Assembly: GCA_958296125.1 (NCBI GenBank)
Contig: OY282444.1
Location: 4,187,623 to 4,251,622, forward strand
Direction of reading: 5' to 3'
Length of the DNA: 64,000 nucleotides
Source of the DNA: an uncultured Poribacteria bacterium
Lineage (GTDB): Bacteria; Poribacteria; WGA-4E; PCPOR2b
Part shown: in pieces, positions 1 through 64,000 of the stretch
Layout of the letters: every line of letters begins with the position of its first letter
Position numbering within the stretch: position 1 is the stretch's first letter
The notes under the pieces: model-generated
Databases searched by the model: none
What the model was told of the DNA's origin: nothing
What the model saw: the letters and a program-made list of their open reading frames with translations, nothing else
Position numbers and translations under genes: made by a program

Positions 1-1830
1 TTTAAGACAATCATCCAAGAAATAGGAGGAGAAGGTTTAGAGGGAGGCGTTTACCATGACACGGTGCTTAAGATTGCTCAACTGAATTTGGATACTGAGA
101 ACTATCGTGATGCCGGGGCGTTGTTCTTTCATGCAATCGGGCTCGCCGAACGCAATCAGGCACCGATTGATCCGTATAGCTATCTCCGTCTCTCCCTCTG
201 TTATCGCAAGTTGGGCATGCATCAGCACGCCAGTGAAATGGTAAGAAAGGCAATCAAAAAAGATGGGCGGGTGTTTGAAGCTATCATCGAGACCGCTGCC
301 AATCAATACGTTGACGAGGATTATGAAAAAGCCATCGCGACTTACAACACCGTCCTAGGGTTGAATCGATCCAGAGATCCGGAAATCTACTGGAGAATAG
401 GGTTGGCATACAAAAAGATGGGCGATCCGCACAAAGCGGTTGAATCCTTTGAGCGCGCCATTGCTGTGCAAACCGATCATGCCGAAGCCCTCCAAAGCCT
501 TGCCGAAGTGCTTCACTACCAACTGAAAAATACCGAGAGAGCTGCGATCTTCCAGGACCTCGTCGATCGGAAAGGTGAAACCTATGCAGGTGAAAAAGAA
601 TTGGCGCATCTCTGCTACAAATACGGCAACTATGGTTGGGCAAAATCGAAATACGAAATCGCAGCGCGGATTGCCCAAAAAGAAAAAACAGATGATACAA
701 CTCCATTTCAGAGACGGGGGATAGACAACCGGATTGTCTATGCGCGGGTGCATGCGGCGATGGCATCCTACAAGAGCGGAATGGAGGAGAAGGCACAAGA
801 AATTATCGATACGCTTGTCGCCGAATATCCCAATCATCCGCTGATACCTTATGGACGGGGGCAATTCGCCGCCCTCAAAGGGGACACGGATACCGCAATT
901 GCTGCCTTCAAAGCGTCGATAGAACAAGATCCCAGTTTTTATGCGGCCCCTATCGTTCTCGGCGAATACTACCTGTCGCAGGGATATGCCGATGAGACGG
1001 TGGCGTTATGGAAAAAATCGCTCAGAGTCAATCCACTGAATCGTGTGGTGCGTCATCGGCTCCACGAGTTGACAAAACAGGTTGCTTTGAATTCCGATTC
1101 CATGGGGATTGACTCCAGATCCAAAGACCGGGGAAAACCGATCGAAGTCCTGCAAGGCGGGGTTACAACACCAACACCCTCCTCCCAACTTAGCAGCTCC
1201 GCAGTGGCTGACACGCCGGGGAGCGGGGAGGGCTTCGTCAAGCGACGGACAATCTATCCGAAGCACCGTATCCCGAAATCAAAACTACCGCCCGCGTTTT
1301 TCGTTGGGTTGAGTGAAGCCCAAGTCACCGACACGCACGGACAACCATCCCAAATCTTGCCCGCTGCAGCCAACATCCCAAGTTCCACAAAGCGATTAGC
1401 CTATGGCGATCCGATACACGATATAACGAATGTCACTATCATTGAAAGTTCGGAGTTCATTCTCGGTAAAGACAACGTGCTGGGATTCCGCAAAATCTAT
1501 GCTGGAGACATCAATGCGGTGGTGGGCAGTCCAACCGAGTATCCTACTTTGGTCAATGAAATTCCTCAAGCATTGAGTTCAACACCCTGCCATATTATCA
1601 GCGAGAAAATCATTGATACAAGCAAGTATTTCCTTATCGTTCAAAAGGCACAACTAGTTTGGGAACTCGAATCGGAACGCTGGCTAGCAACGGTATACAC
1701 GACCTATCCAGCCAATGATCGCAAATCGGAACGGTCCATCAATAAGTACAAACCAAAACTGAAAGACTACCGTATTATGGAACTTTTGGTGACAGCTAGG
1801 GAAATCCCCCTTAATATCAGCTTCAAGTAA
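1..1830 (+). CDS. TPR-repeat protein, 5' end outside window
   Basis: The reading frame is open from the first base, so the true start lies upstream; a GTG at 64 is only an internal in-frame codon. The first ~350 residues are tetratricopeptide-like helical repeats closely matching residues ~310-655 of the next gene, so the two are tandem paralogues. TPR arrays usually act as protein-binding scaffolds; partner and location are unknown. After residue ~340 the similarity ends exactly where a dispersed palindromic repeat (1081-1112) is read through in frame. It is followed by a Pro/Ser/Thr-rich linker and a ~190-residue C-terminal segment that I do not recognise and that the paralogue lacks. A read-through extension or a gene fusion are both possible. 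The gap to the next gene is 31 bases, so the two are probably cotranscribed. Confidence 0.8.
   Translation, partial: FKTIIQEIGGEGLEGGVYHDTVLKIAQLNLDTENYRDAGALFFHAIGLAERNQAPIDPYSYLRLSLCYRKLGMHQHASEMVRKAIKKDGRVFEAIIETAANQYVDEDYEKAIATYNTVLGLNRSRDPEIYWRIGLAYKKMGDPHKAVESFERAIAVQTDHAEALQSLAEVLHYQLKNTERAAIFQDLVDRKGETYAGEKELAHLCYKYGNYGWAKSKYEIAARIAQKEKTDDTTPFQRRGIDNRIVYARVHAAMASYKSGMEEKAQEIIDTLVAEYPNHPLIPYGRGQFAALKGDTDTAIAAFKASIEQDPSFYAAPIVLGEYYLSQGYADETVALWKKSLRVNPLNRVVRHRLHELTKQVALNSDSMGIDSRSKDRGKPIEVLQGGVTTPTPSSQLSSSAVADTPGSGEGFVKRRTIYPKHRIPKSKLPPAFFVGLSEAQVTDTHGQPSQILPAAANIPSSTKRLAYGDPIHDITNVTIIESSEFILGKDNVLGFRKIYAGDINAVVGSPTEYPTLVNEIPQALSSTPCHIISEKIIDTSKYFLIVQKAQLVWELESERWLATVYTTYPANDRKSERSINKYKPKLKDYRIMELLVTAREIPLNISFK
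1081..1112 (+). repeat. Family A palindromic repeat, degenerate copy inside CDS
   Basis: Degenerate copy of the GTTGCTTTGAATCCCGAT...ATCGGGG element seen between genes elsewhere (for example 12485-12515). Here it is translated in frame as VALNSDSMGIDS, at the point where similarity between the two TPR paralogues stops. Confidence 0.55.
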
Positions 1831-1861
1831 AATCAGATGAACAACGCAGAGGAAAACAGAT

Positions 1862-3841
1862 ATGAAAACTATTAGATTTAGCATCTTCTTTTTACCACTT
1901 GCTGTGGTGGTGATAACACAGTGTGCTTGTGTTTCAAAGAGCGTAGACAAACAGACGCACCAACTTATCCAAGAAAAGGACTATCGAGGCGCGGTTGATA
2001 TCTATCAGTCGGTCATCGATACCAAACCCGGGACACCGCAGGCACGTCAGGCGCGATTGGGTCTCGCCAAGCTGTATAGCGAAAAAATGAATCAACCTGA
2101 ACAGGGAGTCAAAGTTTACCAGGATCTCCTCGCTTCCGCCCCTGACAGCGCAGAAGCTGCGGAAGCACATTGGTATTTGGGACTTTATGCCTTCAGGTCG
2201 GAAGATTATCAGGCAGCGCAACAGTCTTTTGACACCATCATCAACAAGTTTCCGATGTCAGAGCGGAGTCATAACGCCCAACTGATGCTGGCAAAAAGCT
2301 ATGAGGAAGCCAGCGATTATGAGAAAGCCGCAGAAGTTTACGATAACGTGGCAAACCGCCACCCGGAGGGTAAACGAGCGACGCAGGCGTTGGTTAGTAA
2401 GGCCAGAATTGAGCAGGAATATCTCAAGGATCAAGGCACTGCCCAGCAAACCTACCAATCCGTTGTTAAGCAGTATGGCGCAATCGAGGGTACGGAAGAA
2501 GCGGTTGAGGAGGCGAAAAAAGCGCTCCAATTGATGGGGGCAACTATCCCCGAACCGGACGAGCCGGACGCGCAGGAACTCGCAACAGAATATAGCCGCA
2601 GACTCAATTACCGAGAGAGACGCCGTGCGGAACGTGCGGCGGCAGGCTTTACGCCTAGCCCGGCAAGGGGAATGCTAACTGATGCCCCAGACTCCGGTTT
2701 CGGTGTCAACCCTGAAGAACTCATGAGCCCCTTTCGGCAGACGATTATGCGAGAAGGGGGCGGGGAAGGCTTAGAGGACACAGTTTATCACGACACCGTG
2801 CTTAAAATTGCTTTCTTAAAGTTGGAGTTTCAAGAGTATCGAGATGCCGGGGCACTCTTCTTTTATGCGATCGAACTCGCTAAACGCGAGCGGGCACAGA
2901 TTGATCCGTATAGCTATCTCCGTCTCTCGGTCTGCTACCGGAAAGTAGGCATGTACCAGCGGGCGGCGGAAATGCTAAGGGAAGCTGTGAAAAAAGATAT
3001 AAAAGTTTTTGAGGCTGTCATCGTGACAGGTGACAACCAGTACCTAGATGAAGAATACCAACGAGCCATTGAGACTTACAACTCTGTTTTGGGCCTGAAT
3101 CGGAGTAAAGACCCGGAAATTTATTGGAGATTAGGGCTCGTCTACCAGAAGATGGGCGACTACGAAAAAGAGGCAGAATTTTGCGAACGAGCCATTGCTT
3201 TCAAAACGGACTACGTCGACGCGCTCCAGAGCCTTGCTTATGTGCTTTTCCGCCATTTGGACGATCGACACCGGGCGACGCTTTTTGACGACCTCGCTAA
3301 GGGGCAGGGTAATAGTTACGAAAGCGAAATAGAGCTCGGCGCAATCTGCTACAAATACGGCAACTATACTTGGGCAAAGACAAAATATCAAGCCGCTGCC
3401 CGTCTTGCAGAACGGAAGAAAAAAGATTCAATGCCGCCGGTAGAACAACACCTCCTCGATGACCGGATTGTCTACGCGAAGGTGCATGCGGCGATGGCTT
3501 ACTACAAAAGCGGGATGGAAGATAACGCACAGCAAATACTCGACGCACTGGCTGTCGAATATCCTTCTCACCCACTGACATCCTACGGAAATGGGCAGCT
3601 GGCTCTCCTTAAAGGCGACACCGATACCGCGATTACGGAGTTCAAAGCATCAATGGAAAAGGATTCGGGATTTCATGCTGCACCTATTGCCCTTGGTGAA
3701 TACTATGTCTCACAAGGGCATACCGATGAGGCAGAAGCATTATGGAGTGGATTCCTTAAAACCAACCCCCGCAATCGTGTGGTGCGTCAGCGGCTGGGTA
3801 TTTTGAAAACGCAGCTTGAAAAGGCAACAACCTCAGATTAG
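1862..3841 (+). CDS. Exported TPR-repeat protein, probable lipoprotein
   Basis: 659 residues. The N-terminus has a Lys/Arg start, a hydrophobic stretch (about residues 5-20) and cysteines at ~21 and 23 followed by polar sequence. This suggests a lipoprotein or secreted protein, although the lipobox (ITQC) is not canonical. Residues 30-200 read as TPR units resembling outer-membrane assembly or tol-pal type TPR proteins (AYFGA-like periodic helices). A charged linker follows at ~210-290, then a second TPR block (~310-655) about two-thirds identical to the preceding gene. Likely role: periplasmic or envelope scaffold; no enzymatic motif seen. ATG start preceded by GAGG. The gene ends at 3841, shortly before a possible hairpin terminator. 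Confidence 0.8.
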   Translation: MKTIRFSIFFLPLAVVVITQCACVSKSVDKQTHQLIQEKDYRGAVDIYQSVIDTKPGTPQARQARLGLAKLYSEKMNQPEQGVKVYQDLLASAPDSAEAAEAHWYLGLYAFRSEDYQAAQQSFDTIINKFPMSERSHNAQLMLAKSYEEASDYEKAAEVYDNVANRHPEGKRATQALVSKARIEQEYLKDQGTAQQTYQSVVKQYGAIEGTEEAVEEAKKALQLMGATIPEPDEPDAQELATEYSRRLNYRERRRAERAAAGFTPSPARGMLTDAPDSGFGVNPEELMSPFRQTIMREGGGEGLEDTVYHDTVLKIAFLKLEFQEYRDAGALFFYAIELAKRERAQIDPYSYLRLSVCYRKVGMYQRAAEMLREAVKKDIKVFEAVIVTGDNQYLDEEYQRAIETYNSVLGLNRSKDPEIYWRLGLVYQKMGDYEKEAEFCERAIAFKTDYVDALQSLAYVLFRHLDDRHRATLFDDLAKGQGNSYESEIELGAICYKYGNYTWAKTKYQAAARLAERKKKDSMPPVEQHLLDDRIVYAKVHAAMAYYKSGMEDNAQQILDALAVEYPSHPLTSYGNGQLALLKGDTDTAITEFKASMEKDSGFHAAPIALGEYYVSQGHTDEAEALWSGFLKTNPRNRVVRQRLGILKTQLEKATTSD

Positions 3842-3887
3842 AAGCTTGACCTTCTGGATTAAACCCATGCTTCTTAATCTCGATTTT
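3836..3887 (+). terminator. Possible hairpin terminator after TPR pair
   Basis: GATTAGAAGC (3836-3845) pairs with GCTTCTTAATC (3869-3879) with one bulged base, followed within 5 bases by TTTT. The left arm overlaps the stop codon and the loop is long, so this is a weak call. Confidence 0.3.
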
Positions 3888-3947
3888 GCATTGGGATAAA
3901 TCCCGGTTCCGTAGTCGAAATATTGTAGGAAAGGAATAACAGACTGA

Positions 3948-4745
3948 ATGCATGAGCCCGCGGAAATCCTAAAATCGGTTGAGGGTATCGCCCGAGAAGC
4001 CGGTGACATTTTAATGGATTACTATGGAGAAGTTCACCACATTGATTATAAAGGCATTGGTGATATTGTAACTGAAGCGGACAAAGCTGCCGAAAAACTC
4101 ATCACGGAGCGGCTAGAATCCCGTTTTCCAGACGATGCCCTCCTCGGCGAGGAATTTGGCATGTCGGCGGTAGAATCGGATAACTGCTGGGTCACAGATC
4201 CGCTGGACGGAACTGCAAATTATGCGGCGCGTTGTCCAATTTTTGCGGTTGCGATTGGACTGCTGCACAACGGTGCCCCGGTTCTTGGTGTGGTGTTTGA
4301 CCCCAACACCGATCGGATGTTCAGCGCAGCCAAGGGCGATGGAGCAACGTTGAATGGAGTTCCTATTTGTGTCAACGCCCGCGAAAAACTAGACCCTATT
4401 GGACTATTCGGATTTGGATCGCCGATACTCGAAATGCTTCACCCATTCATCCAGCAGTGCGGCAAAGGACGGAGCTTGGGCTCTGCAGCCCTTCACATCT
4501 GTTCGGTCGCCACCGGTTATTTTGATGGGAGTCTTGATCTCTATACAAAACTTTGGGACATCGCTGCGGCGGCGGCTATTCTACAAGAAGCCGGTGGCCG
4601 TATGACGCATCCATCCGGCTCCCCACTGTTTCCGTTATCACCAGATTCCTCCGCCTATCAAGGGTATAATGTCCCCTTTCTCGCAACTAATAGAAAGATA
4701 CATGGGGAATGTTTGAGACTTCTCGAAGAAAATAGAGAGAAATAA
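3948..4745 (+). CDS. Inositol monophosphatase family protein
   Basis: 265 residues, the usual length for the IMPase/FBPase/CysQ superfamily of Mg-dependent, lithium-sensitive phosphatases. Metal-binding motifs are intact: GEE at 67-69, DPLDGT at 84-89 (the DPxDGT signature) and WD at 203-204 followed by an Ala-rich helix and EAGG. This supports a working cytoplasmic sugar- or inositol-phosphate phosphatase. Substrate (inositol-1-P, histidinol-P, fructose-1,6-bisP or PAP) cannot be told from sequence. AGGAAAGG lies upstream of the chosen ATG. An unrelated RND pump follows 34 bases later. Confidence 0.85.
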   Translation: MHEPAEILKSVEGIAREAGDILMDYYGEVHHIDYKGIGDIVTEADKAAEKLITERLESRFPDDALLGEEFGMSAVESDNCWVTDPLDGTANYAARCPIFAVAIGLLHNGAPVLGVVFDPNTDRMFSAAKGDGATLNGVPICVNAREKLDPIGLFGFGSPILEMLHPFIQQCGKGRSLGSAALHICSVATGYFDGSLDLYTKLWDIAAAAAILQEAGGRMTHPSGSPLFPLSPDSSAYQGYNVPFLATNRKIHGECLRLLEENREK

Positions 4746-4779
4746 ACACAACTTGCAATAATAAGGAGATCTATCTGCC

Positions 4780-7700
4780 ATGTCCCTCCCAAAACTATCT
4801 GTGAGCAATCCCGTTATGGCGAACCTGCTCATGATTGTTATCATCGTATTCGGTGTCTACGCTTGGATTGTCCTTCCTAGAGAACTGACCCCCGAAATCT
4901 CTTTCCACCTCGCGACAGTGACCACCTTCTATCCCGGTGCTTCCTCCGAAGATGTTGAAAAACTGGTCACTGTGCCAATTGAGGACGCGATCGAAGAGAA
5001 TGTAAATAAAACGGATATCATTGTATCAACCTCGTCAGAGGGGCGGTCGTTGGTCTCCATCCAGTTTGAGGAAATCAGTGGCCGCGAGTTTGACAAAGAA
5101 TTTCAGAATCTTCGGACAGCAGTTGATAGGGTCAACGATCTCCCGGTTGAGATTCTGGACAAGCCCCAGGTGCTGGAGCTCGATACATCAACCGGTTTTC
5201 CGATGGTGAGTATCGCTGTCGGTGGGGAAATTCCGGAAGAGCAGATGAAGGAGATTGCTGAGAATCTGAAAGATGAAATCCTTGAAATTAAAAACATCGC
5301 TGCTGTCCGACTCGCGGGAGTGCGCGAACGGGAGATTTGGGTCGAAGTCGATCCAGACCAGTTAAAGGCATACCGTCTCCCGATCGAAGAGGTTATCAAC
5401 GCGCTGAAAACCCATAACCTGAATCTCCCCGCGGGCACATTAGAGATGGGAACGTCGGAGTATCTGGTACGCACAATGGGGGAGTTTAACAACTTAACAG
5501 AAATTGAAGATACCATTATACGCGCTCGACAGACGGGCACCTCATTGCGGATACGCGATGTTGCCACGGTCTCCGATACCTATGAAAAACCGCGTACGCT
5601 ATCGTATATCAACGGTAAGCCATCAATCAGTCTAACCGTCCAAAAGAAGACAGAGGGCAACACGATCAGACTGGTCAAGCAGATTCGGGAACTGGTAGAG
5701 CAGCGCGGGCGTAACATGCCAAAAGGAACTAACCTCTCGGTGGTGAACGATTATTCTGTCATCTTAAAGGAACGCTTGGGAATCCTACAAAACAATGCCT
5801 TTTTTGGGCTGCTCTTGGTTGTTGTGCTGCTCTACATTTTTCTGGGCTGGCGCAACGCGCTCTTTGCTGCGTTAGGCATTCCGGTCGCATTTATGGCGAC
5901 CTTTTTCTTTCTCCATTGGTCAGGATATACGCTCAGCGGTGTCGCGCTATTCGGCTTAATACTCGTGGTTGGCATCGTTGTGGATGATGCCATCGTTGTC
6001 ATTGAAAACGTGTTCCGTCGCATTCAGGAAGGGTTGCCACCGAAAGAAGCCGCAGTCGCCGGGGTCCAAGAGGTGGCATGGCCGGTCCTCGCGGCAAGTC
6101 TGACCACGATTGCTGCGTTTGGACCGCTCATGTTTATGTCCGGCGTTTCGGGGCAGTTTATGCGGATCGTTCCTATCGTCGCCATCTTGGTGATACTCGC
6201 ATCGTTGTTTGAGGTCTTCATGATTTTGCCATCTCATATTGCTGAGTGGGGTAAGGCGCAAAGTCAAGCACAGCGGCGGCATGCGTGGTTCGATCGAGCG
6301 CGCAGGCGTTATGTGCACATTCTAAAACTGACTATTCGCTGGCGTTATGCAGTCGTCTGTGGTGTTTTAGCCTTCGGAGCGTCGGTCTGTATTGGTGCAT
6401 TCTTGCTGCTAGAAAGGGAGCTCTTTCCCGGCGAACCTTTGCCACAATTTTACATCAAGGCGGAGATGCCACCTTCATTCGGTCTAAAAGAGACCTCCGC
6501 CGTTTTAGCAAAGGTCGAGGAAATTGGCATGTCTCTGCCCTCCGATGAACGGGCCTCCATCGTCACAAACGTCGGTTTGATCACACCAACCTCTGGGTTG
6601 GAAGGCTCCACCTCTCGCTCCAACATCGGCGAAGTGTTAATTGAATTGGTTCCGAAGGATCAACGGGAACGAAGTACAAATGAGGTGATCGCAGATCTCC
6701 GGGGGAAGGTTGAGGCAATCAGCGGCATTGAAAAACTCACAGTTGATACGCTACAAGGGGGCCCGCCAGAGGGAACAGATGTGTCGGTAAAAGTGAAAGG
6801 GGAACAATTTGAGACGTTGGTAAAGATTGCAACCTCGCTCAAAGAAAAACTGCACCAGATGGATGGTGTTTATGATATACGGGACGATTTTCTGACCGGG
6901 AAATTGGAACTCCGTCTGCGGGTTAAGGACGAGCGGGCCCATCAATACGGTTTGAATATTTTCCAAATCGCTTACAACGTCCGAAATGCCCTCGAAGGAA
7001 ATATAACGACAACCTATCATGACACCGATGAGGCGGTTGATGTCGTTGTGAAATATGACTCGGATGACTTGAAAACAATCGCCGATCTTGAGGACCTGCT
7101 GATTCTGACCCCGAACGGAACCATGGTGCCGTTAAGAGATGTGGCTGAGGTCCAAGAGGAGGGAGGATATTCCGAAATCCGTCGATTTGAAAACGAACGG
7201 GCAATTACCGTATCTGCCGCCGTGGACACGGACAAAACCAGTGCCTTCGCGGTCAACCAAGTATTGGTTCAGGCTTTCAAGGATATTGAATCGCTTTACC
7301 CCGGTTATCGTCTCGATTTCCGAGGTGTCTTCGACCAGATTAATGAATCATTTGGTCAACTGGGAAGGTTGTTTCTTGTTGGAATTTTAATTATGTACGT
7401 TATATTAGGGGCACAGTTTAAGTCGTTTATTCAGCCGGTCATTATCCTCTTTGCGGTGCCATTTGGTGCCATCGGTGCAATGGTTGGATTGCTTGTCATT
7501 GGAGCATCGTTGAGCATGGTCGCGTTGTTCGGCACTGTTGCATTGGCGGGGATTGTTGTCAATGATTCCATTGTGATGATAGATTTCATAAACCAGTATC
7601 GGGTACGCGGTTATAACAAATGGCGGGCAATCTTAAAAGGTGGGGGCGTTCGATTGCGCCCGATTATATTGACCTCTGTCACCACGATCTGCGGCTTAAT

Positions 7701-7920
7701 TCCGATGGCCGTCGGGTTGGGCGGAAAGTCCCCAATTTGGATGCCAATGGCGTATACAATTATCTTTGGGCTTTCCGCGGCGACCCTTCTGACGTTGTTT
7801 GTTATACCCGCGTTGTATGCGATAACGGCGGATATACGTGAGTTGTTCATCAAGCGCGATCGGGTGACCGAGCCGTTATTTGAAGACGTACCTCTTGCTG
7901 CGGAGCGGGCGGACGATTGA
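4780..7920 (+). CDS. RND-family inner-membrane efflux transporter
   Basis: 1046 residues, full length for the AcrB/MexB-like resistance-nodulation-division family. A first membrane helix (~8-30) leads into a large periplasmic domain (~35-335), a helix bundle with GIVVDDAIVVIENV around 398-411, a second periplasmic domain (~560-860) and a final helix bundle. The paired Asp of transmembrane helix 4 (D402, D403) needed for proton coupling is present. At the position of the helix-10 Lys of AcrB the sequence reads VVNDSIV (N928, D929), a variant found in several non-AcrB subgroups. No membrane-fusion protein or outer-membrane channel gene is adjacent, so its partners lie elsewhere or it works alone. 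Substrate unknown. AAGGAG precedes the ATG. Confidence 0.93.
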   Translation: MSLPKLSVSNPVMANLLMIVIIVFGVYAWIVLPRELTPEISFHLATVTTFYPGASSEDVEKLVTVPIEDAIEENVNKTDIIVSTSSEGRSLVSIQFEEISGREFDKEFQNLRTAVDRVNDLPVEILDKPQVLELDTSTGFPMVSIAVGGEIPEEQMKEIAENLKDEILEIKNIAAVRLAGVREREIWVEVDPDQLKAYRLPIEEVINALKTHNLNLPAGTLEMGTSEYLVRTMGEFNNLTEIEDTIIRARQTGTSLRIRDVATVSDTYEKPRTLSYINGKPSISLTVQKKTEGNTIRLVKQIRELVEQRGRNMPKGTNLSVVNDYSVILKERLGILQNNAFFGLLLVVVLLYIFLGWRNALFAALGIPVAFMATFFFLHWSGYTLSGVALFGLILVVGIVVDDAIVVIENVFRRIQEGLPPKEAAVAGVQEVAWPVLAASLTTIAAFGPLMFMSGVSGQFMRIVPIVAILVILASLFEVFMILPSHIAEWGKAQSQAQRRHAWFDRARRRYVHILKLTIRWRYAVVCGVLAFGASVCIGAFLLLERELFPGEPLPQFYIKAEMPPSFGLKETSAVLAKVEEIGMSLPSDERASIVTNVGLITPTSGLEGSTSRSNIGEVLIELVPKDQRERSTNEVIADLRGKVEAISGIEKLTVDTLQGGPPEGTDVSVKVKGEQFETLVKIATSLKEKLHQMDGVYDIRDDFLTGKLELRLRVKDERAHQYGLNIFQIAYNVRNALEGNITTTYHDTDEAVDVVVKYDSDDLKTIADLEDLLILTPNGTMVPLRDVAEVQEEGGYSEIRRFENERAITVSAAVDTDKTSAFAVNQVLVQAFKDIESLYPGYRLDFRGVFDQINESFGQLGRLFLVGILIMYVILGAQFKSFIQPVIILFAVPFGAIGAMVGLLVIGASLSMVALFGTVALAGIVVNDSIVMIDFINQYRVRGYNKWRAILKGGGVRLRPIILTSVTTICGLIPMAVGLGGKSPIWMPMAYTIIFGLSAATLLTLFVIPALYAITADIRELFIKRDRVTEPLFEDVPLAAERADD

Positions 7921-7959
7921 AAACTCAAATTCTATACATCCCTTTGAACAGGAGTTCCT

Positions 7960-8988
7960 ATGTCAAACATCAAAACTGTTGTTACTGCTGACGAACTACG
8001 AGCGCGTCTTGATCGGCTGCCAAGGCTGTCTTTGGCGGACCTGCCGACACCGCTGCTTGACTGCCCCCGCCTATCCAAGGCTTTAGACGGGCCCCGCATC
8101 CTCGTGAAACGGGAAGATCAGACCGGGATGGCATTTGGAGGCAATAAAGTCCGAGAGTTCGAGTATTCCGTTGCCCCCGCCGTGAAGGAGGGATACGATA
8201 TCCTGCTGCACGGTGCCGCGTCCCAGTCCAACCAGTCGCGGTTGACAGCGGCGGTCGCGGCACGACTGGGATTGAAAGCGGTAATGGTAGGCAAGAAGGA
8301 CGCTCGCGCCGAGCCGGTGAACGGAAATCTGCTACTGAGTCACTTATTTGGGGCAGAGGTTCATCTATTGGAGACTGCTGATGAGAAGGCATCGGTGATT
8401 GAACGCCTGAAATCGGAAGGCCACCGGGTATATAACACCAGTAGCGATGGATACTACCTGCGAAGTGTATCCTATGTGGACGGTTTTCTCGAACTGTGGG
8501 AACAGCTTCAAGCGAGAGACATCTACCCCGATGCACTCTATGTCTGCTCAGGGGTGCATACCCATGTGGGACTAGCTGTTGGGGCACGGGCATTGGGACT
8601 TCCATTGAGGATTGTGGGGATCAGTCCCAGTCCACAGGACAATGCAGCATCAAACGCCAACCTTGCACAAGTCGCCAACGAAGTGTCTCAGATACTCGAT
8701 CTGGACCTGAATTTTTCAGCGACCGATTTTGAGAGCTACGGGGAATACGCCGGCGAAGCCTACGGTGTGGTGACACCCGCGAGCAAAGAAGCAGTAGTTT
8801 TGGCTGCACAAACAGAGGCACTAGTGCTGGATCCGGTTTATACGGGCAAGACGTTTGGGGGACTAATCGATCATATCCGACAAGGGCAGTTTACGGCGGG
8901 TCAAACGGTGGTGTTTGTGCATACCGGCGGGACACCTGCCCTGTTCGCCTATGGGGATGAAATCTTAGGGGCATCGAAAAACCTGTAA
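7960..8988 (+). CDS. PLP-dependent ACC deaminase / D-cysteine desulfhydrase-like enzyme
   Basis: 342 residues of the fold-type II PLP family that includes 1-aminocyclopropane-1-carboxylate deaminase and D-cysteine desulfhydrase. LVKREDQTG at 48-56 and GGNK at 60-63 mark the PLP site, with Lys63 the expected Schiff-base residue. GAASQSNQSR (~75-85) matches the family's substrate-binding SNHxR segment with Gln-Ser in place of His-Thr. HTGGTPALFAY near the C-terminus is the phosphate/ring-binding loop. The exact substrate (D-cysteine, ACC or another amino acid) is not decided by sequence. AGGAG upstream of the ATG; a small thiamine-binding-like gene follows after 25 bases, probably in one transcript. 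Confidence 0.88.
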   Translation: MSNIKTVVTADELRARLDRLPRLSLADLPTPLLDCPRLSKALDGPRILVKREDQTGMAFGGNKVREFEYSVAPAVKEGYDILLHGAASQSNQSRLTAAVAARLGLKAVMVGKKDARAEPVNGNLLLSHLFGAEVHLLETADEKASVIERLKSEGHRVYNTSSDGYYLRSVSYVDGFLELWEQLQARDIYPDALYVCSGVHTHVGLAVGARALGLPLRIVGISPSPQDNAASNANLAQVANEVSQILDLDLNFSATDFESYGEYAGEAYGVVTPASKEAVVLAAQTEALVLDPVYTGKTFGGLIDHIRQGQFTAGQTVVFVHTGGTPALFAYGDEILGASKNL

Positions 8989-9013
8989 CTTCAGACAAAA
9001 GGAGGGGCCTAAC

Positions 9014-9319
9014 ATGAATGTCATCGCAGATCTATGCGTCGTGCCGATAGGTGTCGGTGTGTCGGTCTCCAAATACGTTGCTGCGTGCGAGTGCGTCCTT
9101 AAGGATGCAGGGTTGAAAATCAAACTACACGCCTACGGCACCAACATCGAAGGGGATTGGGATGCGGTCTTCGCTGCAATTAAACAGTGTCATCGGGTTG
9201 TCCACGAGATGGGTGCCCCTCGGATAAGCACAACGCTCAAGTTCGGCACACGCATTGACCGAGCGCAGACGATGGACGACAAAGTGAACAGCGTTGTGCA
9301 TCAACTGACAGAAGCATAG
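9014..9319 (+). CDS. MTH1187-family thiamine-binding protein
   Basis: 101 residues of the MTH1187/YkoF-like (DUF77) ferredoxin-fold family, whose members bind thiamine-like ligands. Family marks seen are the opening VIADLCVVPIG, SVSKYVA near 21, LHAYGTNIEGDWD near 39-51 and a closing KFGTRIDR segment. The product is small, soluble and cytoplasmic with no catalytic motif. GGAGGGG lies 9 bases before the ATG. Its place downstream of a PLP enzyme may be only positional. Confidence 0.82.
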   Translation: MNVIADLCVVPIGVGVSVSKYVAACECVLKDAGLKIKLHAYGTNIEGDWDAVFAAIKQCHRVVHEMGAPRISTTLKFGTRIDRAQTMDDKVNSVVHQLTEA

Positions 9320-9374
9320 TCACCAAATTGCTGCTATATCTATCTGATGAAGTGTATCAGGGGGTGAGGTAGTC

Positions 9375-10691
9375 ATGGACCTGTTTGACCAGAATCTACA
9401 GCAGAACCTGAAACGATCTGGTCCGCTAGCACACCGGATGCGTCCCGATACGCTTGACGAGTTTGTAGGACAGGACCATCTATTAGGGCCGGAGCAACCC
9501 CTCTATCTGGCGATTGCAGAGGACACGGTGATGTCCTGTATTTTCTGGGGTCCACCGGGCTGCGGAAAAACCACCTTAGCGCAGATTATCGCTCAATGCA
9601 CAAAAGCGCATTTTGATCATGTCAACGCCAGCACAACTGGGGTGCCGGAGTTACGCAAACAGGTTGCCCAGGCTGAAGAACGTCTCAAATTCCACGGTCA
9701 ACGGACCATCCTGTTCTTGGACGAGATCCACCGTTTCAATAAAGCACAACAGGACTTTCTGCTTTCTTTCGTGGAAAATGAGACGCTTGTGCTGATCGGT
9801 GCGACAACCGAAAATCCCTCCTTTGAGGTCAATGCGCCCCTCCTCTCCCGGATGCAGGTGTATCCATTCTACCCACTGGAATCGTCTCATATCCATCAGT
9901 TGGTGACCCGCGCGCTCACCGACACCGAGCGGGGTTTGGGCAAGTATCGGATCTCGCTTTCGGCGGATGCCACAGATGCTTTAATTCGGGTAGCTGATGG
10001 TGATGTGCGCCTCGCTCTCAACGCATTGGAGCTCGCCGTCCAGGCCTGCAAACCTGATGAGCAACAGGTGCGCCACCTAGATGCCGAGACCATTCACAGG
10101 GCGGTGCAGAAGCGGATGTTGCGCCATGACAAATCGGGTGATGAACACTATAATTTGATTTCCGCCTTCATCAAGAGTATGCGTGGATCTGACCCCGATG
10201 CCGCCATCTATTGGCTGGCGCGGCTGCTGGAAGCGGGTGAGGATGCGCGTTTCATTGCGCGGCGTATGGTAATCCTTGCGTCTGAGGATGTCGGGAACGC
10301 AGATCCGCAAGGGCTACTGATTGCAGATGCAGCCGCCCGCGCGGTTGAATTTGTCGGGCTGCCAGAGGCACAACTGAACTTGGCACAAGCCGCTATCTAT
10401 CTCGCTTGCGCCCCAAAAAGCAACGCCGCTTATCTAGCTTTACTTGCAGCGCAAAAAGATGTGCGCGAAGAACCCGCCTATCCCGTGCCGCTTCACCTGC
10501 GAAACGCGCCAACACAGCTAATGCAAGAACTCGGCTACGGAAAAGAATACAAGTATGCTCACGATTTCAAAGACCACATCGTGAAACAGGACTACCGCCC
10601 CGATGCCTTACGCGAGAAACGGTACTATGAACCCACCGACATTGGGTATGAACAACACATCCGCGAGTATTTGGAAAAGATAAAAAAATGA
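9375..10691 (+). CDS. rarA: Replication-associated recombination protein RarA (MgsA)
   Basis: 438-residue AAA+ ATPase acting at stalled replication forks. Family features are complete: GQDHLLGP at ~32-39, Walker [10 protein letters not shown] at 59-67, Walker [10 protein letters not shown] at 113-121, sensor-1 region [12 protein letters not shown] (~140-151) and the RarA C-terminal tetramerisation region ending in [17 protein letters not shown]. The ATG is preceded by GGGGTGAGG. The gene stands alone between small genes of unrelated function. Confidence 0.95.
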
Positions 10692-10744
10692 CCGTGTGAG
10701 GTAGAACGTAAAGCTGTTGCTAACTTGTAACAAGGAGAATCAGA

Positions 10745-11395
10745 ATGGTAAAAGCAACGCGATCTTACCGCGCTATGCTGCTGTCAATGATTATCCCCGG
10801 ATTGGGACAGATCTATCTGCGTAAGCCGCTGAAGGGTATCATTATATTTATAGGAATTATCTCCGCAATGATGCTCATCTACGCCAATTCATTGCCTGTA
10901 ACCAGTTGGCGAGATCTGATTCGTCTATATCGCACTGAAGCTGCGTCGGACGAGGGTGGTGCAGCAGAACAAATGGAAACATACTCGGATACAGATGCCC
11001 CTACCTCGGAAGGCAAGCATCCGAAGCAATGGCGCGGTTACACCCTATACACATCCGATAACAAGTTTATGTTTCGGATTACCGCAGATTTGGAAAGCTA
11101 TCTGGTAGACAAAAAAGTGCTTTCAGCGGAACTGGTAAGGGAATTTCGGAAGCATAAAGTCTTAATTTATAAAGGGGCGACAGTTGCAACGAAAAAGGAA
11201 GGCAGTTGGTGGTTAATAGATGATTATTACCAGACATATTCCGTGAGGAAAAGTGAATATGGGTTAGACGTTTATAGCACCGCACAATGGCGGTTTCGTC
11301 CCCGTTGGCAGTTCAAGATTAGTGGACTGATTCAACTCCTACTTTTTTGGGGATATGCAGTTGTCGACAGCTGGATCGGACGCAGAGAGGAATAG
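10745..11395 (+). CDS. Membrane protein with N-terminal PGLGQIY motif
   Basis: 216 residues. Two hydrophobic segments near the N-terminus (~12-24 and 32-50) surround SMIIPGLGQIYLRK, a GLGQ-type turn seen in TM2-like and other small membrane-protein domains. A hydrophilic segment (~60-185) is followed by a last hydrophobic helix (~190-207) and WIGRREE. The middle portion is probably extracytoplasmic or cytosolic depending on helix count. No named family assigned and function unknown. Strong AAGGAG before the ATG. Confidence 0.6.
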   Translation: MVKATRSYRAMLLSMIIPGLGQIYLRKPLKGIIIFIGIISAMMLIYANSLPVTSWRDLIRLYRTEAASDEGGAAEQMETYSDTDAPTSEGKHPKQWRGYTLYTSDNKFMFRITADLESYLVDKKVLSAELVREFRKHKVLIYKGATVATKKEGSWWLIDDYYQTYSVRKSEYGLDVYSTAQWRFRPRWQFKISGLIQLLLFWGYAVVDSWIGRREE

Positions 11396-11419
11396 ACAAA
11401 TGAGCGTTCAACGGAAGAA

Positions 11420-11890
11420 ATGGAGAGGCAGATGACAACACAAGAACAGGTCGAACAAGCAAATCTCAACTTTTATCAAGCTATGCAAAATCTGAGTATT
11501 GACATGATGGACAGCGTATGGCTACAAGCGGATTGGGTCCAATGTATTCATCCGAATTGGGAGACGCTCACCGGCTGGGAGGAGATCCGTGCGAGTTGGG
11601 TAAATATCTTCCAGAACACACATCGAATGCACATTCAGGCCAGCGAGGTTGCGATCCACACCGATAACCAATTTGCTTGGGTGACGTGCGTGGAATCCAT
11701 TCACACTTTTGCCGGCGGCAGGATGGGCATATCCTTTGCCCAAGCAACAAACGTTTTCACAACAAACGTTTTCACAACAAACGTTTTCAAAGGCGAGGGT
11801 GAAGGTTGGAAGATGGTGCATCACCATGCATCCCCGCTGCCGAGAGAGGTTGCACTTTCTGGCACCGCAGCGGCACCCTCGTTGAATTAG
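11420..11890 (+). CDS. NTF2/SnoaL-like small protein (DUF4440 type)
   Basis: 156 residues with the alpha+beta-barrel pattern of SnoaL/NTF2-like proteins: an N-terminal helix (EQVEQANLNFYQAMQ), then WxQADWVQCIHPNW, GWEEIRASW and strands ending in GWKMVHHHASPLP. These cone-shaped folds serve as isomerases, ligand binders or subunits; substrate unknown. An alternative ATG four codons in (11432) has a closer GGAGAGG and may be the real start. The strand before the last one contains a perfect triple 15-base repeat (11745-11789) giving repeated TNVFT, probably lengthening a surface loop. Confidence 0.72.
   Translation: MERQMTTQEQVEQANLNFYQAMQNLSIDMMDSVWLQADWVQCIHPNWETLTGWEEIRASWVNIFQNTHRMHIQASEVAIHTDNQFAWVTCVESIHTFAGGRMGISFAQATNVFTTNVFTTNVFKGEGEGWKMVHHHASPLPREVALSGTAAAPSLN
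11745..11789 (+). repeat. Three perfect 15-base tandem repeats in coding sequence
   Basis: Unit caacaaacgttttca at 11745, 11760 and 11775, all in frame with the NTF2-like gene. The copies are identical, so the expansion is recent or unstable. Confidence 0.95.
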
Positions 11891-11948
11891 CATCTTACCT
11901 GAACTCAAATTCATGTAAGGACAGAAAAAGTATTCGGCGGAAGTTTTC

Positions 11949-11979
11949 GTTGGCACTGTTGCCAACCGTGTGTTACAAT
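11949..11979 (+). promoter_or_regulatory. Promoter with palindromic operator over -35
   Basis: TTGGCA (11950-11955), 18 bases, TACAAT (11974-11979) form a sigma-70-type promoter for the superoxide-reductase-like gene. A perfect 7-base inverted repeat GTTGGCA-CTGT-TGCCAAC (11949-11966) covers the -35 box, placed as a repressor or redox-regulator site would be. Not proven. Confidence 0.45.
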
Positions 11980-12017
11980 CATTTACTATTTCAATCTATC
12001 AACAGGAGGAACAAACT

Positions 12018-12473
12018 TTGTTATCTCGATTATTGCAGAAAAAGTATTTCAGGATTGGGGCGTTAAGTCTCGGAATCATCGCGGTGCTGATTGCGATTCC
12101 CGTGGTTGCCAATCAGATGTTTGACGAAGAGGTCATTGGAGATTTCAAACACGTTAAAACCGAATACGATGAGAAACATACACCGAAGATCGAGTGTCCA
12201 GATGAGGTTGGTGTCGGAGAGTGGTTTGACGTGACGATAACAATCGGTGCCGGTGCAGTCCACCCCACCCTTTATGAGCACTACGTCAACTGGATTGGCA
12301 TCTATAAAAATGATGTCGAGTTAGCGCGAGCGTATTTGCACCCAATCTATACGATGCCCAAAGTTACCTTTACAATCGCTCTGGAAGAGAGCGCGACATT
12401 GGTTGCAATGGAGCAACCGAACCATACCGCTCCGTGGCGGGCATCAAAAGAGATTAAGGTGATAAAAAAATAA
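12018..12473 (+). CDS. Membrane-anchored desulfoferrodoxin/superoxide-reductase-like protein
   Basis: A TTG start is chosen because AGGAGG sits 8 bases upstream (12004-12009); an in-frame GTG at 11970 has no such site. From TTG the product has 151 residues. One transmembrane anchor (~12-32) would place the domain outside the cytoplasm. Residues 45-151 match the Fe-binding domain of superoxide reductase: EKHTP (H54), VHPTLYEHYVNWI (H82, H88) and the closing NHTAPW (H136). In classical enzymes the last motif is CNxHG, whose Cys binds iron. Here that region reads MEQPNHTAPW, with Gln133 at the Cys position. Four His ligands remain, so iron binding is possible but normal superoxide reduction is doubtful. 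Followed by a family A repeat and a clear terminator, so transcribed alone. Confidence 0.75.
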   Translation: MLSRLLQKKYFRIGALSLGIIAVLIAIPVVANQMFDEEVIGDFKHVKTEYDEKHTPKIECPDEVGVGEWFDVTITIGAGAVHPTLYEHYVNWIGIYKNDVELARAYLHPIYTMPKVTFTIALEESATLVAMEQPNHTAPWRASKEIKVIKK

Positions 12474-12484
12474 CTGGCTCAGAA

Positions 12485-12515
12485 GTTGCTTTGAATCCCG
12501 ATGCAATCGGGGCGG
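12485..12515 (+). repeat. Family A palindromic repeat, intergenic
   Basis: GTTGCTTTGAATCCCGAT, three bases, ATCGGGGCGG; the CCCGAT/ATCGGG halves form a short hairpin. One of the best-preserved copies of the family. Confidence 0.85.
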
Positions 12516-12538
12516 ATATGTGAGTTGAGGCTATCAGC

Positions 12539-12578
12539 AAATTAAGGGGCGGGGCATCATACCGCCCCTTAATTTTTT
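12539..12578 (+). terminator. Rho-independent terminator
   Basis: A perfect 14-bp stem (12539-12552 with 12562-12575), 9-base loop, GC-rich core and six T residues ending at 12578. It ends the transcript of the superoxide-reductase-like gene. The A-tract on the left arm may make it bidirectional. Confidence 0.9.
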
Positions 12579-12601
12579 GGAGACACTTCAGGAGGAAGAA
12601 T

Positions 12602-12979
12602 ATGCCGTTTATCGCTGCCGAGGAACTACCGAAAATGGAACTATTTCCAGGAGCACTCAGTGGCATTGTTGCTGGAGAAGGGCTGATGCTGTCCTTTTTG
12701 GAGATGGCAGAAGGCAGTGAAGTTCCAGAGCACAGCCATCCACATGAACAAGCGGGCTTAGTGTTGTCGGGAGAGTTACAGTTCAGAATCGGTTCAGAGG
12801 AGAAACTCCTAAAAACCGGGGAAGCATTCATTATCCCGCCAAACGTCGCGCATTCAGGCGTTGTGGTGACGGGGCCCGCACGTGTCCTCGATATCTTCAC
12901 CCCGCCACGGGAGGACTATATCGATAGATACAATGAGCACACAAGCACCTCCGCTCAGACCAAATGGGAATTGGAGTGA
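12602..12979 (+). CDS. Cupin-domain protein
   Basis: 125 residues forming one cupin-2 barrel. Motif 1 is PEHSHPHEQAGLVLSGE (H44, H46, E49 region) and motif 2 is PPNVAHSG (H84), giving a probable metal site. Such small cupins are sugar-modifying enzymes, dioxygenases or sensors; nothing here decides. GGAGGAAG precedes the ATG, just after the terminator of the previous gene. It converges with the minus-strand amidohydrolase. Confidence 0.85.
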   Translation: MPFIAAEELPKMELFPGALSGIVAGEGLMLSFLEMAEGSEVPEHSHPHEQAGLVLSGELQFRIGSEEKLLKTGEAFIIPPNVAHSGVVVTGPARVLDIFTPPREDYIDRYNEHTSTSAQTKWELE

Positions 12980-13048
12980 GAGCATCTATCATGATTGGGG
13001 TTTCCGCAAAGCTGCCGCGCTCCCTCAAAGGGGGTTGATGGCTACGGA

Positions 13049-13900
13049 TTAAGCACCCTGTCCCACGGTCAGCAGCCGATTGAGAGAATCACCGAGGATC
13101 CGCGTCTTGTCGGCATCTGGGATGAAGGTGCAGTGTGTGCGGAACGCTTCAAGGGAATGTTGGTAGGTCATGTAGGAGCGAACCACAGGGTAGTCCGACC
13201 CCCAGCAGAGACGATCGGGCCCGAAATGTTCGTAGAGTGCACGAACGATCCAGCTAGTATCCGAATAAGGATAGCCCCATGGGACTTGAGAGACATACCC
13301 AAATCCAGACATCTTGATGTTGATATTCGGCATTTTCGCTGATGCAAGGATCTCCTTTAAATTCGGATAAGGGGGGGCTTCCCCGGCTCTTGCACCCCCC
13401 ATGTGGTGACAGAGAAAGGTGATAGAAGGGAACTGTGCCGCCAATTTGCGTAATGGGGCTTGTTGTTGAGGCCCCATTGCGATGCTGGCAATCAACCCTC
13501 GATCTGCGGTGGTCTGAAAGAATTGCTGCCCTTCATCTGAAAAGAACCAACTCCCATCATCGTCTCCCCTCAGATAGTGTGTATACCCTTGCAGCGCGTA
13601 TTTATCCGCTGCCGCCGCGAGCCGGGCGGCGGCACCGGGGGTGTGGTAGGTCTCCGTCCATGAGCAGTCAACATCAGCGAATTGGATAATACGGTCTGGA
13701 TACCGTTGGGCACACTCGAAAATATAGTCGTTGTTATCCGGGTTGTGATCAATCCGCGCACAAACCAGAACGGCTTGATCGATGCCGTGGCGATCCATTT
13801 CATGGAGCAGTTGCTCAATCCTGCCACGGCTTTCACCATCAGGGACAGGAGGTTGGTAGGGCCAGCGTGGCCATGCGTGACTGTGTGAATCAATAATCAT
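13049..13900 (-). CDS. Amidohydrolase-2 family (TIM-barrel metal-dependent hydrolase)
   Basis: 283 residues. The N-terminal MIIDSHSHAWP carries the HxH metal pair (H6, H8). LCHHMGG (~180) and WGSDYPVV (~239-246) supply the further His and the terminal Asp of the amidohydrolase-2 group, which includes decarboxylases and lactonases such as 4-sulfomuconolactone or L-rhamnono-lactone hydrolases. Cytoplasmic; exact substrate unknown. It is preceded on its own strand by a poly-C/poly-G palindrome cluster that separates it from the propeller gene. Confidence 0.82.
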   Translation of the reverse strand: MIIDSHSHAWPRWPYQPPVPDGESRGRIEQLLHEMDRHGIDQAVLVCARIDHNPDNNDYIFECAQRYPDRIIQFADVDCSWTETYHTPGAAARLAAAADKYALQGYTHYLRGDDDGSWFFSDEGQQFFQTTADRGLIASIAMGPQQQAPLRKLAAQFPSITFLCHHMGGARAGEAPPYPNLKEILASAKMPNINIKMSGFGYVSQVPWGYPYSDTSWIVRALYEHFGPDRLCWGSDYPVVRSYMTYQHSLEAFRTHCTFIPDADKTRILGDSLNRLLTVGQGA

Positions 13901-13934
13901 AGCACTTTCCTTAATTGATAGTAATTCTCATAAT

Positions 13935-14018
13935 CTCTCCGCAAGCGGCAACCCCTCTTAATCCCCCCTGCCTGCGCTACCCCCCTTAATCCCCCCGCAA
14001 GCGGGGGGAGGGGGGGCA
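13935..14018. repeat. Family B poly-C/poly-G palindrome cluster
   Basis: CCCCCCGC-AA-GCGGGGGG (13991-14008) is preceded by two partial copies of CCCCCTTAATCCCCCC. The same element recurs at 29522-29552 and 55254-55318. It forms a very stable hairpin without a T-tract. Confidence 0.8.
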
Positions 14019-14020
14019 AC

Positions 14021-16114
14021 CTAAAAAGTCGCGCGGCCAACGGCTGTGTTCCCCGCTGCATCGGTGACGCGAATGGTGACGGTGTGTTCACCGGTTGGGA
14101 GGGATTTTGTGTGAAGTAACAGGGCTTCGCGCTTGGAGTCGAAGATGCCATCATCGGGGAAGATGACCTGCCAATCTTCATCGCTGTCGATTTTGTAAAC
14201 CGCTTTCTGGATGTAACTGGACGAGTCTTCCGCCGTGCAGGTAATCTGATAGGTTTGATCTTCATTCGCTGTCGCAGTGATATCGGTGACCGTCGGTTGG
14301 CTGTTATCAATATCAAAGGGATCGCTAATTTTCTCAGTAGACTTTGCCAAGTTGGGCGGATTGCTGAGTTTGTCGGTTGCGCGGACTTTGATGACGTAAC
14401 GTCCGTCGGACATGGCGGTGGTATCCCAAGCATAGCTGCTCTTTTTCAACTCTTTTTTTAAGAGTTTCCAATTTACCTCATCAATCCCTTTGTAATAGAC
14501 GTTGAATTGCAACGTGTCGCTGTTGTCATCCTTCACCTTCCACGAAGCGGTATACTTTGTATTGTCTCCGCCCGGATTGGGGGGAGGGCGGCTTTCCATT
14601 GGCATACTAATGCCTTTGGGTGGACTGGGACTTTCGGGAGCATCGCCTCGGCGGACTTCAACGGAGGTGAATCGCGGTTCAGTATTGGACTGGACGGAAG
14701 CGACGGTTACTTTTTTGAGGATAGGTGTCGCGGAAACCGCACTCGTTGTGAGTTTGGCACGCCACTGAATGTAACGGGCGGAGGGACTGGTAATTTGGGA
14801 TGCTTCAGCGGCTGTTAGTTCTTCTGACCAGTCATTCCATGTGCTATTCGGTTTCGCTGTGTTACCGGTCCGGGTGGCAAAAGAGATAGCCGCCCCTTCT
14901 GGCGTAACGCCTTCCCACGATAACTTGCCCCATCGCGAAACAACTTTGGTATCGTGCGCCTTGGATTCAAGGGTACCCTCGGCGAGATAATCCGGTTTTA
15001 ACTCAAAGATTTTTCCGGCATTCCCCGTAGCTAGTAGGAGCCGATTGGAATTTGCGGTCCGGTGCATCGCAAGGATGTGGCTCGCGCTACATTTACCCTT
15101 CAAGACAGAATCGCCATCTGTGTTGACCCAATAAATCTTTCCACTATTCCCTGTGCCGATATAAAGTCCTTCCTCCGAATCGAACATCATCGACAGAATG
15201 AGCGGGTCGGGCACTTCCCACATAACAGACACAATGCCATCTGGCTGAATCCTATAGACCTTTGACTTCTTTTCCTCGGCGGGACGACCTGTGGGCGATG
15301 GAGGCCCGGGAGGCGGCGGGGGACCACCGGGCTGTGGTGCCGCTGTCGTGATAGTTCCAGCGTAGATTAATCCTTGCGCCCCAATAACAAGCCTGCGTAC
15401 CTCTTTTTGCCCGGTTTGGTAAATCACAGCCGCCGCACCATCCTCTGTTTTGACGCTATAGATAGTCCCTTTGTCGTCGCTGCCAGCATATAGCATCCCT
15501 TGATGATAGAGCAGACATAAAAGGTTGCGTTCGTCGGAATCAAAGAGGACGTTGGTCTGTCCATCAGGCGTAATCTTGTAAATTTTCCCATTCGTTCCGG
15601 TCGCTGCGTATAGGTTCCCTGCGTCATCAAAGGTCATCGCCCAAATGTACTTCTCCTCCGAACTGAGTATCGTTGTTGGTGGGGTACTATCGTCCGTAAG
15701 CTTATAGATTAGCCCATCGGGGGCTGTACCGGCATAGATGTTGTCATTGGGGTCAATAGCCAACGTCAAGATTGAAACCTCTGGAGAATCGTAAAAGAGC
15801 GATGACTGACCATCGGGAGTGATCCGATACAGCTTGCCCCCATTTCCTGTGCCTGCGTAGATGTTCCCTTTGGAATCTTCGGCGAGACACCAGATGTATA
15901 TCTCTTTGGTATCCTCAAAGAAGGCATCCAATTTAGGAGCCAACATGAGCTCGCCCTTACTTGACACCGAAACATTTTCGGGCTTACCAGATTCAAAATC
16001 TTTTTGATGCTGCTGCTCCCAGATCTGGGTTGTCACCCCTAACGCTGGTAGGAGCTGAATCGAAAAGAAAACGACAGCGATACTAAAAATATAAAAAGCA
16101 CGGTAAAACGTCAT
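14021..16114 (-). CDS. Exported beta-propeller protein with C-terminal Ig-like domains
   Basis: About 697 residues. A hydrophobic signal segment near the N-terminus is followed by at least seven repeats of the type GNIYAGTGNGGKLYRITPDG spaced ~45 residues, the pattern of an NHL/SMP-30 or two-component-regulator propeller. A Pro-rich insert lies around 260-280. The C-terminal third has fibronectin/Ig-like strands ending GEHTVTIRVTDAAGNTAVGRATF. Likely a secreted or surface binding protein; no enzyme motif. GGAGG (16126-16130) is 11 bases from the ATG at 16114 and 5 from an in-frame TTG at 16120, so either may start translation. The S55-type peptidase gene lies just upstream on the same strand. 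Confidence 0.72.
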   Translation of the reverse strand: MTFYRAFYIFSIAVVFFSIQLLPALGVTTQIWEQQHQKDFESGKPENVSVSSKGELMLAPKLDAFFEDTKEIYIWCLAEDSKGNIYAGTGNGGKLYRITPDGQSSLFYDSPEVSILTLAIDPNDNIYAGTAPDGLIYKLTDDSTPPTTILSSEEKYIWAMTFDDAGNLYAATGTNGKIYKITPDGQTNVLFDSDERNLLCLLYHQGMLYAGSDDKGTIYSVKTEDGAAAVIYQTGQKEVRRLVIGAQGLIYAGTITTAAPQPGGPPPPPGPPSPTGRPAEEKKSKVYRIQPDGIVSVMWEVPDPLILSMMFDSEEGLYIGTGNSGKIYWVNTDGDSVLKGKCSASHILAMHRTANSNRLLLATGNAGKIFELKPDYLAEGTLESKAHDTKVVSRWGKLSWEGVTPEGAAISFATRTGNTAKPNSTWNDWSEELTAAEASQITSPSARYIQWRAKLTTSAVSATPILKKVTVASVQSNTEPRFTSVEVRRGDAPESPSPPKGISMPMESRPPPNPGGDNTKYTASWKVKDDNSDTLQFNVYYKGIDEVNWKLLKKELKKSSYAWDTTAMSDGRYVIKVRATDKLSNPPNLAKSTEKISDPFDIDNSQPTVTDITATANEDQTYQITCTAEDSSSYIQKAVYKIDSDEDWQVIFPDDGIFDSKREALLLHTKSLPTGEHTVTIRVTDAAGNTAVGRATF

Positions 16115-16160
16115 GGACAAAATATCCTCCGTTAAGTTAGTTCATTAAAGTAGGGGGCAC

Positions 16161-16221
16161 GTTGCTTTGAATCCCAATCTTATCGGGGCCGTGCCGTAAC
16201 TGTTGTGCAGAATACGGCACG
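16161..16221. repeat. Family A repeat plus GTGCCGTA inverted repeat
   Basis: GTTGCTTTGAATCCCAATCT with TATCGGGGCC (16161-16190) runs into CGTGCCGTA (16190-16198), which pairs with TACGGCACG (16213-16221). Lies between the peptidase gene and the propeller gene. Confidence 0.75.
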
Positions 16222-16290
16222 ACCAAGCGTGCTTACTACTGATGAGTTCATTGGTATATTGGTGCAATGGGACCTATCAATCTTGAAAAA

Positions 16291-18144
16291 TTACGGGGCG
16301 TTGCGGTCAATCGTAAACCGCAAAAATCGACTGCCGGAGACCACATAGGGTGTGGTAAGCTTCTCAAGATGCAGCGTCGTGCCGCGGGTGGGTCCACCTT
16401 CGCCAGATTGCGTGGGTGCACTCATCACAGAAAGCATCGATACCGGCAGTTCGGGAAACTCTTCCCCCTGAACAGTCATACCGACCTTGGGCACAAACAG
16501 TTCCAAGATAATGTCCCTGTTATTTTCCTCACGTTGCAACAGTTTAATCAATTGGTTGATATTTGTCGGCTGGTAGTTTAACGGTGCCCGTGCCCGCTGC
16601 CAACCTTCATATAAGGCTGAGCTGACAGCGAGAAGGGTGGTTAAGCCCTCAGGGGCATCCTCCGGAATGGTAATCGAGCCGGTCTGGATAATCGGTGTTT
16701 CGAGGTATGGACGCAGGCGAACCGTCACTTCAATTTTCTCACCGGGCCGATATCGATCTTTGTCGATCCGCACCGCTTCAATGACCGCCGTTTTCCGCTT
16801 GTCCTCCATTTTGATATCGAGGTCGATACGTTCCACATCAACCTTTGCATATTGGTTGCCGATTAAGCTAAACAGCGGAGTGAGGGCGCGGGTCGCCTGA
16901 AACCCCGGGGAGCCACTGGAGGAGTACACATTGCTCCGCATAATTTCGCGAGATACCAGATTCGGCTGATCTTTCAGCAGGATTTTCGCATCAACGTTGA
17001 CGGAATGGTCGCCGCTGAAGATTTCGATGCCATTAATGAGGAACCAAAGGCTAATGAGGGTGTATATCGTCGAGAAATCTCGATGGCGGATTACTTCATA
17101 GTGGATCGGGTGGACCTTCCCATCCATCGTTTGGATGTTGGCATTAACGGGAATAAAACTGGGATGGGAGCCAATCACACCAGCGATGCCCGCCTGACGG
17201 TCTTGGACGAGTGTGCCAATTGGCTGCGTTGGAGAAGCAATTTTGGAAGATCTGAGAGTGCTTGGTAAAATGAAGTGGACATGCCCGCCGGAAATCGGCA
17301 GATTGACATTGCCTTCCCCGAACATTGAGTGACCAAAGCCCAATAGCTGATTACCTTCAATATAGGTCATAGTTCCATATCCGAAGGCGTTGAAATCCCC
17401 ACGGACAAACTCGATACCCACGATTTGCCCCGGCTCAACCGGAGCACTTTTAACAGGTGAACCCCCGCCCGCCCCTTGTATCGGACTGAGATGATATTTG
17501 TCAAAAAACTGCTTGAAAAATCCGATTGCACCCGTCGGCAATCCTGAGAATGCAACGGGGGTGTGAAGCTGTGGCGACTTCTTGAACCGATCGGGTATCG
17601 GTGAAATCCCCATTCGCGCTTCAGGGATATGTTTTTTATCGGGAGTCAAAGGCAGCATTTCAATGCCGCTTGAGACCGTATCTGACCCGAAGTTCAGGCG
17701 CGTCCCACCTCGATAGCTTAAATTGGGCTGCATCCCCCGTTGTGTCACCTCAATCATTAACTCAATGGGTGTCACCCCCATGAGGTTTGCATGTTCGCGC
17801 TGGTAAAAGTAGCCGAGAGAAATCGCGCCAATGAGCCGTCCCTTAATATACATGGGACTCCCACTCATACCGCCGGCGACCCCTGTTTTTTCAAAGTTCT
17901 TACCGCTGCCTTTCACCCATATCACGTGCCAGTTGGGAGAGAAATTGTACTCAATACTGACGACCTCAAAGTTGAACTTTTCAACGGTTGTACCGGAAAA
18001 GACGGTATACCCGTCCCCTTTCATGCCGGGCGCAATATCCGATAACTGCATGAATTTCGATGAATCCCATTTAATCTGTGCATCCGCTTGAAGGGCAATC
18101 AAGCAGAGGAAGCTAATCATCAATACAAAACAGCTCTTTTTCAA
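16291..18144 (-). CDS. S55 (SpoIVB-type) peptidase-like protein, halves in swapped order
   Basis: 617 residues with a signal peptide (~1-22, ending ADAQ). GVAGGMSGSPMYIKGRLIGAI at 88-108 is the serine-containing half of the S55 domain (S94 expected nucleophile). In SpoIVB this half follows the His half. Here the His-like half, GTMTYIEGNQLLGFGHSMFGEG (~257-278, H272), lies about 160 residues after it, as in a circular permutation. A long C-terminal region with beta-rich segments (PGEKIEVTVRLRPY) follows. Predicted secreted or periplasmic protease or regulated structural protein; target unknown. GAGGTGAG lies upstream of the ATG. Located directly upstream of the propeller gene on the same strand. 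Confidence 0.75.
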   Translation of the reverse strand: MKKSCFVLMISFLCLIALQADAQIKWDSSKFMQLSDIAPGMKGDGYTVFSGTTVEKFNFEVVSIEYNFSPNWHVIWVKGSGKNFEKTGVAGGMSGSPMYIKGRLIGAISLGYFYQREHANLMGVTPIELMIEVTQRGMQPNLSYRGGTRLNFGSDTVSSGIEMLPLTPDKKHIPEARMGISPIPDRFKKSPQLHTPVAFSGLPTGAIGFFKQFFDKYHLSPIQGAGGGSPVKSAPVEPGQIVGIEFVRGDFNAFGYGTMTYIEGNQLLGFGHSMFGEGNVNLPISGGHVHFILPSTLRSSKIASPTQPIGTLVQDRQAGIAGVIGSHPSFIPVNANIQTMDGKVHPIHYEVIRHRDFSTIYTLISLWFLINGIEIFSGDHSVNVDAKILLKDQPNLVSREIMRSNVYSSSGSPGFQATRALTPLFSLIGNQYAKVDVERIDLDIKMEDKRKTAVIEAVRIDKDRYRPGEKIEVTVRLRPYLETPIIQTGSITIPEDAPEGLTTLLAVSSALYEGWQRARAPLNYQPTNINQLIKLLQREENNRDIILELFVPKVGMTVQGEEFPELPVSMLSVMSAPTQSGEGGPTRGTTLHLEKLTTPYVVSGSRFLRFTIDRNAP

Positions 18145-18248
18145 AACTCACCTCATTTAGTTTTCACTTGGCGTGTAATAGAAATCCAATCTCTCATTCC
18201 CCAATCGAGCTTATGATAACAGTTTATGTCAAGGTAAATATAGCGGTC

Positions 18249-18422
18249 TTATGTGCGAAGTTTTCCGTAGAGATACACAATTGCAAAACCGATCAGACCG
18301 AGCACGATGAGCATAAAAGCGAGCTTAAATGCCCAAGCGATAACAGGCAGAACAATATTTAATGCAATCAGAATCAGGGCGACTATCAACACCAAGATGA
18401 CAAGGTTTCTCAGTAATCCCAT
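18249..18422 (-). CDS. Small two-helix membrane protein
   Basis: 57 residues from the ATG at 18422, chosen because AAGGAG lies 9 bases upstream; a longer frame has no such site. Almost wholly hydrophobic: MGLLRNLVILVLIVALILIALNI and a second helix ending in YLYGKLRT. It is the last gene after PspA on this strand, so it may help tether or sense membrane state in the stress block, much as small PspB/PspC-like proteins do elsewhere. That role is inference, since no similarity to PspB or PspC is visible. Confidence 0.7.
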   Translation of the reverse strand: MGLLRNLVILVLIVALILIALNIVLPVIAWAFKLAFMLIVLGLIGFAIVYLYGKLRT

Positions 18423-18487
18423 TGGATGTAGCTCCTTCTCATTTTCAAGTAGGGAACGCAGATCTGTATTCCCTACCACTAGTCTTT

Positions 18488-19147
18488 TTAGTCTTTTAAT
18501 CGGGCTTTGAGTCTAGCAAGTTCATCATCAATTTCGTCGTTCTTGTCCATCTCATCGAACTCCTCCTCCAAACTATATTGACGCATTTCGCCAAGTGCTT
18601 CGGCATCCGCTTCCGTATCAAGGACTCGGTTCTGGATGCGCTCAAAAGCGTTCAACGCACTCGAATCGGGAATACCTGACACTGTTTGATGGATGGTCCG
18701 TTCCGCTTCTGCCCGTCTTTGGCGAGCAATCAGCAGGGCCCGTTTGTGTTTTGCCTCTTCAATTTTTTGTTCTAAGGTTGCCAGCCCATCTTTAAGTACA
18801 GAGACGCTTCCTTGCTGCGCCTCAAATTGCTCACGAAAACTCTCTGCCAAGTCGGCGAAAGACCGCTTGCGGCGAAGGGCTTCTTTTGCACGAGCATCAT
18901 TGCCGTTTTGGATAAGCATGATGGCACGCGTCTCCCACTTGTCAGCGCTCTCCAAGTTCTCCTTATACTGCGCTTCAAATTTGTTGCCATCTCGGATTGC
19001 CGCGGCAACTTGAATCTTTACCTCTTTGAGTTCGTGCTGCATATCCTCTAAGAGTTGATTCAAGATCTTTTCCGGATCTTCAACCCGATCTAGCAGGTCG
19101 TTTATGTTTGAATTGAATATCCGCCTGATTTTTTCAAGGATCGGCAT
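18488..19147 (-). CDS. pspA: PspA/IM30 (ESCRT-III-like) phage-shock protein
   Basis: 219 residues, almost entirely coiled coil. The N-terminal amphipathic helix MPILEKIRRIFNSNINDLLDRVEDPEKIL and the following EMQHEL-like helix are typical of PspA/Vipp1. These form rods or rings on damaged inner membranes and protect proton-motive force. The acidic C-terminal tail EEEFDEMDKNDEIDDELARLKARL matches family ends. Second PspA-like gene of the block (the other is 23178-23903). Probably transcribed with the DUF151 gene 30 bases upstream from the sigma-54-like site at 19773-19788. Confidence 0.92.
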   Translation of the reverse strand: MPILEKIRRIFNSNINDLLDRVEDPEKILNQLLEDMQHELKEVKIQVAAAIRDGNKFEAQYKENLESADKWETRAIMLIQNGNDARAKEALRRKRSFADLAESFREQFEAQQGSVSVLKDGLATLEQKIEEAKHKRALLIARQRRAEAERTIHQTVSGIPDSSALNAFERIQNRVLDTEADAEALGEMRQYSLEEEFDEMDKNDEIDDELARLKARLKD

Positions 19148-19177
19148 TGGTGATCACTCCCTTACCCTTCCCAACGA

Positions 19178-19711
19178 TTACACCGTATATCGTCCCAGTG
19201 TTTCCTCATCTAAATGCTCTAATTCGTCTCTAGACTGTTGCTGCTCTGCGTCTCTCAACTCGGTCTCAGGGAACCCAATTTCTTGGACAATCGATTCCGC
19301 CACATAGATGGGCACCCCCAATCTCAAGGCGAGGGCAATCGAATCGCTTGGACGGGCATCAATCTCCAGTGTTTTGCCGTTGGCTACCACATTGATCTGC
19401 CCAAAATAGGTTGAGTCTTTCATCGTATGGACATAGACCGCATCAACTTTCGCGTCAAGGCGTTCGATGATGTTTTTCATGAGGTCATGTGTCATCGGAC
19501 GTAGCGGCTGTTCACCTTTGAGTTGGAATTGAATCGAGAGCGCCTCTCCCTGTCCAATCCATATAGGTAACACCAATTTTGAGTCACCTTCCGTCTCTCT
19601 CAAAAAGAGAATGGGTGCACCACTACTCGCATCAATAGAAATGAACGCCACTTCAACCGAGATCATGTTCTTTCCGTCCATTTGGAGGTGTTCATCGGCT
19701 TTTTCTTTCAT
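19178..19711 (-). CDS. Bifunctional-nuclease-family protein (DUF151)
   Basis: 177 residues from the ATG at 19711 (AAGGAG 6 bases upstream; the longer open frame starts without one). The DUF151 core is clear: ILFLRETEGDSKLVLPIWIGQGEALSIQF, RPMTHDLM and ARPSDSIALALRLGVPIYVAE. Plant BFN members have DNase/RNase activity; bacterial members are mostly uncharacterised. The Asp/Glu-rich C-terminal tail is extra. First gene of the DUF151-PspA-small membrane protein unit. Confidence 0.88.
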   Translation of the reverse strand: MKEKADEHLQMDGKNMISVEVAFISIDASSGAPILFLRETEGDSKLVLPIWIGQGEALSIQFQLKGEQPLRPMTHDLMKNIIERLDAKVDAVYVHTMKDSTYFGQINVVANGKTLEIDARPSDSIALALRLGVPIYVAESIVQEIGFPETELRDAEQQQSRDELEHLDEETLGRYTV

Positions 19712-19772
19712 CTTAGACTCCTTCGTTGGCAACTTGAAATTCACTTGGAGCCGCCGATGGTGCGAGGAATGA

Positions 19773-19788
19773 TACAAGAATGTTGCCA
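19773..19788 (-). promoter_or_regulatory. Sigma-54-like promoter upstream of DUF151-pspA
   Basis: On the minus strand TGGCA-N6-TTGTA with GG and GT 10 bases apart, the spacing of -24/-12 promoters. It lies 62 bases before the DUF151 start. A near copy occurs at 23972-23987. The usual GC at -12 is GT here. Confidence 0.6.
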
Positions 19789-19872
19789 TTTACCCCGTCA
19801 TCGACAATTCCAGATTGTTTGCTATACCGATTCAGGTTTGTCATCTCAGCCAGTGCTAGGGACCGTGTATAA

Positions 19873-21912
19873 TCATGTTGAATCTTGATCAGTTGATTCC
19901 TGTGCTTCTGTTTTGGCGGCAAGATCCAAGCCAGGAACGTATTGACTTACAGTCTTGGCGAGATTCTGGGGGTCAATCCCTCCAAAATTCAGGACCTCTT
20001 TCAGCATTGGCAGTGCTGCACCAGCCTGCAAAATGGATCCGAAGATCTTACCCATGTTCCCGCCTGGAGCACCGTTTCCGGATCCGTTTCCACCAAGGTC
20101 AAGGATGCGGATGCTTTCAATCTGTTCCGCGGGCTTCATCAATTGGCCTGTGACTTCGGGCAGGGATTGGATAAATGTCAGCAGTGCTTCGTTATTCAGA
20201 ATCCGCTGATCTACTGTGTTCTTTGCTTCGGTAAGTGCCTCTTCCCCCTCTGCCTTCGCTTTTGCTTCCACCAGAATCGCCTCCGCGAGGATTTTCTGCG
20301 CTTCTGCTCTGAGATTGGCGGCTTCTCGTTCCGCTTTAGCTGCTTCGACAACAACGTAGGCTTCGGCATTTGCCAGTCGCTCTTTTGCAACGCGTTCTTC
20401 ATCCGCCTTTTGTTCAGCTCTGATTAACGCGATTCGGCTGTCACGCTCGGCATCCTCAATCGCTTCCACCGTTAAGACTTGGGCTTCAGCTTTGGTTCTC
20501 TCGGCGGTTGCAGCCAACCGATCTGTGAAGGCAATTTCGCGCTCCTTCTCCTTCACCGCAATCTGAATTTCGCTTGCGGCTTGGGTCTCTTTTTCTTCCC
20601 GATTTTTCTCAACAAGCGCGATCCGTTTGACGATATTGGCTTCCTCAATCACCTGTTGCTGATGGATGCGTGCTTCTTCAACGGTGCGTTCCTGATCGAC
20701 TTTGGCTTGTTCAATGGCTCGGTCTCGATCAATTTCAATAGATTGAACTTCTTGCTCTTGAGACACACGCGCAGTCTCTAAAGCCCGTCTCTGTTCAATC
20801 CCTGCTTCTTGAACTTGCCGCTCCTGTTCAATTCGAGCGGTTTCAACCCTCTGTTTCTGTTGGATTTGCGAAGATTGCACAGCTTCTTCCTGACGGATGC
20901 GCGCCTCTTCAAGAGCTTGTTGCTGCTGAAGTTCTGCCTCCTTGACCGTCCGATCTTGTTCAATTCGAGCGGTTTCAATCCTCTGTTTCTGCTGGATTTG
21001 CGAAGATTGCACGGCTTCTTCCTGACGGATGCGCGCCTCCTCAAGGGTTTGTTGTTGCTGAAGTTCATGCTCTTCGACGGCACGATCTTGTTCAGATTTA
21101 TTCGTCGCAACCTCTTTGCGCTGCGTCTCTTGGGCAAATGCCAGACGCTTTTCGACCTCTAGGCTTTCTGTCTGGGTTGCCTCCTCCTGCTGCTTGATCG
21201 CCAGATCCGCTCTCAGCTTATCCTCTTCCTGCTTGACTCTGTTTTCATGCTTAATTCGCTCGGTTCTTGTTTGCCGTTCTTGCACCTCTTGGTTGATAGT
21301 CTGAATAGCAACGACATCAAAACGGTTGTTCTCATCCAGTTGGTCAAGAGGGGTCTGATCGAGGTTCGTCACCGCAACACTTTCGAGCTGAAAACCGTTC
21401 TGTTCGAGGTCATCTTTACAGTTTTCCCGAACCTGATCTGAAAAATCTTGACGCTTTTCATGAAGCTCTTGAAGCTCCATTGTGGCTGCCACACTCCGTA
21501 GTATCCCAACAAGTTTTCCTTCAAGCAGGGATTTCACATTCTCCGGCTCCAAGGTTTTATCCCCAAGACTTGCAACAGCATTGAGAACATCCTGTTCATT
21601 GGGTTCGATCTTCACATAGAATTGGGCTTCAATATCGACACGCAAGCTATCCTTTGTGATCAAGGCATCTGGTCCGGTCCGCTGAACTAAAAGCTGCATG
21701 GTATTCAACGAAACCAGTTGTGTTTCTTTTGTGAGCGGATTAACGATTTTACCGCCAAAGACAACACTCTTACTTTTACCGCCTGAGATTACCAATGCGG
21801 CATCGGCAGGTGCTTTTTTGTATAGGGCCTTGTAGGTAAAAAACATAATCAGGAAAAACGCTGCTATTACAACGATGATACCGAAAAAAGATGTCAAGCC
21901 AAGCCCCTCCAT
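19873..21912 (-). CDS. Flotillin / YqiK-like SPFH protein with 11-residue repeat coil
   Basis: 679 residues from the ATG at 21912, with AAGGAGG 6 bases upstream. N-terminal membrane anchor MEGLGLTSFFGIIVVIAAFFLIMFF, then an SPFH/band-7 domain (~30-210, with GKLVGILRSVAATMELQELHEKR). A long Glu/Gln/Arg-rich coiled coil (~215-560) follows, and a C-terminal oligomerisation region with GGNGSGNGAPGG. Fifteen 11-residue units occupy most of the coil. Flotillins organise membrane microdomains. E. coli yqiJ-yqiK has the same order as this gene and its upstream neighbour, which supports a YqiK-type assignment. Confidence 0.88.
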   Translation of the reverse strand: MEGLGLTSFFGIIVVIAAFFLIMFFTYKALYKKAPADAALVISGGKSKSVVFGGKIVNPLTKETQLVSLNTMQLLVQRTGPDALITKDSLRVDIEAQFYVKIEPNEQDVLNAVASLGDKTLEPENVKSLLEGKLVGILRSVAATMELQELHEKRQDFSDQVRENCKDDLEQNGFQLESVAVTNLDQTPLDQLDENNRFDVVAIQTINQEVQERQTRTERIKHENRVKQEEDKLRADLAIKQQEEATQTESLEVEKRLAFAQETQRKEVATNKSEQDRAVEEHELQQQQTLEEARIRQEEAVQSSQIQQKQRIETARIEQDRTVKEAELQQQQALEEARIRQEEAVQSSQIQQKQRVETARIEQERQVQEAGIEQRRALETARVSQEQEVQSIEIDRDRAIEQAKVDQERTVEEARIHQQQVIEEANIVKRIALVEKNREEKETQAASEIQIAVKEKEREIAFTDRLAATAERTKAEAQVLTVEAIEDAERDSRIALIRAEQKADEERVAKERLANAEAYVVVEAAKAEREAANLRAEAQKILAEAILVEAKAKAEGEEALTEAKNTVDQRILNNEALLTFIQSLPEVTGQLMKPAEQIESIRILDLGGNGSGNGAPGGNMGKIFGSILQAGAALPMLKEVLNFGGIDPQNLAKTVSQYVPGLDLAAKTEAQESTDQDST
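20617..21111 (-). repeat. Fifteen 33-base (11-residue) tandem repeats in flotillin gene
   Basis: From the unit beginning VATNKSEQDRA to IEEANIVKRIA every eleventh residue is V, I or L, as in LEEARIRQEEA, VQSSQIQQKQR and IETARIEQDRT. A four-unit block (44 residues, 132 bases) is duplicated almost exactly. An 11-residue period fits a hendecad right-handed coil. Confidence 0.92.
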
Positions 21913-22094
21913 TTTGAACCTCCTTAAAAGGATACGAAAGTGAAGCACCGATAGCGCGACCAACTCACCAGCGATGGTTTATAGCACGTTTAGAGCTGCT
22001 ATTTTAACCGAAGTTGCTAATACTCCGTCAGATAAATGTTAATGTCCCCGCTGGCTACGGAAGCCCCCTCTGATCAAGGAGCAACTCGGATTAA

Positions 22095-22775
22095 TTATAA
22101 CGAAATGAGCGAACTATCCGCTTTCGTCACCTCGAAAATCCGTCCCCGTGAATCGTAGTCAATGAGAATCACCGTGTCTCCCTTTAAGGGAACATCGTCG
22201 TCCTCTCGGACACGACAACTGACGGTCAACTCGGGGCCAGCCGGCACCGGGACACGCGCGGTCCCAAAGGTTGTTGTGACCCGCCCGCTAATCACTCGCC
22301 CTCTTAAACCGATCAGGTGATAATCGTTAGTGGCACGGTCACTTTCAGGAAATAGCTTTGAAAGCCCTAGTGCTAGGTAACGGGTCCCGAATATACTACA
22401 CAGAAGGGCAGCCCCGACAGAGATCCAGAGTGTAGATCGCGAGGAGTGAACGGTGATACCCAGAATCTCATTAACAACCAACCCTGAAATTCCCCAAGTC
22501 GCAAAAAGTGCCATCAAGAGAATCGTAAAAGGCACCTTGCCAACGTTCAAAATTCCTAATACGCCGGGGATAAAGTTGTTTCCGCCCGAACTGCTGTCGA
22601 CATCAACATCTGCGTCCGGGTCAACATCGGCATCAACGTCCGCATCGGTGTCGCCTCCCCCAAAATCGAGACTGCCCATAATGAGTTGGAAGATGGCAAA
22701 AAGAAAGACGAACGCAATCGGTGCCGTAAACCAAACATTATACCAGACAAGGATGTAATTAAGAAAATCGCCCAT
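22095..22775 (-). CDS. YqiJ-like membrane protein (NfeD-related, OB-fold)
   Basis: 226 residues. Helices at ~12-35, ~75-98 and ~108-132 are separated by a striking Asp-rich segment (DTDADVDADVDPDADVDVDSSSGG, ~42-65). A C-terminal beta domain (~150-226, GLRGRVISGRVTT... VILIDYDSRGRIFEV) fits the OB-fold of NfeD/YqiJ proteins, which partner flotillins. The gene lies directly upstream of the YqiK-like flotillin, as in E. coli yqiJ-yqiK. The acidic loop could bind cations (inference). Confidence 0.8.
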   Translation of the reverse strand: MGDFLNYILVWYNVWFTAPIAFVFLFAIFQLIMGSLDFGGGDTDADVDADVDPDADVDVDSSSGGNNFIPGVLGILNVGKVPFTILLMALFATWGISGLVVNEILGITVHSSRSTLWISVGAALLCSIFGTRYLALGLSKLFPESDRATNDYHLIGLRGRVISGRVTTTFGTARVPVPAGPELTVSCRVREDDDVPLKGDTVILIDYDSRGRIFEVTKADSSLISL

Positions 22776-22794
22776 ATCTGCTCCCGCCTACAAG

Positions 22795-23172
22795 TCAATC
22801 CCGGCAAGCGGAAATCAACGCCATTGCGCGTTTGGCATCGTGGTAGCTAATGTTGCTAATCAGATGTTTACCCTCGTTCACCTTAATTTCGAGGTCAGCT
22901 TGCCCAAAGATGCAGTGTTTGAGATTTCGGTCCAGTTTGACTGACGTAATCTGAGCAAACGAAAGGTTACACCGAATGTTGATGTAGGAAGCACTCAGAC
23001 TCCCCATTTGACGCTCCTCTAACACCAACACTCGGTCAGAGGTGATAACGACAAAATCGGGGTTCAGCAGATTAGACCTCCCAAGCATACACAATCTGAC
23101 CTGCTCATCCGCATTCAGTTGGGCTTGGGTTGTTTCTTGAATGCGAGATGGTAATCGATGAAATTCAGCCAT
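22795..23172 (-). CDS. PH-like domain protein
   Basis: 125 residues from the ATG at 23172; its GGAG lies in the end of the upstream gene, whose stop is only a few bases away, showing translational coupling. Pattern VRLCMLGRSNLLNPDFVVITSDRVLVLEERQ... INIRCNLSFAQITSVKLD... FGQADLEIKVNEGKHLISNISYHDAKRAMALIS matches bacterial pleckstrin-homology-like (SHOCT/YokE-type) barrels. Probably a membrane- or protein-binding adaptor working with the PspA homologue encoded just before it. Confidence 0.65.
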   Translation of the reverse strand: MAEFHRLPSRIQETTQAQLNADEQVRLCMLGRSNLLNPDFVVITSDRVLVLEERQMGSLSASYINIRCNLSFAQITSVKLDRNLKHCIFGQADLEIKVNEGKHLISNISYHDAKRAMALISACRD

Positions 23173-23177
23173 CCGCG

Positions 23178-23903
23178 TCACTCCGTTGGGGACGAACCTT
23201 CTTGATTTTTAGGATGGACTTTGGTTTTCAGTGCCGCAAGATCTGCCTCGACCTTTTCGTTGCTCTCCAGTTCATGAAATTTCCGCTCAAGGTCATCGCC
23301 TTGCGTCAACTCGGCTAACGCTTCCGCCTGTGCTTCAAAATCTCGGACGCGGTCAACCATCCGATCGTAGGCATCGAATGTTGCTTGGAATCCCGATCCT
23401 ATCGGGGCGGTTGTGTCAATCGTTGTATCAGCCTGTGCCGTTGAAGCAACAGGGGATTGAAGCGCCCCTAAACTTTCAGCAGCAGCTAATTTCGCAGTTT
23501 GATACCGCATCGTGTCTAGATTGGTTTCCAACGTTTTCAAACTGGACTTGAGGGAGTCGATTATCTCCTGCTGTGTATCAATCTGCTCACGATACCGGTC
23601 CGCTTTGCTGAGATGCTCACCTTTGCGGGTGAGTGCGCGGCGAGCCAGATCTTCCTCCCCTTTTTTTAGGGCAAAGACCGCCTTCTCTTCCCACCTTCTG
23701 GCTTCGCCCCCCTGCGTGTCGATCTCCCGTTCTATTAGCTTGAGATCGGCAATCGCACTAGCAATCAAAGTCTTGACATAGCGGACGTTATGACGCATCT
23801 CTTCTACCACCAGACCGCGCGTTTTGCGCGTATCTTCCACCTTTATGAGGAGATCGTTCACATGCGATCTCACGATAAGCTTGGCTCGATTTAACGTTTG
23901 CAC
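23178..23903 (-). CDS. PspA/IM30-family protein, second copy
   Basis: 241 residues with GTG start (AAGGAGG 9 bases upstream). Helical throughout: AKLIVRSHVNDLLIKVEDTRKT resembles the PspA N-terminal helices, then ARRWEEKAVFALKKGEEDLARRAL, as in PspA. The linker before the last helix pair is ~20 residues longer than in the other copy and contains a translated family A repeat (SGFQATFDAY encoded around 23380-23410). First gene of the block, 69 bases downstream of a sigma-54-like promoter. Shares the operon with PH-like and YqiJ-like genes. Confidence 0.85.
   Translation of the reverse strand: MQTLNRAKLIVRSHVNDLLIKVEDTRKTRGLVVEEMRHNVRYVKTLIASAIADLKLIEREIDTQGGEARRWEEKAVFALKKGEEDLARRALTRKGEHLSKADRYREQIDTQQEIIDSLKSSLKTLETNLDTMRYQTAKLAAAESLGALQSPVASTAQADTTIDTTAPIGSGFQATFDAYDRMVDRVRDFEAQAEALAELTQGDDLERKFHELESNEKVEADLAALKTKVHPKNQEGSSPTE
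23380..23410. repeat. Family A palindromic repeat inside PspA-like CDS
   Basis: GTTGCTTGGAATCCCGATCC followed by TATCGGGGCGG, near-perfect family copy read in frame on the minus strand within a variable linker. Confidence 0.85.
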
Positions 23904-23971
23904 GGTTCAGTTCCTCCTTATAGCATTGTTAGACATCAAAATGATGAACTCACTTGTGACAGGTAGGAGAT

Positions 23972-23987
23972 TACAAGGATATTGCCA
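23972..23987 (-). promoter_or_regulatory. Sigma-54-like promoter of the PspA/flotillin operon
   Basis: Minus strand TGGCA-N6-TTGTA, preceded by AAA as at the second site (19773-19788), 69 bases before the GTG of the first gene. E. coli pspA is also transcribed by sigma-54. Two direct copies of TGACAGGT (23957-23964 and 23992-23999) flank the site and could bind an activator or mark its duplication. Confidence 0.62.
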
Positions 23988-24069
23988 TTTCTGACAGGTA
24001 TGACGTGCAAAGATACAATCAGTGCAAAAAAAACCGCTACCGCTCCAGTTGATCTGCAGCCCTGGTCTC

Positions 24070-24132
24070 CCCGTTCCGAGGGCCCCGAGAACGGGACAGG
24101 CAGGCGGAACGGACCCAATCTTATCGGGGCGG
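24070..24132. repeat. Hairpin plus partial family A repeat
   Basis: CCCGTTC (24070-24076) pairs with GAACGGG (24089-24095), then a family A half element CCCAATCT-TATCGGGGCGG (24114-24132). The rest of 23904-24197 holds the promoter above and no gene that I can support. Confidence 0.6.
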
Positions 24133-24197
24133 AGCGTAATGTATAGAGGTTATCAGTTCAATTAGTCAATGCACAATGTGCCAAAATCTTAAGAAGA

Positions 24198-24816
24198 TGG
24201 AGGTGGCGGGACACGTGAATCCCCCGGTTTCCCAGAGGCGTGGACTATATCTTCATCCACCCAAAATGGTGGAGCCTAGCGTATTATAGGAGATGTAGAT
24301 TTGCCGCGATTTAAGTTTTGAACCGTTTCAACTTGTTGACATTATCTCCTATCATTACAGTCTCTACAGGACCAGACGATCCCTCGGTGTTGCCATAGGA
24401 TGTTGCCATCTCTTAGGTTTCACCGATGTAAGCCAGGTTTAATCGAGGAGGTTTCCCTCCAAGTCGACCAAACTGATCGAACCCGCGTCCGAGAGCAGTT
24501 CAATAAAGGTCACTACATGTTTAGCATAAGTTTTGGTGTTTCGTCCACAAGACTCCCTTATGCCGGATTCGCTGCGGACTATCTCAAGTTGCGTCTCGCA
24601 GCTTGCCCCTTGAGCACAAGCAAAGCGCAAAGCCCGTTTGTTGACGTCGGGCTAACTCGACGGGACCGCAAATTAGCCGGACGAGCCGCTTTATTAAGCA
24701 GCTAGAGCCAATTCTTCATCGGCAATTAAATTGTTTCCGCCTGTTTAACGAGGCCTGCGGAGACCTCGACATGCAACCTTTATGTCATCTACTCCCGTCG
24801 AAACCTTTTCACCCCC
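24198..24816 (-). ncRNA. ssrA: tmRNA (transfer-messenger RNA), gene split by a group I intron
   Basis: tmRNA frees stalled ribosomes together with SmpB and tags the peptide. The 5' end GGGGGTGAAAAGGTTTCGACGGG-type sequence begins at 24816. The tag frame ends ...ADEELALAA then TAA TAA (codons 24723-24697, stop 24696-24694); the resume codon may be GGA at 24738. The conserved tail TATGCTAAACATGTAGTG lies at ~24525-24505. The T arm reads GCGGGTTCGAT at 24486-24476 and then breaks off. Its missing half TCCCGC plus CACCTCCA appears 264 bases on (24211-24198). Joining the two restores a perfect T stem-loop, and CACCTCC pairs with the 5' GGGGGTG (one G-U). CCA is not encoded. Starts 24 bases after smpB, same strand. 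A weak ATCTT-AAGAT hairpin with TTTT follows the 3' end. Confidence 0.95.
24212..24475 (-). ncRNA. Group I self-splicing intron in tmRNA T-loop
   Basis: 264 nt with no room for a homing endonuclease. The 5' exon ends in U (24476) and the intron ends in G (24212), as group I splicing needs. P1: exon TCGAT pairs with GTCGA (24468-24464), giving the U-G pair at the splice site. P2: GGAGG-GAAA-CCTCC (24460-24447). P3: CCTGGC (24437-24432) with GCTAGG (24280-24275). P7: GACTGTA (24362-24356, in CTGTAGAGACTGTAA) with TATAGTC (24249-24243, in AAGATATAGTCC). Extra helix ATAGGAGAT/ATCTCCTAT (24352-24344/24294-24286) resembles the P7.1 of subgroup IA. P8: TCCACC/GGTGGA (24273-24256). P9: 7-bp stem with GAAA loop (24238-24221). 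Confidence 0.92.
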
Positions 24817-24840
24817 ATATTGAAATGTGCAAAGCAGATA

Positions 24841-25305
24841 CTATCTAAGATACGATTGGATTGCTTGTTGATCTGCGTCTCGCCGCATATCTTCACGTTT
24901 ATCGTAATCGTGCTTACCCCGCGCCAGCGCAATTTCGACTTTCACCTTACCGCTACTGAAATAAGCCTTCGTCGGAACAAGCGTCATGCCGGTGGGTTGG
25001 GTTTTCCCATCGATCCGCTTAATCTCTCGACGGTTCAACAGGAGTTTCCGTTTACGCTTGGGCTCATGATTCTCACGATTGCCCTGCTCGTAAGGACCGA
25101 TATGGGCATCAATTAGAAAAACTTCGCCCTCTTCGACGCGAGCGTAGCTATCGGTTAAATTCATCCTACCCGCACGAATCGCCTTGACTTCCGTTCCCTG
25201 AAGCACCATCCCAGCCTCGAAACGATCCATCAGGTGATAATCATACCGCGCTTTCTTATTTCTAGCAACTGGCCCCGTGGTCGCGACAGACTTCGCATCT
25301 TCCAT
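24841..25305 (-). CDS. smpB: SsrA-binding protein SmpB
   Basis: 154 residues from the ATG at 25305; a longer upstream extension is not SmpB-like. All family marks are present: NKKARYDYHLMDRFEAGMVLQGTEVKAIRAG, the NLTDSYARVEEGEVFLID strand, and a basic tail beginning GKHDYDKRE. SmpB binds tmRNA and carries it to stalled ribosomes. Its C-terminal tail fills the empty mRNA channel. The gene for its RNA partner starts 24 bases downstream on the same strand, so the two are probably cotranscribed. Confidence 0.97.
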   Translation of the reverse strand: MEDAKSVATTGPVARNKKARYDYHLMDRFEAGMVLQGTEVKAIRAGRMNLTDSYARVEEGEVFLIDAHIGPYEQGNRENHEPKRKRKLLLNRREIKRIDGKTQPTGMTLVPTKAYFSSGKVKVEIALARGKHDYDKREDMRRDADQQAIQSYLR

Positions 25306-25491
25306 AGTTCGTGAATTATAGCACAAACGCGAAAGGGGTGCAAGGACAAAAGGCTTGATTATTTTTCGCATCCGTTGTAAAGTTATAGACAACATCCGAA
25401 ACGTGAATGAACCAAAGTGGTCGGTATACTCCGTGTGCCGTAACCACAGCTGAACTAATGAACCCAATATAAAATGTAACAGGAGAGATAG

Positions 25492-26007
25492 ATGCAGAAA
25501 TCCAAAGAGAAAATTCAAACGGGGTGGGAGGGGCGTTTTTACGAAGATTTTGAAGTCGGGGCTGTTTACCGGAGCAGGTTTGGGCATACGGTCACGGAAG
25601 CTGATAACGCGCTGTTCACCCAACTCACCCATAACACCAACCCGTTGCATTTTGACCAACGCTACGCCGAACAAACAAAGTGGGGGAAAATCCTCGTCAA
25701 CAGCACCTTCACACTATCACTGATTACCGGTATGAGCGTTCCGGAGGTCAGTGAGAACGCGATGGCGAATCTGGGATGGGAGGAAGTTAAGTTGCCGCAT
25801 CCAGTCTTCCTGGGGGATACCCTCTATTGCGAAACGGAGGTCTTATCGAAGCGAGAGTCGAAGTCCTATCCCGAAGCAGGCATCGCCAGGGTTTGCTCGC
25901 GCGGTATTAATCAGGACGGGGCAGTGGTCATCAACCTCGTGCGGGCTATCATGGTCTATAAACGAGACCGTGCTCCTAAGAAAGGGCTTTTTCCTGAAAT
26001 AGCTTAG
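25492..26007 (+). CDS. MaoC-family dehydratase (hot-dog fold)
   Basis: 171 residues. GRFYEDFEVGAVYRSRFGHTVTEADNALFTQLTHNTNPLHFDQRYAEQT is the MaoC/(R)-hydratase signature: the catalytic Asp-His pair lies in the D..F....N..HxD region. GKILVNSTFTLSLITG and FLGDTLYCETEVLSKRES complete the hot-dog fold. Members hydrate 2-enoyl-CoA or mesaconyl-CoA thioesters. With the class III CoA-transferase gene downstream (26196-27413) it suggests an acyl-CoA pathway. AGGAGAGA before the ATG. Confidence 0.85.
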   Translation: MQKSKEKIQTGWEGRFYEDFEVGAVYRSRFGHTVTEADNALFTQLTHNTNPLHFDQRYAEQTKWGKILVNSTFTLSLITGMSVPEVSENAMANLGWEEVKLPHPVFLGDTLYCETEVLSKRESKSYPEAGIARVCSRGINQDGAVVINLVRAIMVYKRDRAPKKGLFPEIA

Positions 26008-26091
26008 ACTGAAACGTGATGCGTAATGGGTAAATGGTGTCGGTTGGGTTGAACGGTTAAGCGTGAATCCCCATCAAACACAATAGAGCGG

Positions 26092-26119
26092 TTGCCTTTC
26101 AACAACATCGTCCTATAGT
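26092..26119 (+). promoter_or_regulatory. Possible promoter of CoA-transferase gene
   Basis: TTGCCT (26092-26097), 16 bases, TATAGT (26114-26119), 77 bases before the ATG. The preceding intergenic sequence contains a family C element GAAACGTGATGCG (from 26011). Confidence 0.35.
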
Positions 26120-26195
26120 ATAGATACAGTGGCAACACGCAATCCAATCAACGCATTTATTAGCAAGTTGGGTTTCACTAATAAAGGAAAATTAG

Positions 26196-27413
26196 ATGAC
26201 AGAAGCTCGGAGAAATACGGATGCTCGCCCACCGCTGGAGGGGGTGCGGATTCTTTCGGTTGAACAGTTCGGTGCTGGCCCCTGGGGGACAATGATGCTC
26301 GCGGATCTAGGGGCAGAGATCCTTAAAATTGAAAATCCCGAAACAGGCGGAGATGTGGCGCGTTATGTGCCCCCCTACACCGTTGAGAGTGATAGCGTCT
26401 ACTTTCAGAGTTTCAACCGAAACAAAAAGGGTATCACCCTGAATCTGCAACACCCTGATGCTACCGCGGTTTTCCATCGGCTGGTCTCTATTTCGGACGG
26501 TGTTTTTAACAACTTGCGGGGTGATCTACCTGTCAAACTCGGCTTGGATTACGCAGCCCTCGGAAAAGTGAAGCCATCAATTGTGTGCTGCTCTCTCTCC
26601 GCCTTTGGACGCAACGGCTCCCGCGCTGCAGAACCGGGATACGATTACCTGATGCAAGGGTATGCCGGCTGGATGAGCATAACAGGTGAACCCGATACCC
26701 CACCACAAAAGACGGGGCTATCGCTGGTTGATTTGAGCGCAGGTGTGATGGCGGTGCTCGGCTTGATGAGTGCCATCCTGCGGGCTCGGGAGACCGGTTT
26801 CGGCTGCGATGTCGATGTGAGCCTGTTCGACACCGCCCTGTCCCAACTAGGTTATGTGGGGGCTTGGCATCTGACGAAGGGATATCAGCCGCAACGGATG
26901 GCGGATTCCTCACATCCGTCTCAGGTGCCGTTTCAGGTGATGCCCACGAAGGATAGCTGGATTGTCGTGGTGTGTGCAAAGCAGAAATTCTACCAAAGTC
27001 TGGTGCAGATTCTGGGGGCACCGGAGCTCGCTGACGACCCGCGCTTTCGGGGGTTCGCAGATCGGTTGGAGAATCGTGAAACGCTGGTGCCGATCTTGAA
27101 AGACCTGTTTCGTCGGCGGACAACTACCGAGTGGTTGGACCTGCTCAAAGGTGAAGTGCCGTGCGCCCCCGTGAACACCGTCGAGGAAGCGTTTCGGGAT
27201 CCACAAGTGGCTGAAGATGAGATGGTGCTTGAGATTCCACATCCGGAATTCGGCGTTGCGCGTCAGGTGGCAAGCCCGATTAAAATCAGCGACTCCGAGA
27301 TTGAACATCGTCGCGGACCAAAGCTGGGCGAACATACAAATGCGATACTCGGCGATTACCTCAACATGTCGCCGCAAGAGATCGAGAAACTCCGTCGGAA
27401 AGGAGCCCTTTAG
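26196..27413 (+). CDS. Class III CoA-transferase (CaiB/BaiF family)
   Basis: 405 residues, family length. Opening LEGVRILSVEQFGAGPWGTMMLADLGAEILKIENPETGGDVAR, NRNKKGITLNLQHPDA and GRNGSRAAEPGYDYLMQGYAGWMSITGEP are diagnostic. D150 in PGYDYLMQ is the expected catalytic Asp that forms the acyl anhydride. The C-terminal EIPHPEFGVARQVASPIKISD is also typical. Substrate acid unknown. The MaoC-type gene upstream on the same strand may act on the same CoA ester. AAAGGA before the ATG. Confidence 0.92.
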   Translation: MTEARRNTDARPPLEGVRILSVEQFGAGPWGTMMLADLGAEILKIENPETGGDVARYVPPYTVESDSVYFQSFNRNKKGITLNLQHPDATAVFHRLVSISDGVFNNLRGDLPVKLGLDYAALGKVKPSIVCCSLSAFGRNGSRAAEPGYDYLMQGYAGWMSITGEPDTPPQKTGLSLVDLSAGVMAVLGLMSAILRARETGFGCDVDVSLFDTALSQLGYVGAWHLTKGYQPQRMADSSHPSQVPFQVMPTKDSWIVVVCAKQKFYQSLVQILGAPELADDPRFRGFADRLENRETLVPILKDLFRRRTTTEWLDLLKGEVPCAPVNTVEEAFRDPQVAEDEMVLEIPHPEFGVARQVASPIKISDSEIEHRRGPKLGEHTNAILGDYLNMSPQEIEKLRRKGAL

Positions 27414-27510
27414 GCACAGTATTCAAACCCAAAGCTCCAGCGGGGCGATATGTATACGGTTCAGTAGATCAATGAACTAATGAACCCATAATGAACGGAG
27501 CCATAATATC

Positions 27511-29076
27511 ATGACCAACAAGACAGCAAAACCTGAAAACCAGATCCTACCAATCCTTGAACCGCGCGGCGAGCGAAGGCTACTCTACACAAGCGATCCG
27601 TCCAATCTCGCATTTTATCAGGTGGGGCGACAAGTCGCGCATACGCCAAATGCATCCACAGTGAAAGCGGACCCCGCCCGACGGGAAGATTTGGTCCAAT
27701 GGGTAGATGATCTGGCGCATCACGGTGTGGATACCTACGCACAAGCTATCTATGCACAGGGATGGACAATCTTTTTCCGTTCAGATCGGTTTGAGTATGA
27801 CGCAAGACCACAACATCAACGTTTCGTCTCCATGATGGATGCCTGTATCACCCCGTTGGAAGTGCTGATTGAACGAACACATAGGCGAGGTATGGAGTTC
27901 ATCGCAAAGTTTCGGATGAATGACCGTCACGGCAACGGGGGGCAGGGTGCACGGTTCATACTGGACAATCCTGCGTGGCAGCTACAGGAATTCCCCGGTG
28001 GTCAAGACTTTAGCTTTGAACCGGTGCGGGATTACGTCTTCTCCGTCGCCGATGAAGTGGTAGAACGGTTCGACGTTGACGGCTTGTTGTTCAACTATAT
28101 CCGGCATGGACACTGTTTTCCCACCGACGTTGCCCCCAAGCGTCAGCCGATTATGACCGATTTTTTGCGGCGGATACGCGAGATGTTGGACCGGCGGGGA
28201 GCACAGCAGCAAAAAGACCTGACGCTGGGGGTGATGATTCCGCAAAGGTTGGAGGAGAGCCATAACTTGGGTTTCGACATCCCTGTTTGGATTCGGGAAG
28301 GTCTCATCGACTACATCTGTCCCTGTGATTTCGGCTACCCCGATTTCAACGCGCCCTACGAGGAATTCAGTCAACTGACACGCGGATCGGATTGCCTATT
28401 GTACCCCACACTGAGTCCCATGCTGTGTCGCGGGGATGCTGCGACGCTGCTCAGACCCGAAAACTACCGGGCACTCGCACAAAATTTCTATGGCGCAGGT
28501 GCCGACGGTGTCTCCGTCTTCAACTACCAGTATCACTGGGCGCGAAAGGGAGGGACCGCCCGCTACCCAGGATCGCCCGAAGGCTATCCGCTCGCATTGA
28601 GCTATCTGCGCGAGCTGCGTGCCCCAAAAGCAATCGCGAGTCAGACGCGTCACTATCGCTTCCATCCCCTATGGGGCGGTGCAGCACCGACCGGAGCCGT
28701 GAAGGACGACAAGATAACCCTCGCCCGTGAGGTTGGCTCAATCGGAGAGTACCGTTTCCGCCTCTGTGAGCAATTCGCGCGGGGGACACAAGCCGTTCTA
28801 TACTTCAGCGCACAAGGATTGCTTCCCAAAGATGAAATCAGCGTGGAATTCAACGGGACTGAAATCCGAGACCTGCAGCGCGTCTTTCATCCAGACGGTC
28901 GATTGGAGACGTTCGGACGACCGCTGCCTCCGTTTTCGAGCGTGTGGTTCAACCTGAATCAAGGCTCGCTGAACCGTGGCGACAATCAGCTAAAGCTACA
29001 ACTCACGCACAGTGCATCCGATACAAACAGCGAGGTTGTCATTGACGAAGTTGAGGTAGTGGTGATGCCTGCGTAG
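27511..29076 (+). CDS. Glycoside-hydrolase-like TIM-barrel protein
   Basis: 521 residues, no signal peptide. The middle has barrel-type strands: VDTYAQAIYAQGWTIFF, VLIERTHRRGMEFIAKFRMND, VDGLLFNYIRHGHCFP, LTLGVMIPQR, LIDYICPCDFGYPDFNAPYEEF and GAGADGVSVFNYQYHW. This order resembles the GHL10/DUF187-type glycosidase-like group. Catalytic acids cannot be fixed with certainty. The C-terminal ~120 residues look like a beta-sandwich (IEFNG... SSVWFNLNQGSLNRGDNQLKLQLTH), perhaps carbohydrate-binding. A repeat motif (AACTAATGAACC type) sits just before the start. Function inferred only at fold level. Confidence 0.55.
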   Translation: MTNKTAKPENQILPILEPRGERRLLYTSDPSNLAFYQVGRQVAHTPNASTVKADPARREDLVQWVDDLAHHGVDTYAQAIYAQGWTIFFRSDRFEYDARPQHQRFVSMMDACITPLEVLIERTHRRGMEFIAKFRMNDRHGNGGQGARFILDNPAWQLQEFPGGQDFSFEPVRDYVFSVADEVVERFDVDGLLFNYIRHGHCFPTDVAPKRQPIMTDFLRRIREMLDRRGAQQQKDLTLGVMIPQRLEESHNLGFDIPVWIREGLIDYICPCDFGYPDFNAPYEEFSQLTRGSDCLLYPTLSPMLCRGDAATLLRPENYRALAQNFYGAGADGVSVFNYQYHWARKGGTARYPGSPEGYPLALSYLRELRAPKAIASQTRHYRFHPLWGGAAPTGAVKDDKITLAREVGSIGEYRFRLCEQFARGTQAVLYFSAQGLLPKDEISVEFNGTEIRDLQRVFHPDGRLETFGRPLPPFSSVWFNLNQGSLNRGDNQLKLQLTHSASDTNSEVVIDEVEVVVMPA

Positions 29077-29243
29077 CACTCTTGTGGGGGATTACCCTAT
29101 TTTCGATTCTTATTTTTTCGGGAATCGTGTTATAATTTCGATGGCTAAAATCAATCGCCTACATGCTAAAGCCCCAGCGGAGCGATAGGTGGTAACTTGC
29201 GTTAGGTAACAACTAGCATTCAATAAATTGGAGGTAACGAAAG

Positions 29244-29464
29244 GTGGAAATGAGAAGTTGGTTGGAATCCCCTTCAAGTCTCACACACGGTAACATCATC
29301 AGGCGAGAAATCTTCTCCAAGAAAGACCCCGAGTGGTAAGCCAGAACGTCTATCGGCAACGTCCGGGCGATGCGGTTTCTGTCGCACCGTCAAATCCAGG
29401 GCATACTCTCATCAATGATACGGATGAGCCCCTCAAGACATTCTATTTTGCCCGTTACAGTTGA
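29244..29464 (+). pseudogene. Decayed cupin gene fragment
   Basis: GTG/ATG at 29244/29250 after GGAGG opens a frame reading ...HGNIIRREIFSKKDPEW and stops at 29337. A second frame (29342-29464) reads ...YRQRPGDAVSVAPSNPGHTLINDTDEPLKTFYFARYS, the second half of a cupin barrel. The two pieces are in different frames, so a stop plus a frame change have broken the gene. A TATAAT box (29131-29136) precedes it. The remainder of 29077-29711 holds only repeats. Confidence 0.4.
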
Positions 29465-29521
29465 TGAGGTGTGAAATGTGTTGACATACTCCCAAATCTT
29501 TGTGTCTGCCCAAAATATAGC

Positions 29522-29552
29522 ACCCCCCCCTGCCCCCCCGCAAGCGGGGGGG
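29522..29552. repeat. Family B poly-C/poly-G palindrome
   Basis: CCCCCCCGC (29533-29541), AA, GCGGGGGGG (29544-29552): a perfect 9-bp stem, preceded by more C residues. Confidence 0.85.
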
Positions 29553-29711
29553 AGACAGAAGTCCGAAATCGCCTCAAGGTGTATTAGGTTGAAGGTTCTC
29601 GGAACGGATGGGAAACTTTATGCATTACGTTTCACGCATCAGAGTAGATGGACGAATCCTCAGCGGGGCAATAGATGGCAACTTAAGTTAGGAATATCGG
29701 AAAGGACCAAT

Positions 29712-30776
29712 ATGGCTAAATACAAAATTGCGGTAATTCGAGGTGATGGGATTGGGATCGAGGTGATGGAAGAAGGTCTCAAGGCCCTCAACACTATCGC
29801 CGACAGGTATGACATCAGATGGGACTTTGTCGAGTTCCCATGGGGTTCAGACTACTACTTCAAACATGGCCACATGATGCCCCCCGATGCCCTCGATACG
29901 CTGGCGGCGTTCGACCAGATCTATCTTGGCGCAGTCGGACACCCCGATATCCAGGACCATCTGACGCTCAACGGGCTTTTGCTGCCTATCCGGCGCAGAT
30001 TCGATCAGTATGTCTGCGAGCGACCCAGTGTCCTCTATCCCGGCATCAACGCGCCGCTCAAGGACAAAGGGGCTTGGGACATCGATCTGGTGGTGATAAG
30101 GGAGAACACAGAGGGCGAATATGCCAACGTCGGTGGATTCCAGTATCAAGGATTCCCCGAAGAGATCGGCGTGCAGGTCGGCGTATTCACCCGCCACGGC
30201 AGCGAGCGCGTCATCACTTACGCCTTTGAGCAAGCGCGGACGCGAAACAAGAAGCGCAAAGTCACTTCGGTCACCAAGTCGAATGCACAAGGCTACGGCA
30301 TGATTGTATGGGACACCGCCTTCGATCGAGTGGCTGCAAAGTATCCCGACATAGAGACGGAATCGCTGCTTGTGGACGCAGCCTGTATGGATTTCGTTAG
30401 AAGACCGGAGGACTTCGATGTGGTGGTCGCTAGCAACCTGTTTGGGGATATCCTCACGGACATCGGCGCAATTATCACCGGGAGCATGGGGTTGGCACCG
30501 AGCGGCAATATCGATCCGCAACGCCGATTCCCGTCAATGTTCGAGCCTGTTCACGGTAGCGCACCGGACATTATGGGGATGGGCATCGCCAATCCGCTGG
30601 CGGCCATTACCTCCGGTTCGATGATGCTGCGCTTTGTCGGTGAAACGGAAGCGGCGGAAACGATAGACGCAGCCGTCCTAAAGGTTGTCGAGAAGGGTGA
30701 AACCCTCCCGCCAGACCTCGGCGGTCAAGCCACAACCTCACAGGTGGGTGACGCTGTGGTAAACGCGCTCGGTTAA
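29712..30776 (+). CDS. Tartrate/D-malate/isopropylmalate-type dehydrogenase
   Basis: 354 residues from the ATG at 29712 with AAAGGA just upstream; the open frame extends further back through repeat sequence that is not coding. Hallmarks of the decarboxylating NAD-dependent hydroxyacid dehydrogenase family: VIRGDGIGIEVMEEG, IRENTEGEYANVGG, VTKSNAQGYGMIVWD, DAACMDFVRRPEDFDVVVASNLFGDILTD and EPVHGSAPDIMGMGIANP. The TDH/TtuC subgroup is favoured because of GAVGHPDIQDH and LLLPIRRRFDQYVCERP. Product likely oxaloglycolate or pyruvate plus CO2. Cytoplasmic. Confidence 0.9.
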   Translation: MAKYKIAVIRGDGIGIEVMEEGLKALNTIADRYDIRWDFVEFPWGSDYYFKHGHMMPPDALDTLAAFDQIYLGAVGHPDIQDHLTLNGLLLPIRRRFDQYVCERPSVLYPGINAPLKDKGAWDIDLVVIRENTEGEYANVGGFQYQGFPEEIGVQVGVFTRHGSERVITYAFEQARTRNKKRKVTSVTKSNAQGYGMIVWDTAFDRVAAKYPDIETESLLVDAACMDFVRRPEDFDVVVASNLFGDILTDIGAIITGSMGLAPSGNIDPQRRFPSMFEPVHGSAPDIMGMGIANPLAAITSGSMMLRFVGETEAAETIDAAVLKVVEKGETLPPDLGGQATTSQVGDAVVNALG

Positions 30777-30838
30777 TGTCCGTTGCGAGCGTCCGTGCCG
30801 CACACGTGGATGTCGAGCTACTATTCACCTTTCACGCA

Positions 30839-31732
30839 TCACGGTGAATCCGGCAACCAAAGAAACGAGAGCACCTGGTTCATGCGGGGTAATCGGCGGG
30901 ATTGCTCGATGAGGGCTTGGTCTGATTGCGTCGAACACCAATAGGACAACGGGACTTTCCGTCTGCTCCTCTTGGCATCTTTCAATCTGCCTTTGGCGAG
31001 CAGGTCCGCAACCGAGTCGGGATGGAGGGGGTTGTTTTTGGAAAGATAGCAATCACTGTTCTGGCGAAAGCGGTCTGAATACGCAAAATATTTAATCTGC
31101 CCCTTCTCAGACAATACAATCGCACAGACATGCGGGCTCAAGCGGGTGTAGCGAATGGCTGTGCTTGTCAAAGAGGTAGAATACTTAGCAGCGAGGGCAT
31201 CAATCGCCGACAAACCGATTTTAGGCAAATCTGCAGCGTCTGCTCGGAAAATAGGAGCGGGCATCAGCAGCTCAACTGCGAATTGATTGGCACGTTGTTC
31301 CTCCAATCGGTGCGAATCGAATCCACGCAGATCCTCGCGCTGACAGCGGTGCTGAGGGACAAATTCCGCCACCCTGTCCTTTCCATCCGCAGCGGGAATT
31401 TGTCTCTCGGTTTGCCCTCCCTCCAAGTAGTAATGCCCCAGTTCGTGAGCGATCGTAAAGTTCTTTCGGGCCTGTGATTGAATCAGGTTGTTGAGCAGGA
31501 TGCCCCAAGTGTCGCCGACCCGCATCAAGCAACCATCGTATTGGCTTTCCATTTCACGTTCCCAAACAACGATCTGCAGCTGTTCCGCAATTTCCCGCGG
31601 TTGGATCGGGATGACCTGAACATTGAGTTCACGCAACAACTGTCGCGCACCCTCGGCGGGGTCCGGAGCGAGTTTGGAGGACATTTGTCTTGAAGTTTGA
31701 TGTTTTTGGGAAGATCTCTGATTCATGTTCAA
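30839..31732 (-). CDS. ImmA/IrrE-family metallopeptidase
   Basis: 297 residues. FTIAHELGHYYLEGG carries the HExxH zinc motif (around residue 96) with further EEQRANQFAVELLMP, the third-ligand helix of the ImmA/IrrE (COG2856) group. These proteases cleave XRE-type repressors to switch on mobile elements or stress genes. The XRE-type gene at 31983-32321 on the same strand is the natural substrate. The 250-base gap between them holds one family A repeat fragment and no other supported gene. The start could be any of several closely spaced Met codons. Confidence 0.85.
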   Translation of the reverse strand: MNMNQRSSQKHQTSRQMSSKLAPDPAEGARQLLRELNVQVIPIQPREIAEQLQIVVWEREMESQYDGCLMRVGDTWGILLNNLIQSQARKNFTIAHELGHYYLEGGQTERQIPAADGKDRVAEFVPQHRCQREDLRGFDSHRLEEQRANQFAVELLMPAPIFRADAADLPKIGLSAIDALAAKYSTSLTSTAIRYTRLSPHVCAIVLSEKGQIKYFAYSDRFRQNSDCYLSKNNPLHPDSVADLLAKGRLKDAKRSRRKVPLSYWCSTQSDQALIEQSRRLPRMNQVLSFLWLPDSP

Positions 31733-31856
31733 GCAGCAGATTTTTCATGATTGGCTCATGTAAAAGGAAAGTGTAAAGCGCAGCTATAAGCCGTAAAAGT
31801 CTCCACCAGTCTAGACAAATCACCGCGAATTTGTAACGATAGGGGTTACACACCCT

Positions 31857-31876
31857 GATAAGATCGGGATTTAACT
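31857..31876 (-). repeat. Family A repeat fragment
   Basis: Reverse complement reads GTTAAATCCCGATCTTATCA, matching the middle of the family element, between the ImmA and XRE genes. Confidence 0.5.
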
Positions 31877-31982
31877 GCACAAGCCCTAAATGAATTTGCG
31901 TTGATTCGTGGATAAGAGAGAGAAAGAAATCCGGTAATCGGTTTCTGTTGTAGGCTTTCTTAACATAAGCCTCATGATTTTC

Positions 31983-32321
31983 CTATGTCGCGTTTTTGTT
32001 GTTTTTATCTTTAAGAAATTGGTAGAATTCAACCAGCGTTTCCTTATCTTCCTCGGCAAGTTCCATGATACCTCTAAACATAACACTGACTTTCGGATCT
32101 GCTAAGAGATCATCGTAGCCTTGCTGCTTTTTGCCGAGCAGATAGTCCGTGGTGACTTTCAGCGCATCGGCGAGGCTAGAAAGCGTGTCGAATGCTGGTT
32201 TACGGGCACCGGATTCAAACTGTGAAATCGCCGCAGGGGTCAGCTTCGCTGCTTTGGCGATTTGTGTTTGCGTCATTCCGAGTTTATCACGACGCTCCTT
32301 AATACGTGCTGAAATAGACAT
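31983..32321 (-). CDS. XRE-family helix-turn-helix regulator
   Basis: 112 residues. Helix-turn-helix at ~5-60: RIKERRDKLGMTQTQIAKAAKLTPAAISQFESGARKPAFDTLSSLADALKVTTDYLLGK is a textbook Cro/CI-type DNA-binding domain. An acidic C-terminal helix (ELAEEDKETLVEFYQFLKDK) may be for dimerisation. AAAGGAGG 9 bases before the ATG. Paired with the downstream ImmA-type protease: likely a repressor inactivated by cleavage, as in ImmR-ImmA. No integrase is nearby, so this may be a relic or a stand-alone switch. Confidence 0.9.
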   Translation of the reverse strand: MSISARIKERRDKLGMTQTQIAKAAKLTPAAISQFESGARKPAFDTLSSLADALKVTTDYLLGKKQQGYDDLLADPKVSVMFRGIMELAEEDKETLVEFYQFLKDKNNKNAT

Positions 32322-32412
32322 AATTACATACCTCCTTTGGAGTTAGGGTAAATACAAGTTCAAAAACCGCAGAAAGTAGTGGCTATTACACTTTCTAACG
32401 ATTGTGATTCGC

Positions 32413-32442
32413 ATTTTAACATATTACGTCGGTCGGATGCAA
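32413..32442 (-). promoter_or_regulatory. Possible promoter of XRE-immA pair
   Basis: On the minus strand TTGCAT (32442-32437), 18 bases, TAAAAT (32418-32413), about 90 bases before the XRE start. Confidence 0.4.
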
Positions 32443-32480
32443 GGTATAAAACAAAAATTAATAGGACTTACGCACTTCAG

Positions 32481-32566
32481 TCCCGATTTTATTGGGATTC
32501 CATGAATGGAGCGTGAAAGGTAAAACGTGATAAATGAACGAATGAACGAATGAACAAATCACGTTT
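32481..32566. repeat. Family A half palindrome and AAACGTGAT inverted repeat
   Basis: GTCCCGAT-TTTATTGGGATTCC (32481-32502), then AAACGTGAT (32523-32531) pairing with ATCACGTTT (32558-32566) across a loop made of GAATGAAC-type tandem copies. No gene in 32322-32695; the region holds these repeats and two promoters facing apart. Confidence 0.7.
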
Positions 32567-32598
32567 CATGTTTTTGTAAATTAGATCCGTTTTGCGTC

Positions 32599-32627
32599 TT
32601 GACAAGATACTACGACTGTGATAAAAT
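32599..32627 (+). promoter_or_regulatory. Sigma-70-type promoter of the giant permease gene
   Basis: Consensus TTGACA (32599-32604), 17 bases, TAAAAT (32622-32627), 69 bases before the ATG at 32696. Confidence 0.75.
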
Positions 32628-32695
32628 CTGACAAATCTAAACCAGATAGCATCTTATATGTCGGTCAGCTTATTAAAAAAATCGGAGGAATCACC

Positions 32696-35600
32696 ATGAG
32701 AATTAAGAGGTATTATTACATCGGTTTATGGCTTTTTATCCTTGCACTATTATCTCCGCCTGTCGATTCCGCTGTCGACGAGCAACTGTCAGTCGGGCTA
32801 TCGGAGGTTGCGGTCAAGATTGTTGACGCAGTTGATAGCGGTCGAATGCGAAAAGACATCGCTCGACTCTCCAATCTTTCCACCCGTGTCACCGGCTACG
32901 ATGAAGCGGCATCGGGCAGCAAATACATCTTCGATCAATTCGTCGAAATTGGCTTGCAAAACGTCGAGAGCCGTGAGTTCGCTGTTTCTGTCCCGCTAGA
33001 CCACGGTGATGGAAGGGTAGAAGTTCTCTCCGAAGATCAAACGATTCTCAAGACCTACAAAATTTGGGCAATTTGGCCCAACCTTGTTCGCACCTCTCTC
33101 CTCCCCAACGGTGTCTCCCATCTGGTGGTTGCAGGCGAGACCTTTGATGGAATTGCCAAATCCTACCGAGTTGACCCACAAGCCATCTTAGCTGACCCGC
33201 ATAACCAATACCTCCGTGACCAAGCAACCGATGGTAGTGATAACGATGATGATGGCGAAATCGACGAGCCGGGCGAGCTGGTGCTGGTCGAAGGCAACTC
33301 GCTTTTTATTCCTACCGGCGGCCTGACCGCTCCCCTCTTTTACGGCGGAAGCGGGGAACTTGCCTCTTTCAACGGTAAAGATATCGGAGGCTTCTGGCAC
33401 AAGGTTCAGCCTGACGATACGCTCAAAGACCTGGCCCACCGCTTTCGGATTGGTGTCGGTAGCATCACTGACGACGTGCTTAACGGGCACCTCCAAAAGA
33501 CGCAAGATGGTATTGATAACGACGAAGACGGACAGATTGACGAATATGGTGAGATTCCACCACTCACTGAGATTTTGCAGTGGGATACCGATGGTATTGA
33601 TAACGATGGTGATGAATTCGTAGACGAACGCCCCGGCGATGCAACCGATGGCATTGATAACAACAACGATGGGCAAATCGACGAAGAGGGGGAGTTTGTC
33701 GCCTCTTTTGAATCTAGCATCTTTATCCCCCAAGGCAGCGTTACGCTCATCGACTTCAACTCCAGCACTAGATGGATTAACGCCGCAATGCTTGGAGCGA
33801 AAGCGGTCCTCTTCATCGAGCCAGAAACCACTATTCGCGGGGAGGCTGAGAACAAATTTCTGACGGTCCCCGCCAACATCCCGCGCTTCTGGATTGCTAA
33901 GGAGGATGCCGCCGAACTCTTGGCTATGCTTGGTGAGGGGGGAGCAGGAGCGGAATCAACCTCTCAGAAGCTTTATGCACGTCTCACTAGCACCATAACT
34001 TGGGAACAGCGTATTGGGCAGAACATTCGGGGCTTCCTTGAAGGTGGCGACCCAACCCTGAAGGATGAATTGGTTGTCCTCACCGGCTATTACGATTCGA
34101 TGTCTGTCGTTCCAGCGATGGCACCCGGTGCCGACCCCACCGGCGGCATTGCTACGTTATTGGAGCTTGCCCGCATTTTTAGCGAGGAAGAATTTCGACC
34201 GGGCCGCTCCCTCCTTTTTGTGGCAACGGATGCCCACTTCCAAGGGTTGGGGGGGATGCGAGCATTTATGGAAGGGATTGGTCAAGACATCGTTGGACGG
34301 GAAGCGGATTCTCCCGGCACCCCAACGATGCGCGGGCTGCGGCGCGGCTTAAGCACCGATCTCTTTGAGTTTGAGGAATTGGGACGCAAGCTCCTGCTGT
34401 CGATCGATCGGAATGTGTTGGTAGACCTACCCCCTAATTTCTTCCACGATGTCCACGAACTCAACGCCGATGTCGCTTCCCTAGCAACAACCCTCGCCGA
34501 TTTGCAGACGACCAAGGGAAAAATTGACTCCCTGCGTAATGCCCAACGCGAAGCGAAGGAGAAAGAGAAGAAAAAGCTAGAAGCAACCAAGAAACGGGAG
34601 AAACAGGGATTTACCGAAGAAGAAAAGTCACGACTGGTAGTAAATCTTGCGAAGTTCAAGAAAGACGCGCTGCAGACCACTCAATTCCTTCGTTCAATGC
34701 TTCATCGCACCCTAAAATTGCGGACACAGGCATTATACGAGTGCCGTGACACCCAGCGCGAGCTGATTGAACAGATTGCCTTACCTATGGCTCGGTTGGA
34801 TATCTGGGCAATCGACAAACTAATAGCAGATCTGGCAGCGAAACAAATTAAAGGGAAATATGCACAAACGCCAGACAGCAGCTATCTCGTGCCGAAGGAA
34901 CGGGAGGACGGACAGTATTATTTGCCCATACCAAGGGACCTACCGTCGTATTTGGAGGCAGATGTTCAGCAACTGTCGGAAGTATTGCAGGACTGGGAAT
35001 TTGAAGACCCACGGAAATTCACCCTCCAGTATGCCCAAGAGAAATTGTTAGACCGTCATCTCGACTTTAAGGGTTTGGAACGAATCAAGTCAGCCCGTAG
35101 GGTTGTGAACCGCGCTGAAAAATCTCCAGAAGCCTACATACTTGAGGAACAACAACTCCTTGAACGGACGCTCGCAAACATTCCCGCAAACAGCGATGCG
35201 GAGGATCGCATCAAAAACGCCATCACCCAGCTAGGCATCGAAGCCGACTACAACCCCAAGGGTTTTGTTGATGAACTAAAGCCCTACCTCAACGAACCGA
35301 CCCTCAAGCAGTTCGAGATTGTCCAGACCCAACTTCACCAGAAATTGGAGATGATGGATCCGACAGCGGGAACAGTGACCTCACGAGAGTTGGATCAAAT
35401 TCTGATTGACGACCTAACCAGAGATAAACAGAGTATCCTCGAAACCGCGATGCGTAACGCTCGCCTCGAACGCTATCGGATTGAATCCCTCCTCACCCGC
35501 CATGCGTCGCTGAATCGCCCTTATCTCGGTGAAGAAGCACTCGTCCTCCGCCACTATCTCCCCGAAGATGCAGCAGACCGTGCGATGGATGTCCGCGATC

Positions 35601-38600
35601 AGATTTTCGGTCAGCTGGAAGAACGGCAGCTACTGGAGATGGTGAAGAAGCGAGCCAAGAACGATATCGTCGAGCTCCAGAATCTGCTGAACGTTCTTGA
35701 CCGCCTCGATCGTGACCCGGACGAAGAGACCAAAATCCTCCTGCGTGATAACCTGCTTACGATGCGAAACGCTCGATTCCGCAATCTACAGAAACGGGTG
35801 GAGAAGATCGCACGCATCAGCGAATCCGAATACACCCGGAAGATACGCTCCATCGAACAAGCAATCGCCCTGCAAGACATCTTCAGTCGTTACTATACCT
35901 CCCTCTTTATCTCGATTGACCTCTCCAGCCAGAACGACCAATTCGGGGTATTCAACAAAGGGTGGTTCTACGACCAACAACCCGAATTTGTCCTCCGCCG
36001 CGAGTTCGCTTCTATCGGGAATAAACTTGCGGAATACGCGGAGGGTGCCGATTTCGGCGAACGTATCCGGAAACTGTGGACCTTCACCGACGACCAGATT
36101 CGTCAAGCGGTGATGAACACCCAATGGACAGTCGCGGCCGGCATCGATCCGAAAAAGGCCATTGAAGGCAAGAGTCTGGAGAGCTTGGTCACCGAACATT
36201 ACGCAACGTTGGTTGGGCTATCCGGGGTTTCTCGATTGATGAAGATGCAATTTGAACAGATGAAAAACCAAGGTGAACCGTCTGAGGACATGCTCAAGGA
36301 TATGGATTATATCCGCAAGGAGGTCGAGCGATTCATCCGAAACGATATCCGGGAGGCACGAAAGAACCGCAAAAATAAAGTTCGCCTACTCAATCGACTG
36401 GATGCCATGCTTGCCCTACGCAATGAGGATCCGTCCGAATTCACCCAAGAGGAAGTTGATGATATCAAGGCACTCATTAATATTGCCGGTTTCGGCGGTG
36501 AAACCAACTTTGTCAACGCAATCTCCGCCAGCGGTGGTAAGATTTGGAAGACCTACATCCCCGGTAAAATTGCCTTCGATAGCGAAGTCGCGACCCTCAC
36601 CGGCTTTACCGGCATCGCTTTCGCCACTATCGACGATGCGCGCGTGCTGACCGACACCCCGCTCGATACAATTGACCGAATGGATTTGAGCCAAGATGGT
36701 GCTTTGCATAAACAAGCGAAAACCCTCGCCGCTATTCTTATCCAAGCGATGCGCGATCCCAAGATGCCCACCGCCGCACGGGTGGGGAACTTCTACTGCA
36801 ACCTATTTGGCGATGTGGTTGAGTATGATGCCCGCGAGAGCGCGCTCCCAAACAAGCCGGTGGAGCATCCTATCCTCGCCTTGCGGAGTCGGCACAAAAC
36901 CATGATGGGGGTGCGCGGCGATCTCATCGCAATGGGAGATAATAAAGGGAACTTTGAGGTCGCAGGGCTCGCGATGGAGGGACGCGCCACCATCCGTCTC
37001 AAAGGAACCCAGGAGGTGGAAGCGTACATCCTCCACCCCGATTCTGGAGATATTGTCTACGCACCGGATCTCGGCAACTTTGGCGCGAAACTGTTGCCGA
37101 ACCTGATACCGATCAACACCCACCGTCGCGGATGCCGGATTGTGGTTTTCCCCTGCGTGTCCACGACCATCTACGATCTTGTGGATCAGCGATACCTACG
37201 GACGCTTCGTGAACTGGAGGTTTTTGATGCCGCAAGCGATAGCCCGCCAGAAAAGTATGGCGTGTCGAAGCCGTGGCAGCAGGAAGGCATCTCGGCGACC
37301 GAGCCCATTGCACTCGTCTACTCCGAACCGAATAGCCGAATCAAGATTGGCATGGCGTATGGACAGATTGGCAAACGATTGTTGTTGATTAAAGCTAGCA
37401 AAAGTGGAACAAAGAACCCGACACTCTATACCGGCGAAGGGTTTGTCGTCCGTGAGAACGGGAGCATTCGCGTAACCCCATACGTTGTGGTCCGCGACAT
37501 GTGGTGGCTCGATGAGAACCGGGCGAGTTTGTATAAACGCTTCGGCATCAGCAGCGATCGGCTCGATCAACTCCACCAATTTGCCAACGAACATCTGAAT
37601 CAAGCAGAGGCTGCTCTCACCCAACAAGACTATCAACAGGCGCTCAAGCTCGCCCGTGCCGCTTGGGGCTACGAATCCCGCGCCTACCCCGATGTGAAGA
37701 AAACGGGCAATGATGTGGTTAACGGCGTGATGTTCTACCTCGCGCTCCTCATCCCGTTCGCCTACTTCATGGAACGACTGCTGTTCGCCTTCCCAACTGT
37801 CCAAAAGCAGATTATAGGAACAGCTGCGATTTTCCTCGTTGTCTTTTTCTTCTTGGCGCAGGTGCACCCCGCGTTTCAGATTACCACGACACCCGTTATC
37901 ATCCTGATCGCGTTCATCGTCCTCGCATTGACAGCAATCGTGATCAGTATCATCGTCCGGAAGTTTGAAGAACAGGTGGAGAAAATTAAGCAGGAAGGCT
38001 CGAGGGTGTACAAAGCGGATGTCGGGCGGCTGTCTGCCTCCGCTGCCGCTTTTAGTCTCGGTATTTCCAATATGCGGAAGCGGAAGGGGCGCACCATCCT
38101 CACCTGTAGCACGCTGGTCATCCTCACCTTTACGGTCATCTCCTTTACATCGGTGCGGACCTTTATGCACCCCAACAGCACCAACCTACCGTCAGTAACC
38201 CCGCGATACACCGGGCTGCTCATCCGAGATCAGTATTGGAATCCTCTTGAGGAACCCGTTGTCAACTCAATTACAAACGATTTGCGGAAAACACAAATCC
38301 CTGAAAAGGATTTACGGCTACTGCTGAAGAAGCGGTTGGGACAGGAGGGCACGCCTACCCATCAGATTGATGAGGAAGTTGAAGCAGTTTTAGAACAATT
38401 ACGGCAGGAGGGGGCATTGACGGAACTGGGTGAAGGCTCTGTATTGCGAGTGCACAACGTCGTCGCACCCCGTGCGTGGTATCAGTCCGCAGGCACAGGC
38501 GATCAGTCATTTGTGCAGCTGCAGCGCACCGCCAACCTGCAAGATCCCGTGCCGCCTGTCAATACTGCTACCGGTCAGCCAAAGTCCTACTCCGCCACCA

Positions 38601-40105
38601 TGCTGGTCGGGATGAGTCAAAATGAACCCGGTGTCACCGGGATTGACCGCTACCTCCAATACGGTCGCTGGTATCACCCCGACGATGAAGCGGAGTGGCC
38701 CACACAATGGCCCTACGCTTGCGTGTTGCCCAAAGGCATGGCAGACCTTCTAGGCATCACCGAAGCTGATATGGGCAAAGCCACCGTCTCCGTATACGGC
38801 GCGGATTTCACCGTTACGGGTGTCCTCGGTATCGGCTTCAAAGACCTACAGGATAACGATGGTGAAGAACTAACACCCGTTGACTATCAACTGATGCAGC
38901 AGCAGGAAGCGCGAGGCGGCGGCGCGCAGGGACAGAACCAAGCCATGGAGGGAGAGCTGGAGAAATATATCCATCTCCCGCCTGACGCTGTGGCTATCCT
39001 GCCGTATGAGGTGGTGATGAATCAGGGCGGAACCTTACGCTCGGTCGCTGTCAACATGGAAGCACAGCCCGGTGATCCGAAAATCTTCAGTGCAGCCGAT
39101 AAGCTTGACCTAATCATGGCACCCCTGATGAACCGGATCGCACTTGACTTCTTCGTTGGAAAAGACCGGGATACCTATCTCTACAGTTCAATCGGAATGA
39201 CCTCTTTCTCCGGGATGGGTAACCTGTTCATACCGATCTTAATCGCGTCGCTGATTGTCCTGAACACGATGCTCGGTGCGGTCTACGAACGGGTCCGTGA
39301 AATCAGCATCTACAGCTCCGTCGGACTTGCCCCGGTGCATATCGCTTTTCTATTCCTCGCGGAGGCGTGTGTGTATGCGATTGTGGGTGCGGTGCTCGGC
39401 TACCTCCTCGGTCAGGCTGTCGCAACCATCCTCGTCAACTTCGGATTACTCGCCGGCCTGACCCTCAACTACTCGTCAATGTCAACCGTGGTAGCAACCA
39501 TTATTGTGATGATTGTCGTGGTTGGGAGCACGCTGTATCCCGCAATTAAAGCCAGTCGCATGGCGGTGCCTGACATCGAACGGAAATGGCAGCTGCCCGA
39601 TCCTGATGGCGATGAGTGGCACTTCGATCTCCCCTTCACGGTATTAGCGGAAGAATCGCTCGGCTTGAATATCTTTATGCGTGATTACTTTGAGGCACAC
39701 GCCGACGAATCTGCAAGCGATTTCTATACAGATCAGGTCGCTTTTGGTCGGACATCTGTGGAAATCGAAGGGAAAGCGGAAGAAGCCTACACTATCGGCA
39801 TGATGGTGTGGCTAGCTCCCTACGATCTCGGGGTCAGCCAATCCATTCAGCTGGTAACCTCACCGGTTGGCGGTGAAGAGGAAGAATTGTATAAGATTCA
39901 CCTTGATGTCCATCGCGAGAGTGGGGAGATTGCCTCATGGAAGCGCGTCAACCGCCGTTTCTTGAACCTGGTCCGAAAGCAGTTGCTAATTTGGCGGACG
40001 TTCAGTGCTGATATCCGTGGTGAATTTCATGAGCGTGGACGGCAAGAGGAGGAAACGGAAACGGCTCCGGGCGTTGGGGGTCTGGTCACACAGCCGGCAG
40101 ACTGA
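32696..40105 (+). CDS. Giant LysM / degenerate M28 / FtsX-like permease fusion
   Basis: 2469 residues; the ATG at 32696 has GGAGG 8 bases upstream and starts a signal peptide or anchor (YYYIGLWLFILALL). Order: LysM-like modules (~140-345) with four acidic DGIDNDxDGxIDE loops; an M28 aminopeptidase-like domain (~450-530) whose zinc residues are replaced (GYYDS for HxD, TDAHFQG for the Glu-Glu); a long charged, mostly helical region (~600-1270); a beta-rich part; four membrane helices (~1675-1830); a MacB-like periplasmic domain; three FtsX-type helices (~2160-2290); and a ~170-residue tail. The permease half probably joins an ABC ATPase such as 48044-48868 in a MacB/LolCDE-type mechanotransmission complex. 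Substrate unknown. Confidence 0.8.
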   Translation: MRIKRYYYIGLWLFILALLSPPVDSAVDEQLSVGLSEVAVKIVDAVDSGRMRKDIARLSNLSTRVTGYDEAASGSKYIFDQFVEIGLQNVESREFAVSVPLDHGDGRVEVLSEDQTILKTYKIWAIWPNLVRTSLLPNGVSHLVVAGETFDGIAKSYRVDPQAILADPHNQYLRDQATDGSDNDDDGEIDEPGELVLVEGNSLFIPTGGLTAPLFYGGSGELASFNGKDIGGFWHKVQPDDTLKDLAHRFRIGVGSITDDVLNGHLQKTQDGIDNDEDGQIDEYGEIPPLTEILQWDTDGIDNDGDEFVDERPGDATDGIDNNNDGQIDEEGEFVASFESSIFIPQGSVTLIDFNSSTRWINAAMLGAKAVLFIEPETTIRGEAENKFLTVPANIPRFWIAKEDAAELLAMLGEGGAGAESTSQKLYARLTSTITWEQRIGQNIRGFLEGGDPTLKDELVVLTGYYDSMSVVPAMAPGADPTGGIATLLELARIFSEEEFRPGRSLLFVATDAHFQGLGGMRAFMEGIGQDIVGREADSPGTPTMRGLRRGLSTDLFEFEELGRKLLLSIDRNVLVDLPPNFFHDVHELNADVASLATTLADLQTTKGKIDSLRNAQREAKEKEKKKLEATKKREKQGFTEEEKSRLVVNLAKFKKDALQTTQFLRSMLHRTLKLRTQALYECRDTQRELIEQIALPMARLDIWAIDKLIADLAAKQIKGKYAQTPDSSYLVPKEREDGQYYLPIPRDLPSYLEADVQQLSEVLQDWEFEDPRKFTLQYAQEKLLDRHLDFKGLERIKSARRVVNRAEKSPEAYILEEQQLLERTLANIPANSDAEDRIKNAITQLGIEADYNPKGFVDELKPYLNEPTLKQFEIVQTQLHQKLEMMDPTAGTVTSRELDQILIDDLTRDKQSILETAMRNARLERYRIESLLTRHASLNRPYLGEEALVLRHYLPEDAADRAMDVRDQIFGQLEERQLLEMVKKRAKNDIVELQNLLNVLDRLDRDPDEETKILLRDNLLTMRNARFRNLQKRVEKIARISESEYTRKIRSIEQAIALQDIFSRYYTSLFISIDLSSQNDQFGVFNKGWFYDQQPEFVLRREFASIGNKLAEYAEGADFGERIRKLWTFTDDQIRQAVMNTQWTVAAGIDPKKAIEGKSLESLVTEHYATLVGLSGVSRLMKMQFEQMKNQGEPSEDMLKDMDYIRKEVERFIRNDIREARKNRKNKVRLLNRLDAMLALRNEDPSEFTQEEVDDIKALINIAGFGGETNFVNAISASGGKIWKTYIPGKIAFDSEVATLTGFTGIAFATIDDARVLTDTPLDTIDRMDLSQDGALHKQAKTLAAILIQAMRDPKMPTAARVGNFYCNLFGDVVEYDARESALPNKPVEHPILALRSRHKTMMGVRGDLIAMGDNKGNFEVAGLAMEGRATIRLKGTQEVEAYILHPDSGDIVYAPDLGNFGAKLLPNLIPINTHRRGCRIVVFPCVSTTIYDLVDQRYLRTLRELEVFDAASDSPPEKYGVSKPWQQEGISATEPIALVYSEPNSRIKIGMAYGQIGKRLLLIKASKSGTKNPTLYTGEGFVVRENGSIRVTPYVVVRDMWWLDENRASLYKRFGISSDRLDQLHQFANEHLNQAEAALTQQDYQQALKLARAAWGYESRAYPDVKKTGNDVVNGVMFYLALLIPFAYFMERLLFAFPTVQKQIIGTAAIFLVVFFFLAQVHPAFQITTTPVIILIAFIVLALTAIVISIIVRKFEEQVEKIKQEGSRVYKADVGRLSASAAAFSLGISNMRKRKGRTILTCSTLVILTFTVISFTSVRTFMHPNSTNLPSVTPRYTGLLIRDQYWNPLEEPVVNSITNDLRKTQIPEKDLRLLLKKRLGQEGTPTHQIDEEVEAVLEQLRQEGALTELGEGSVLRVHNVVAPRAWYQSAGTGDQSFVQLQRTANLQDPVPPVNTATGQPKSYSATMLVGMSQNEPGVTGIDRYLQYGRWYHPDDEAEWPTQWPYACVLPKGMADLLGITEADMGKATVSVYGADFTVTGVLGIGFKDLQDNDGEELTPVDYQLMQQQEARGGGAQGQNQAMEGELEKYIHLPPDAVAILPYEVVMNQGGTLRSVAVNMEAQPGDPKIFSAADKLDLIMAPLMNRIALDFFVGKDRDTYLYSSIGMTSFSGMGNLFIPILIASLIVLNTMLGAVYERVREISIYSSVGLAPVHIAFLFLAEACVYAIVGAVLGYLLGQAVATILVNFGLLAGLTLNYSSMSTVVATIIVMIVVVGSTLYPAIKASRMAVPDIERKWQLPDPDGDEWHFDLPFTVLAEESLGLNIFMRDYFEAHADESASDFYTDQVAFGRTSVEIEGKAEEAYTIGMMVWLAPYDLGVSQSIQLVTSPVGGEEEELYKIHLDVHRESGEIASWKRVNRRFLNLVRKQLLIWRTFSADIRGEFHERGRQEEETETAPGVGGLVTQPAD

Positions 40106-40195
40106 AACGTGAAGCGTGAAATCTTATCGCAACCTTGAGAATATCGCTTGAATTTTTAACCGAGAAGTATGGAAGGAAATGCAGTCGGATGAATT

Positions 40196-40234
40196 CGGGT
40201 TGGCTTTGCCGTGTCGCTTGCCAAAGCCAACCCG
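40196..40234. promoter_or_regulatory. 13-bp perfect inverted repeat before methyltransferase gene
   Basis: CGGGTTGGCTTTG (40196-40208) pairs with CAAAGCCAACCCG (40222-40234), 13-base loop, no T-tract. It ends 27 bases before the start, so it could be an operator or an mRNA hairpin controlling the methyltransferase. Confidence 0.5.
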
Positions 40235-40261
40235 CACTCAAAATGTTATAAGGAATCCACC

Positions 40262-41866
40262 ATGACCCAAAACTTTCCAGATAACACCCTTTACGAAATG
40301 GATAACTTAGACGTGCTCCGAGGCATGAATAGCCACACCATAGACCTCATCGCCACCGACCCGCCATTTAACACTAAGCGAAATCGAAGCGGCAGCGCAG
40401 GGCAATATGTTGATAACTGGAAATGGGGCGACACCGGCGTATTACCCGACCAATGGAAATGGAACGAAGTCCATCCCAAATGGCTCGAAGAAATTAAAGA
40501 CAACCACACCGCACTTTACCACGCTATTGACGCTGTGAAACACTGCCAAGGCGAGGACACTGCCGCATTCCTATGCTTTCTCAGTGTCAGACTCATCGAA
40601 ATGCACAGAATTCTCAAAGATACCGGCTCCATCTATCTACACTGTGACCATACTGCCAATGCTTATATCCGAATGTGCATGGATGCCATATTCGGATATA
40701 AGCATTTTCGGAACGAAATTACATGGGAACGGCACACCGGTAATAATAATGCTAAACGGTATAGCAACGTAGCAGATACACTCCTGTATTATACTAAAGG
40801 GAGGAGCACAACTTGGAATCAACAATATGGCCCATTATCAAAGGACAAACTCAAGGAATACAACCGTTCCGACCCTGACGGACGACAATGGACAACAGGG
40901 GATCTAACCGCACCTAACTCCACCAATATGTTTGAATGGAAAGGAACCACCCCTACAACAAGAGGATGGGCCTTCACCTATGAACAACTTGAACAAATGT
41001 ATGCAGCAGGCCGAATCATTACTGATAAAGAAGGAAGACCATTCAAGCGAGGGCGAAAGATGTACTTAGATGAAAGTAAAGGGGTCCCATTAAAAAACAT
41101 CTGGACAGATATTAAAAGAATTGGCAATACCTCCGACGAACGCACCGGCTCGCCCGACCAAAAACCCCTAAAACTCTACGAACGCATCATCAAAGCCAGC
41201 AGCAACGAGGGCGACCTCGTGTTAGACCCGTTCTGCGGGTGTGCAACCACCATCATCGCCGCCAACAACCTCAACCGCCGATGGATCGGGATTGACAGAC
41301 GGAAGGATGCCCGCTACCACATCATCACCCGACTCATGGGAATCACAAAGGAAGAGCGAAAACGACTTGAGAAATACGCAACAAACACCACATGGCTTGA
41401 CAAACAAACACAACCTTACGAAATGCACTACCAAACCGAACCACCCACACGAACCGATACAGAAAAAACAACTTCACCCACACTCGCTCATGTCTATCCT
41501 GTCGAAACCGAACACCAACTCAGCCATGCAGAAATGCACACGCTCCTTACAGACCAATTCGGAATCCAATGTTGGGGATGCAACTTTATCCCACCCGATA
41601 AAAGATACCTTCACCTCGACCATATCATCCCAAAAACGGATGGAGGCACTAACGACATAGATAACCGCGCCCTACTCTGCCAACCCTGTAACACCAAGAA
41701 GTCAAACAAGATGAGCCTTAACGCACTTCGCAGACAAAACAAACAGGAAGGATACACGCAACCCAACCCACCCATCGACCTAAAAGCCGCACTCAAATGG
41801 ACCAGAGAACACTTAATACAAACCATACGCAGCACCACACATCAACTCAACCTCAACACACATTAA
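40262..41866 (+). CDS. DNA methyltransferase fused to HNH endonuclease domain
   Basis: 534 residues from the ATG at 40262 (AAGGA upstream). LIATDPPFN (motif IV, 29-37) comes before LDPFCGCATT (motif I, ~321-330), the order of beta-class N4/N6-adenine or cytosine methyltransferases; the middle ~280 residues hold the target-recognition region. Residues ~430-500 form an HNH nuclease: CWGC (437-440), LHLDHIIPKTDGGTNDIDNRALLCQPCNTKK, a zinc-type CxxC...CxxC frame. Both parts look intact. A single-chain methylase-nuclease suggests a restriction-modification or mobile-element enzyme. Base composition becomes very A/C-rich on this strand, unlike neighbours, hinting at transfer. Confidence 0.88.
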   Translation: MTQNFPDNTLYEMDNLDVLRGMNSHTIDLIATDPPFNTKRNRSGSAGQYVDNWKWGDTGVLPDQWKWNEVHPKWLEEIKDNHTALYHAIDAVKHCQGEDTAAFLCFLSVRLIEMHRILKDTGSIYLHCDHTANAYIRMCMDAIFGYKHFRNEITWERHTGNNNAKRYSNVADTLLYYTKGRSTTWNQQYGPLSKDKLKEYNRSDPDGRQWTTGDLTAPNSTNMFEWKGTTPTTRGWAFTYEQLEQMYAAGRIITDKEGRPFKRGRKMYLDESKGVPLKNIWTDIKRIGNTSDERTGSPDQKPLKLYERIIKASSNEGDLVLDPFCGCATTIIAANNLNRRWIGIDRRKDARYHIITRLMGITKEERKRLEKYATNTTWLDKQTQPYEMHYQTEPPTRTDTEKTTSPTLAHVYPVETEHQLSHAEMHTLLTDQFGIQCWGCNFIPPDKRYLHLDHIIPKTDGGTNDIDNRALLCQPCNTKKSNKMSLNALRRQNKQEGYTQPNPPIDLKAALKWTREHLIQTIRSTTHQLNLNTH

Positions 41867-41984
41867 AGGAAAAAACCATGCCTATTGTTTTGGATACAGC
41901 GAGATCAGCAAACTCAACCAGAATCACATCGAGCATTTCCCCTAATCACGCGTTACGTTTCAAGCGAAGGAGACAACAATATCA

Positions 41985-42152
41985 ATGGAGAAATTAGCAT
42001 ATCTCTTAATCTTTATTGGTGCAACTTTTTGGATATTTTCGATTTTCTTGATGCGAGCTCAATGGCAGCCACAGCTGCTAGCTGCCACAATTCTAATTGT
42101 TGGAATTATTATTGCCCATGTTTGGGAAGAGCTTTTCCGAGAAAAAAAATGA
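41985..42152 (+). CDS. Small two-helix membrane protein
   Basis: 55 residues, MEKLAYLLIFIGATFWIF, then ...LLAATILIVGIIIAHVWEELFREKK. Two hydrophobic helices with a short loop (MRAQWQPQ) and a basic tail. AAGGAG lies about 13 bases before the ATG, a little far. It precedes the two large transporter genes in the same orientation and may be their accessory subunit (inference). Between the methyltransferase stop and here a 39-codon frame at 41879 lacks any recognisable trait. Confidence 0.5.
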   Translation: MEKLAYLLIFIGATFWIFSIFLMRAQWQPQLLAATILIVGIIIAHVWEELFREKK

Positions 42153-42249
42153 TAGACTTGTGAAACGTGAGAAAAGGTTGTTTTGAACTCCTCGATTTTG
42201 TTGTATTATTTCGAGTATAAAACAACGATTGTTGTTCCCTATGAAACAA

Positions 42250-42328
42250 GTTGCTTTGAATCCTGATCCCATCGTGACCAAATTGGAACCCATCTCATCG
42301 GGGTCGAAGCCGCTCCGTTCCGAGCGGC
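42250..42328. repeat. Family A repeat plus GCCGCTC hairpin
   Basis: GTTGCTTTGAATCCTGATCC-type copy (42250-42279), a second degenerate half, then GCCGCTC (42309-42315) pairing with GAGCGGC (42322-42328), followed by a family C element GACGTTTCACGTC. The same CGTTCCGAG core occurs next to the repeat at 24070. Confidence 0.65.
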
Positions 42329-42366
42329 GTTGACCTGACGTTTCACGTCCTGAAAGGAGTATAAAT

Positions 42367-44364
42367 TTGGCAAGAGAGAGAGTGTCGCAAGCAGAGGAGT
42401 GGCAAGCTTGGGCACAACGTTATGATGTTGAGGGTGGTTTAAGGACCTTTGAATCCGGCTTAACCCTGAAAGTCTTTCTAGGGGCGGTCTTCATCGGGCT
42501 ATTGATGATGCCGGGTTCAATCTATCTGACCTTAGTTGCAGGTCAATCAGGCGCGGGTGCTGCGCCCTGGGTAGCGGTTATTCTGTTTACAGAGTTGGCG
42601 CGCAGGTCTTTTACGACCGCCAGAAGGCAAGAGCTTTACATTTTGCTGGGGCTAACTGGTGCGGCTGTCGGTTCTGGAATCCACTATCGCGCCTATCCAT
42701 TTGTCTGGTATGCCTACTTTATCAACACGCCGCAGGCTCAGTCGTATGAAATCGCGGACAAAATCCCCTATTGGGTCGCACCAGCGAAGGACGCGGTAGC
42801 GATTGCAGAGCGTTCGCTGCTACATATGGATTGGTTTTGGCCCATTGTGATTTTCCTAATCATGAAGTTGCTGGCAGAGGTTCGCTATATTAGCGCAAGC
42901 TATTTTCTGTTTCGTCTGACAGCGGATTTAGAGCGACTCCCCTATCCGTTAGCACCGATTCACGCTCAAGGTGCCACCGCGTTAGCCGAGACCACCGGAC
43001 GGGGTGAAACGTGGCGTTGGCGGGTCTTTTCGATTGGTTCCATGGCGGGGCTGTTCTGGGGATTTTTCTATATCGGTATCCCTTCACTCACAGGGGTGAT
43101 GATGTCAACACCGATACAGATTCTGAAAATTCCGTTTATTGACTTCACCCCAAGCATCGAAAGCTTTGCGCCGTCGGGCATGTTTGCACTGTGGACAGAT
43201 TTCGGGCTGATATTACAGGGTTTTGTGCTACCGTTCCCAATCATTATAAGCGAATTTGCCTCAGCGATGTTCACTCAGTTTATCTTGAACCCACAGATTC
43301 TTTATCGTTATGAAATCTTACATCAATGGCGGCCCGGTCTGGATATGCGTGGCACGAAGCTATTTAACGACCTCGATTTCTGGCTAAGTTTCGATATGGG
43401 CAAATCCTTTAGTTTTGCCGCCGTTGGTTTGGCAGCATCTATCCCAATCATGTTGAGCCTTAGACAATCCAAGCAACAACAGGCTGGTGCGCGCGGCTCG
43501 CTGCAAACGCCACCGGGACGTGGGGACTTTCCAATCTGGCTGATGGGCGGTTTGTGGGTTGTCAGCATGGTGGTGTATGTATGGATTGTGCACCGGATGG
43601 TGCCAAACTTTCCAGTTTCGTTCCTGATCGGCTTTGCCTTTCTGTATACCCCCTTGCATTCCTATATCAACGCACGCACATTTGGGGTGTTAGGGAGGCC
43701 CCTCTTCGTGCTCCCTTACATCCATCAGGCAACGTTTATTTTAAGCCGCTACGAAGAGATCGACATCTGGTTTGTCCACCTTCCGGATGAAGATTATGGC
43801 GCGGGGACGCAGCATTGGCGTGTGCTTGAACTGACCGGCACCACCTTCACTAGCGATGTCCTGGGGCGCGCCTTGATGGTGCCGCTCCTAATTGTTGCGA
43901 CGATTGTGGTCTGGCATTTTATCTGGCAAATCGCGCCTATCCCCTCCTCACAGTATCCTTTCGCACAAACGTGGTGGCCCCTCTACGCAACCGACGAATG
44001 TCTATGGAAAACCTCACTCCGAGATGGGAATAGCCAGATGCTACAAGCGATTCGTGGCGATTACGTGTCAGCCGGTTTTACCTCATCGCTGGCAATTTAT
44101 GGTTTTCTCTGGATGGCGAAGTTACCAAGTATGTGGTTCTACGGAATTGTCGGGGGGATTGGTCAAGACCCGGGGATGATGGTCCCACGGGTTATCGGTG
44201 CACTTATCGGTCGATTCTACATGATCAAGCAGTTCGGTCTGAAACGATGGTTCATGTATAACCCCGTCTTGGCGGCAGGCTTCACCTGTGGTGTCGGGCT
44301 TGTTGGCATGGCAACGGTTGCGATTGCGCTGGTCTCCAAAGCGGTGATTGTAAAACCGTTCTAA
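42367..44364 (+). CDS. OPT-like multi-pass membrane protein (DUF6785/DUF6784 type), copy 1
   Basis: 665 residues with TTG start (AAAGGAG 8 bases upstream). At least twelve hydrophobic segments, e.g. VFLGAVFIGLLMMPGSIYLTLVAG, AGLFWGFFYIGIPSL and WLMGGLWVVSMVVYVWIVHRM. The N-terminal part, with SGAGAAPWVAVILFTELARRSF, recalls oligopeptide-transporter (OPT) family helices. The C-terminal part matches the separate DUF6784-type region (SRYEEIDIWFVHLPDEDYG... FAQTWWPLY). Substrate unknown; inner-membrane. About three quarters identical to the following gene. Confidence 0.75.
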   Translation: MARERVSQAEEWQAWAQRYDVEGGLRTFESGLTLKVFLGAVFIGLLMMPGSIYLTLVAGQSGAGAAPWVAVILFTELARRSFTTARRQELYILLGLTGAAVGSGIHYRAYPFVWYAYFINTPQAQSYEIADKIPYWVAPAKDAVAIAERSLLHMDWFWPIVIFLIMKLLAEVRYISASYFLFRLTADLERLPYPLAPIHAQGATALAETTGRGETWRWRVFSIGSMAGLFWGFFYIGIPSLTGVMMSTPIQILKIPFIDFTPSIESFAPSGMFALWTDFGLILQGFVLPFPIIISEFASAMFTQFILNPQILYRYEILHQWRPGLDMRGTKLFNDLDFWLSFDMGKSFSFAAVGLAASIPIMLSLRQSKQQQAGARGSLQTPPGRGDFPIWLMGGLWVVSMVVYVWIVHRMVPNFPVSFLIGFAFLYTPLHSYINARTFGVLGRPLFVLPYIHQATFILSRYEEIDIWFVHLPDEDYGAGTQHWRVLELTGTTFTSDVLGRALMVPLLIVATIVVWHFIWQIAPIPSSQYPFAQTWWPLYATDECLWKTSLRDGNSQMLQAIRGDYVSAGFTSSLAIYGFLWMAKLPSMWFYGIVGGIGQDPGMMVPRVIGALIGRFYMIKQFGLKRWFMYNPVLAAGFTCGVGLVGMATVAIALVSKAVIVKPF

Positions 44365-44451
44365 AGTAGGAGGGATCTCCGAATCCCGACCCCTACTCAG
44401 ATAGGAAGAAAACCAAAAACTAAATAACCCTACTAATGAACTTGAGTTATT

Positions 44452-46446
44452 ATGGCGAGAGAACGAGTTACCCAAGCAGAAGAGTGGCAAGTCTGGGCCC
44501 AACGCTACGACATCGATGGTGGCATCCGAACCTTTGAGTCGGGCTTAACGTTGAAGGTCTTTCTGGGAGCACTTTTTGTCGGCTTACTGATGATGCCGGG
44601 GTCAATCTACCTGACCTTAGTCTCCGGTCAGTCCGGCGCAGGGGCAGCACCGTGGGTCGCAGTTATCCTGTTTACGGAGCTAGCCCGTCGATCTTTCACA
44701 ACCGCTCGACGCCAAGAGCTTTATATGTTGCTTGGACTCACCGGGGCGGCGGTCGGATCTGGGAGTCAGTATCGCGGCTTTATCTGGTATGCTTACTTTA
44801 TCAATACGCCACAAGCTGCGTCGTATGAAATTGCGGACAAGATTCCGTTCTGGGTGGTGCCGCCGAAAGGGGCGATAGCGATTGCAGAGCGTTCGCTCTT
44901 GCACATGGACTGGTTCTGGCCCATTGCAATCTTTCTGATTATGAAGTTGTTGGGGGAAATCCGCTATATTAGTGCAGGCTACTTTCTATTCCGCCTGACA
45001 GCAGATATGGAGCGGCTGCCTTACCCAATGGCACCCATTGAAGCGCAGGGTGCGACCGCCTTAGCAGAAACCACTGGACGCGTGGAAACGTGGCGTTGGC
45101 GCGTCTTTTCCATTGGATCCATGGCAGGGCTGATCTGGGGATTTATTTATATCGGCATCCCCTCACTCACAGGGGTGATGATGTCAACACCGATCCAGCT
45201 CCTGAAGATTCCATTCATCGATTTCACAAACGTAATCGAAGAAATCGCACCAACGGGTGTGTTCGCGCTATCGACCGACTTTGGACAGATGCTCACCGGT
45301 TTTGTGCTGCCATTTCCTATCATCATGACGGAGCTTGCCGGGGCACTCTTCACCCAGTTTATTCTGAATCCACGAATCCTCTATCCTTTGGAAATCCTAC
45401 ATCAGTGGCGGCCTGGCTTGGATGTCCGTGGCACGGGTTTATACAATGGCCTCGATTTCTGGATCAGCTTCGGGATGGGAAAATCCTTTAGTTTCGCCTT
45501 CGTTGGTATGGCAGCCTCTATTCCGATGTTGCTGAAGTTTAGACAAGCCCGCCGGGAGCAGACAGGGTTAAGCGGATCCCTACAAACCCCACCCGGGCGT
45601 GGCGATTTTCCGCTCTGGTTGATGGGACTTCTGTGGCTCTTTGGGATGGGGATTTTCATCTATATTGTTCACGTTTATATGGTGCCGAACTTTCCGTTGG
45701 TTTTCCTGCTCGGCTTTGCCTTTTTGTATACTCCCGTCAATTCATACATCACTGCGCGAACTTACGGGATTCTCGGTCGCGACCTTTTCGAGATCCCCTA
45801 CCTCCACGAAACCACCTTTATTTTGAGTCGATATGAGGAGATCGACATCTGGTTCGTCCATCTGCCGGACGAAGACTACGGACGTGGTACGCAAAGCTGG
45901 CGGGTCCTTGAATTAACAGGCACTACCTTCACCAGTAATATCGCCGCACGATTGCTGCTGATGCCGGTTCTAATCGTCTCTGGCATTGTGGTCTGGCATT
46001 TTATCTGGAAAGTCGCACCCATTCCGTCGGCACAATATCCATTTGCACAGACATGGTGGCCCCTCTATGCGACCAACGAGTGCCTCTGGAAAACCTCGCT
46101 TCGGGATGGAAATAGCCAAATGCTGCAAGCCATTCGTGGCACTTATGTGGCGGCAGGGTTCACCTCCTCAATGGCAATCTATGGTCTACTTTGGGTGGCG
46201 AAGATGCCAAGCATGTGGTTCTACGGGATCGCGGGTGGCATCGGTGCTGACCCCGGCATGATGCTCCCAAAAGTGATGGGGGCAATTATCGGTCGTTTTT
46301 ATATGATTAAGAAATTCGGTCTGAAACGATGGTTCATGTTTAATCCCGTTTTGGCAGCAGGCTTCACCTGCGGCGTTGGACTGATTGGCATGGGAACAGT
46401 TGCGATTGCGCTAGTCTCCAAAGCGGTAATCGTCAAACCGTTCTGA
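44452..46446 (+). CDS. OPT-like multi-pass membrane protein (DUF6785/DUF6784 type), copy 2
   Basis: 664 residues, ATG start with no strong ribosome-binding site. Same helix order as the previous gene over its full length. Differences cluster in predicted loops and in the region after AGLIWGF. The shared N-terminus MARERVxQAEEWQxWAQRYD and C-terminus VAIALVSKAVIVKPF point to a recent tandem duplication. The two may form a heterodimer or differ in substrate. Confidence 0.75.
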   Translation: MARERVTQAEEWQVWAQRYDIDGGIRTFESGLTLKVFLGALFVGLLMMPGSIYLTLVSGQSGAGAAPWVAVILFTELARRSFTTARRQELYMLLGLTGAAVGSGSQYRGFIWYAYFINTPQAASYEIADKIPFWVVPPKGAIAIAERSLLHMDWFWPIAIFLIMKLLGEIRYISAGYFLFRLTADMERLPYPMAPIEAQGATALAETTGRVETWRWRVFSIGSMAGLIWGFIYIGIPSLTGVMMSTPIQLLKIPFIDFTNVIEEIAPTGVFALSTDFGQMLTGFVLPFPIIMTELAGALFTQFILNPRILYPLEILHQWRPGLDVRGTGLYNGLDFWISFGMGKSFSFAFVGMAASIPMLLKFRQARREQTGLSGSLQTPPGRGDFPLWLMGLLWLFGMGIFIYIVHVYMVPNFPLVFLLGFAFLYTPVNSYITARTYGILGRDLFEIPYLHETTFILSRYEEIDIWFVHLPDEDYGRGTQSWRVLELTGTTFTSNIAARLLLMPVLIVSGIVVWHFIWKVAPIPSAQYPFAQTWWPLYATNECLWKTSLRDGNSQMLQAIRGTYVAAGFTSSMAIYGLLWVAKMPSMWFYGIAGGIGADPGMMLPKVMGAIIGRFYMIKKFGLKRWFMFNPVLAAGFTCGVGLIGMGTVAIALVSKAVIVKPF

Positions 46447-46593
46447 TGCGTAAAACGTGAGTAGCAGTCAGCGGAACTCGTAGGTCAAGATTCATATCTC
46501 GACACCCAGCTATCAAAACCGATGAAACAATCCATAAACCGATAGTAGTAGGCACGCTCCGCCGTGCCGTTCACCTGAACTAATGAACCAACC

Positions 46594-47523
46594 ATGAAAT
46601 GGACAATTTTAGGGTGGGGCGGCATTACCCTCGAACTTCCTGAAGATTGGGAATTGAGCGGCTTATCCGGCGACGATAAAAGCGGATATTTGCGCCTCGA
46701 GGATGCTGATATACCGCGCCTTGAATTAAAATGGTCTGAGTCAAAGCAGAAGAAGCCGGACCTCCAGCGCGTTCTTGATGACTATTTCAAGCTCGTTCGC
46801 AAAAATTATAAACGCAAAAACACGAACCTTCACATCCAGCGTGATATCAGACTGATCAAGGACACACATTTCTTTGAGGACAGAGAGGTGGCTTTCTTCA
46901 GCTGGAAGGGAGAATTTCGGGCGAACGGTGTCATCTTCCACTGTCACACCTGCAAGCGAATCACGATTGTGCAGGTCATGGGGCATCTCAAGGAGAATAT
47001 TCGGGAGACAACCAACCGTATTTTGAGTTCTGTTCGAGATCACTCCGTAGGGCAGGCAACGCTTTGGAGTGCCTACCAACTCAATGCGGCAGTCCCGCGA
47101 CGCTACCGCCTCGATAAGCACAAACTGTTGTCCGGCTACCTGCTCTTTTCATTTGTAGATGGGAGCCGAAAGGTTAGCATTGAACGGTATGGGGTCGCAG
47201 ATGTTACCCTGAAAGAGCAGGATCTTGAGTCGTGGTTTCGAGCAAGATACGCCAAAGCCATCCGCGGCTATGGATTCTCAATTGAATCCGGCAACGGTGA
47301 TGCGGATGAACAACTCACGCTAATCGGCGAGGAAACCCGCCTTATAGACCGCGTGCCTTTTGCACCCGTTCTGGCTATTGACAAGGTAATGCGTCGCAAA
47401 ACCTTCGCCGTTTACCTCTGGCGATGTCATCACTCGAATCGGATCTACGTCGTTCAAGCGATTGCCAAGCACGATGCAGCGAAAACAGCGGAAGAGATAG
47501 CGGCGAGTATCCGGTGCCATTAA
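46594..47523 (+). CDS. Unknown soluble two-domain protein
   Basis: 309 residues, not recognised. Two similar halves of ~150 residues: the first begins WTILGWGGITLELPEDWELSG and includes REVAFFSWKGEFRANGVIFHCHTCKRITIVQVMGHL; the second has KHKLLSGYLLFSFVDGSRKVSIERYG and KTFAVYLWRCHHSNRIYVVQAIAKHD. Each half ends on a His/Cys-containing strand pair and an NIRETTNRILSSVR-type helix, recalling PsbP/MOG1-like folds (inference). No signal peptide. Followed at 100 bases by the PqqD-like and ABC ATPase genes, with which it is likely linked. Confidence 0.5.
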   Translation: MKWTILGWGGITLELPEDWELSGLSGDDKSGYLRLEDADIPRLELKWSESKQKKPDLQRVLDDYFKLVRKNYKRKNTNLHIQRDIRLIKDTHFFEDREVAFFSWKGEFRANGVIFHCHTCKRITIVQVMGHLKENIRETTNRILSSVRDHSVGQATLWSAYQLNAAVPRRYRLDKHKLLSGYLLFSFVDGSRKVSIERYGVADVTLKEQDLESWFRARYAKAIRGYGFSIESGNGDADEQLTLIGEETRLIDRVPFAPVLAIDKVMRRKTFAVYLWRCHHSNRIYVVQAIAKHDAAKTAEEIAASIRCH

Positions 47524-47622
47524 CAAGTGGAACGGGATGCATGAAACGTGAAAACAAATTAGTTCATGGGTTGATTGAGCCCGTAGGTTGGGTTGAACGG
47601 CACCTGTGAACCGAATAAACCG

Positions 47623-48042
47623 ATGATTAATACAATCCTTTATAAACTCAGGCTCAAAAAACGTCCAGAATCTCAACTGGATCGAGCAGACATCCTAAAA
47701 TCATTGCCGCTACGCAACCAGTTAATCGAATGGGAAGTTGATGACAAGGGGGAAGTTTCATTGGTTATCCCCCAGAAGGAGACGCTGTGGCTACGATTGG
47801 TTGCAAAGCTTTTTATGTTACCCGGCAAACGGGTAGTGGTCTTGGACGATGTCGGCGCGTTTGTGTGGCAACTGTGCGATGGGCATAATTCCATCAGTCA
47901 GATTGTCAAACAACTTTGTGGGAAGTATCGCATGACGAGAAAAGAAGCGGAGACATCGCTGTTCACGTTTATGCGTCAGTTGGGCAAGCGGGGAATGGTA
48001 GGATTTGCGGTTCCCCAAAAAACGAGGAAAGGAAAAAAGTAG
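47623..48042 (+). CDS. PqqD-like (RRE-fold) protein
   Basis: 139 residues from the ATG at 47623. The second half VVLDDVGAFVWQLCDGHNSISQIVKQLCGKYRMTRKEAETSLFTFMRQLGKRGMVG matches the PqqD winged-helix fold, which in RiPP pathways binds a precursor peptide and presents it to modifying enzymes. The first half is a basic linker plus strands (SLVIPQKETLWLRLVAKLF). No radical-SAM gene or precursor peptide is seen nearby. It lies 1 base from the ABC ATPase gene, so the two are coupled; a binding role toward the exporter's substrate is possible. Confidence 0.75.
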   Translation: MINTILYKLRLKKRPESQLDRADILKSLPLRNQLIEWEVDDKGEVSLVIPQKETLWLRLVAKLFMLPGKRVVVLDDVGAFVWQLCDGHNSISQIVKQLCGKYRMTRKEAETSLFTFMRQLGKRGMVGFAVPQKTRKGKK

Positions 48043-48043
48043 A

Positions 48044-48868
48044 ATGGCAGAATTTCCAGAAACAGCAGCTCCAGAAACAGCGGGCACCATCGTTCCGACA
48101 GAAACGCCCACACGATTTGCGAGGGACCTGCCCAAGGAAAACACGGTGCGGGTCAGAAACCTAATCAAGAAATACGAGATGGGCACCAGCGTCGTTGAGG
48201 CGTTGCGAGGCACCAACTTTGAAATCCGCCGCGGCGAGTATATCTCGATTATGGGGCCATCGGGCTCCGGCAAGTCAACGCTTTTCAACATGATTGGTGG
48301 CTTGGACAAACCAACCGAAGGCAGGGTCTACATCGATGAGGTAGATATCGCACAACTCGATGCCTATGAACTGGCGTGGCTCCGCTGCCGCAAAATCGGC
48401 TACATCTTCCAGACGTTCAACCTGATACCTGTGATGACCGCTCTCGAAAATGTCTCCCTCCCCATGATCTTCGCTGGAATGACCGCTGATGATAGCCGCC
48501 AAAAAGCGATTGAATTGCTAACCACTGTGGGGTTAGGAGAGCGGGTCCAGCATAAGCCGCTCGAACTCTCCGGGGGTCAACAGCAGCGTGTCGCCGTTGC
48601 GCGTTCCCTTGCAAACGATCCCGCGATTGTGCTTGCAGACGAGCCGACGGGAAACCTAGACACAAGGACCGGGCTTGAAATTATCGACCTCTTGAAAAGT
48701 TTGAATGAGGACAATGGGGTCACGATTATCACAGCCACTCACGACACAAAGATGCTCGATGTGTCAGATCGAATCTTCTACATGGCGGATGGCAAAATCG
48801 AAAAAATGGAAACCCGCGAAGAAATCGATCTGCATGTTGGTATGCTTGACGGTGAGGAGGTCGGATAA
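48044..48868 (+). CDS. LolD/MacB-type ABC transporter ATPase
   Basis: 274 residues. Walker A GPSGSGKST (~72-80), Q-loop FQTFNLIPVMTALENV, signature LSGGQQQRVAVARSLA, Walker B VLADEPTGNLD and switch HDTKML are all intact. The GNLDTRTG sequence is typical of the MacB/LolD/FtsE family that powers FtsX-type permeases. No permease gene is adjacent, but the giant FtsX-like protein (32696-40105) lies about 8 kb upstream on the same strand and may be its partner. ATG preceded by GAGGAAAGG and overlapping the PqqD gene end. Confidence 0.93.
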   Translation: MAEFPETAAPETAGTIVPTETPTRFARDLPKENTVRVRNLIKKYEMGTSVVEALRGTNFEIRRGEYISIMGPSGSGKSTLFNMIGGLDKPTEGRVYIDEVDIAQLDAYELAWLRCRKIGYIFQTFNLIPVMTALENVSLPMIFAGMTADDSRQKAIELLTTVGLGERVQHKPLELSGGQQQRVAVARSLANDPAIVLADEPTGNLDTRTGLEIIDLLKSLNEDNGVTIITATHDTKMLDVSDRIFYMADGKIEKMETREEIDLHVGMLDGEEVG

Positions 48869-48873
48869 GCGTT

Positions 48874-49869
48874 TTAATACGTTTCCTTGAATAGGCGTTT
48901 TCTATCTCGCGCTCTTTCGATCTTTGACCACTCTGGGGCATTTCGAGACAACCCCTGGATGTCCGCTACGGTCAGACCGTCCGGAAGGTTGACAAGATTG
49001 GACCCGATCCGATAAAGCCACGGATAGATACCGTATTCCATACCCTTTAGTCCACACATATAAAACAGGGTATCCGATTGCGCTAGCAGGGGTGCAATCC
49101 CATCCTGATGTTCTTCGAGGCGATCCTGCACATACATCTTGCCGCCGCGAGCGTTGGTCTGTTCGCGGCTAATCGCAGTGGTATAATGAAAATTGGGGTG
49201 GCGTTCTGCGAAATACAGAAATTCCTCGTTATACATAATGTCCGTGGAATACGGAACCCCAAACACGAGCCACACTTCCCGCTCAAAGCCCTGATTGAAT
49301 AACTCGACGAGCATCCCGACAAACGGCGCAATCCCGGTCCCTGTTGCGGTGAAGACGTAATTGTAATCGAGCGGGTTATCCGGTAGTAGGAAACTCTTGC
49401 CGACGGGCCCCGTAACGAGCATCTCATCGCCGGGCTTTGCGTCACAGATATAGTTTGAATCTACGCCCAAAACCAATTCGCCCGTTTCTTCATCCTCTGC
49501 AATTTCCCGTTTTACACACAGGGATACGGTTTCTCCCTTCCAATCATCACCCCAACAGGCGGAAGTGATTGAATATAGGCGAATCTTATTGTTCAGTGCC
49601 TCGTGTGCATAGTTGAACTCCGCGCTATTGAAGCGTCCAGTCGGCACCACGCCGACACTCTGACCAATGCGATATTTTCCCGCCATTTTGCTTCCCTTCA
49701 GGTTGAGGACGACATGCCAGCTATAATTTGGACTGGAAGCATCTGTAATCCGACACTTACTCATGACCTCTGCCGGAAAGGGATTCTTTGGCGTATAAAT
49801 ATTTACCGCTGTCTCTGGAATTGGCATAAGCGGTGAATCAGCAGGTTTTTCTAAGAAAGAGGTTATCAA
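48874..49869 (-). CDS. Plant-type ferredoxin-NADP reductase
   Basis: 331 residues, TTG start with GGAGG 6 bases upstream (49876-49880). FAD motif RLYSITS (97-103), phosphate loop LCVKR (117-121), NADP motif TGTGIAPFVGM (176-186), LVFGVPYSTDIMY and a C-terminal ...ETY whose Tyr stacks on the flavin as in plant-type FNR. Electron transfer between ferredoxin or flavodoxin and NADP(H), cytoplasmic. Resembles cyanobacterial FNR and BoxA-type reductases. A long 5' region with no gene (49870-50031) separates it from the divergent dehydrogenase. Confidence 0.9.
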   Translation of the reverse strand: MITSFLEKPADSPLMPIPETAVNIYTPKNPFPAEVMSKCRITDASSPNYSWHVVLNLKGSKMAGKYRIGQSVGVVPTGRFNSAEFNYAHEALNNKIRLYSITSACWGDDWKGETVSLCVKREIAEDEETGELVLGVDSNYICDAKPGDEMLVTGPVGKSFLLPDNPLDYNYVFTATGTGIAPFVGMLVELFNQGFEREVWLVFGVPYSTDIMYNEEFLYFAERHPNFHYTTAISREQTNARGGKMYVQDRLEEHQDGIAPLLAQSDTLFYMCGLKGMEYGIYPWLYRIGSNLVNLPDGLTVADIQGLSRNAPEWSKIERARDRKRLFKETY

Positions 49870-50031
49870 GGTCCGCCTCCGGTCGATATGATGATGAAAA
49901 CTCTGACATAGATCGGCGTGAAACTTTTTTACAGATAGGGGCTTTAGCCCGTAAAGCCCATTGCAACATTATAGCACCGCCCCAATTTACTGTCAACACA
50001 ATTTCCGCGAGTCTCGCGACTTTGAAAGATG

Positions 50032-50060
50032 TTGACATTTAGGCTCGATCCCCTTATACT
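50032..50060 (+). promoter_or_regulatory. Sigma-70-type promoter of Fe-alcohol dehydrogenase gene
   Basis: TTGACA (50032-50037), exactly 17 bases, TATACT (50055-50060), 47 bases before the ATG at 50107. Confidence 0.75.
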
Positions 50061-50106
50061 TCCAAGAGGATTGTGTTTGATTATACTGTTTTTAAAGGTA
50101 ACTTAT

Positions 50107-51267
50107 ATGTCACCGTCCATCTTCAGCTTTCCTAACAAAATTATCTTCGGTGTCGGGACCATTAACACGCTCGCCGAGCAGCTTTCGACGTTCTCCCCCC
50201 ACAAAGTTTTACTGGTCACGGACACGGGGATTCGCCAAGTGGGACTGGCAAATGAAGTAACCCAGCGGCTGGAAGCGGCGCGAATCGACTACGCCATTTT
50301 CGAGGGGGTCCACGGCAATCCCGTCGAAGAAGATGTGTCCGAGGGCGTAGCTATTTTCCAACTGGAGGGCTGCGATTTCGTAATCGGCATGGGCGGCGGC
50401 AGTCCGCTAGATGTCGCCAAACTGATCTGCTTGAAGGCAACCCATCCGCTACCGTTAGCGGAATACGAAATCCTCAACGGCGGATTGGAGAAAATTTCGT
50501 CCCGCCTTCCATCGATGCTTGCCATTCCAACCGCCGCGGGGACCGGGAGCGAAGTTGGACGCGGTGCCGTTGTCACAATAAAATCGCTAGACCGTAAGGC
50601 ACTGGTCTTTAGCCCCCATCTGCTTCCCAAAACTGCAATCGTTGACCCGGGATTGACCGTCGGATTGCCCAAAGCCCTAACAGCCGCGACGGGGATGGAC
50701 GCACTGACTCACAACCTCGAATCCTACCTCTCGACCGTCTATCACCCGATTTGCGATGCGATTGCGTTTGCTGGCATAAAACTGGTCGCCCAAAACCTGC
50801 GTCGTGCTGTCGAAGATGGCGGCGACCTCCAAGCGCGTGGCGCGATGATGATGGCAGCGATGATGGGTGCCATCGCGTTTCAGAAAGAGCTGGGTGTCAC
50901 CCATTCGCTGGCACACCCCCTTTCGACCGTCGCCGGGGTGCATCACGGGCTTGCAAACGCGATTCTCCTGCCGCACGCCATGGTGTTCAACCGGGAGGCG
51001 GCAGCGGATCGATTGAAGGACATCGCTGCGGCATTCGGCGTGAATATCCACCCACTATCACCGGAGGAGGGGGCACAAGCCGCAATCGATCAGGTCACGC
51101 AGTTGTGCCAAGATATTGGCATCCCGTCCCGTTTGCGGGAGGTAAATGTAACCGCAGAGATGATTCCTCACCTCGCGCGGCAGGCAATGGCGGATGGGTG
51201 CCACCTAACCAATCCGCGGGCTTGCACTGAGGGTGACATGATTAACTTGTATCAACAGGCAATCTGA
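50107..51267 (+). CDS. Iron-containing alcohol dehydrogenase
   Basis: 386 residues from the ATG at 50107 (AAAGG upstream and promoter just before). Group III ADH features: VGTINTLAEQL near the N-terminus, nucleotide-binding MGGGSPLDVAKL, PTAAGTGSEVGRG, GMDALTHNLESYLS and HSLAHPLSTVAGVHHGLANAILLPH, which supply the Asp and His residues that bind Fe(II). NAD(P)-linked oxidation or reduction of an alcohol, diol or lactaldehyde. Exact substrate unknown. Confidence 0.92.
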   Translation: MSPSIFSFPNKIIFGVGTINTLAEQLSTFSPHKVLLVTDTGIRQVGLANEVTQRLEAARIDYAIFEGVHGNPVEEDVSEGVAIFQLEGCDFVIGMGGGSPLDVAKLICLKATHPLPLAEYEILNGGLEKISSRLPSMLAIPTAAGTGSEVGRGAVVTIKSLDRKALVFSPHLLPKTAIVDPGLTVGLPKALTAATGMDALTHNLESYLSTVYHPICDAIAFAGIKLVAQNLRRAVEDGGDLQARGAMMMAAMMGAIAFQKELGVTHSLAHPLSTVAGVHHGLANAILLPHAMVFNREAAADRLKDIAAAFGVNIHPLSPEEGAQAAIDQVTQLCQDIGIPSRLREVNVTAEMIPHLARQAMADGCHLTNPRACTEGDMINLYQQAI

Positions 51268-51294
51268 CTGCATCACGTTTCAATCAAGATAAGT

Positions 51295-53247
51295 ATGCGA
51301 TTCTACCCCTCGCTTGTCTCAGTCATTTTCATCCTCCTTAGTGCTGGCGAATTAGTGGCTCGAACGAATCTTTCTATCATCAGCCCGACCACTGATTTCA
51401 CAACAAACAACCCAACAGTAAGGATCGAGGGAATCGTTGAGTCCTCGGTTCCAGGGGAAGTTATCGTTTCGACCAACACGCCCGGCGGCATCCCAGATCT
51501 CGCGCAACTGACACACTCGACTTATGGGATTGTCGTAGACCTCGGCAGCGTGCGGGAACTCAAGGGGATGCTGATTCGGCCTGTCGTCGACCGGGGATTT
51601 CCACGCGGCCCACGGTTGACGCGCATCACCTTTGCTGAGGATAAATCCAATTTCTCAGAAGGTCAATCCTTTAACATTCCGTCAAGTATAGACCCTAATT
51701 TCCGCAGCACCGTCGTCCACTTTCTATCGGTCATCTCCGCACAGTTCATTCAAATTGAGATGCTCGAAGGGTGGCAGATTGAGCCCATTGCGATTGAGTC
51801 AATTCAGTTTTTGGATACGAACGATCGGGTGATACAGGCGCAGATTCAATCCATTGCAATTCGACTCCCCCTCACAGCTGGCTGCCCCCCGAACCGAACC
51901 GAACCTTATTGTGCCGCCTTTTCCATAGAGGTGATGCTTGAACCTGGTGACAACCGACTCTCGGTGACTGCTAGGGAACTGGCACCATTGGATTCGACTT
52001 CACTGGGCCCTGTGGACAGAGAGACGATTTCCCTCTTTTACCTCCTAGAGTTACAACCTGAAGTGGCTGATGGAGGGGTTTTCACCTTGAGCGATGGAGA
52101 CCGAGCGACCATTGTCATTCTGTCGGATGCCTTTGATGAACGCATCAAGAAATTACAGTTTTTTTCGATCCCACCTGAAGCGGTTGACCCCTCATCTTAT
52201 TGGGGCAACAGCCGCATTGTTAAAGGGACCGCTCCGGTTGTCGTGTATCGTTTTGAAGCACTCCGCCAAGGTATGTTTGCCGCGGAAGCGACAAGCGCGT
52301 TGCCCGATCAGCCGGCGGCTTTCGCTGCGGACGGCATCTTGGAGGCACCGTCTACGTGGGTCGCCGGGCTTGCGCCGCTGCCCGTCAGTCTGACAATCGA
52401 TCTCAATGGCCAACGCACTGTCAGCGGTGTGGTTGTGCACGCTAATGTGGAAGGGGAGCGCTCCTTCGGTCCGCAGCGGGCGACACTCCTCATATCGAAC
52501 GATAACGAAAATTTCACAAGCGTTCTGGAAGTCACAGCGTTCGAGGATCGAGTCACCCCCATTGAGCTACCAACACGACCATCCGCTCGTTACTTTCGCC
52601 TTGAGATTACGGAGAGCAAGCAAGCCAATAACATCCAACTCAATGAGGTTGAGTTTTTCGATGGGTTGGGCGCGCAGATTGTGTCATTTGATGCCTTCGA
52701 TCACCTGATCCTTGAACGGCCTGCCCTGCTCGAATTGGGGTATCACCCCTCAGATTTGATTGTTGCAAACATTAGGCGAGAGGCGGATCTGAAAGTCTTC
52801 GCTTGGGATGGGCTCGCGCAAGAATGGCAATGGGTGGGCGGTGAAATTGACCTGAATCGGCAGGTCGTCCGTTTGGAACTCAACTTCATCTCTCAAGTTG
52901 CCCTGTTTCAAGCGGTCCCCTCCCAGATTCAGACAGCGTGGAGTTTTAACCCTTTCTCGCCCGATGGAAATGGGATTGCCGACCGGACGCGCCTCACAAT
53001 CGTGAATACCAATGCCTCATACATTGGGGAAACGGAGCCGATTGTTGAAATCTTCGATCTTCATAATAAACTCATCCGGACCTTGGTGAATCGGACTACA
53101 ATGAGTTCCAACGCGATGAGTGTCGAATGGGATGGCAGGGATGAGACGGGGGAAATCGTTAGTATCGGTCCCTACATCTACCAGATTCAGCTGAAATCTG
53201 GCGATCAGGTCGAAGTCCGTAACGGTGTTATCGTGGTGGGAAAATGA
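51295..53247 (+). CDS. Exported discoidin-like and FlgD-Ig-like protein
   Basis: 650 residues. Signal peptide (MRFYPSLVSVIFILLSAGELVA). Two segments resemble F5/8-type C (discoidin) folds: YGIVVDLGSVRELKGMLIRPVV... and SLTIDLNGQRTVSGVVVHANV... ARYFRLEITES. The last 90 residues (WSFNPFSPDGNGIADRTRLTI... WDGRDETGEIVSIGPYIYQIQLKSGDQ) match the FlgD-Ig or C-terminal sorting-type domain used by large secreted proteins. Likely surface carbohydrate- or protein-binding. No catalytic motif. Begins 27 bases after the dehydrogenase gene. Confidence 0.65.
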   Translation: MRFYPSLVSVIFILLSAGELVARTNLSIISPTTDFTTNNPTVRIEGIVESSVPGEVIVSTNTPGGIPDLAQLTHSTYGIVVDLGSVRELKGMLIRPVVDRGFPRGPRLTRITFAEDKSNFSEGQSFNIPSSIDPNFRSTVVHFLSVISAQFIQIEMLEGWQIEPIAIESIQFLDTNDRVIQAQIQSIAIRLPLTAGCPPNRTEPYCAAFSIEVMLEPGDNRLSVTARELAPLDSTSLGPVDRETISLFYLLELQPEVADGGVFTLSDGDRATIVILSDAFDERIKKLQFFSIPPEAVDPSSYWGNSRIVKGTAPVVVYRFEALRQGMFAAEATSALPDQPAAFAADGILEAPSTWVAGLAPLPVSLTIDLNGQRTVSGVVVHANVEGERSFGPQRATLLISNDNENFTSVLEVTAFEDRVTPIELPTRPSARYFRLEITESKQANNIQLNEVEFFDGLGAQIVSFDAFDHLILERPALLELGYHPSDLIVANIRREADLKVFAWDGLAQEWQWVGGEIDLNRQVVRLELNFISQVALFQAVPSQIQTAWSFNPFSPDGNGIADRTRLTIVNTNASYIGETEPIVEIFDLHNKLIRTLVNRTTMSSNAMSVEWDGRDETGEIVSIGPYIYQIQLKSGDQVEVRNGVIVVGK

Positions 53248-53373
53248 ACGAGCAAGCGAGCCATTGAGGGAGCAGGGAAGCAGGGGACTCGCCCACTCAT
53301 TCGCGAGTTTGACGAAAACAGCGGCTTCCTTGTCCAAGGCGTGTCCAAGCCGTGGCTATCGAGCCCTCGGCAA

Positions 53374-55095
53374 TTACCTCACCGGCAATCCGCGATAGAC
53401 CAAACCCCCGGTGACCAGCGCAATCAGCAGGAACAGGAGCCCGGCACCGTAAAATCCCAACAGCAATTTGCCGAACCCAAACAGTGTGCAATAAACAAAT
53501 GCCGAACCCAATACCCAGTTGAGGAGTGCTGGTGTCCTGCTTTCCGCAATCGGTTTGACATTTGCGAGGCTAGGGATGCGTCCCCACCAGCCGCCATTCG
53601 GTCGGATGCGTTGATAGAATGCAATCAACGTCTCTTCTGAAACAGGAGCGGTCACGAAGGTTGTAACGAGCCAAACCAGTGTCGAAATCGGGACGATGAT
53701 TAGCATCTGATACGCGAAGATATCTTTTGTCTGGGGCAACGTGAACACGATTGCCGATACCACCGCAGATGTAACCATCGCGGCGATCTCCGACCAGGCG
53801 TTAATCCGCCACCAATACCACCGCAAGATTTGCACGAGCCCAATCCCCGCGTTGAGGGCGATCAGGAATTTCCACGCCCCGGCGATCGAATCCATGAATA
53901 GACTGGTCACGCCTGCAATGACCATGATCAGTCCCACCGAGATGCGGGAAACAACCACGTAGTGACGGTCGTCAGCCTCTGGTTTGAAAAAGCGTTTGTA
54001 GAAATCGTTGACGAGATAGGACGCGCCCCAGTTGAGGTGGGTGTCAATCGTTGACATAAATGCTGCAAGAAACGCTGTGAGCATCAGCCCCAGCAATCCT
54101 GTAGGCAGGTATTCGAGCATCAGCATTGGATACCCCGCTTCCGGATCGCTAAGGTTTGGGTAGACAACCATCGATACGAGCGCAACTAGAATCCATGGCC
54201 AGGGGCGCAACGTATAGTGTGCAATGTTGAACCATAGTGTAGCAAGCAGTGTATGCCGTTCGTCCTTCGCCGCGAACATCCGCTGAGCGATATAACCGCC
54301 GCCATCCACTCCGTTTGCTGCCCACCACTGAACACCGAGGTAAACCCCAAAGGTCAGTATTGCCATCTCACCGGCACTACAATCCGGAAGGAAGTGTAGA
54401 ATCGAGTGGTCTGGCCCATGCATCTCTGATAGCTTTGTCTTCAGGACACCTATGCCCCCGATTTTGACGAGGGCGATAATCCCCAACGCTATCGATCCGA
54501 TCATCGCCATACTGAATTGAACTAGGTCCGTTATGACGACCCCCCAAAAGCCTGACAGCGCGCAGTAGATGCCGGCAATTAACATGCACGCAAGGACAAC
54601 AAGCACTTTCGATGTTCCGGTGTCTGGCAGATCGAAGGTCAACACAAGAATCTTCTGCATCGCCAAGATTACCCATCCCATCGTAATACAGTTAATTGGC
54701 AATCCGATGTATAGGGCGCGAAAGCCACGCAGCAGACTGGCCGATCTGCCGGCATACCGCAGTTCTGTCAGCTCAACATCGGTGAGAACCTTTGCTCGCC
54801 GCCAGAGCCGAGAAAACAGGAATGTCGCTAACATTCCGCTCAAGACCATGTTCCACCAGAGCCAATTCCCTGCGATTCCATCCTTGACCACGAGCCCTGT
54901 GACCGCTAACGGCGTATCCGCGGCAAATGTGGTTGCGACCATCGATGTGCCTGCGAGCCACCACGGCAGGTTTCTGCCGGAAACGAAAAATTCGTTAATA
55001 TCCCTCCCCGCGCGTTTGGAATAGTAGATACCGAGTCCAAGAGCGAAGAGGATGTAACCGATGATGATTGCGCCGTCAAGGGGTGAGAGTCTCAT
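53374..55095 (-). CDS. Sodium:solute symporter (SSS family)
   Basis: 573 residues, about 13-14 membrane helices. ISEYFVSGRNLPWWLAG-type motif here reads INEFFVSGRNLPWWLAGTSMVATTFAADTPLAVTG, the Na-binding signature of the SSS family. VQWWAANGVDGGGYIAQRMFAAK and AAFMSTIDTHLNWGASYLVND further match. Substrate (sugar, amino acid, organic acid) undetermined. Converges with the exported protein gene. Its upstream side holds a large family B palindrome cluster. Confidence 0.92.
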   Translation of the reverse strand: MRLSPLDGAIIIGYILFALGLGIYYSKRAGRDINEFFVSGRNLPWWLAGTSMVATTFAADTPLAVTGLVVKDGIAGNWLWWNMVLSGMLATFLFSRLWRRAKVLTDVELTELRYAGRSASLLRGFRALYIGLPINCITMGWVILAMQKILVLTFDLPDTGTSKVLVVLACMLIAGIYCALSGFWGVVITDLVQFSMAMIGSIALGIIALVKIGGIGVLKTKLSEMHGPDHSILHFLPDCSAGEMAILTFGVYLGVQWWAANGVDGGGYIAQRMFAAKDERHTLLATLWFNIAHYTLRPWPWILVALVSMVVYPNLSDPEAGYPMLMLEYLPTGLLGLMLTAFLAAFMSTIDTHLNWGASYLVNDFYKRFFKPEADDRHYVVVSRISVGLIMVIAGVTSLFMDSIAGAWKFLIALNAGIGLVQILRWYWWRINAWSEIAAMVTSAVVSAIVFTLPQTKDIFAYQMLIIVPISTLVWLVTTFVTAPVSEETLIAFYQRIRPNGGWWGRIPSLANVKPIAESRTPALLNWVLGSAFVYCTLFGFGKLLLGFYGAGLLFLLIALVTGGLVYRGLPVR

Positions 55096-55253
55096 CTAAG
55101 ACTGATCTCCTTATTTTGAAGCGGGTGTGTCTTGGGAAAGATTGGAAATTGTCGGGGCGTTTGGCTATCTTATCATGAAGCTAATTCCAAATCAAGCGAA
55201 ATGTAAGGGGATTGCTAGGGCTATTTGGTTTTGGGTTTTTTGAGTGATTTTGA

Positions 55254-55318
55254 CCCCCCCTTAATCCCCCCCGCAAGTGATACCCCCCCCTTAATCCCCC
55301 CCGCAAGCGGGGGGGAGG
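55254..55318. repeat. Family B poly-C/poly-G palindrome, double copy
   Basis: Two CCCCCCTTAATCCCCCCC-GCAAG units in tandem; the second closes as GCAAGCGGGGGGG. Within the 337-base gene-free gap 55096-55432. Confidence 0.85.
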
Positions 55319-55366
55319 AGCAGGAGGCGCGGAATTAAATGACCTTAATGGGGATCTCGGTTTCGC

Positions 55367-55395
55367 TTGCTGCTTGTGTGCAGATCTGCTAAAAT
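55367..55395 (+). promoter_or_regulatory. Possible promoter of Gfo/Idh gene
   Basis: TTGCTG (55367-55372), 17 bases, TAAAAT (55390-55395), 37 bases before the ATG. Confidence 0.5.
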
Positions 55396-55432
55396 AAAGC
55401 TGTAACCTGTCGGATTTTGAAGGGAGATTGTG

Positions 55433-56428
55433 ATGAGAGATGAACCTCTAAGGGCTATTCATGTCGGCACGGGCGGTAGAGGTGCCTGGCCGATTGATGT
55501 TGTGGTGGGTGATCCAAATTGGCAGGCTGTTGCCTTGGTGGATGTCGATGCAGCTGTTCTCCAAAACGCGCGCGAGAAAACAGGATTGGGCAAATCCGCT
55601 TGTTTCTCAAGCCTCGAAGCGGCGGTTAAAACGGTTGAAGCCGATGCTGCGTTAATTTGCACCCCAACGGAGACGCACGCCCCTTTCGCGCGAATGGGGT
55701 TCGCAGCCGGCTTACATGTCCTTGTCGAAAAGGGAATGACAACCGATCTCGCTTTAGCGAAGGAACTGGTCAAGGATGCACAGGCGAGCGGAGTCAGATT
55801 CTGTGTGGCGCAAAATTATCGCTATCAACCGCTGCAGCAGACAATCAAGCAAATCCTTGATGAGGGGACGTGCGGCACTCCGGCGATTGTTGACCTGATT
55901 CACCACCGTCATCGCCCGGATCCACGCACACTCAACTACCTCAATGCGATGATCTGGGACATGAGTTGCCATCACTTCGATAACCTCAACTTCTGGTTTG
56001 ATCCGGTTAAAACAGTGATTGCGCGGACGTTCAACACGCCTTGGAGTCGCTATCCTTATGATTCGGGGGTTTATGCGATCCTTGAATACGAAAATGGGAT
56101 GGTGTGCAATTACGGCTTAACACACTGCGCCCAAAACAGTTCATATCGTCTGGGTATGCAGATGGATGGGGGCACGCTCAGAGCTTACGACGTGGAGGGA
56201 ATCGAATTTCAACCGACGGGCGGGGGTGAGCCTGAAATGATTGAGCCGCTGTCTTTACCGCGCAGCGAACAGTTGGTGCTCGATGCGTTAAGGGATTACA
56301 TCCGCGACGGAGTTGAACCGGGTATTTCAGGCAGGAATAACCTTCAAACGCTCGCTCTCTGTCAGGCAACATGTGACGCTGCAAGTAGCGGGGCGGCTGT
56401 CAAGGTGGGTGATCTGCTTAAAGAGTAG
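55433..56428 (+). CDS. Gfo/Idh/MocA-family oxidoreductase
   Basis: 331 residues from the ATG at 55433 (AGGGAG 6 bases upstream; an overlapping GTG is 3 bases nearer). N-terminal Rossmann fold GTGGRGAWPIDVVVGDPNWQAVALVDVD. The family EKP motif reads EKG (VLVEKGMTTD), NYRYQPLQQ, and the catalytic region DMSCHHFDNLNFWF keeps the Asp...His pattern. NAD(P)-dependent sugar or inositol dehydrogenase or related hydrolase. Probably transcribed with the lipid-kinase gene 22 bases downstream. Confidence 0.88.
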   Translation: MRDEPLRAIHVGTGGRGAWPIDVVVGDPNWQAVALVDVDAAVLQNAREKTGLGKSACFSSLEAAVKTVEADAALICTPTETHAPFARMGFAAGLHVLVEKGMTTDLALAKELVKDAQASGVRFCVAQNYRYQPLQQTIKQILDEGTCGTPAIVDLIHHRHRPDPRTLNYLNAMIWDMSCHHFDNLNFWFDPVKTVIARTFNTPWSRYPYDSGVYAILEYENGMVCNYGLTHCAQNSSYRLGMQMDGGTLRAYDVEGIEFQPTGGGEPEMIEPLSLPRSEQLVLDALRDYIRDGVEPGISGRNNLQTLALCQATCDAASSGAAVKVGDLLKE

Positions 56429-56450
56429 AAGCGATATTTGAGAGATTACG

Positions 56451-57359
56451 ATGTCAGATAGAACTCAACATCCATACCGAGACTTTACCCTGATCACCAA
56501 CCCAATTTCGGGCAAAGGCAAGGCGGTTGCGATTGCGGAAAAAGCGTTTCAGCGTCTCACGGCTGAAGGGCACACGGGCCGATTGGAATTAACCACTCAG
56601 CCCGGTGATGCGAACCGGATCGCACGGGAGGCTATTGAAAATGGATCACACTGGATTATCGCGTGCGGCGGCGATGGGACAATTCACGAGATTGTCAATG
56701 CGATGGCAGGGAAGTCGGGCGTAGTGCTTGGTGTGCTGCCGTGCGGGAAGGGAAACGATTTTGCAGGAGCATTGCAGATTCCTACAAAGCCTGTGGAAGC
56801 GATCGAGGTGCTGTTGAATGGGGTTACGCGGCAGGTGGATCTCGGTAAAATTGGAGAGCGTTATTTTGATACCATTGTAACATGCGGGTATGATGCTGAA
56901 GTGAGTCGACGGGTTGCAGAGGAGGGCGCGCCTTTTTCCGGAACAGCTGCTTATGTCTATACGGCAATCACGACGCTTTTTCATTATCGGTCGCCTGCGG
57001 CTCGGCTTGAAGGGGATTTCGGCTCCTACGAAGGTGAAATCCTGCTGACTGCCACCGGCATCACGTCTAGTTATGGCGGTGGGATGAAAATCGTGCCTGC
57101 GGCGATTATAGACGATGGATTGTTCGATGTATGTATTATTGAACCCGTTCCCCGTCGAACCGTTTTACGCTTGCTTTTCACCCTTTTCTGGGGAGGCCAT
57201 GTCGGGCATAGTGCCGTTCGGATGCACCGCACAAAGTCCCTGACCATCGAAACGGACCCGCCGATACTCCTTTACGCGGATGGAGAGCGGATCTGCTACA
57301 CGCCTGCGACGGTTGAAATTGTTGAACGCGGCCTGACTGTTATCGCGGCCCCGAAGTGA
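56451..57359 (+). CDS. Diacylglycerol/sphingosine-kinase-family lipid kinase
   Basis: 302 residues. ITNPISGKGKA (phosphate loop), CGGDGTIHEIVNAM (72-85, nucleotide-binding GGDGT) and PCGKGNDFA (98-105) are the three DAGK catalytic motifs. The C-terminal domain ends LLYADGERICYTPATVEI. Phosphorylates a membrane lipid such as diacylglycerol (YegS/DgkB-type). Membrane-associated by family, no helix. No strong ribosome-binding site before the ATG, so translation may be coupled to the upstream gene. Confidence 0.92.
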   Translation: MSDRTQHPYRDFTLITNPISGKGKAVAIAEKAFQRLTAEGHTGRLELTTQPGDANRIAREAIENGSHWIIACGGDGTIHEIVNAMAGKSGVVLGVLPCGKGNDFAGALQIPTKPVEAIEVLLNGVTRQVDLGKIGERYFDTIVTCGYDAEVSRRVAEEGAPFSGTAAYVYTAITTLFHYRSPAARLEGDFGSYEGEILLTATGITSSYGGGMKIVPAAIIDDGLFDVCIIEPVPRRTVLRLLFTLFWGGHVGHSAVRMHRTKSLTIETDPPILLYADGERICYTPATVEIVERGLTVIAAPK

Positions 57360-57415
57360 TTTGACCGCCCCCCGTCCTGACAAAGAGGTTAGACGGGGTG
57401 CTAGATCGGAAGATA

Positions 57416-58519
57416 TCACAACCGTTGTGCAGCAAGCCGTCCTTCGTCCAGTTCCATCCCCAATCCGGGTCCTTCTGGAACGATGATATGTCCCGCTTCG
57501 TAGCGCACCTGTTCCTTGACAACCTGTTCGTAGTAAACTAGGGGGCCTGAGGGATAGCACGGAAAATCGAGATTGGGCATCGCCGCGGCAAGATGGGCCC
57601 GCGCTGCGGTGCCGATGGAGAGTTCTACAGTGCTGCCCAATAACGTCTTGATGCCGAACAATTCAGCCAACCCAAACGTCTTTTGACAGGCGGTCATCCC
57701 TGAATACCCTACGCCGAGATTGAAAACATCTACCGCTGCGTGCCGCGCTAGCCGAACAGCTGCGGGGGCTTCTGACGCGTGCTCACTGATTGGCACTTCT
57801 ACCGCTTGTTTCACGGCGATAAAGTCCTCGATAGGGGCATTTTGGCGGCCCTTGACGGGGGATTCAACAAGATTCGGTTTGAAAGGGGTAAAGCGACGAA
57901 TGACATCAATCGCGGTCTCCACGTCAAACCGTCCGCTGGCATCTAGGGCGTTAATCTCGACTCCGTCTCCCCAACGCGTCCGTAGCTGAGAAAGGAAGCG
58001 TTCGTCCAGCGTGAGGTCCGCCCCAAAATAGTAGCGGATTGTCGGGTGGCCTTGGGCTTGCAATGTTTCGATGCGCTGCAAGTTCGCTTCTATATCCGCT
58101 TCGATCTGGCATGGAGCGAGGGGATAGGCAAAGGGAATCCGTTCGCGGTATTTGCCGCCGAACAGTTGATAGATTGGCACATCCAGGGCCCTACCGATGG
58201 CATCGTGTAGCGCGATATCAATCCCCGCTAGGACCTGATGCTCCCACTCCTGTTGTTCTAGATCCACTTGGATCGCGGTCAGGTCAAACGGGCTGCGTCC
58301 GACAAGCAACGGCTCTAACCGATCCGCTAGCCCATTAACTGCCCTCGGGGTGAGGTCAAAGTTGATATCCGACATCTCTCCCAGGCCTGTGATGTCGGCA
58401 TCGGTTTGCAGGCGAACGATGATATGGTGTGAAACCGCCTTCTCCGAATCGGAAGGACAGGTTCGCCCCATTTCGCGAGTTGAGTAGATTGGAATCAGCT
58501 CAATATTTGTAATCTTCAT
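57416..58519 (-). CDS. Enolase-superfamily (mandelate racemase/MLE-like) protein
   Basis: 367 residues from the ATG at 58519 (AGGAG 5 bases upstream). Capping domain plus barrel. Metal-ligand segments INALDASGRFD, NLVESPVKGR and VPISEHASEAPA are visible. The KxK base pair usually at the end of the second barrel strand reads IRYYFGADL, so the standard lysines are lost. The final strand has GSTVELSIGTAARAHLAAAM, as in MLE/dipeptide-epimerase groups. It may use another base or be a lactonase/dehydratase variant. Substrate unknown. Cytoplasmic. Confidence 0.82.
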   Translation of the reverse strand: MKITNIELIPIYSTREMGRTCPSDSEKAVSHHIIVRLQTDADITGLGEMSDINFDLTPRAVNGLADRLEPLLVGRSPFDLTAIQVDLEQQEWEHQVLAGIDIALHDAIGRALDVPIYQLFGGKYRERIPFAYPLAPCQIEADIEANLQRIETLQAQGHPTIRYYFGADLTLDERFLSQLRTRWGDGVEINALDASGRFDVETAIDVIRRFTPFKPNLVESPVKGRQNAPIEDFIAVKQAVEVPISEHASEAPAAVRLARHAAVDVFNLGVGYSGMTACQKTFGLAELFGIKTLLGSTVELSIGTAARAHLAAAMPNLDFPCYPSGPLVYYEQVVKEQVRYEAGHIIVPEGPGLGMELDEGRLAAQRL

Positions 58520-58572
58520 CTTTTCTCCTAGTTTCGTGACCCGTAGAGAAAAACGCTTACCTATTATTTTTA

Positions 58573-58601
58573 TTGACACACGTTGATTTATAGAATATGA
58601 T
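58573..58601 (+). promoter_or_regulatory. Sigma-70-type promoter of HEPN-DUF499 operon
   Basis: TTGACA (58573-58578), 17 bases, TATGAT (58596-58601), 83 bases before the ATG at 58685. The long AT-rich leader is unlike its surroundings. Confidence 0.7.
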
Positions 58602-58684
58602 AATTATAGCAATTTAAGGACGATTCATCAACAAATATGATTCCAAATTGATATTGAAATTCCACATAACGAGAGGACAGAAAG

Positions 58685-61600
58685 ATGCAAACAACAAACA
58701 GACCGAACATGGACGCGTTGAGACAGGCAATTGACATCTACCGTGATGCGATGCGTCAATTTATCGTTCGTCAATTGAAACGGGTGCAAGGGGCAGGAGT
58801 AGAGGAGTTAATTGAGCGGGCGTTGAGAGATTGGCAGGCAGATGAGTTTTCCCGGAGATTGGATGAGAACGATGACATTGAATCCGCACTTGACTTCAAC
58901 TATTTCCAATTCGTGGTCCGGGAACATTGGCATGCTGTCTTTGCACAGCATTTCAAGGACGATATGACTGTTCAGAACACGATATGGGTGATAAGTAATG
59001 CTCGAAATCAGATCGCGCATCCGGGTAGCCAAGATATAGATGCCGAATACACAAGGGCACGCCTGTATGACATCGCCGATCTCCTCGGACGAATTAATGT
59101 GCCGAGCGGGAAGGATAAGGTAGAAGCGATTCGGGACGCGCTCTCTGCCAATGAGGGAAACAGAGTGATGCCCGCTACGCCGTCGTCAAAGGCAGCTGCT
59201 CAAACGCCTTCAACAGAAAAACGAGACGGGCAGGGCAGTCCACAACGTCGTTCATCGAACAATCTGACACCGTGGCGGGATGTCATCCGCCCCAACAACG
59301 ATGTCGCGACCGGAAACTTTAAAGAGGCGGAGTTTGCGGCAGACCTTCAGCAGGTGCACGACGGGCGCGCCGATGCAACGGGCTACGGTAATCCGGTCAA
59401 CTTCTTCAACCAAACCTATATCACCCCCGGTCTCCGCACGCTATTGGTTAACACGCTCAAGCGGTTGGGCGGCACTGGGGGGGACCCTGTCATACAGACA
59501 AAAACCGGGTTCGGAGGGGGTAAGACCCATAGTCTCATCGCGCTCTACCATCTCGTCAAGAGTGGTGGTGCCCTCATAAACCCATCGCTGAAGAGCGCAG
59601 AACATCAACACACCAGTGAGGAGATAAAAACCCTCATGCAGGAGGCAGCGTGGGACCCAGCCGCCGCCGGCATCCAACCCCCCGTCGCTGTGCTAGATGG
59701 CACCTTTCTTGCCCCGACTGACGAGACGGTAACAAAAGAGACGGGGGACCCGTTAAACACATTGTGGGGCGTGATGGCTTATCAACTCGGCGGGCAGGAT
59801 GCCTACGAGATTATTGGCGGCGCGGCGCGGGAGAGCACCGCACCGGGCGGAAACCAACTGGACCGCCTCCTTGAACACGTTGGGCCATGCGTTATCCTGA
59901 TGGACGAACTGGTGGCATACGTCCGGAACGCGAGGGCTGCCCAAGACAACATCTATACCTTTATACAGAACCTCACCCAATCGGTTCGGAGGAGTGGAGA
60001 CGCTGCCCTTGTCATTACGCTGCCGGAGAGCGAGGCCGAAGCAGGTGCCGAAGGGGGGGCGGAGGTCTTCAGCAGGCTTGAGGCTATCTTGCGCCGCATT
60101 GATGCGAAGTGGGAGCCCTTAGAGTTAGATGAGGCATTTGAGGTCGTGCGACGGCGACTCTTCGGGCCCGTCAGGGACCAAGCGGCAAGGGATGATGTCT
60201 GCGAAACTTTCTCGCGGATGTATGCCAAGTCACGCAAGGATTATCCCCAAGATGTCAGTGAGCAGCGTTACCTAGCACGTCTGAAGGCGTGTTACCCCAT
60301 CCACCCTGAGATATTTGATCGGCTCTATTCGGACTGGTCTTCCATTCCACAGTTTCAGCGCACACGCGGGGTCCTTCGGCTGATGGCGAACTGTATCAGC
60401 CGCCTGTATCGCCGAGGGGAGGCCTCCCCGTTGATTATGCCCGCCAACCTAACCCTCGACGATCCGGCACTGGCAAACGAATTTTTTCCATTGCTCGACG
60501 GTGAGTGGCATCCGGTCCTAGCAGAGGTGGACAGCGATGGTTCCATAACCGACAACATTGACAAAGATGTTCAGCGGTTCACCGATTTTGGGGGGGCTGC
60601 ACGACGGATCGCCCGGACGATATTCCTCGGCAGTGCCGCCGCCGGTGCCGTGCGGGGCATCGAGGCCCGCCGGGTTCGCCTTGGGGTCGTGTTGCCCGGC
60701 CAGGGTATTGCGGTGTATAACGAAGCACTCGGACGACTGAACGGCGCGCTCTACTACCTCTACCACAGCAACGACAGATACTATTTCCACGCGGAGGAGA
60801 ACTTAAACAAAGTTGCCACCGACCGCGCTGATACACTCAGTGAAAGGGAGGTGGAGACAAGTATTATCGAACGACTACAGGAGGCGGTCGGGGGTGGGCC
60901 TCGGCAACGCGCTGGTGTCGTTGTCTGCCCGCAAAGCTCCGAGGAGGTGAAAGATTTGGATGGGGTGCAGTTGGTTATCCTACCCCCTAGCAAATTTTTG
61001 CCGAGCCGTTCTAAGGACAGTGACGAAGCTACACCGATGGCACTGGATATCCTGCAAAGCCGCGGCGACGCTTCTCGCATCAACAGGAACGCGCTCCTCT
61101 TTTTGACAGCGAAGAACGACGAAATTCGCGCGCTCAGAAACAGCGTCAAAACGTATCTCGCTTGGCATTCCATCCTCAATGGTGACAGCCGCATCGCAAA
61201 TCTCAAGGACGACCGCCGCAGCCAAGCTGTCGACAGCCTGCGTCGTGCCAAAACGGAGCTGGACACCTCTCTCGTCCGGGCATACCGCTGGGCGATGGCT
61301 CCATCACAGGATAACCCACAGCGAGCGGATTACCAACTTTCCACCTTCCTAACAAATGCGGCGGAAACAGGTAACATCGTTGACAGTGCACACCAGAAAT
61401 TCAGCCTTGAGGAAATCCTTGTTGATGAAATTTCCCACACAGCCCTTGCGAGCATGTTGGAGCAATACGTGTGGAGTAATGAAAACTACAAGGACCACAT
61501 CCTCATAGATACGTTGTGGAAACTAATAACGGAGAATGTCTACCTGCACCGCCTGAGAAACAGAGACGTGCTACTCCAGTGCATCGCACAGGGGGTAAAG

Positions 61601-62092
61601 AAGGGCAGTTTCGGGTATGCTGAGGCCTACAACGGTAAGGACTATCAGGGTATACACTTCGAGGAGTCGGTGCCTAATCCCCTATCCACAGGTCCTGATT
61701 CGGGGTTGTTGGTCCACCCTGAAATGGCGAAACTCGTAAAAAAGGAAATAAAGAAAATAAAGGAAGGAGAAGGATCCCCCGATCCTACGCCCGACCCTAC
61801 GCCCGATCCCGAACCTTCGCCGCCGGTAAGACCAGACCCTGACCCGATTCCACCACCGGCGGGTCCCAAACGCATCGTTGTCACCAAAACAGTCTCAAAC
61901 GACATTTCTCTTGATGACATCAACCTATTGCGCGACGAGATAATCCGCAACCTGAATGCCGATGACGGGGAAGTTACCATTAAGATTACTATCACAGCGA
62001 ACAAACCGGGGGGCTTCTCCGAAAGCACCGTCCGCTCTGTGCGTGGAAACAGTGCACAGCTCGATCTGGACATGGATATGTTTGATAAATAA
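58685..62092 (+). CDS. HEPN (Swt1-like) - DUF499 ATPase, likely defence protein
   Basis: 1135 residues. N-terminal helical domain (~1-145) holds ARNQIAH (R107, H112), the RNxxAH active site of HEPN ribonucleases, in the Swt1-like HEPN placement that often precedes DUF499. The DUF499 ATPase follows: Walker A GFGGGKTHS (275-283), DGTFLAP, Walker B VILMDELVAYVRN (~403-415), RTRGVLRLMANCISRLY (~560). A Pro/Asp-rich linker (~1032-1062) leads to a short beta domain (RIVVTKTVSNDISLDDINLLRDEI). DUF499 ATPases with DUF1156 methylases occur in defence islands; the ATPase may sense infection and the HEPN domain cut RNA (inference). A methylase gene starts 24 bases downstream, so one operon. Confidence 0.88.
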   Translation: MQTTNRPNMDALRQAIDIYRDAMRQFIVRQLKRVQGAGVEELIERALRDWQADEFSRRLDENDDIESALDFNYFQFVVREHWHAVFAQHFKDDMTVQNTIWVISNARNQIAHPGSQDIDAEYTRARLYDIADLLGRINVPSGKDKVEAIRDALSANEGNRVMPATPSSKAAAQTPSTEKRDGQGSPQRRSSNNLTPWRDVIRPNNDVATGNFKEAEFAADLQQVHDGRADATGYGNPVNFFNQTYITPGLRTLLVNTLKRLGGTGGDPVIQTKTGFGGGKTHSLIALYHLVKSGGALINPSLKSAEHQHTSEEIKTLMQEAAWDPAAAGIQPPVAVLDGTFLAPTDETVTKETGDPLNTLWGVMAYQLGGQDAYEIIGGAARESTAPGGNQLDRLLEHVGPCVILMDELVAYVRNARAAQDNIYTFIQNLTQSVRRSGDAALVITLPESEAEAGAEGGAEVFSRLEAILRRIDAKWEPLELDEAFEVVRRRLFGPVRDQAARDDVCETFSRMYAKSRKDYPQDVSEQRYLARLKACYPIHPEIFDRLYSDWSSIPQFQRTRGVLRLMANCISRLYRRGEASPLIMPANLTLDDPALANEFFPLLDGEWHPVLAEVDSDGSITDNIDKDVQRFTDFGGAARRIARTIFLGSAAAGAVRGIEARRVRLGVVLPGQGIAVYNEALGRLNGALYYLYHSNDRYYFHAEENLNKVATDRADTLSEREVETSIIERLQEAVGGGPRQRAGVVVCPQSSEEVKDLDGVQLVILPPSKFLPSRSKDSDEATPMALDILQSRGDASRINRNALLFLTAKNDEIRALRNSVKTYLAWHSILNGDSRIANLKDDRRSQAVDSLRRAKTELDTSLVRAYRWAMAPSQDNPQRADYQLSTFLTNAAETGNIVDSAHQKFSLEEILVDEISHTALASMLEQYVWSNENYKDHILIDTLWKLITENVYLHRLRNRDVLLQCIAQGVKKGSFGYAEAYNGKDYQGIHFEESVPNPLSTGPDSGLLVHPEMAKLVKKEIKKIKEGEGSPDPTPDPTPDPEPSPPVRPDPDPIPPPAGPKRIVVTKTVSNDISLDDINLLRDEIIRNLNADDGEVTIKITITANKPGGFSESTVRSVRGNSAQLDLDMDMFDK

Positions 62093-62116
62093 AAAAGGGG
62101 ATCAGAGGGAGATGAA

Positions 62117-64000
62117 ATGACCTCACGCAAGAAGCTTATTGAAGTTGACCTACCGCTAGACGACATCAACCGCGAATCCGCCCGCGAGAGGTTCTTCAAG
62201 CACGGGCATCCGTCCACATTGCATACATGGTGGGCACGCCGCCCGTTAGCTGCGTGCCGCGCGGTCATCTTTGCCAGCATGGTGGATGACCCCTCCGCCT
62301 GCCCCGATGAGTTCCCCACCCCGGACGAGCAACGTACCGAGCGAGAACGGCTCCACGAAATCATCCGACAGCTGGTCAAATGGGAGAACACCGATGAGAG
62401 CCGATTTGGTGTGAAAACGCTCGTAGCAAACGCGCGCTACGAAATTGCCCGATCGGTGGCGCGTTCGCGGGGTGAAACGGCACCCACTGACCCGACTGAA
62501 GTGTTGAACTACCTGCGTGAAAAGACGCTGCCAATATATGATCCCTTTGCCGGTGGCGGTTCTATCCCCCTTGAAGCGCAACGGCTCGGCCTGAAGGCGG
62601 TCGCCTCGGACCTGAACCCGATAGCGGTTCTCCTTAACAAGGCGTTGATCGAAATACCACCGAAGTTCTGTAACCTTCCGCCGGTCAATCCCGAAGCGGA
62701 CCGCATCGGAATGACAGTGGGCAAAGGGAAAAAGAAGCAGCAGCTGCCTTGGAGCGGCGCGTCCGGGCTCGCAGACGACATCCGCTATTACGGCGCGTGG
62801 ATGCGCGAAGAGGCGTTTAAGCGGATCGGGCATCTCTATCCGAAGGTAAAAGGGACAAATGCTACTGTGATTGCGTGGCTTTGGGCGCGGACAATCCCCT
62901 GTCCTAATCCCGCGTGCGGCATCCAGATGCCCCTGCTAAAGACCTTTCAACTCTCTATAAAGAGAAACAATCAACATTGGATTAAACCCGTCGTTGACTA
63001 CGAGACGAAGCGTGTATCCTTTGTGGTGTCCCGCGAGCGTCCGTTCCGTGACCAGGGTCCGTTCCGAGACCAGGGGGACAGCACGGTGGACCGCCACGGT
63101 GCCGTCTGTATTGCCTGCAACAACGCAGCTCCGCTGTCTTATGTCCGCGAGCAGGCGAAGGCTGGTAATATGGAGGAGCAGATGACTGCCATTGCCGCCG
63201 AGGGGGACCGCAGGCGGCTCTATGTGTCGCCGACCGATGAGCATATCCAAGCCGCACTATCCGCCGAACCCACTTGGCAGCCTTCCCAAGCAATGCCCGA
63301 TAACCCTACTTTGGTAAGTGGACGGGGGTTTGGCATTACCCATTGGCATCAACTTTTCACCAAACGTCAACTCACGGCATTGACCACGTTCAGCGACTTG
63401 ATTGCAGATGTCCACCAAATGGTAAAGCAAGAGGGTGGAAACGATGAATACGCTAATGCCCTTTGTGCATATCTTGCCCTCGCGGTTGGAAGAGAGGCAG
63501 ATATGTGCTCTAGCTTTGACAGATGGCAAAACTCTGGCGACAAAAGCGCCGGAGTTTTTGGTCGCCAGGCAATTCCGATGATTTATGATTTTGCTGAATC
63601 GAATCCCTTTTCCAATTCAGCAGGAAACTGGCTGGCACATATTAACTGGATTGCCAAGGTTATTGAGCGCCTGCCCGCGAATGTGAACAACGGGGCAGTC
63701 CACCAAGCGGATGCGTCCACCACGATTCACGCCCAAGATGGTCCTGTTATTGTTACCGATCCGCCCTACTACGATAACATCGACTATGCCGATTTGTCCG
63801 ATTTCTTTTACGTGTGGCTGCGTCCGTTACTCCGTGATATTTACCCGTATCTGTTTGCTGGTATCCTGACCCCCAAGGAGGAGGAGATAACAGCTATTCG
63901 ATCCCGATTTGATGAGCCCCGGCAGAGATTTGAGGGCTTGCTGAACAAGACCCTACAGTTGATACGGGAGCGATGCAGTCCGGAGTTTCCGGCCTCCATC
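62117..64000 (+). CDS. DUF1156-type DNA methyltransferase, 3' end outside window
   Basis: 628 codons open to the last base, so truncated by the window. Starts MTSRKKLIEVDLPLDDINRESARERFFKHGHPSTLHTWWARRPLAACRAVIFASMVDDP, the DUF1156 signature. Motif I DPFAGGGSIPLEA (~150) and motif IV VTDPPYYDNIDYADL (~553) mark a gamma/alpha-type adenine-N6 or N4-cytosine methyltransferase. A zinc-ribbon-like CPNPACG and CIAC pair lies between. An 18-base repeat (63041-63076) duplicates PFRDQG. GGGAG before the ATG; 24 bases after the HEPN-DUF499 gene. Likely the self-marking methylase or effector partner of that ATPase. Further system genes should lie to the right. Confidence 0.9.
   Translation, partial: MTSRKKLIEVDLPLDDINRESARERFFKHGHPSTLHTWWARRPLAACRAVIFASMVDDPSACPDEFPTPDEQRTERERLHEIIRQLVKWENTDESRFGVKTLVANARYEIARSVARSRGETAPTDPTEVLNYLREKTLPIYDPFAGGGSIPLEAQRLGLKAVASDLNPIAVLLNKALIEIPPKFCNLPPVNPEADRIGMTVGKGKKKQQLPWSGASGLADDIRYYGAWMREEAFKRIGHLYPKVKGTNATVIAWLWARTIPCPNPACGIQMPLLKTFQLSIKRNNQHWIKPVVDYETKRVSFVVSRERPFRDQGPFRDQGDSTVDRHGAVCIACNNAAPLSYVREQAKAGNMEEQMTAIAAEGDRRRLYVSPTDEHIQAALSAEPTWQPSQAMPDNPTLVSGRGFGITHWHQLFTKRQLTALTTFSDLIADVHQMVKQEGGNDEYANALCAYLALAVGREADMCSSFDRWQNSGDKSAGVFGRQAIPMIYDFAESNPFSNSAGNWLAHINWIAKVIERLPANVNNGAVHQADASTTIHAQDGPVIVTDPPYYDNIDYADLSDFFYVWLRPLLRDIYPYLFAGILTPKEEEITAIRSRFDEPRQRFEGLLNKTLQLIRERCSPEFPASI

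Follow-up and report, generated by a model that had tools for sequence, protein, structure and literature searches.

A probably self-splicing group I intron with the remnant of a LAGLIDADG endonuclease in the T-loop of a tmRNA gene from a probable poribacterium

Intron-form tmRNA interrupted at T-loop position 7 has been described (Williams 2002, cited in PMC11915505), and 883 unique intron-form tmRNAs are now recorded from 21 phyla; their introns fall at four T-loop subsites, of which position 7 is the main one (PMC11915505). A first-pass annotation of the locus reported here, which regarded such introns as uncommon and known from only a few bacteria, is therefore out of date on this point. 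Endonuclease genes are present in 36 of the 883 forms (about 4%), and of the 23 endonuclease genes in the founding set, 19 lie in P7.1 (PMC11915505). A literature search for Poribacteria together with tmRNA returned nothing relevant.

The tmRNA gene in our window (the whole 64,000-nt stretch of DNA analysed, contig OY282444.1) lies on the minus strand at 24816..24198, and its intron is inserted between T-loop bases 6 and 7 (TTCGAT/T), with U at −1 and a terminal G, as in the described position-7 class (PMC11915505). By definition it is a position-7 form, a new member and not a new kind. Its length (264 nt) compares with a mean of about 293 bp for that class (PMC11915505), and P7.1 is the endonuclease site both there and in the lineage of the window; unlike the class as described, the window intron is probably poribacterial and retains the fossil of an endonuclease C-terminus. 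The introns of Neobacillus and relatives (L057–L080 except L072 and L074) share the insertion site (exon TTCGAT/TCCCGCC), but are only about 50–58% identical to the window intron and have no detected fossil in the seven tested. Outside the genus, the Candidatus Poribacteria MAG Dive96_bin1.70 (G075, locus L072) is a distant member of the class to which the window belongs, a placement that underlies the probable assignment of the window to Poribacteria. In G075 an intron of 83.3% identity occupies the same site, likewise without an endonuclease and with a fossil tail, but with an expanded P6 and different end points of the ORF deletion. In the Elusimicrobia MAG nzgw215 (L074) the T-loop site, the core helices and the use of P7.1 to house the ORF are the same; in contrast to the window, the L074 ORF is intact and the T-loop reads TGCGATT.

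The Rfam tmRNA model (RF00023) matches 24808–24474 with 135.3 bits against a family cut-off of 47 (E 8.9e-53), leaving the T arm without its 3′ half and the acceptor stem without its 3′ strand. These missing parts lie beyond the 264-nt insert (24475..24212). The 5′ exon (24476..24816) begins with the acceptor 5′ strand GGGGGTG at 24816 and continues through the D-like domain, the tag frame, the pseudoknot region and the T-stem 5′ strand into the T-loop as far as TTCGAT, GCGGGTTCGAT being its last bases, at 24476. The 3′ exon TCCCGCCACCTCCA (24198..24211) supplies the last T-loop base and the 3′ strands of the T-stem and acceptor stem; CCA is only partly encoded in it. On the gene as it stands ARAGORN reports no tmRNA, whereas it finds a complete one on the exons joined in silico. 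The joined form has a 7-bp acceptor stem (GGGGGUG/CACCUCC) with G·U as its third pair (G3·U70) and the T-loop UUCGAUU, as read partly by inspection. The split of the gene, which the first-pass annotation had placed correctly to the base and on the correct strand, is reversed by joining in the way that it proposed for the T arm and the acceptor pairing. G3·U70 is the alanine identity pair of the acceptor stem. The tag frame predicted on the joined exons, GCC GAT GAA GAA TTG GCT CTA GCT GCT TAA (24694..24723, minus strand), encodes ADEELALAA, a tag with a hydrophobic ALAA-type end followed by stop.

No second tmRNA gene, and no standard tmRNA 3′ end free of an intron, was found elsewhere in the 5.16-Mb single-contig genome, in which the other matches to the tmRNA model are short and tRNA-sized. 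The ORF directly upstream of the tmRNA gene (24841..25674, minus strand) encodes SmpB, the tmRNA partner protein (PF01668, 191 bits); the profile spans residues 136–274, which places the real SmpB start probably near 25314. Downstream of the tmRNA gene, 19873–23903 holds a probable membrane-stress cluster, its members named by inspection only: a PspA-like coiled-coil protein, a small protein, an NfeD-like membrane protein and a flotillin-like protein.

The first-pass annotation had also assigned group I anatomy to the insert, and this is borne out by both a covariance-model match and a drawn fold. The group I model (RF00028) matches 24485–24221 over its full length, model positions 1–253 (36.2 bits, E 1.7e-7), the sole match across the 5.16-Mb genome. 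The score falls short of the 50-bit gathering score, a curation threshold and not a structural feature; the G075 intron, at the same site, reaches 48.4 bits. Within the intron (24212..24475, minus strand), P1, P2, P3, P4, P5, P5a, P6, P7, P7.1, P7.2, P8, P9 and P9.0 can be drawn and all close; P10 is weak. In P1 (24464..24480) the 5′-exon UCGAU (24480–24476) pairs with the internal guide GUCGA (24468–24464), with the U that precedes the intron forming a U·G pair at the splice site. P3 (24275..24437; CCUGGC, 24437–24432, with GCUAGG, 24280–24275), placed by drawing and comparison, encloses P4 (24426–24421/24389–24384), P6 (24383–24378/24373–24368), the P7 5′ strand and P7.1. P7 (24243..24362; GACU, 24362–24359, with AGUC, 24246–24243) is invariant in all four compared introns; as the guanosine-binding helix of group I introns it is expected to serve that role here. 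P7.1 (24286..24352) is formed by AUAGGAGAU (24352–24344) and AUCUCCUAU (24294–24286), and is the site of the endonuclease ORF in relatives, while the P9 hairpin CCUCUGG-GAAA-CCGGGGG (24221..24238) shows compensatory changes in G075 and in the Elusimicrobia relative. Group I introns of subgroup IA characteristically have a P7.1/P7.2 extension, and by this feature the window intron appears IA-like.

Comparison among introns supports the drawn helices to differing degrees. Across the three poribacterial introns (window, G005 from the same genus, and G075), 95.8% of 216 cells in the hand-drawn core are paired, and sliding the 3′ partners by 1 to 3 bases lowers pairing to 33–47%. Covariation within this set is uninformative because the three are too alike: two pairs have two-sided changes, and 56 of 500 shuffles reach as many. 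With the Elusimicrobia intron (L074) added, and with helix strands placed by hand in this four-genome comparison, 224 of 228 cells pair and 18 of 57 pairs are changed on both sides, including pairs in P1, P2, P4, P5a, P6, P7.1, P8 and P9. The most telling change is in P1, where L074 has the exon GCGAU and the guide GUUGC, a compensatory replacement of U-A by G-C across the splice site, i.e. exon and guide have changed together. In G075, to judge by the sequence, P6 has expanded into an extended hairpin whose arms are complementary.

Just after P2, all three poribacterial introns repeat the end of the 5′ exon, UCGAU, in the window at 24446–24442 (minus strand) and in G005 and L072 at the same place. 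The minimum-energy fold, together with inspection, pairs the guide GUCGA with this copy and not with the exon strand of P1. The repeat might conceivably give rise to spliceable and non-spliceable folds, in which case tmRNA maturation would be a regulated step controlled by competing guide pairings, but we regard this as very improbable.

Group I introns splice by a two-step guanosine pathway. For the window transcript we infer that the folded intron would present the exon end UCGAU to its guide in P1, with the U·G pair at the cut, and would take up an external guanosine at P7, leading to cleavage after U24476; the exons would then be joined at the terminal G24212. Such joining would restore a complete T arm and an acceptor stem of 7 bp bearing the G3·U70 alanine signal, and it can soundly be inferred that a functional tmRNA from this gene would depend on self-splicing. 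Taken as a whole, we are highly confident in the reading of the locus as a functional tmRNA gene with a self-splicing position-7 group I intron that has lost its endonuclease and kept the fossil of its tail; the low RF00028 score, the weak P10, the competing pairing in the minimum-energy fold and the hand placement of helix strands in the four-genome comparison weigh against it.

An intact LAGLIDADG ORF with its motif is absent from the window intron. What is present is a stretch encoding VETVQNLNRGKSTSPII (24282..24332, minus strand), with no start codon or body left, which corresponds to the C-terminal 17 codons of the ORF of G005; the DNA is 97% identical to the same stretch in G005, and none of 200 shuffles matches the score of the fossil. 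G005 has the same intron, 94.3% identical outside the extra ORF, and its P7.1 holds about 375 extra bases encoding MTDVEKAYLAGIIDGEG..., with a Pfam LAGLIDADG_3 match and the motif LAGIIDGEG. This ORF is frameshifted, and when bridged over the frameshift is similar to I-MsoI (E 3.6e-11) and I-CreI (E 2e-5). The intact ORF in P7.1 of the Elusimicrobia tmRNA intron is 36% identical to that of G005. The G075 intron, without an endonuclease, keeps the fossil C-terminus WLVETVQLLNRGK and apparently the first codons of the ORF, TTG ACA GAG; its deletion end points differ from those in the window, and the losses were probably independent. No endonuclease fossil beyond chance was found in seven Bacillota introns, bar a weak score in L066 (6 of 200 shuffles).

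These observations are best explained by descent of the window intron from a mobile ancestor that carried a single-motif LAGLIDADG homing endonuclease (I-CreI/I-MsoI type) in P7.1, of which the window copy would have kept only the C-terminal coding stretch. An alternative is that the V-E-T-V-Q stretch is no fossil, the ORF having entered G005 and borrowed existing intron sequence as its C-terminus. The stretch is short and is also part of P7.1, hence has a role in the RNA. However, alignment of the G005 ORF to I-CreI and I-MsoI runs as far as the last helix, its alignment to the Elusimicrobia ORF includes the V-E-T-V-Q residues, and G075 retains apparent codons from the other end of the ORF, all of which make borrowing unlikely. 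Given loss of the endonuclease gene from a once mobile ancestor, the window intron can probably no longer move and would now be passed on vertically.

Matches to the tmRNA model were found in all 59 relatives searched, 57 of them over the cut-off, some of these being short, tRNA-sized or fragments. In four species of the same genus (G001–G004) the T arm is uninterrupted (GGTTCGATTCCCGCC), representing the empty site. One genus thus holds the empty site (four species), the intron with a damaged endonuclease (G005) and the intron with a fossil only (the window), and it is these three states, together with the fossil itself, that this case adds to the known intron-form tmRNAs. They match steps in the invasion-decay cycle that has been put forward for homing introns, and such decay offers one explanation for the presence of endonucleases in only about 4% of tmRNA introns (36/883, PMC11915505). 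By rpoB, the intronless G004 is nearest to G005 (92.4%) and the species of the window falls outside the G002–G005 group; intron presence is patchy on this measure, and several gains or losses are needed. Two further genomes with truncated scores were rejected as carriers: in G043 a run of N interrupts a gene that is ordinary in other respects and has its T arm intact, and in G014 the contig ends at the T-loop. The G014 contig (L042, C225 end) stops exactly at ...GCGGGTTCGAT, the insertion point, and may hide a mixed intron-plus/intron-minus population.

The source of the intron was also considered. Between G075 and this genus, intron identity is 83% against an exon identity of 65%, which suggests that the intron may have moved horizontally between them; the signal is not decisive, since Bacillota pairs with 70–75% exon identity also have introns about 82% identical. 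For a phage source, scans of viral contigs found no instance of the intron 3′ end pattern and, with the Elusimicrobia endonuclease, no confirmed relative, and a tblastn search of phage records with the G005 endonuclease yielded nothing beyond a 32% match to a single Sphingobium phage.

Within the genus, the only other carrier found, G005 (L041, C42), has an intron-bearing tmRNA lacking 25 nt of the 5′ domain (in the D-like part), and a deletion of ~30 nt in its smpB removes the C-terminal tail and fuses smpB to the ORF that follows; G005 yielded neither a further SmpB nor another tmRNA. Trans-translation may be decaying in G005, or the metagenome assembly may be wrong. In the former case such decay could occur in the genus, and the window intron could be splicing-dead and its tmRNA a pseudogene, with the cell using another ribosome-rescue route. 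In the window, however, SmpB is intact, as are the two exons, the tag and the acceptor stem, and each of the group I helices can be closed; we consider a dead intron highly unlikely. That the interruption is an artefact of assembly or misbinning has a negligible probability: there are several metagenome assemblies among the genomes compared, but the window sits in one 5.16-Mb contig with the insert next to smpB, and the same insert recurs at the same base in G005 and G075, in other species and on other contigs, with conserved structure.

The locus extends a known oddity to probable Poribacteria, and illustrates how standard tools overlook genes of this kind: ARAGORN finds none, Rfam truncates the tmRNA, and the intron lies under the Rfam cut-off. 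Two further features were noted in the compared genomes. G046 (L045, C1:113568-113916) has a second, divergent tmRNA gene with a tRNA-like sequence beside it; the gene may sit on a mobile element or belong to a contaminant contig. In rpoB of the genus (L089/L092, G000, 3420630–3424976) there is an apparent in-frame insert of ~200 residues near profile positions 250–300.
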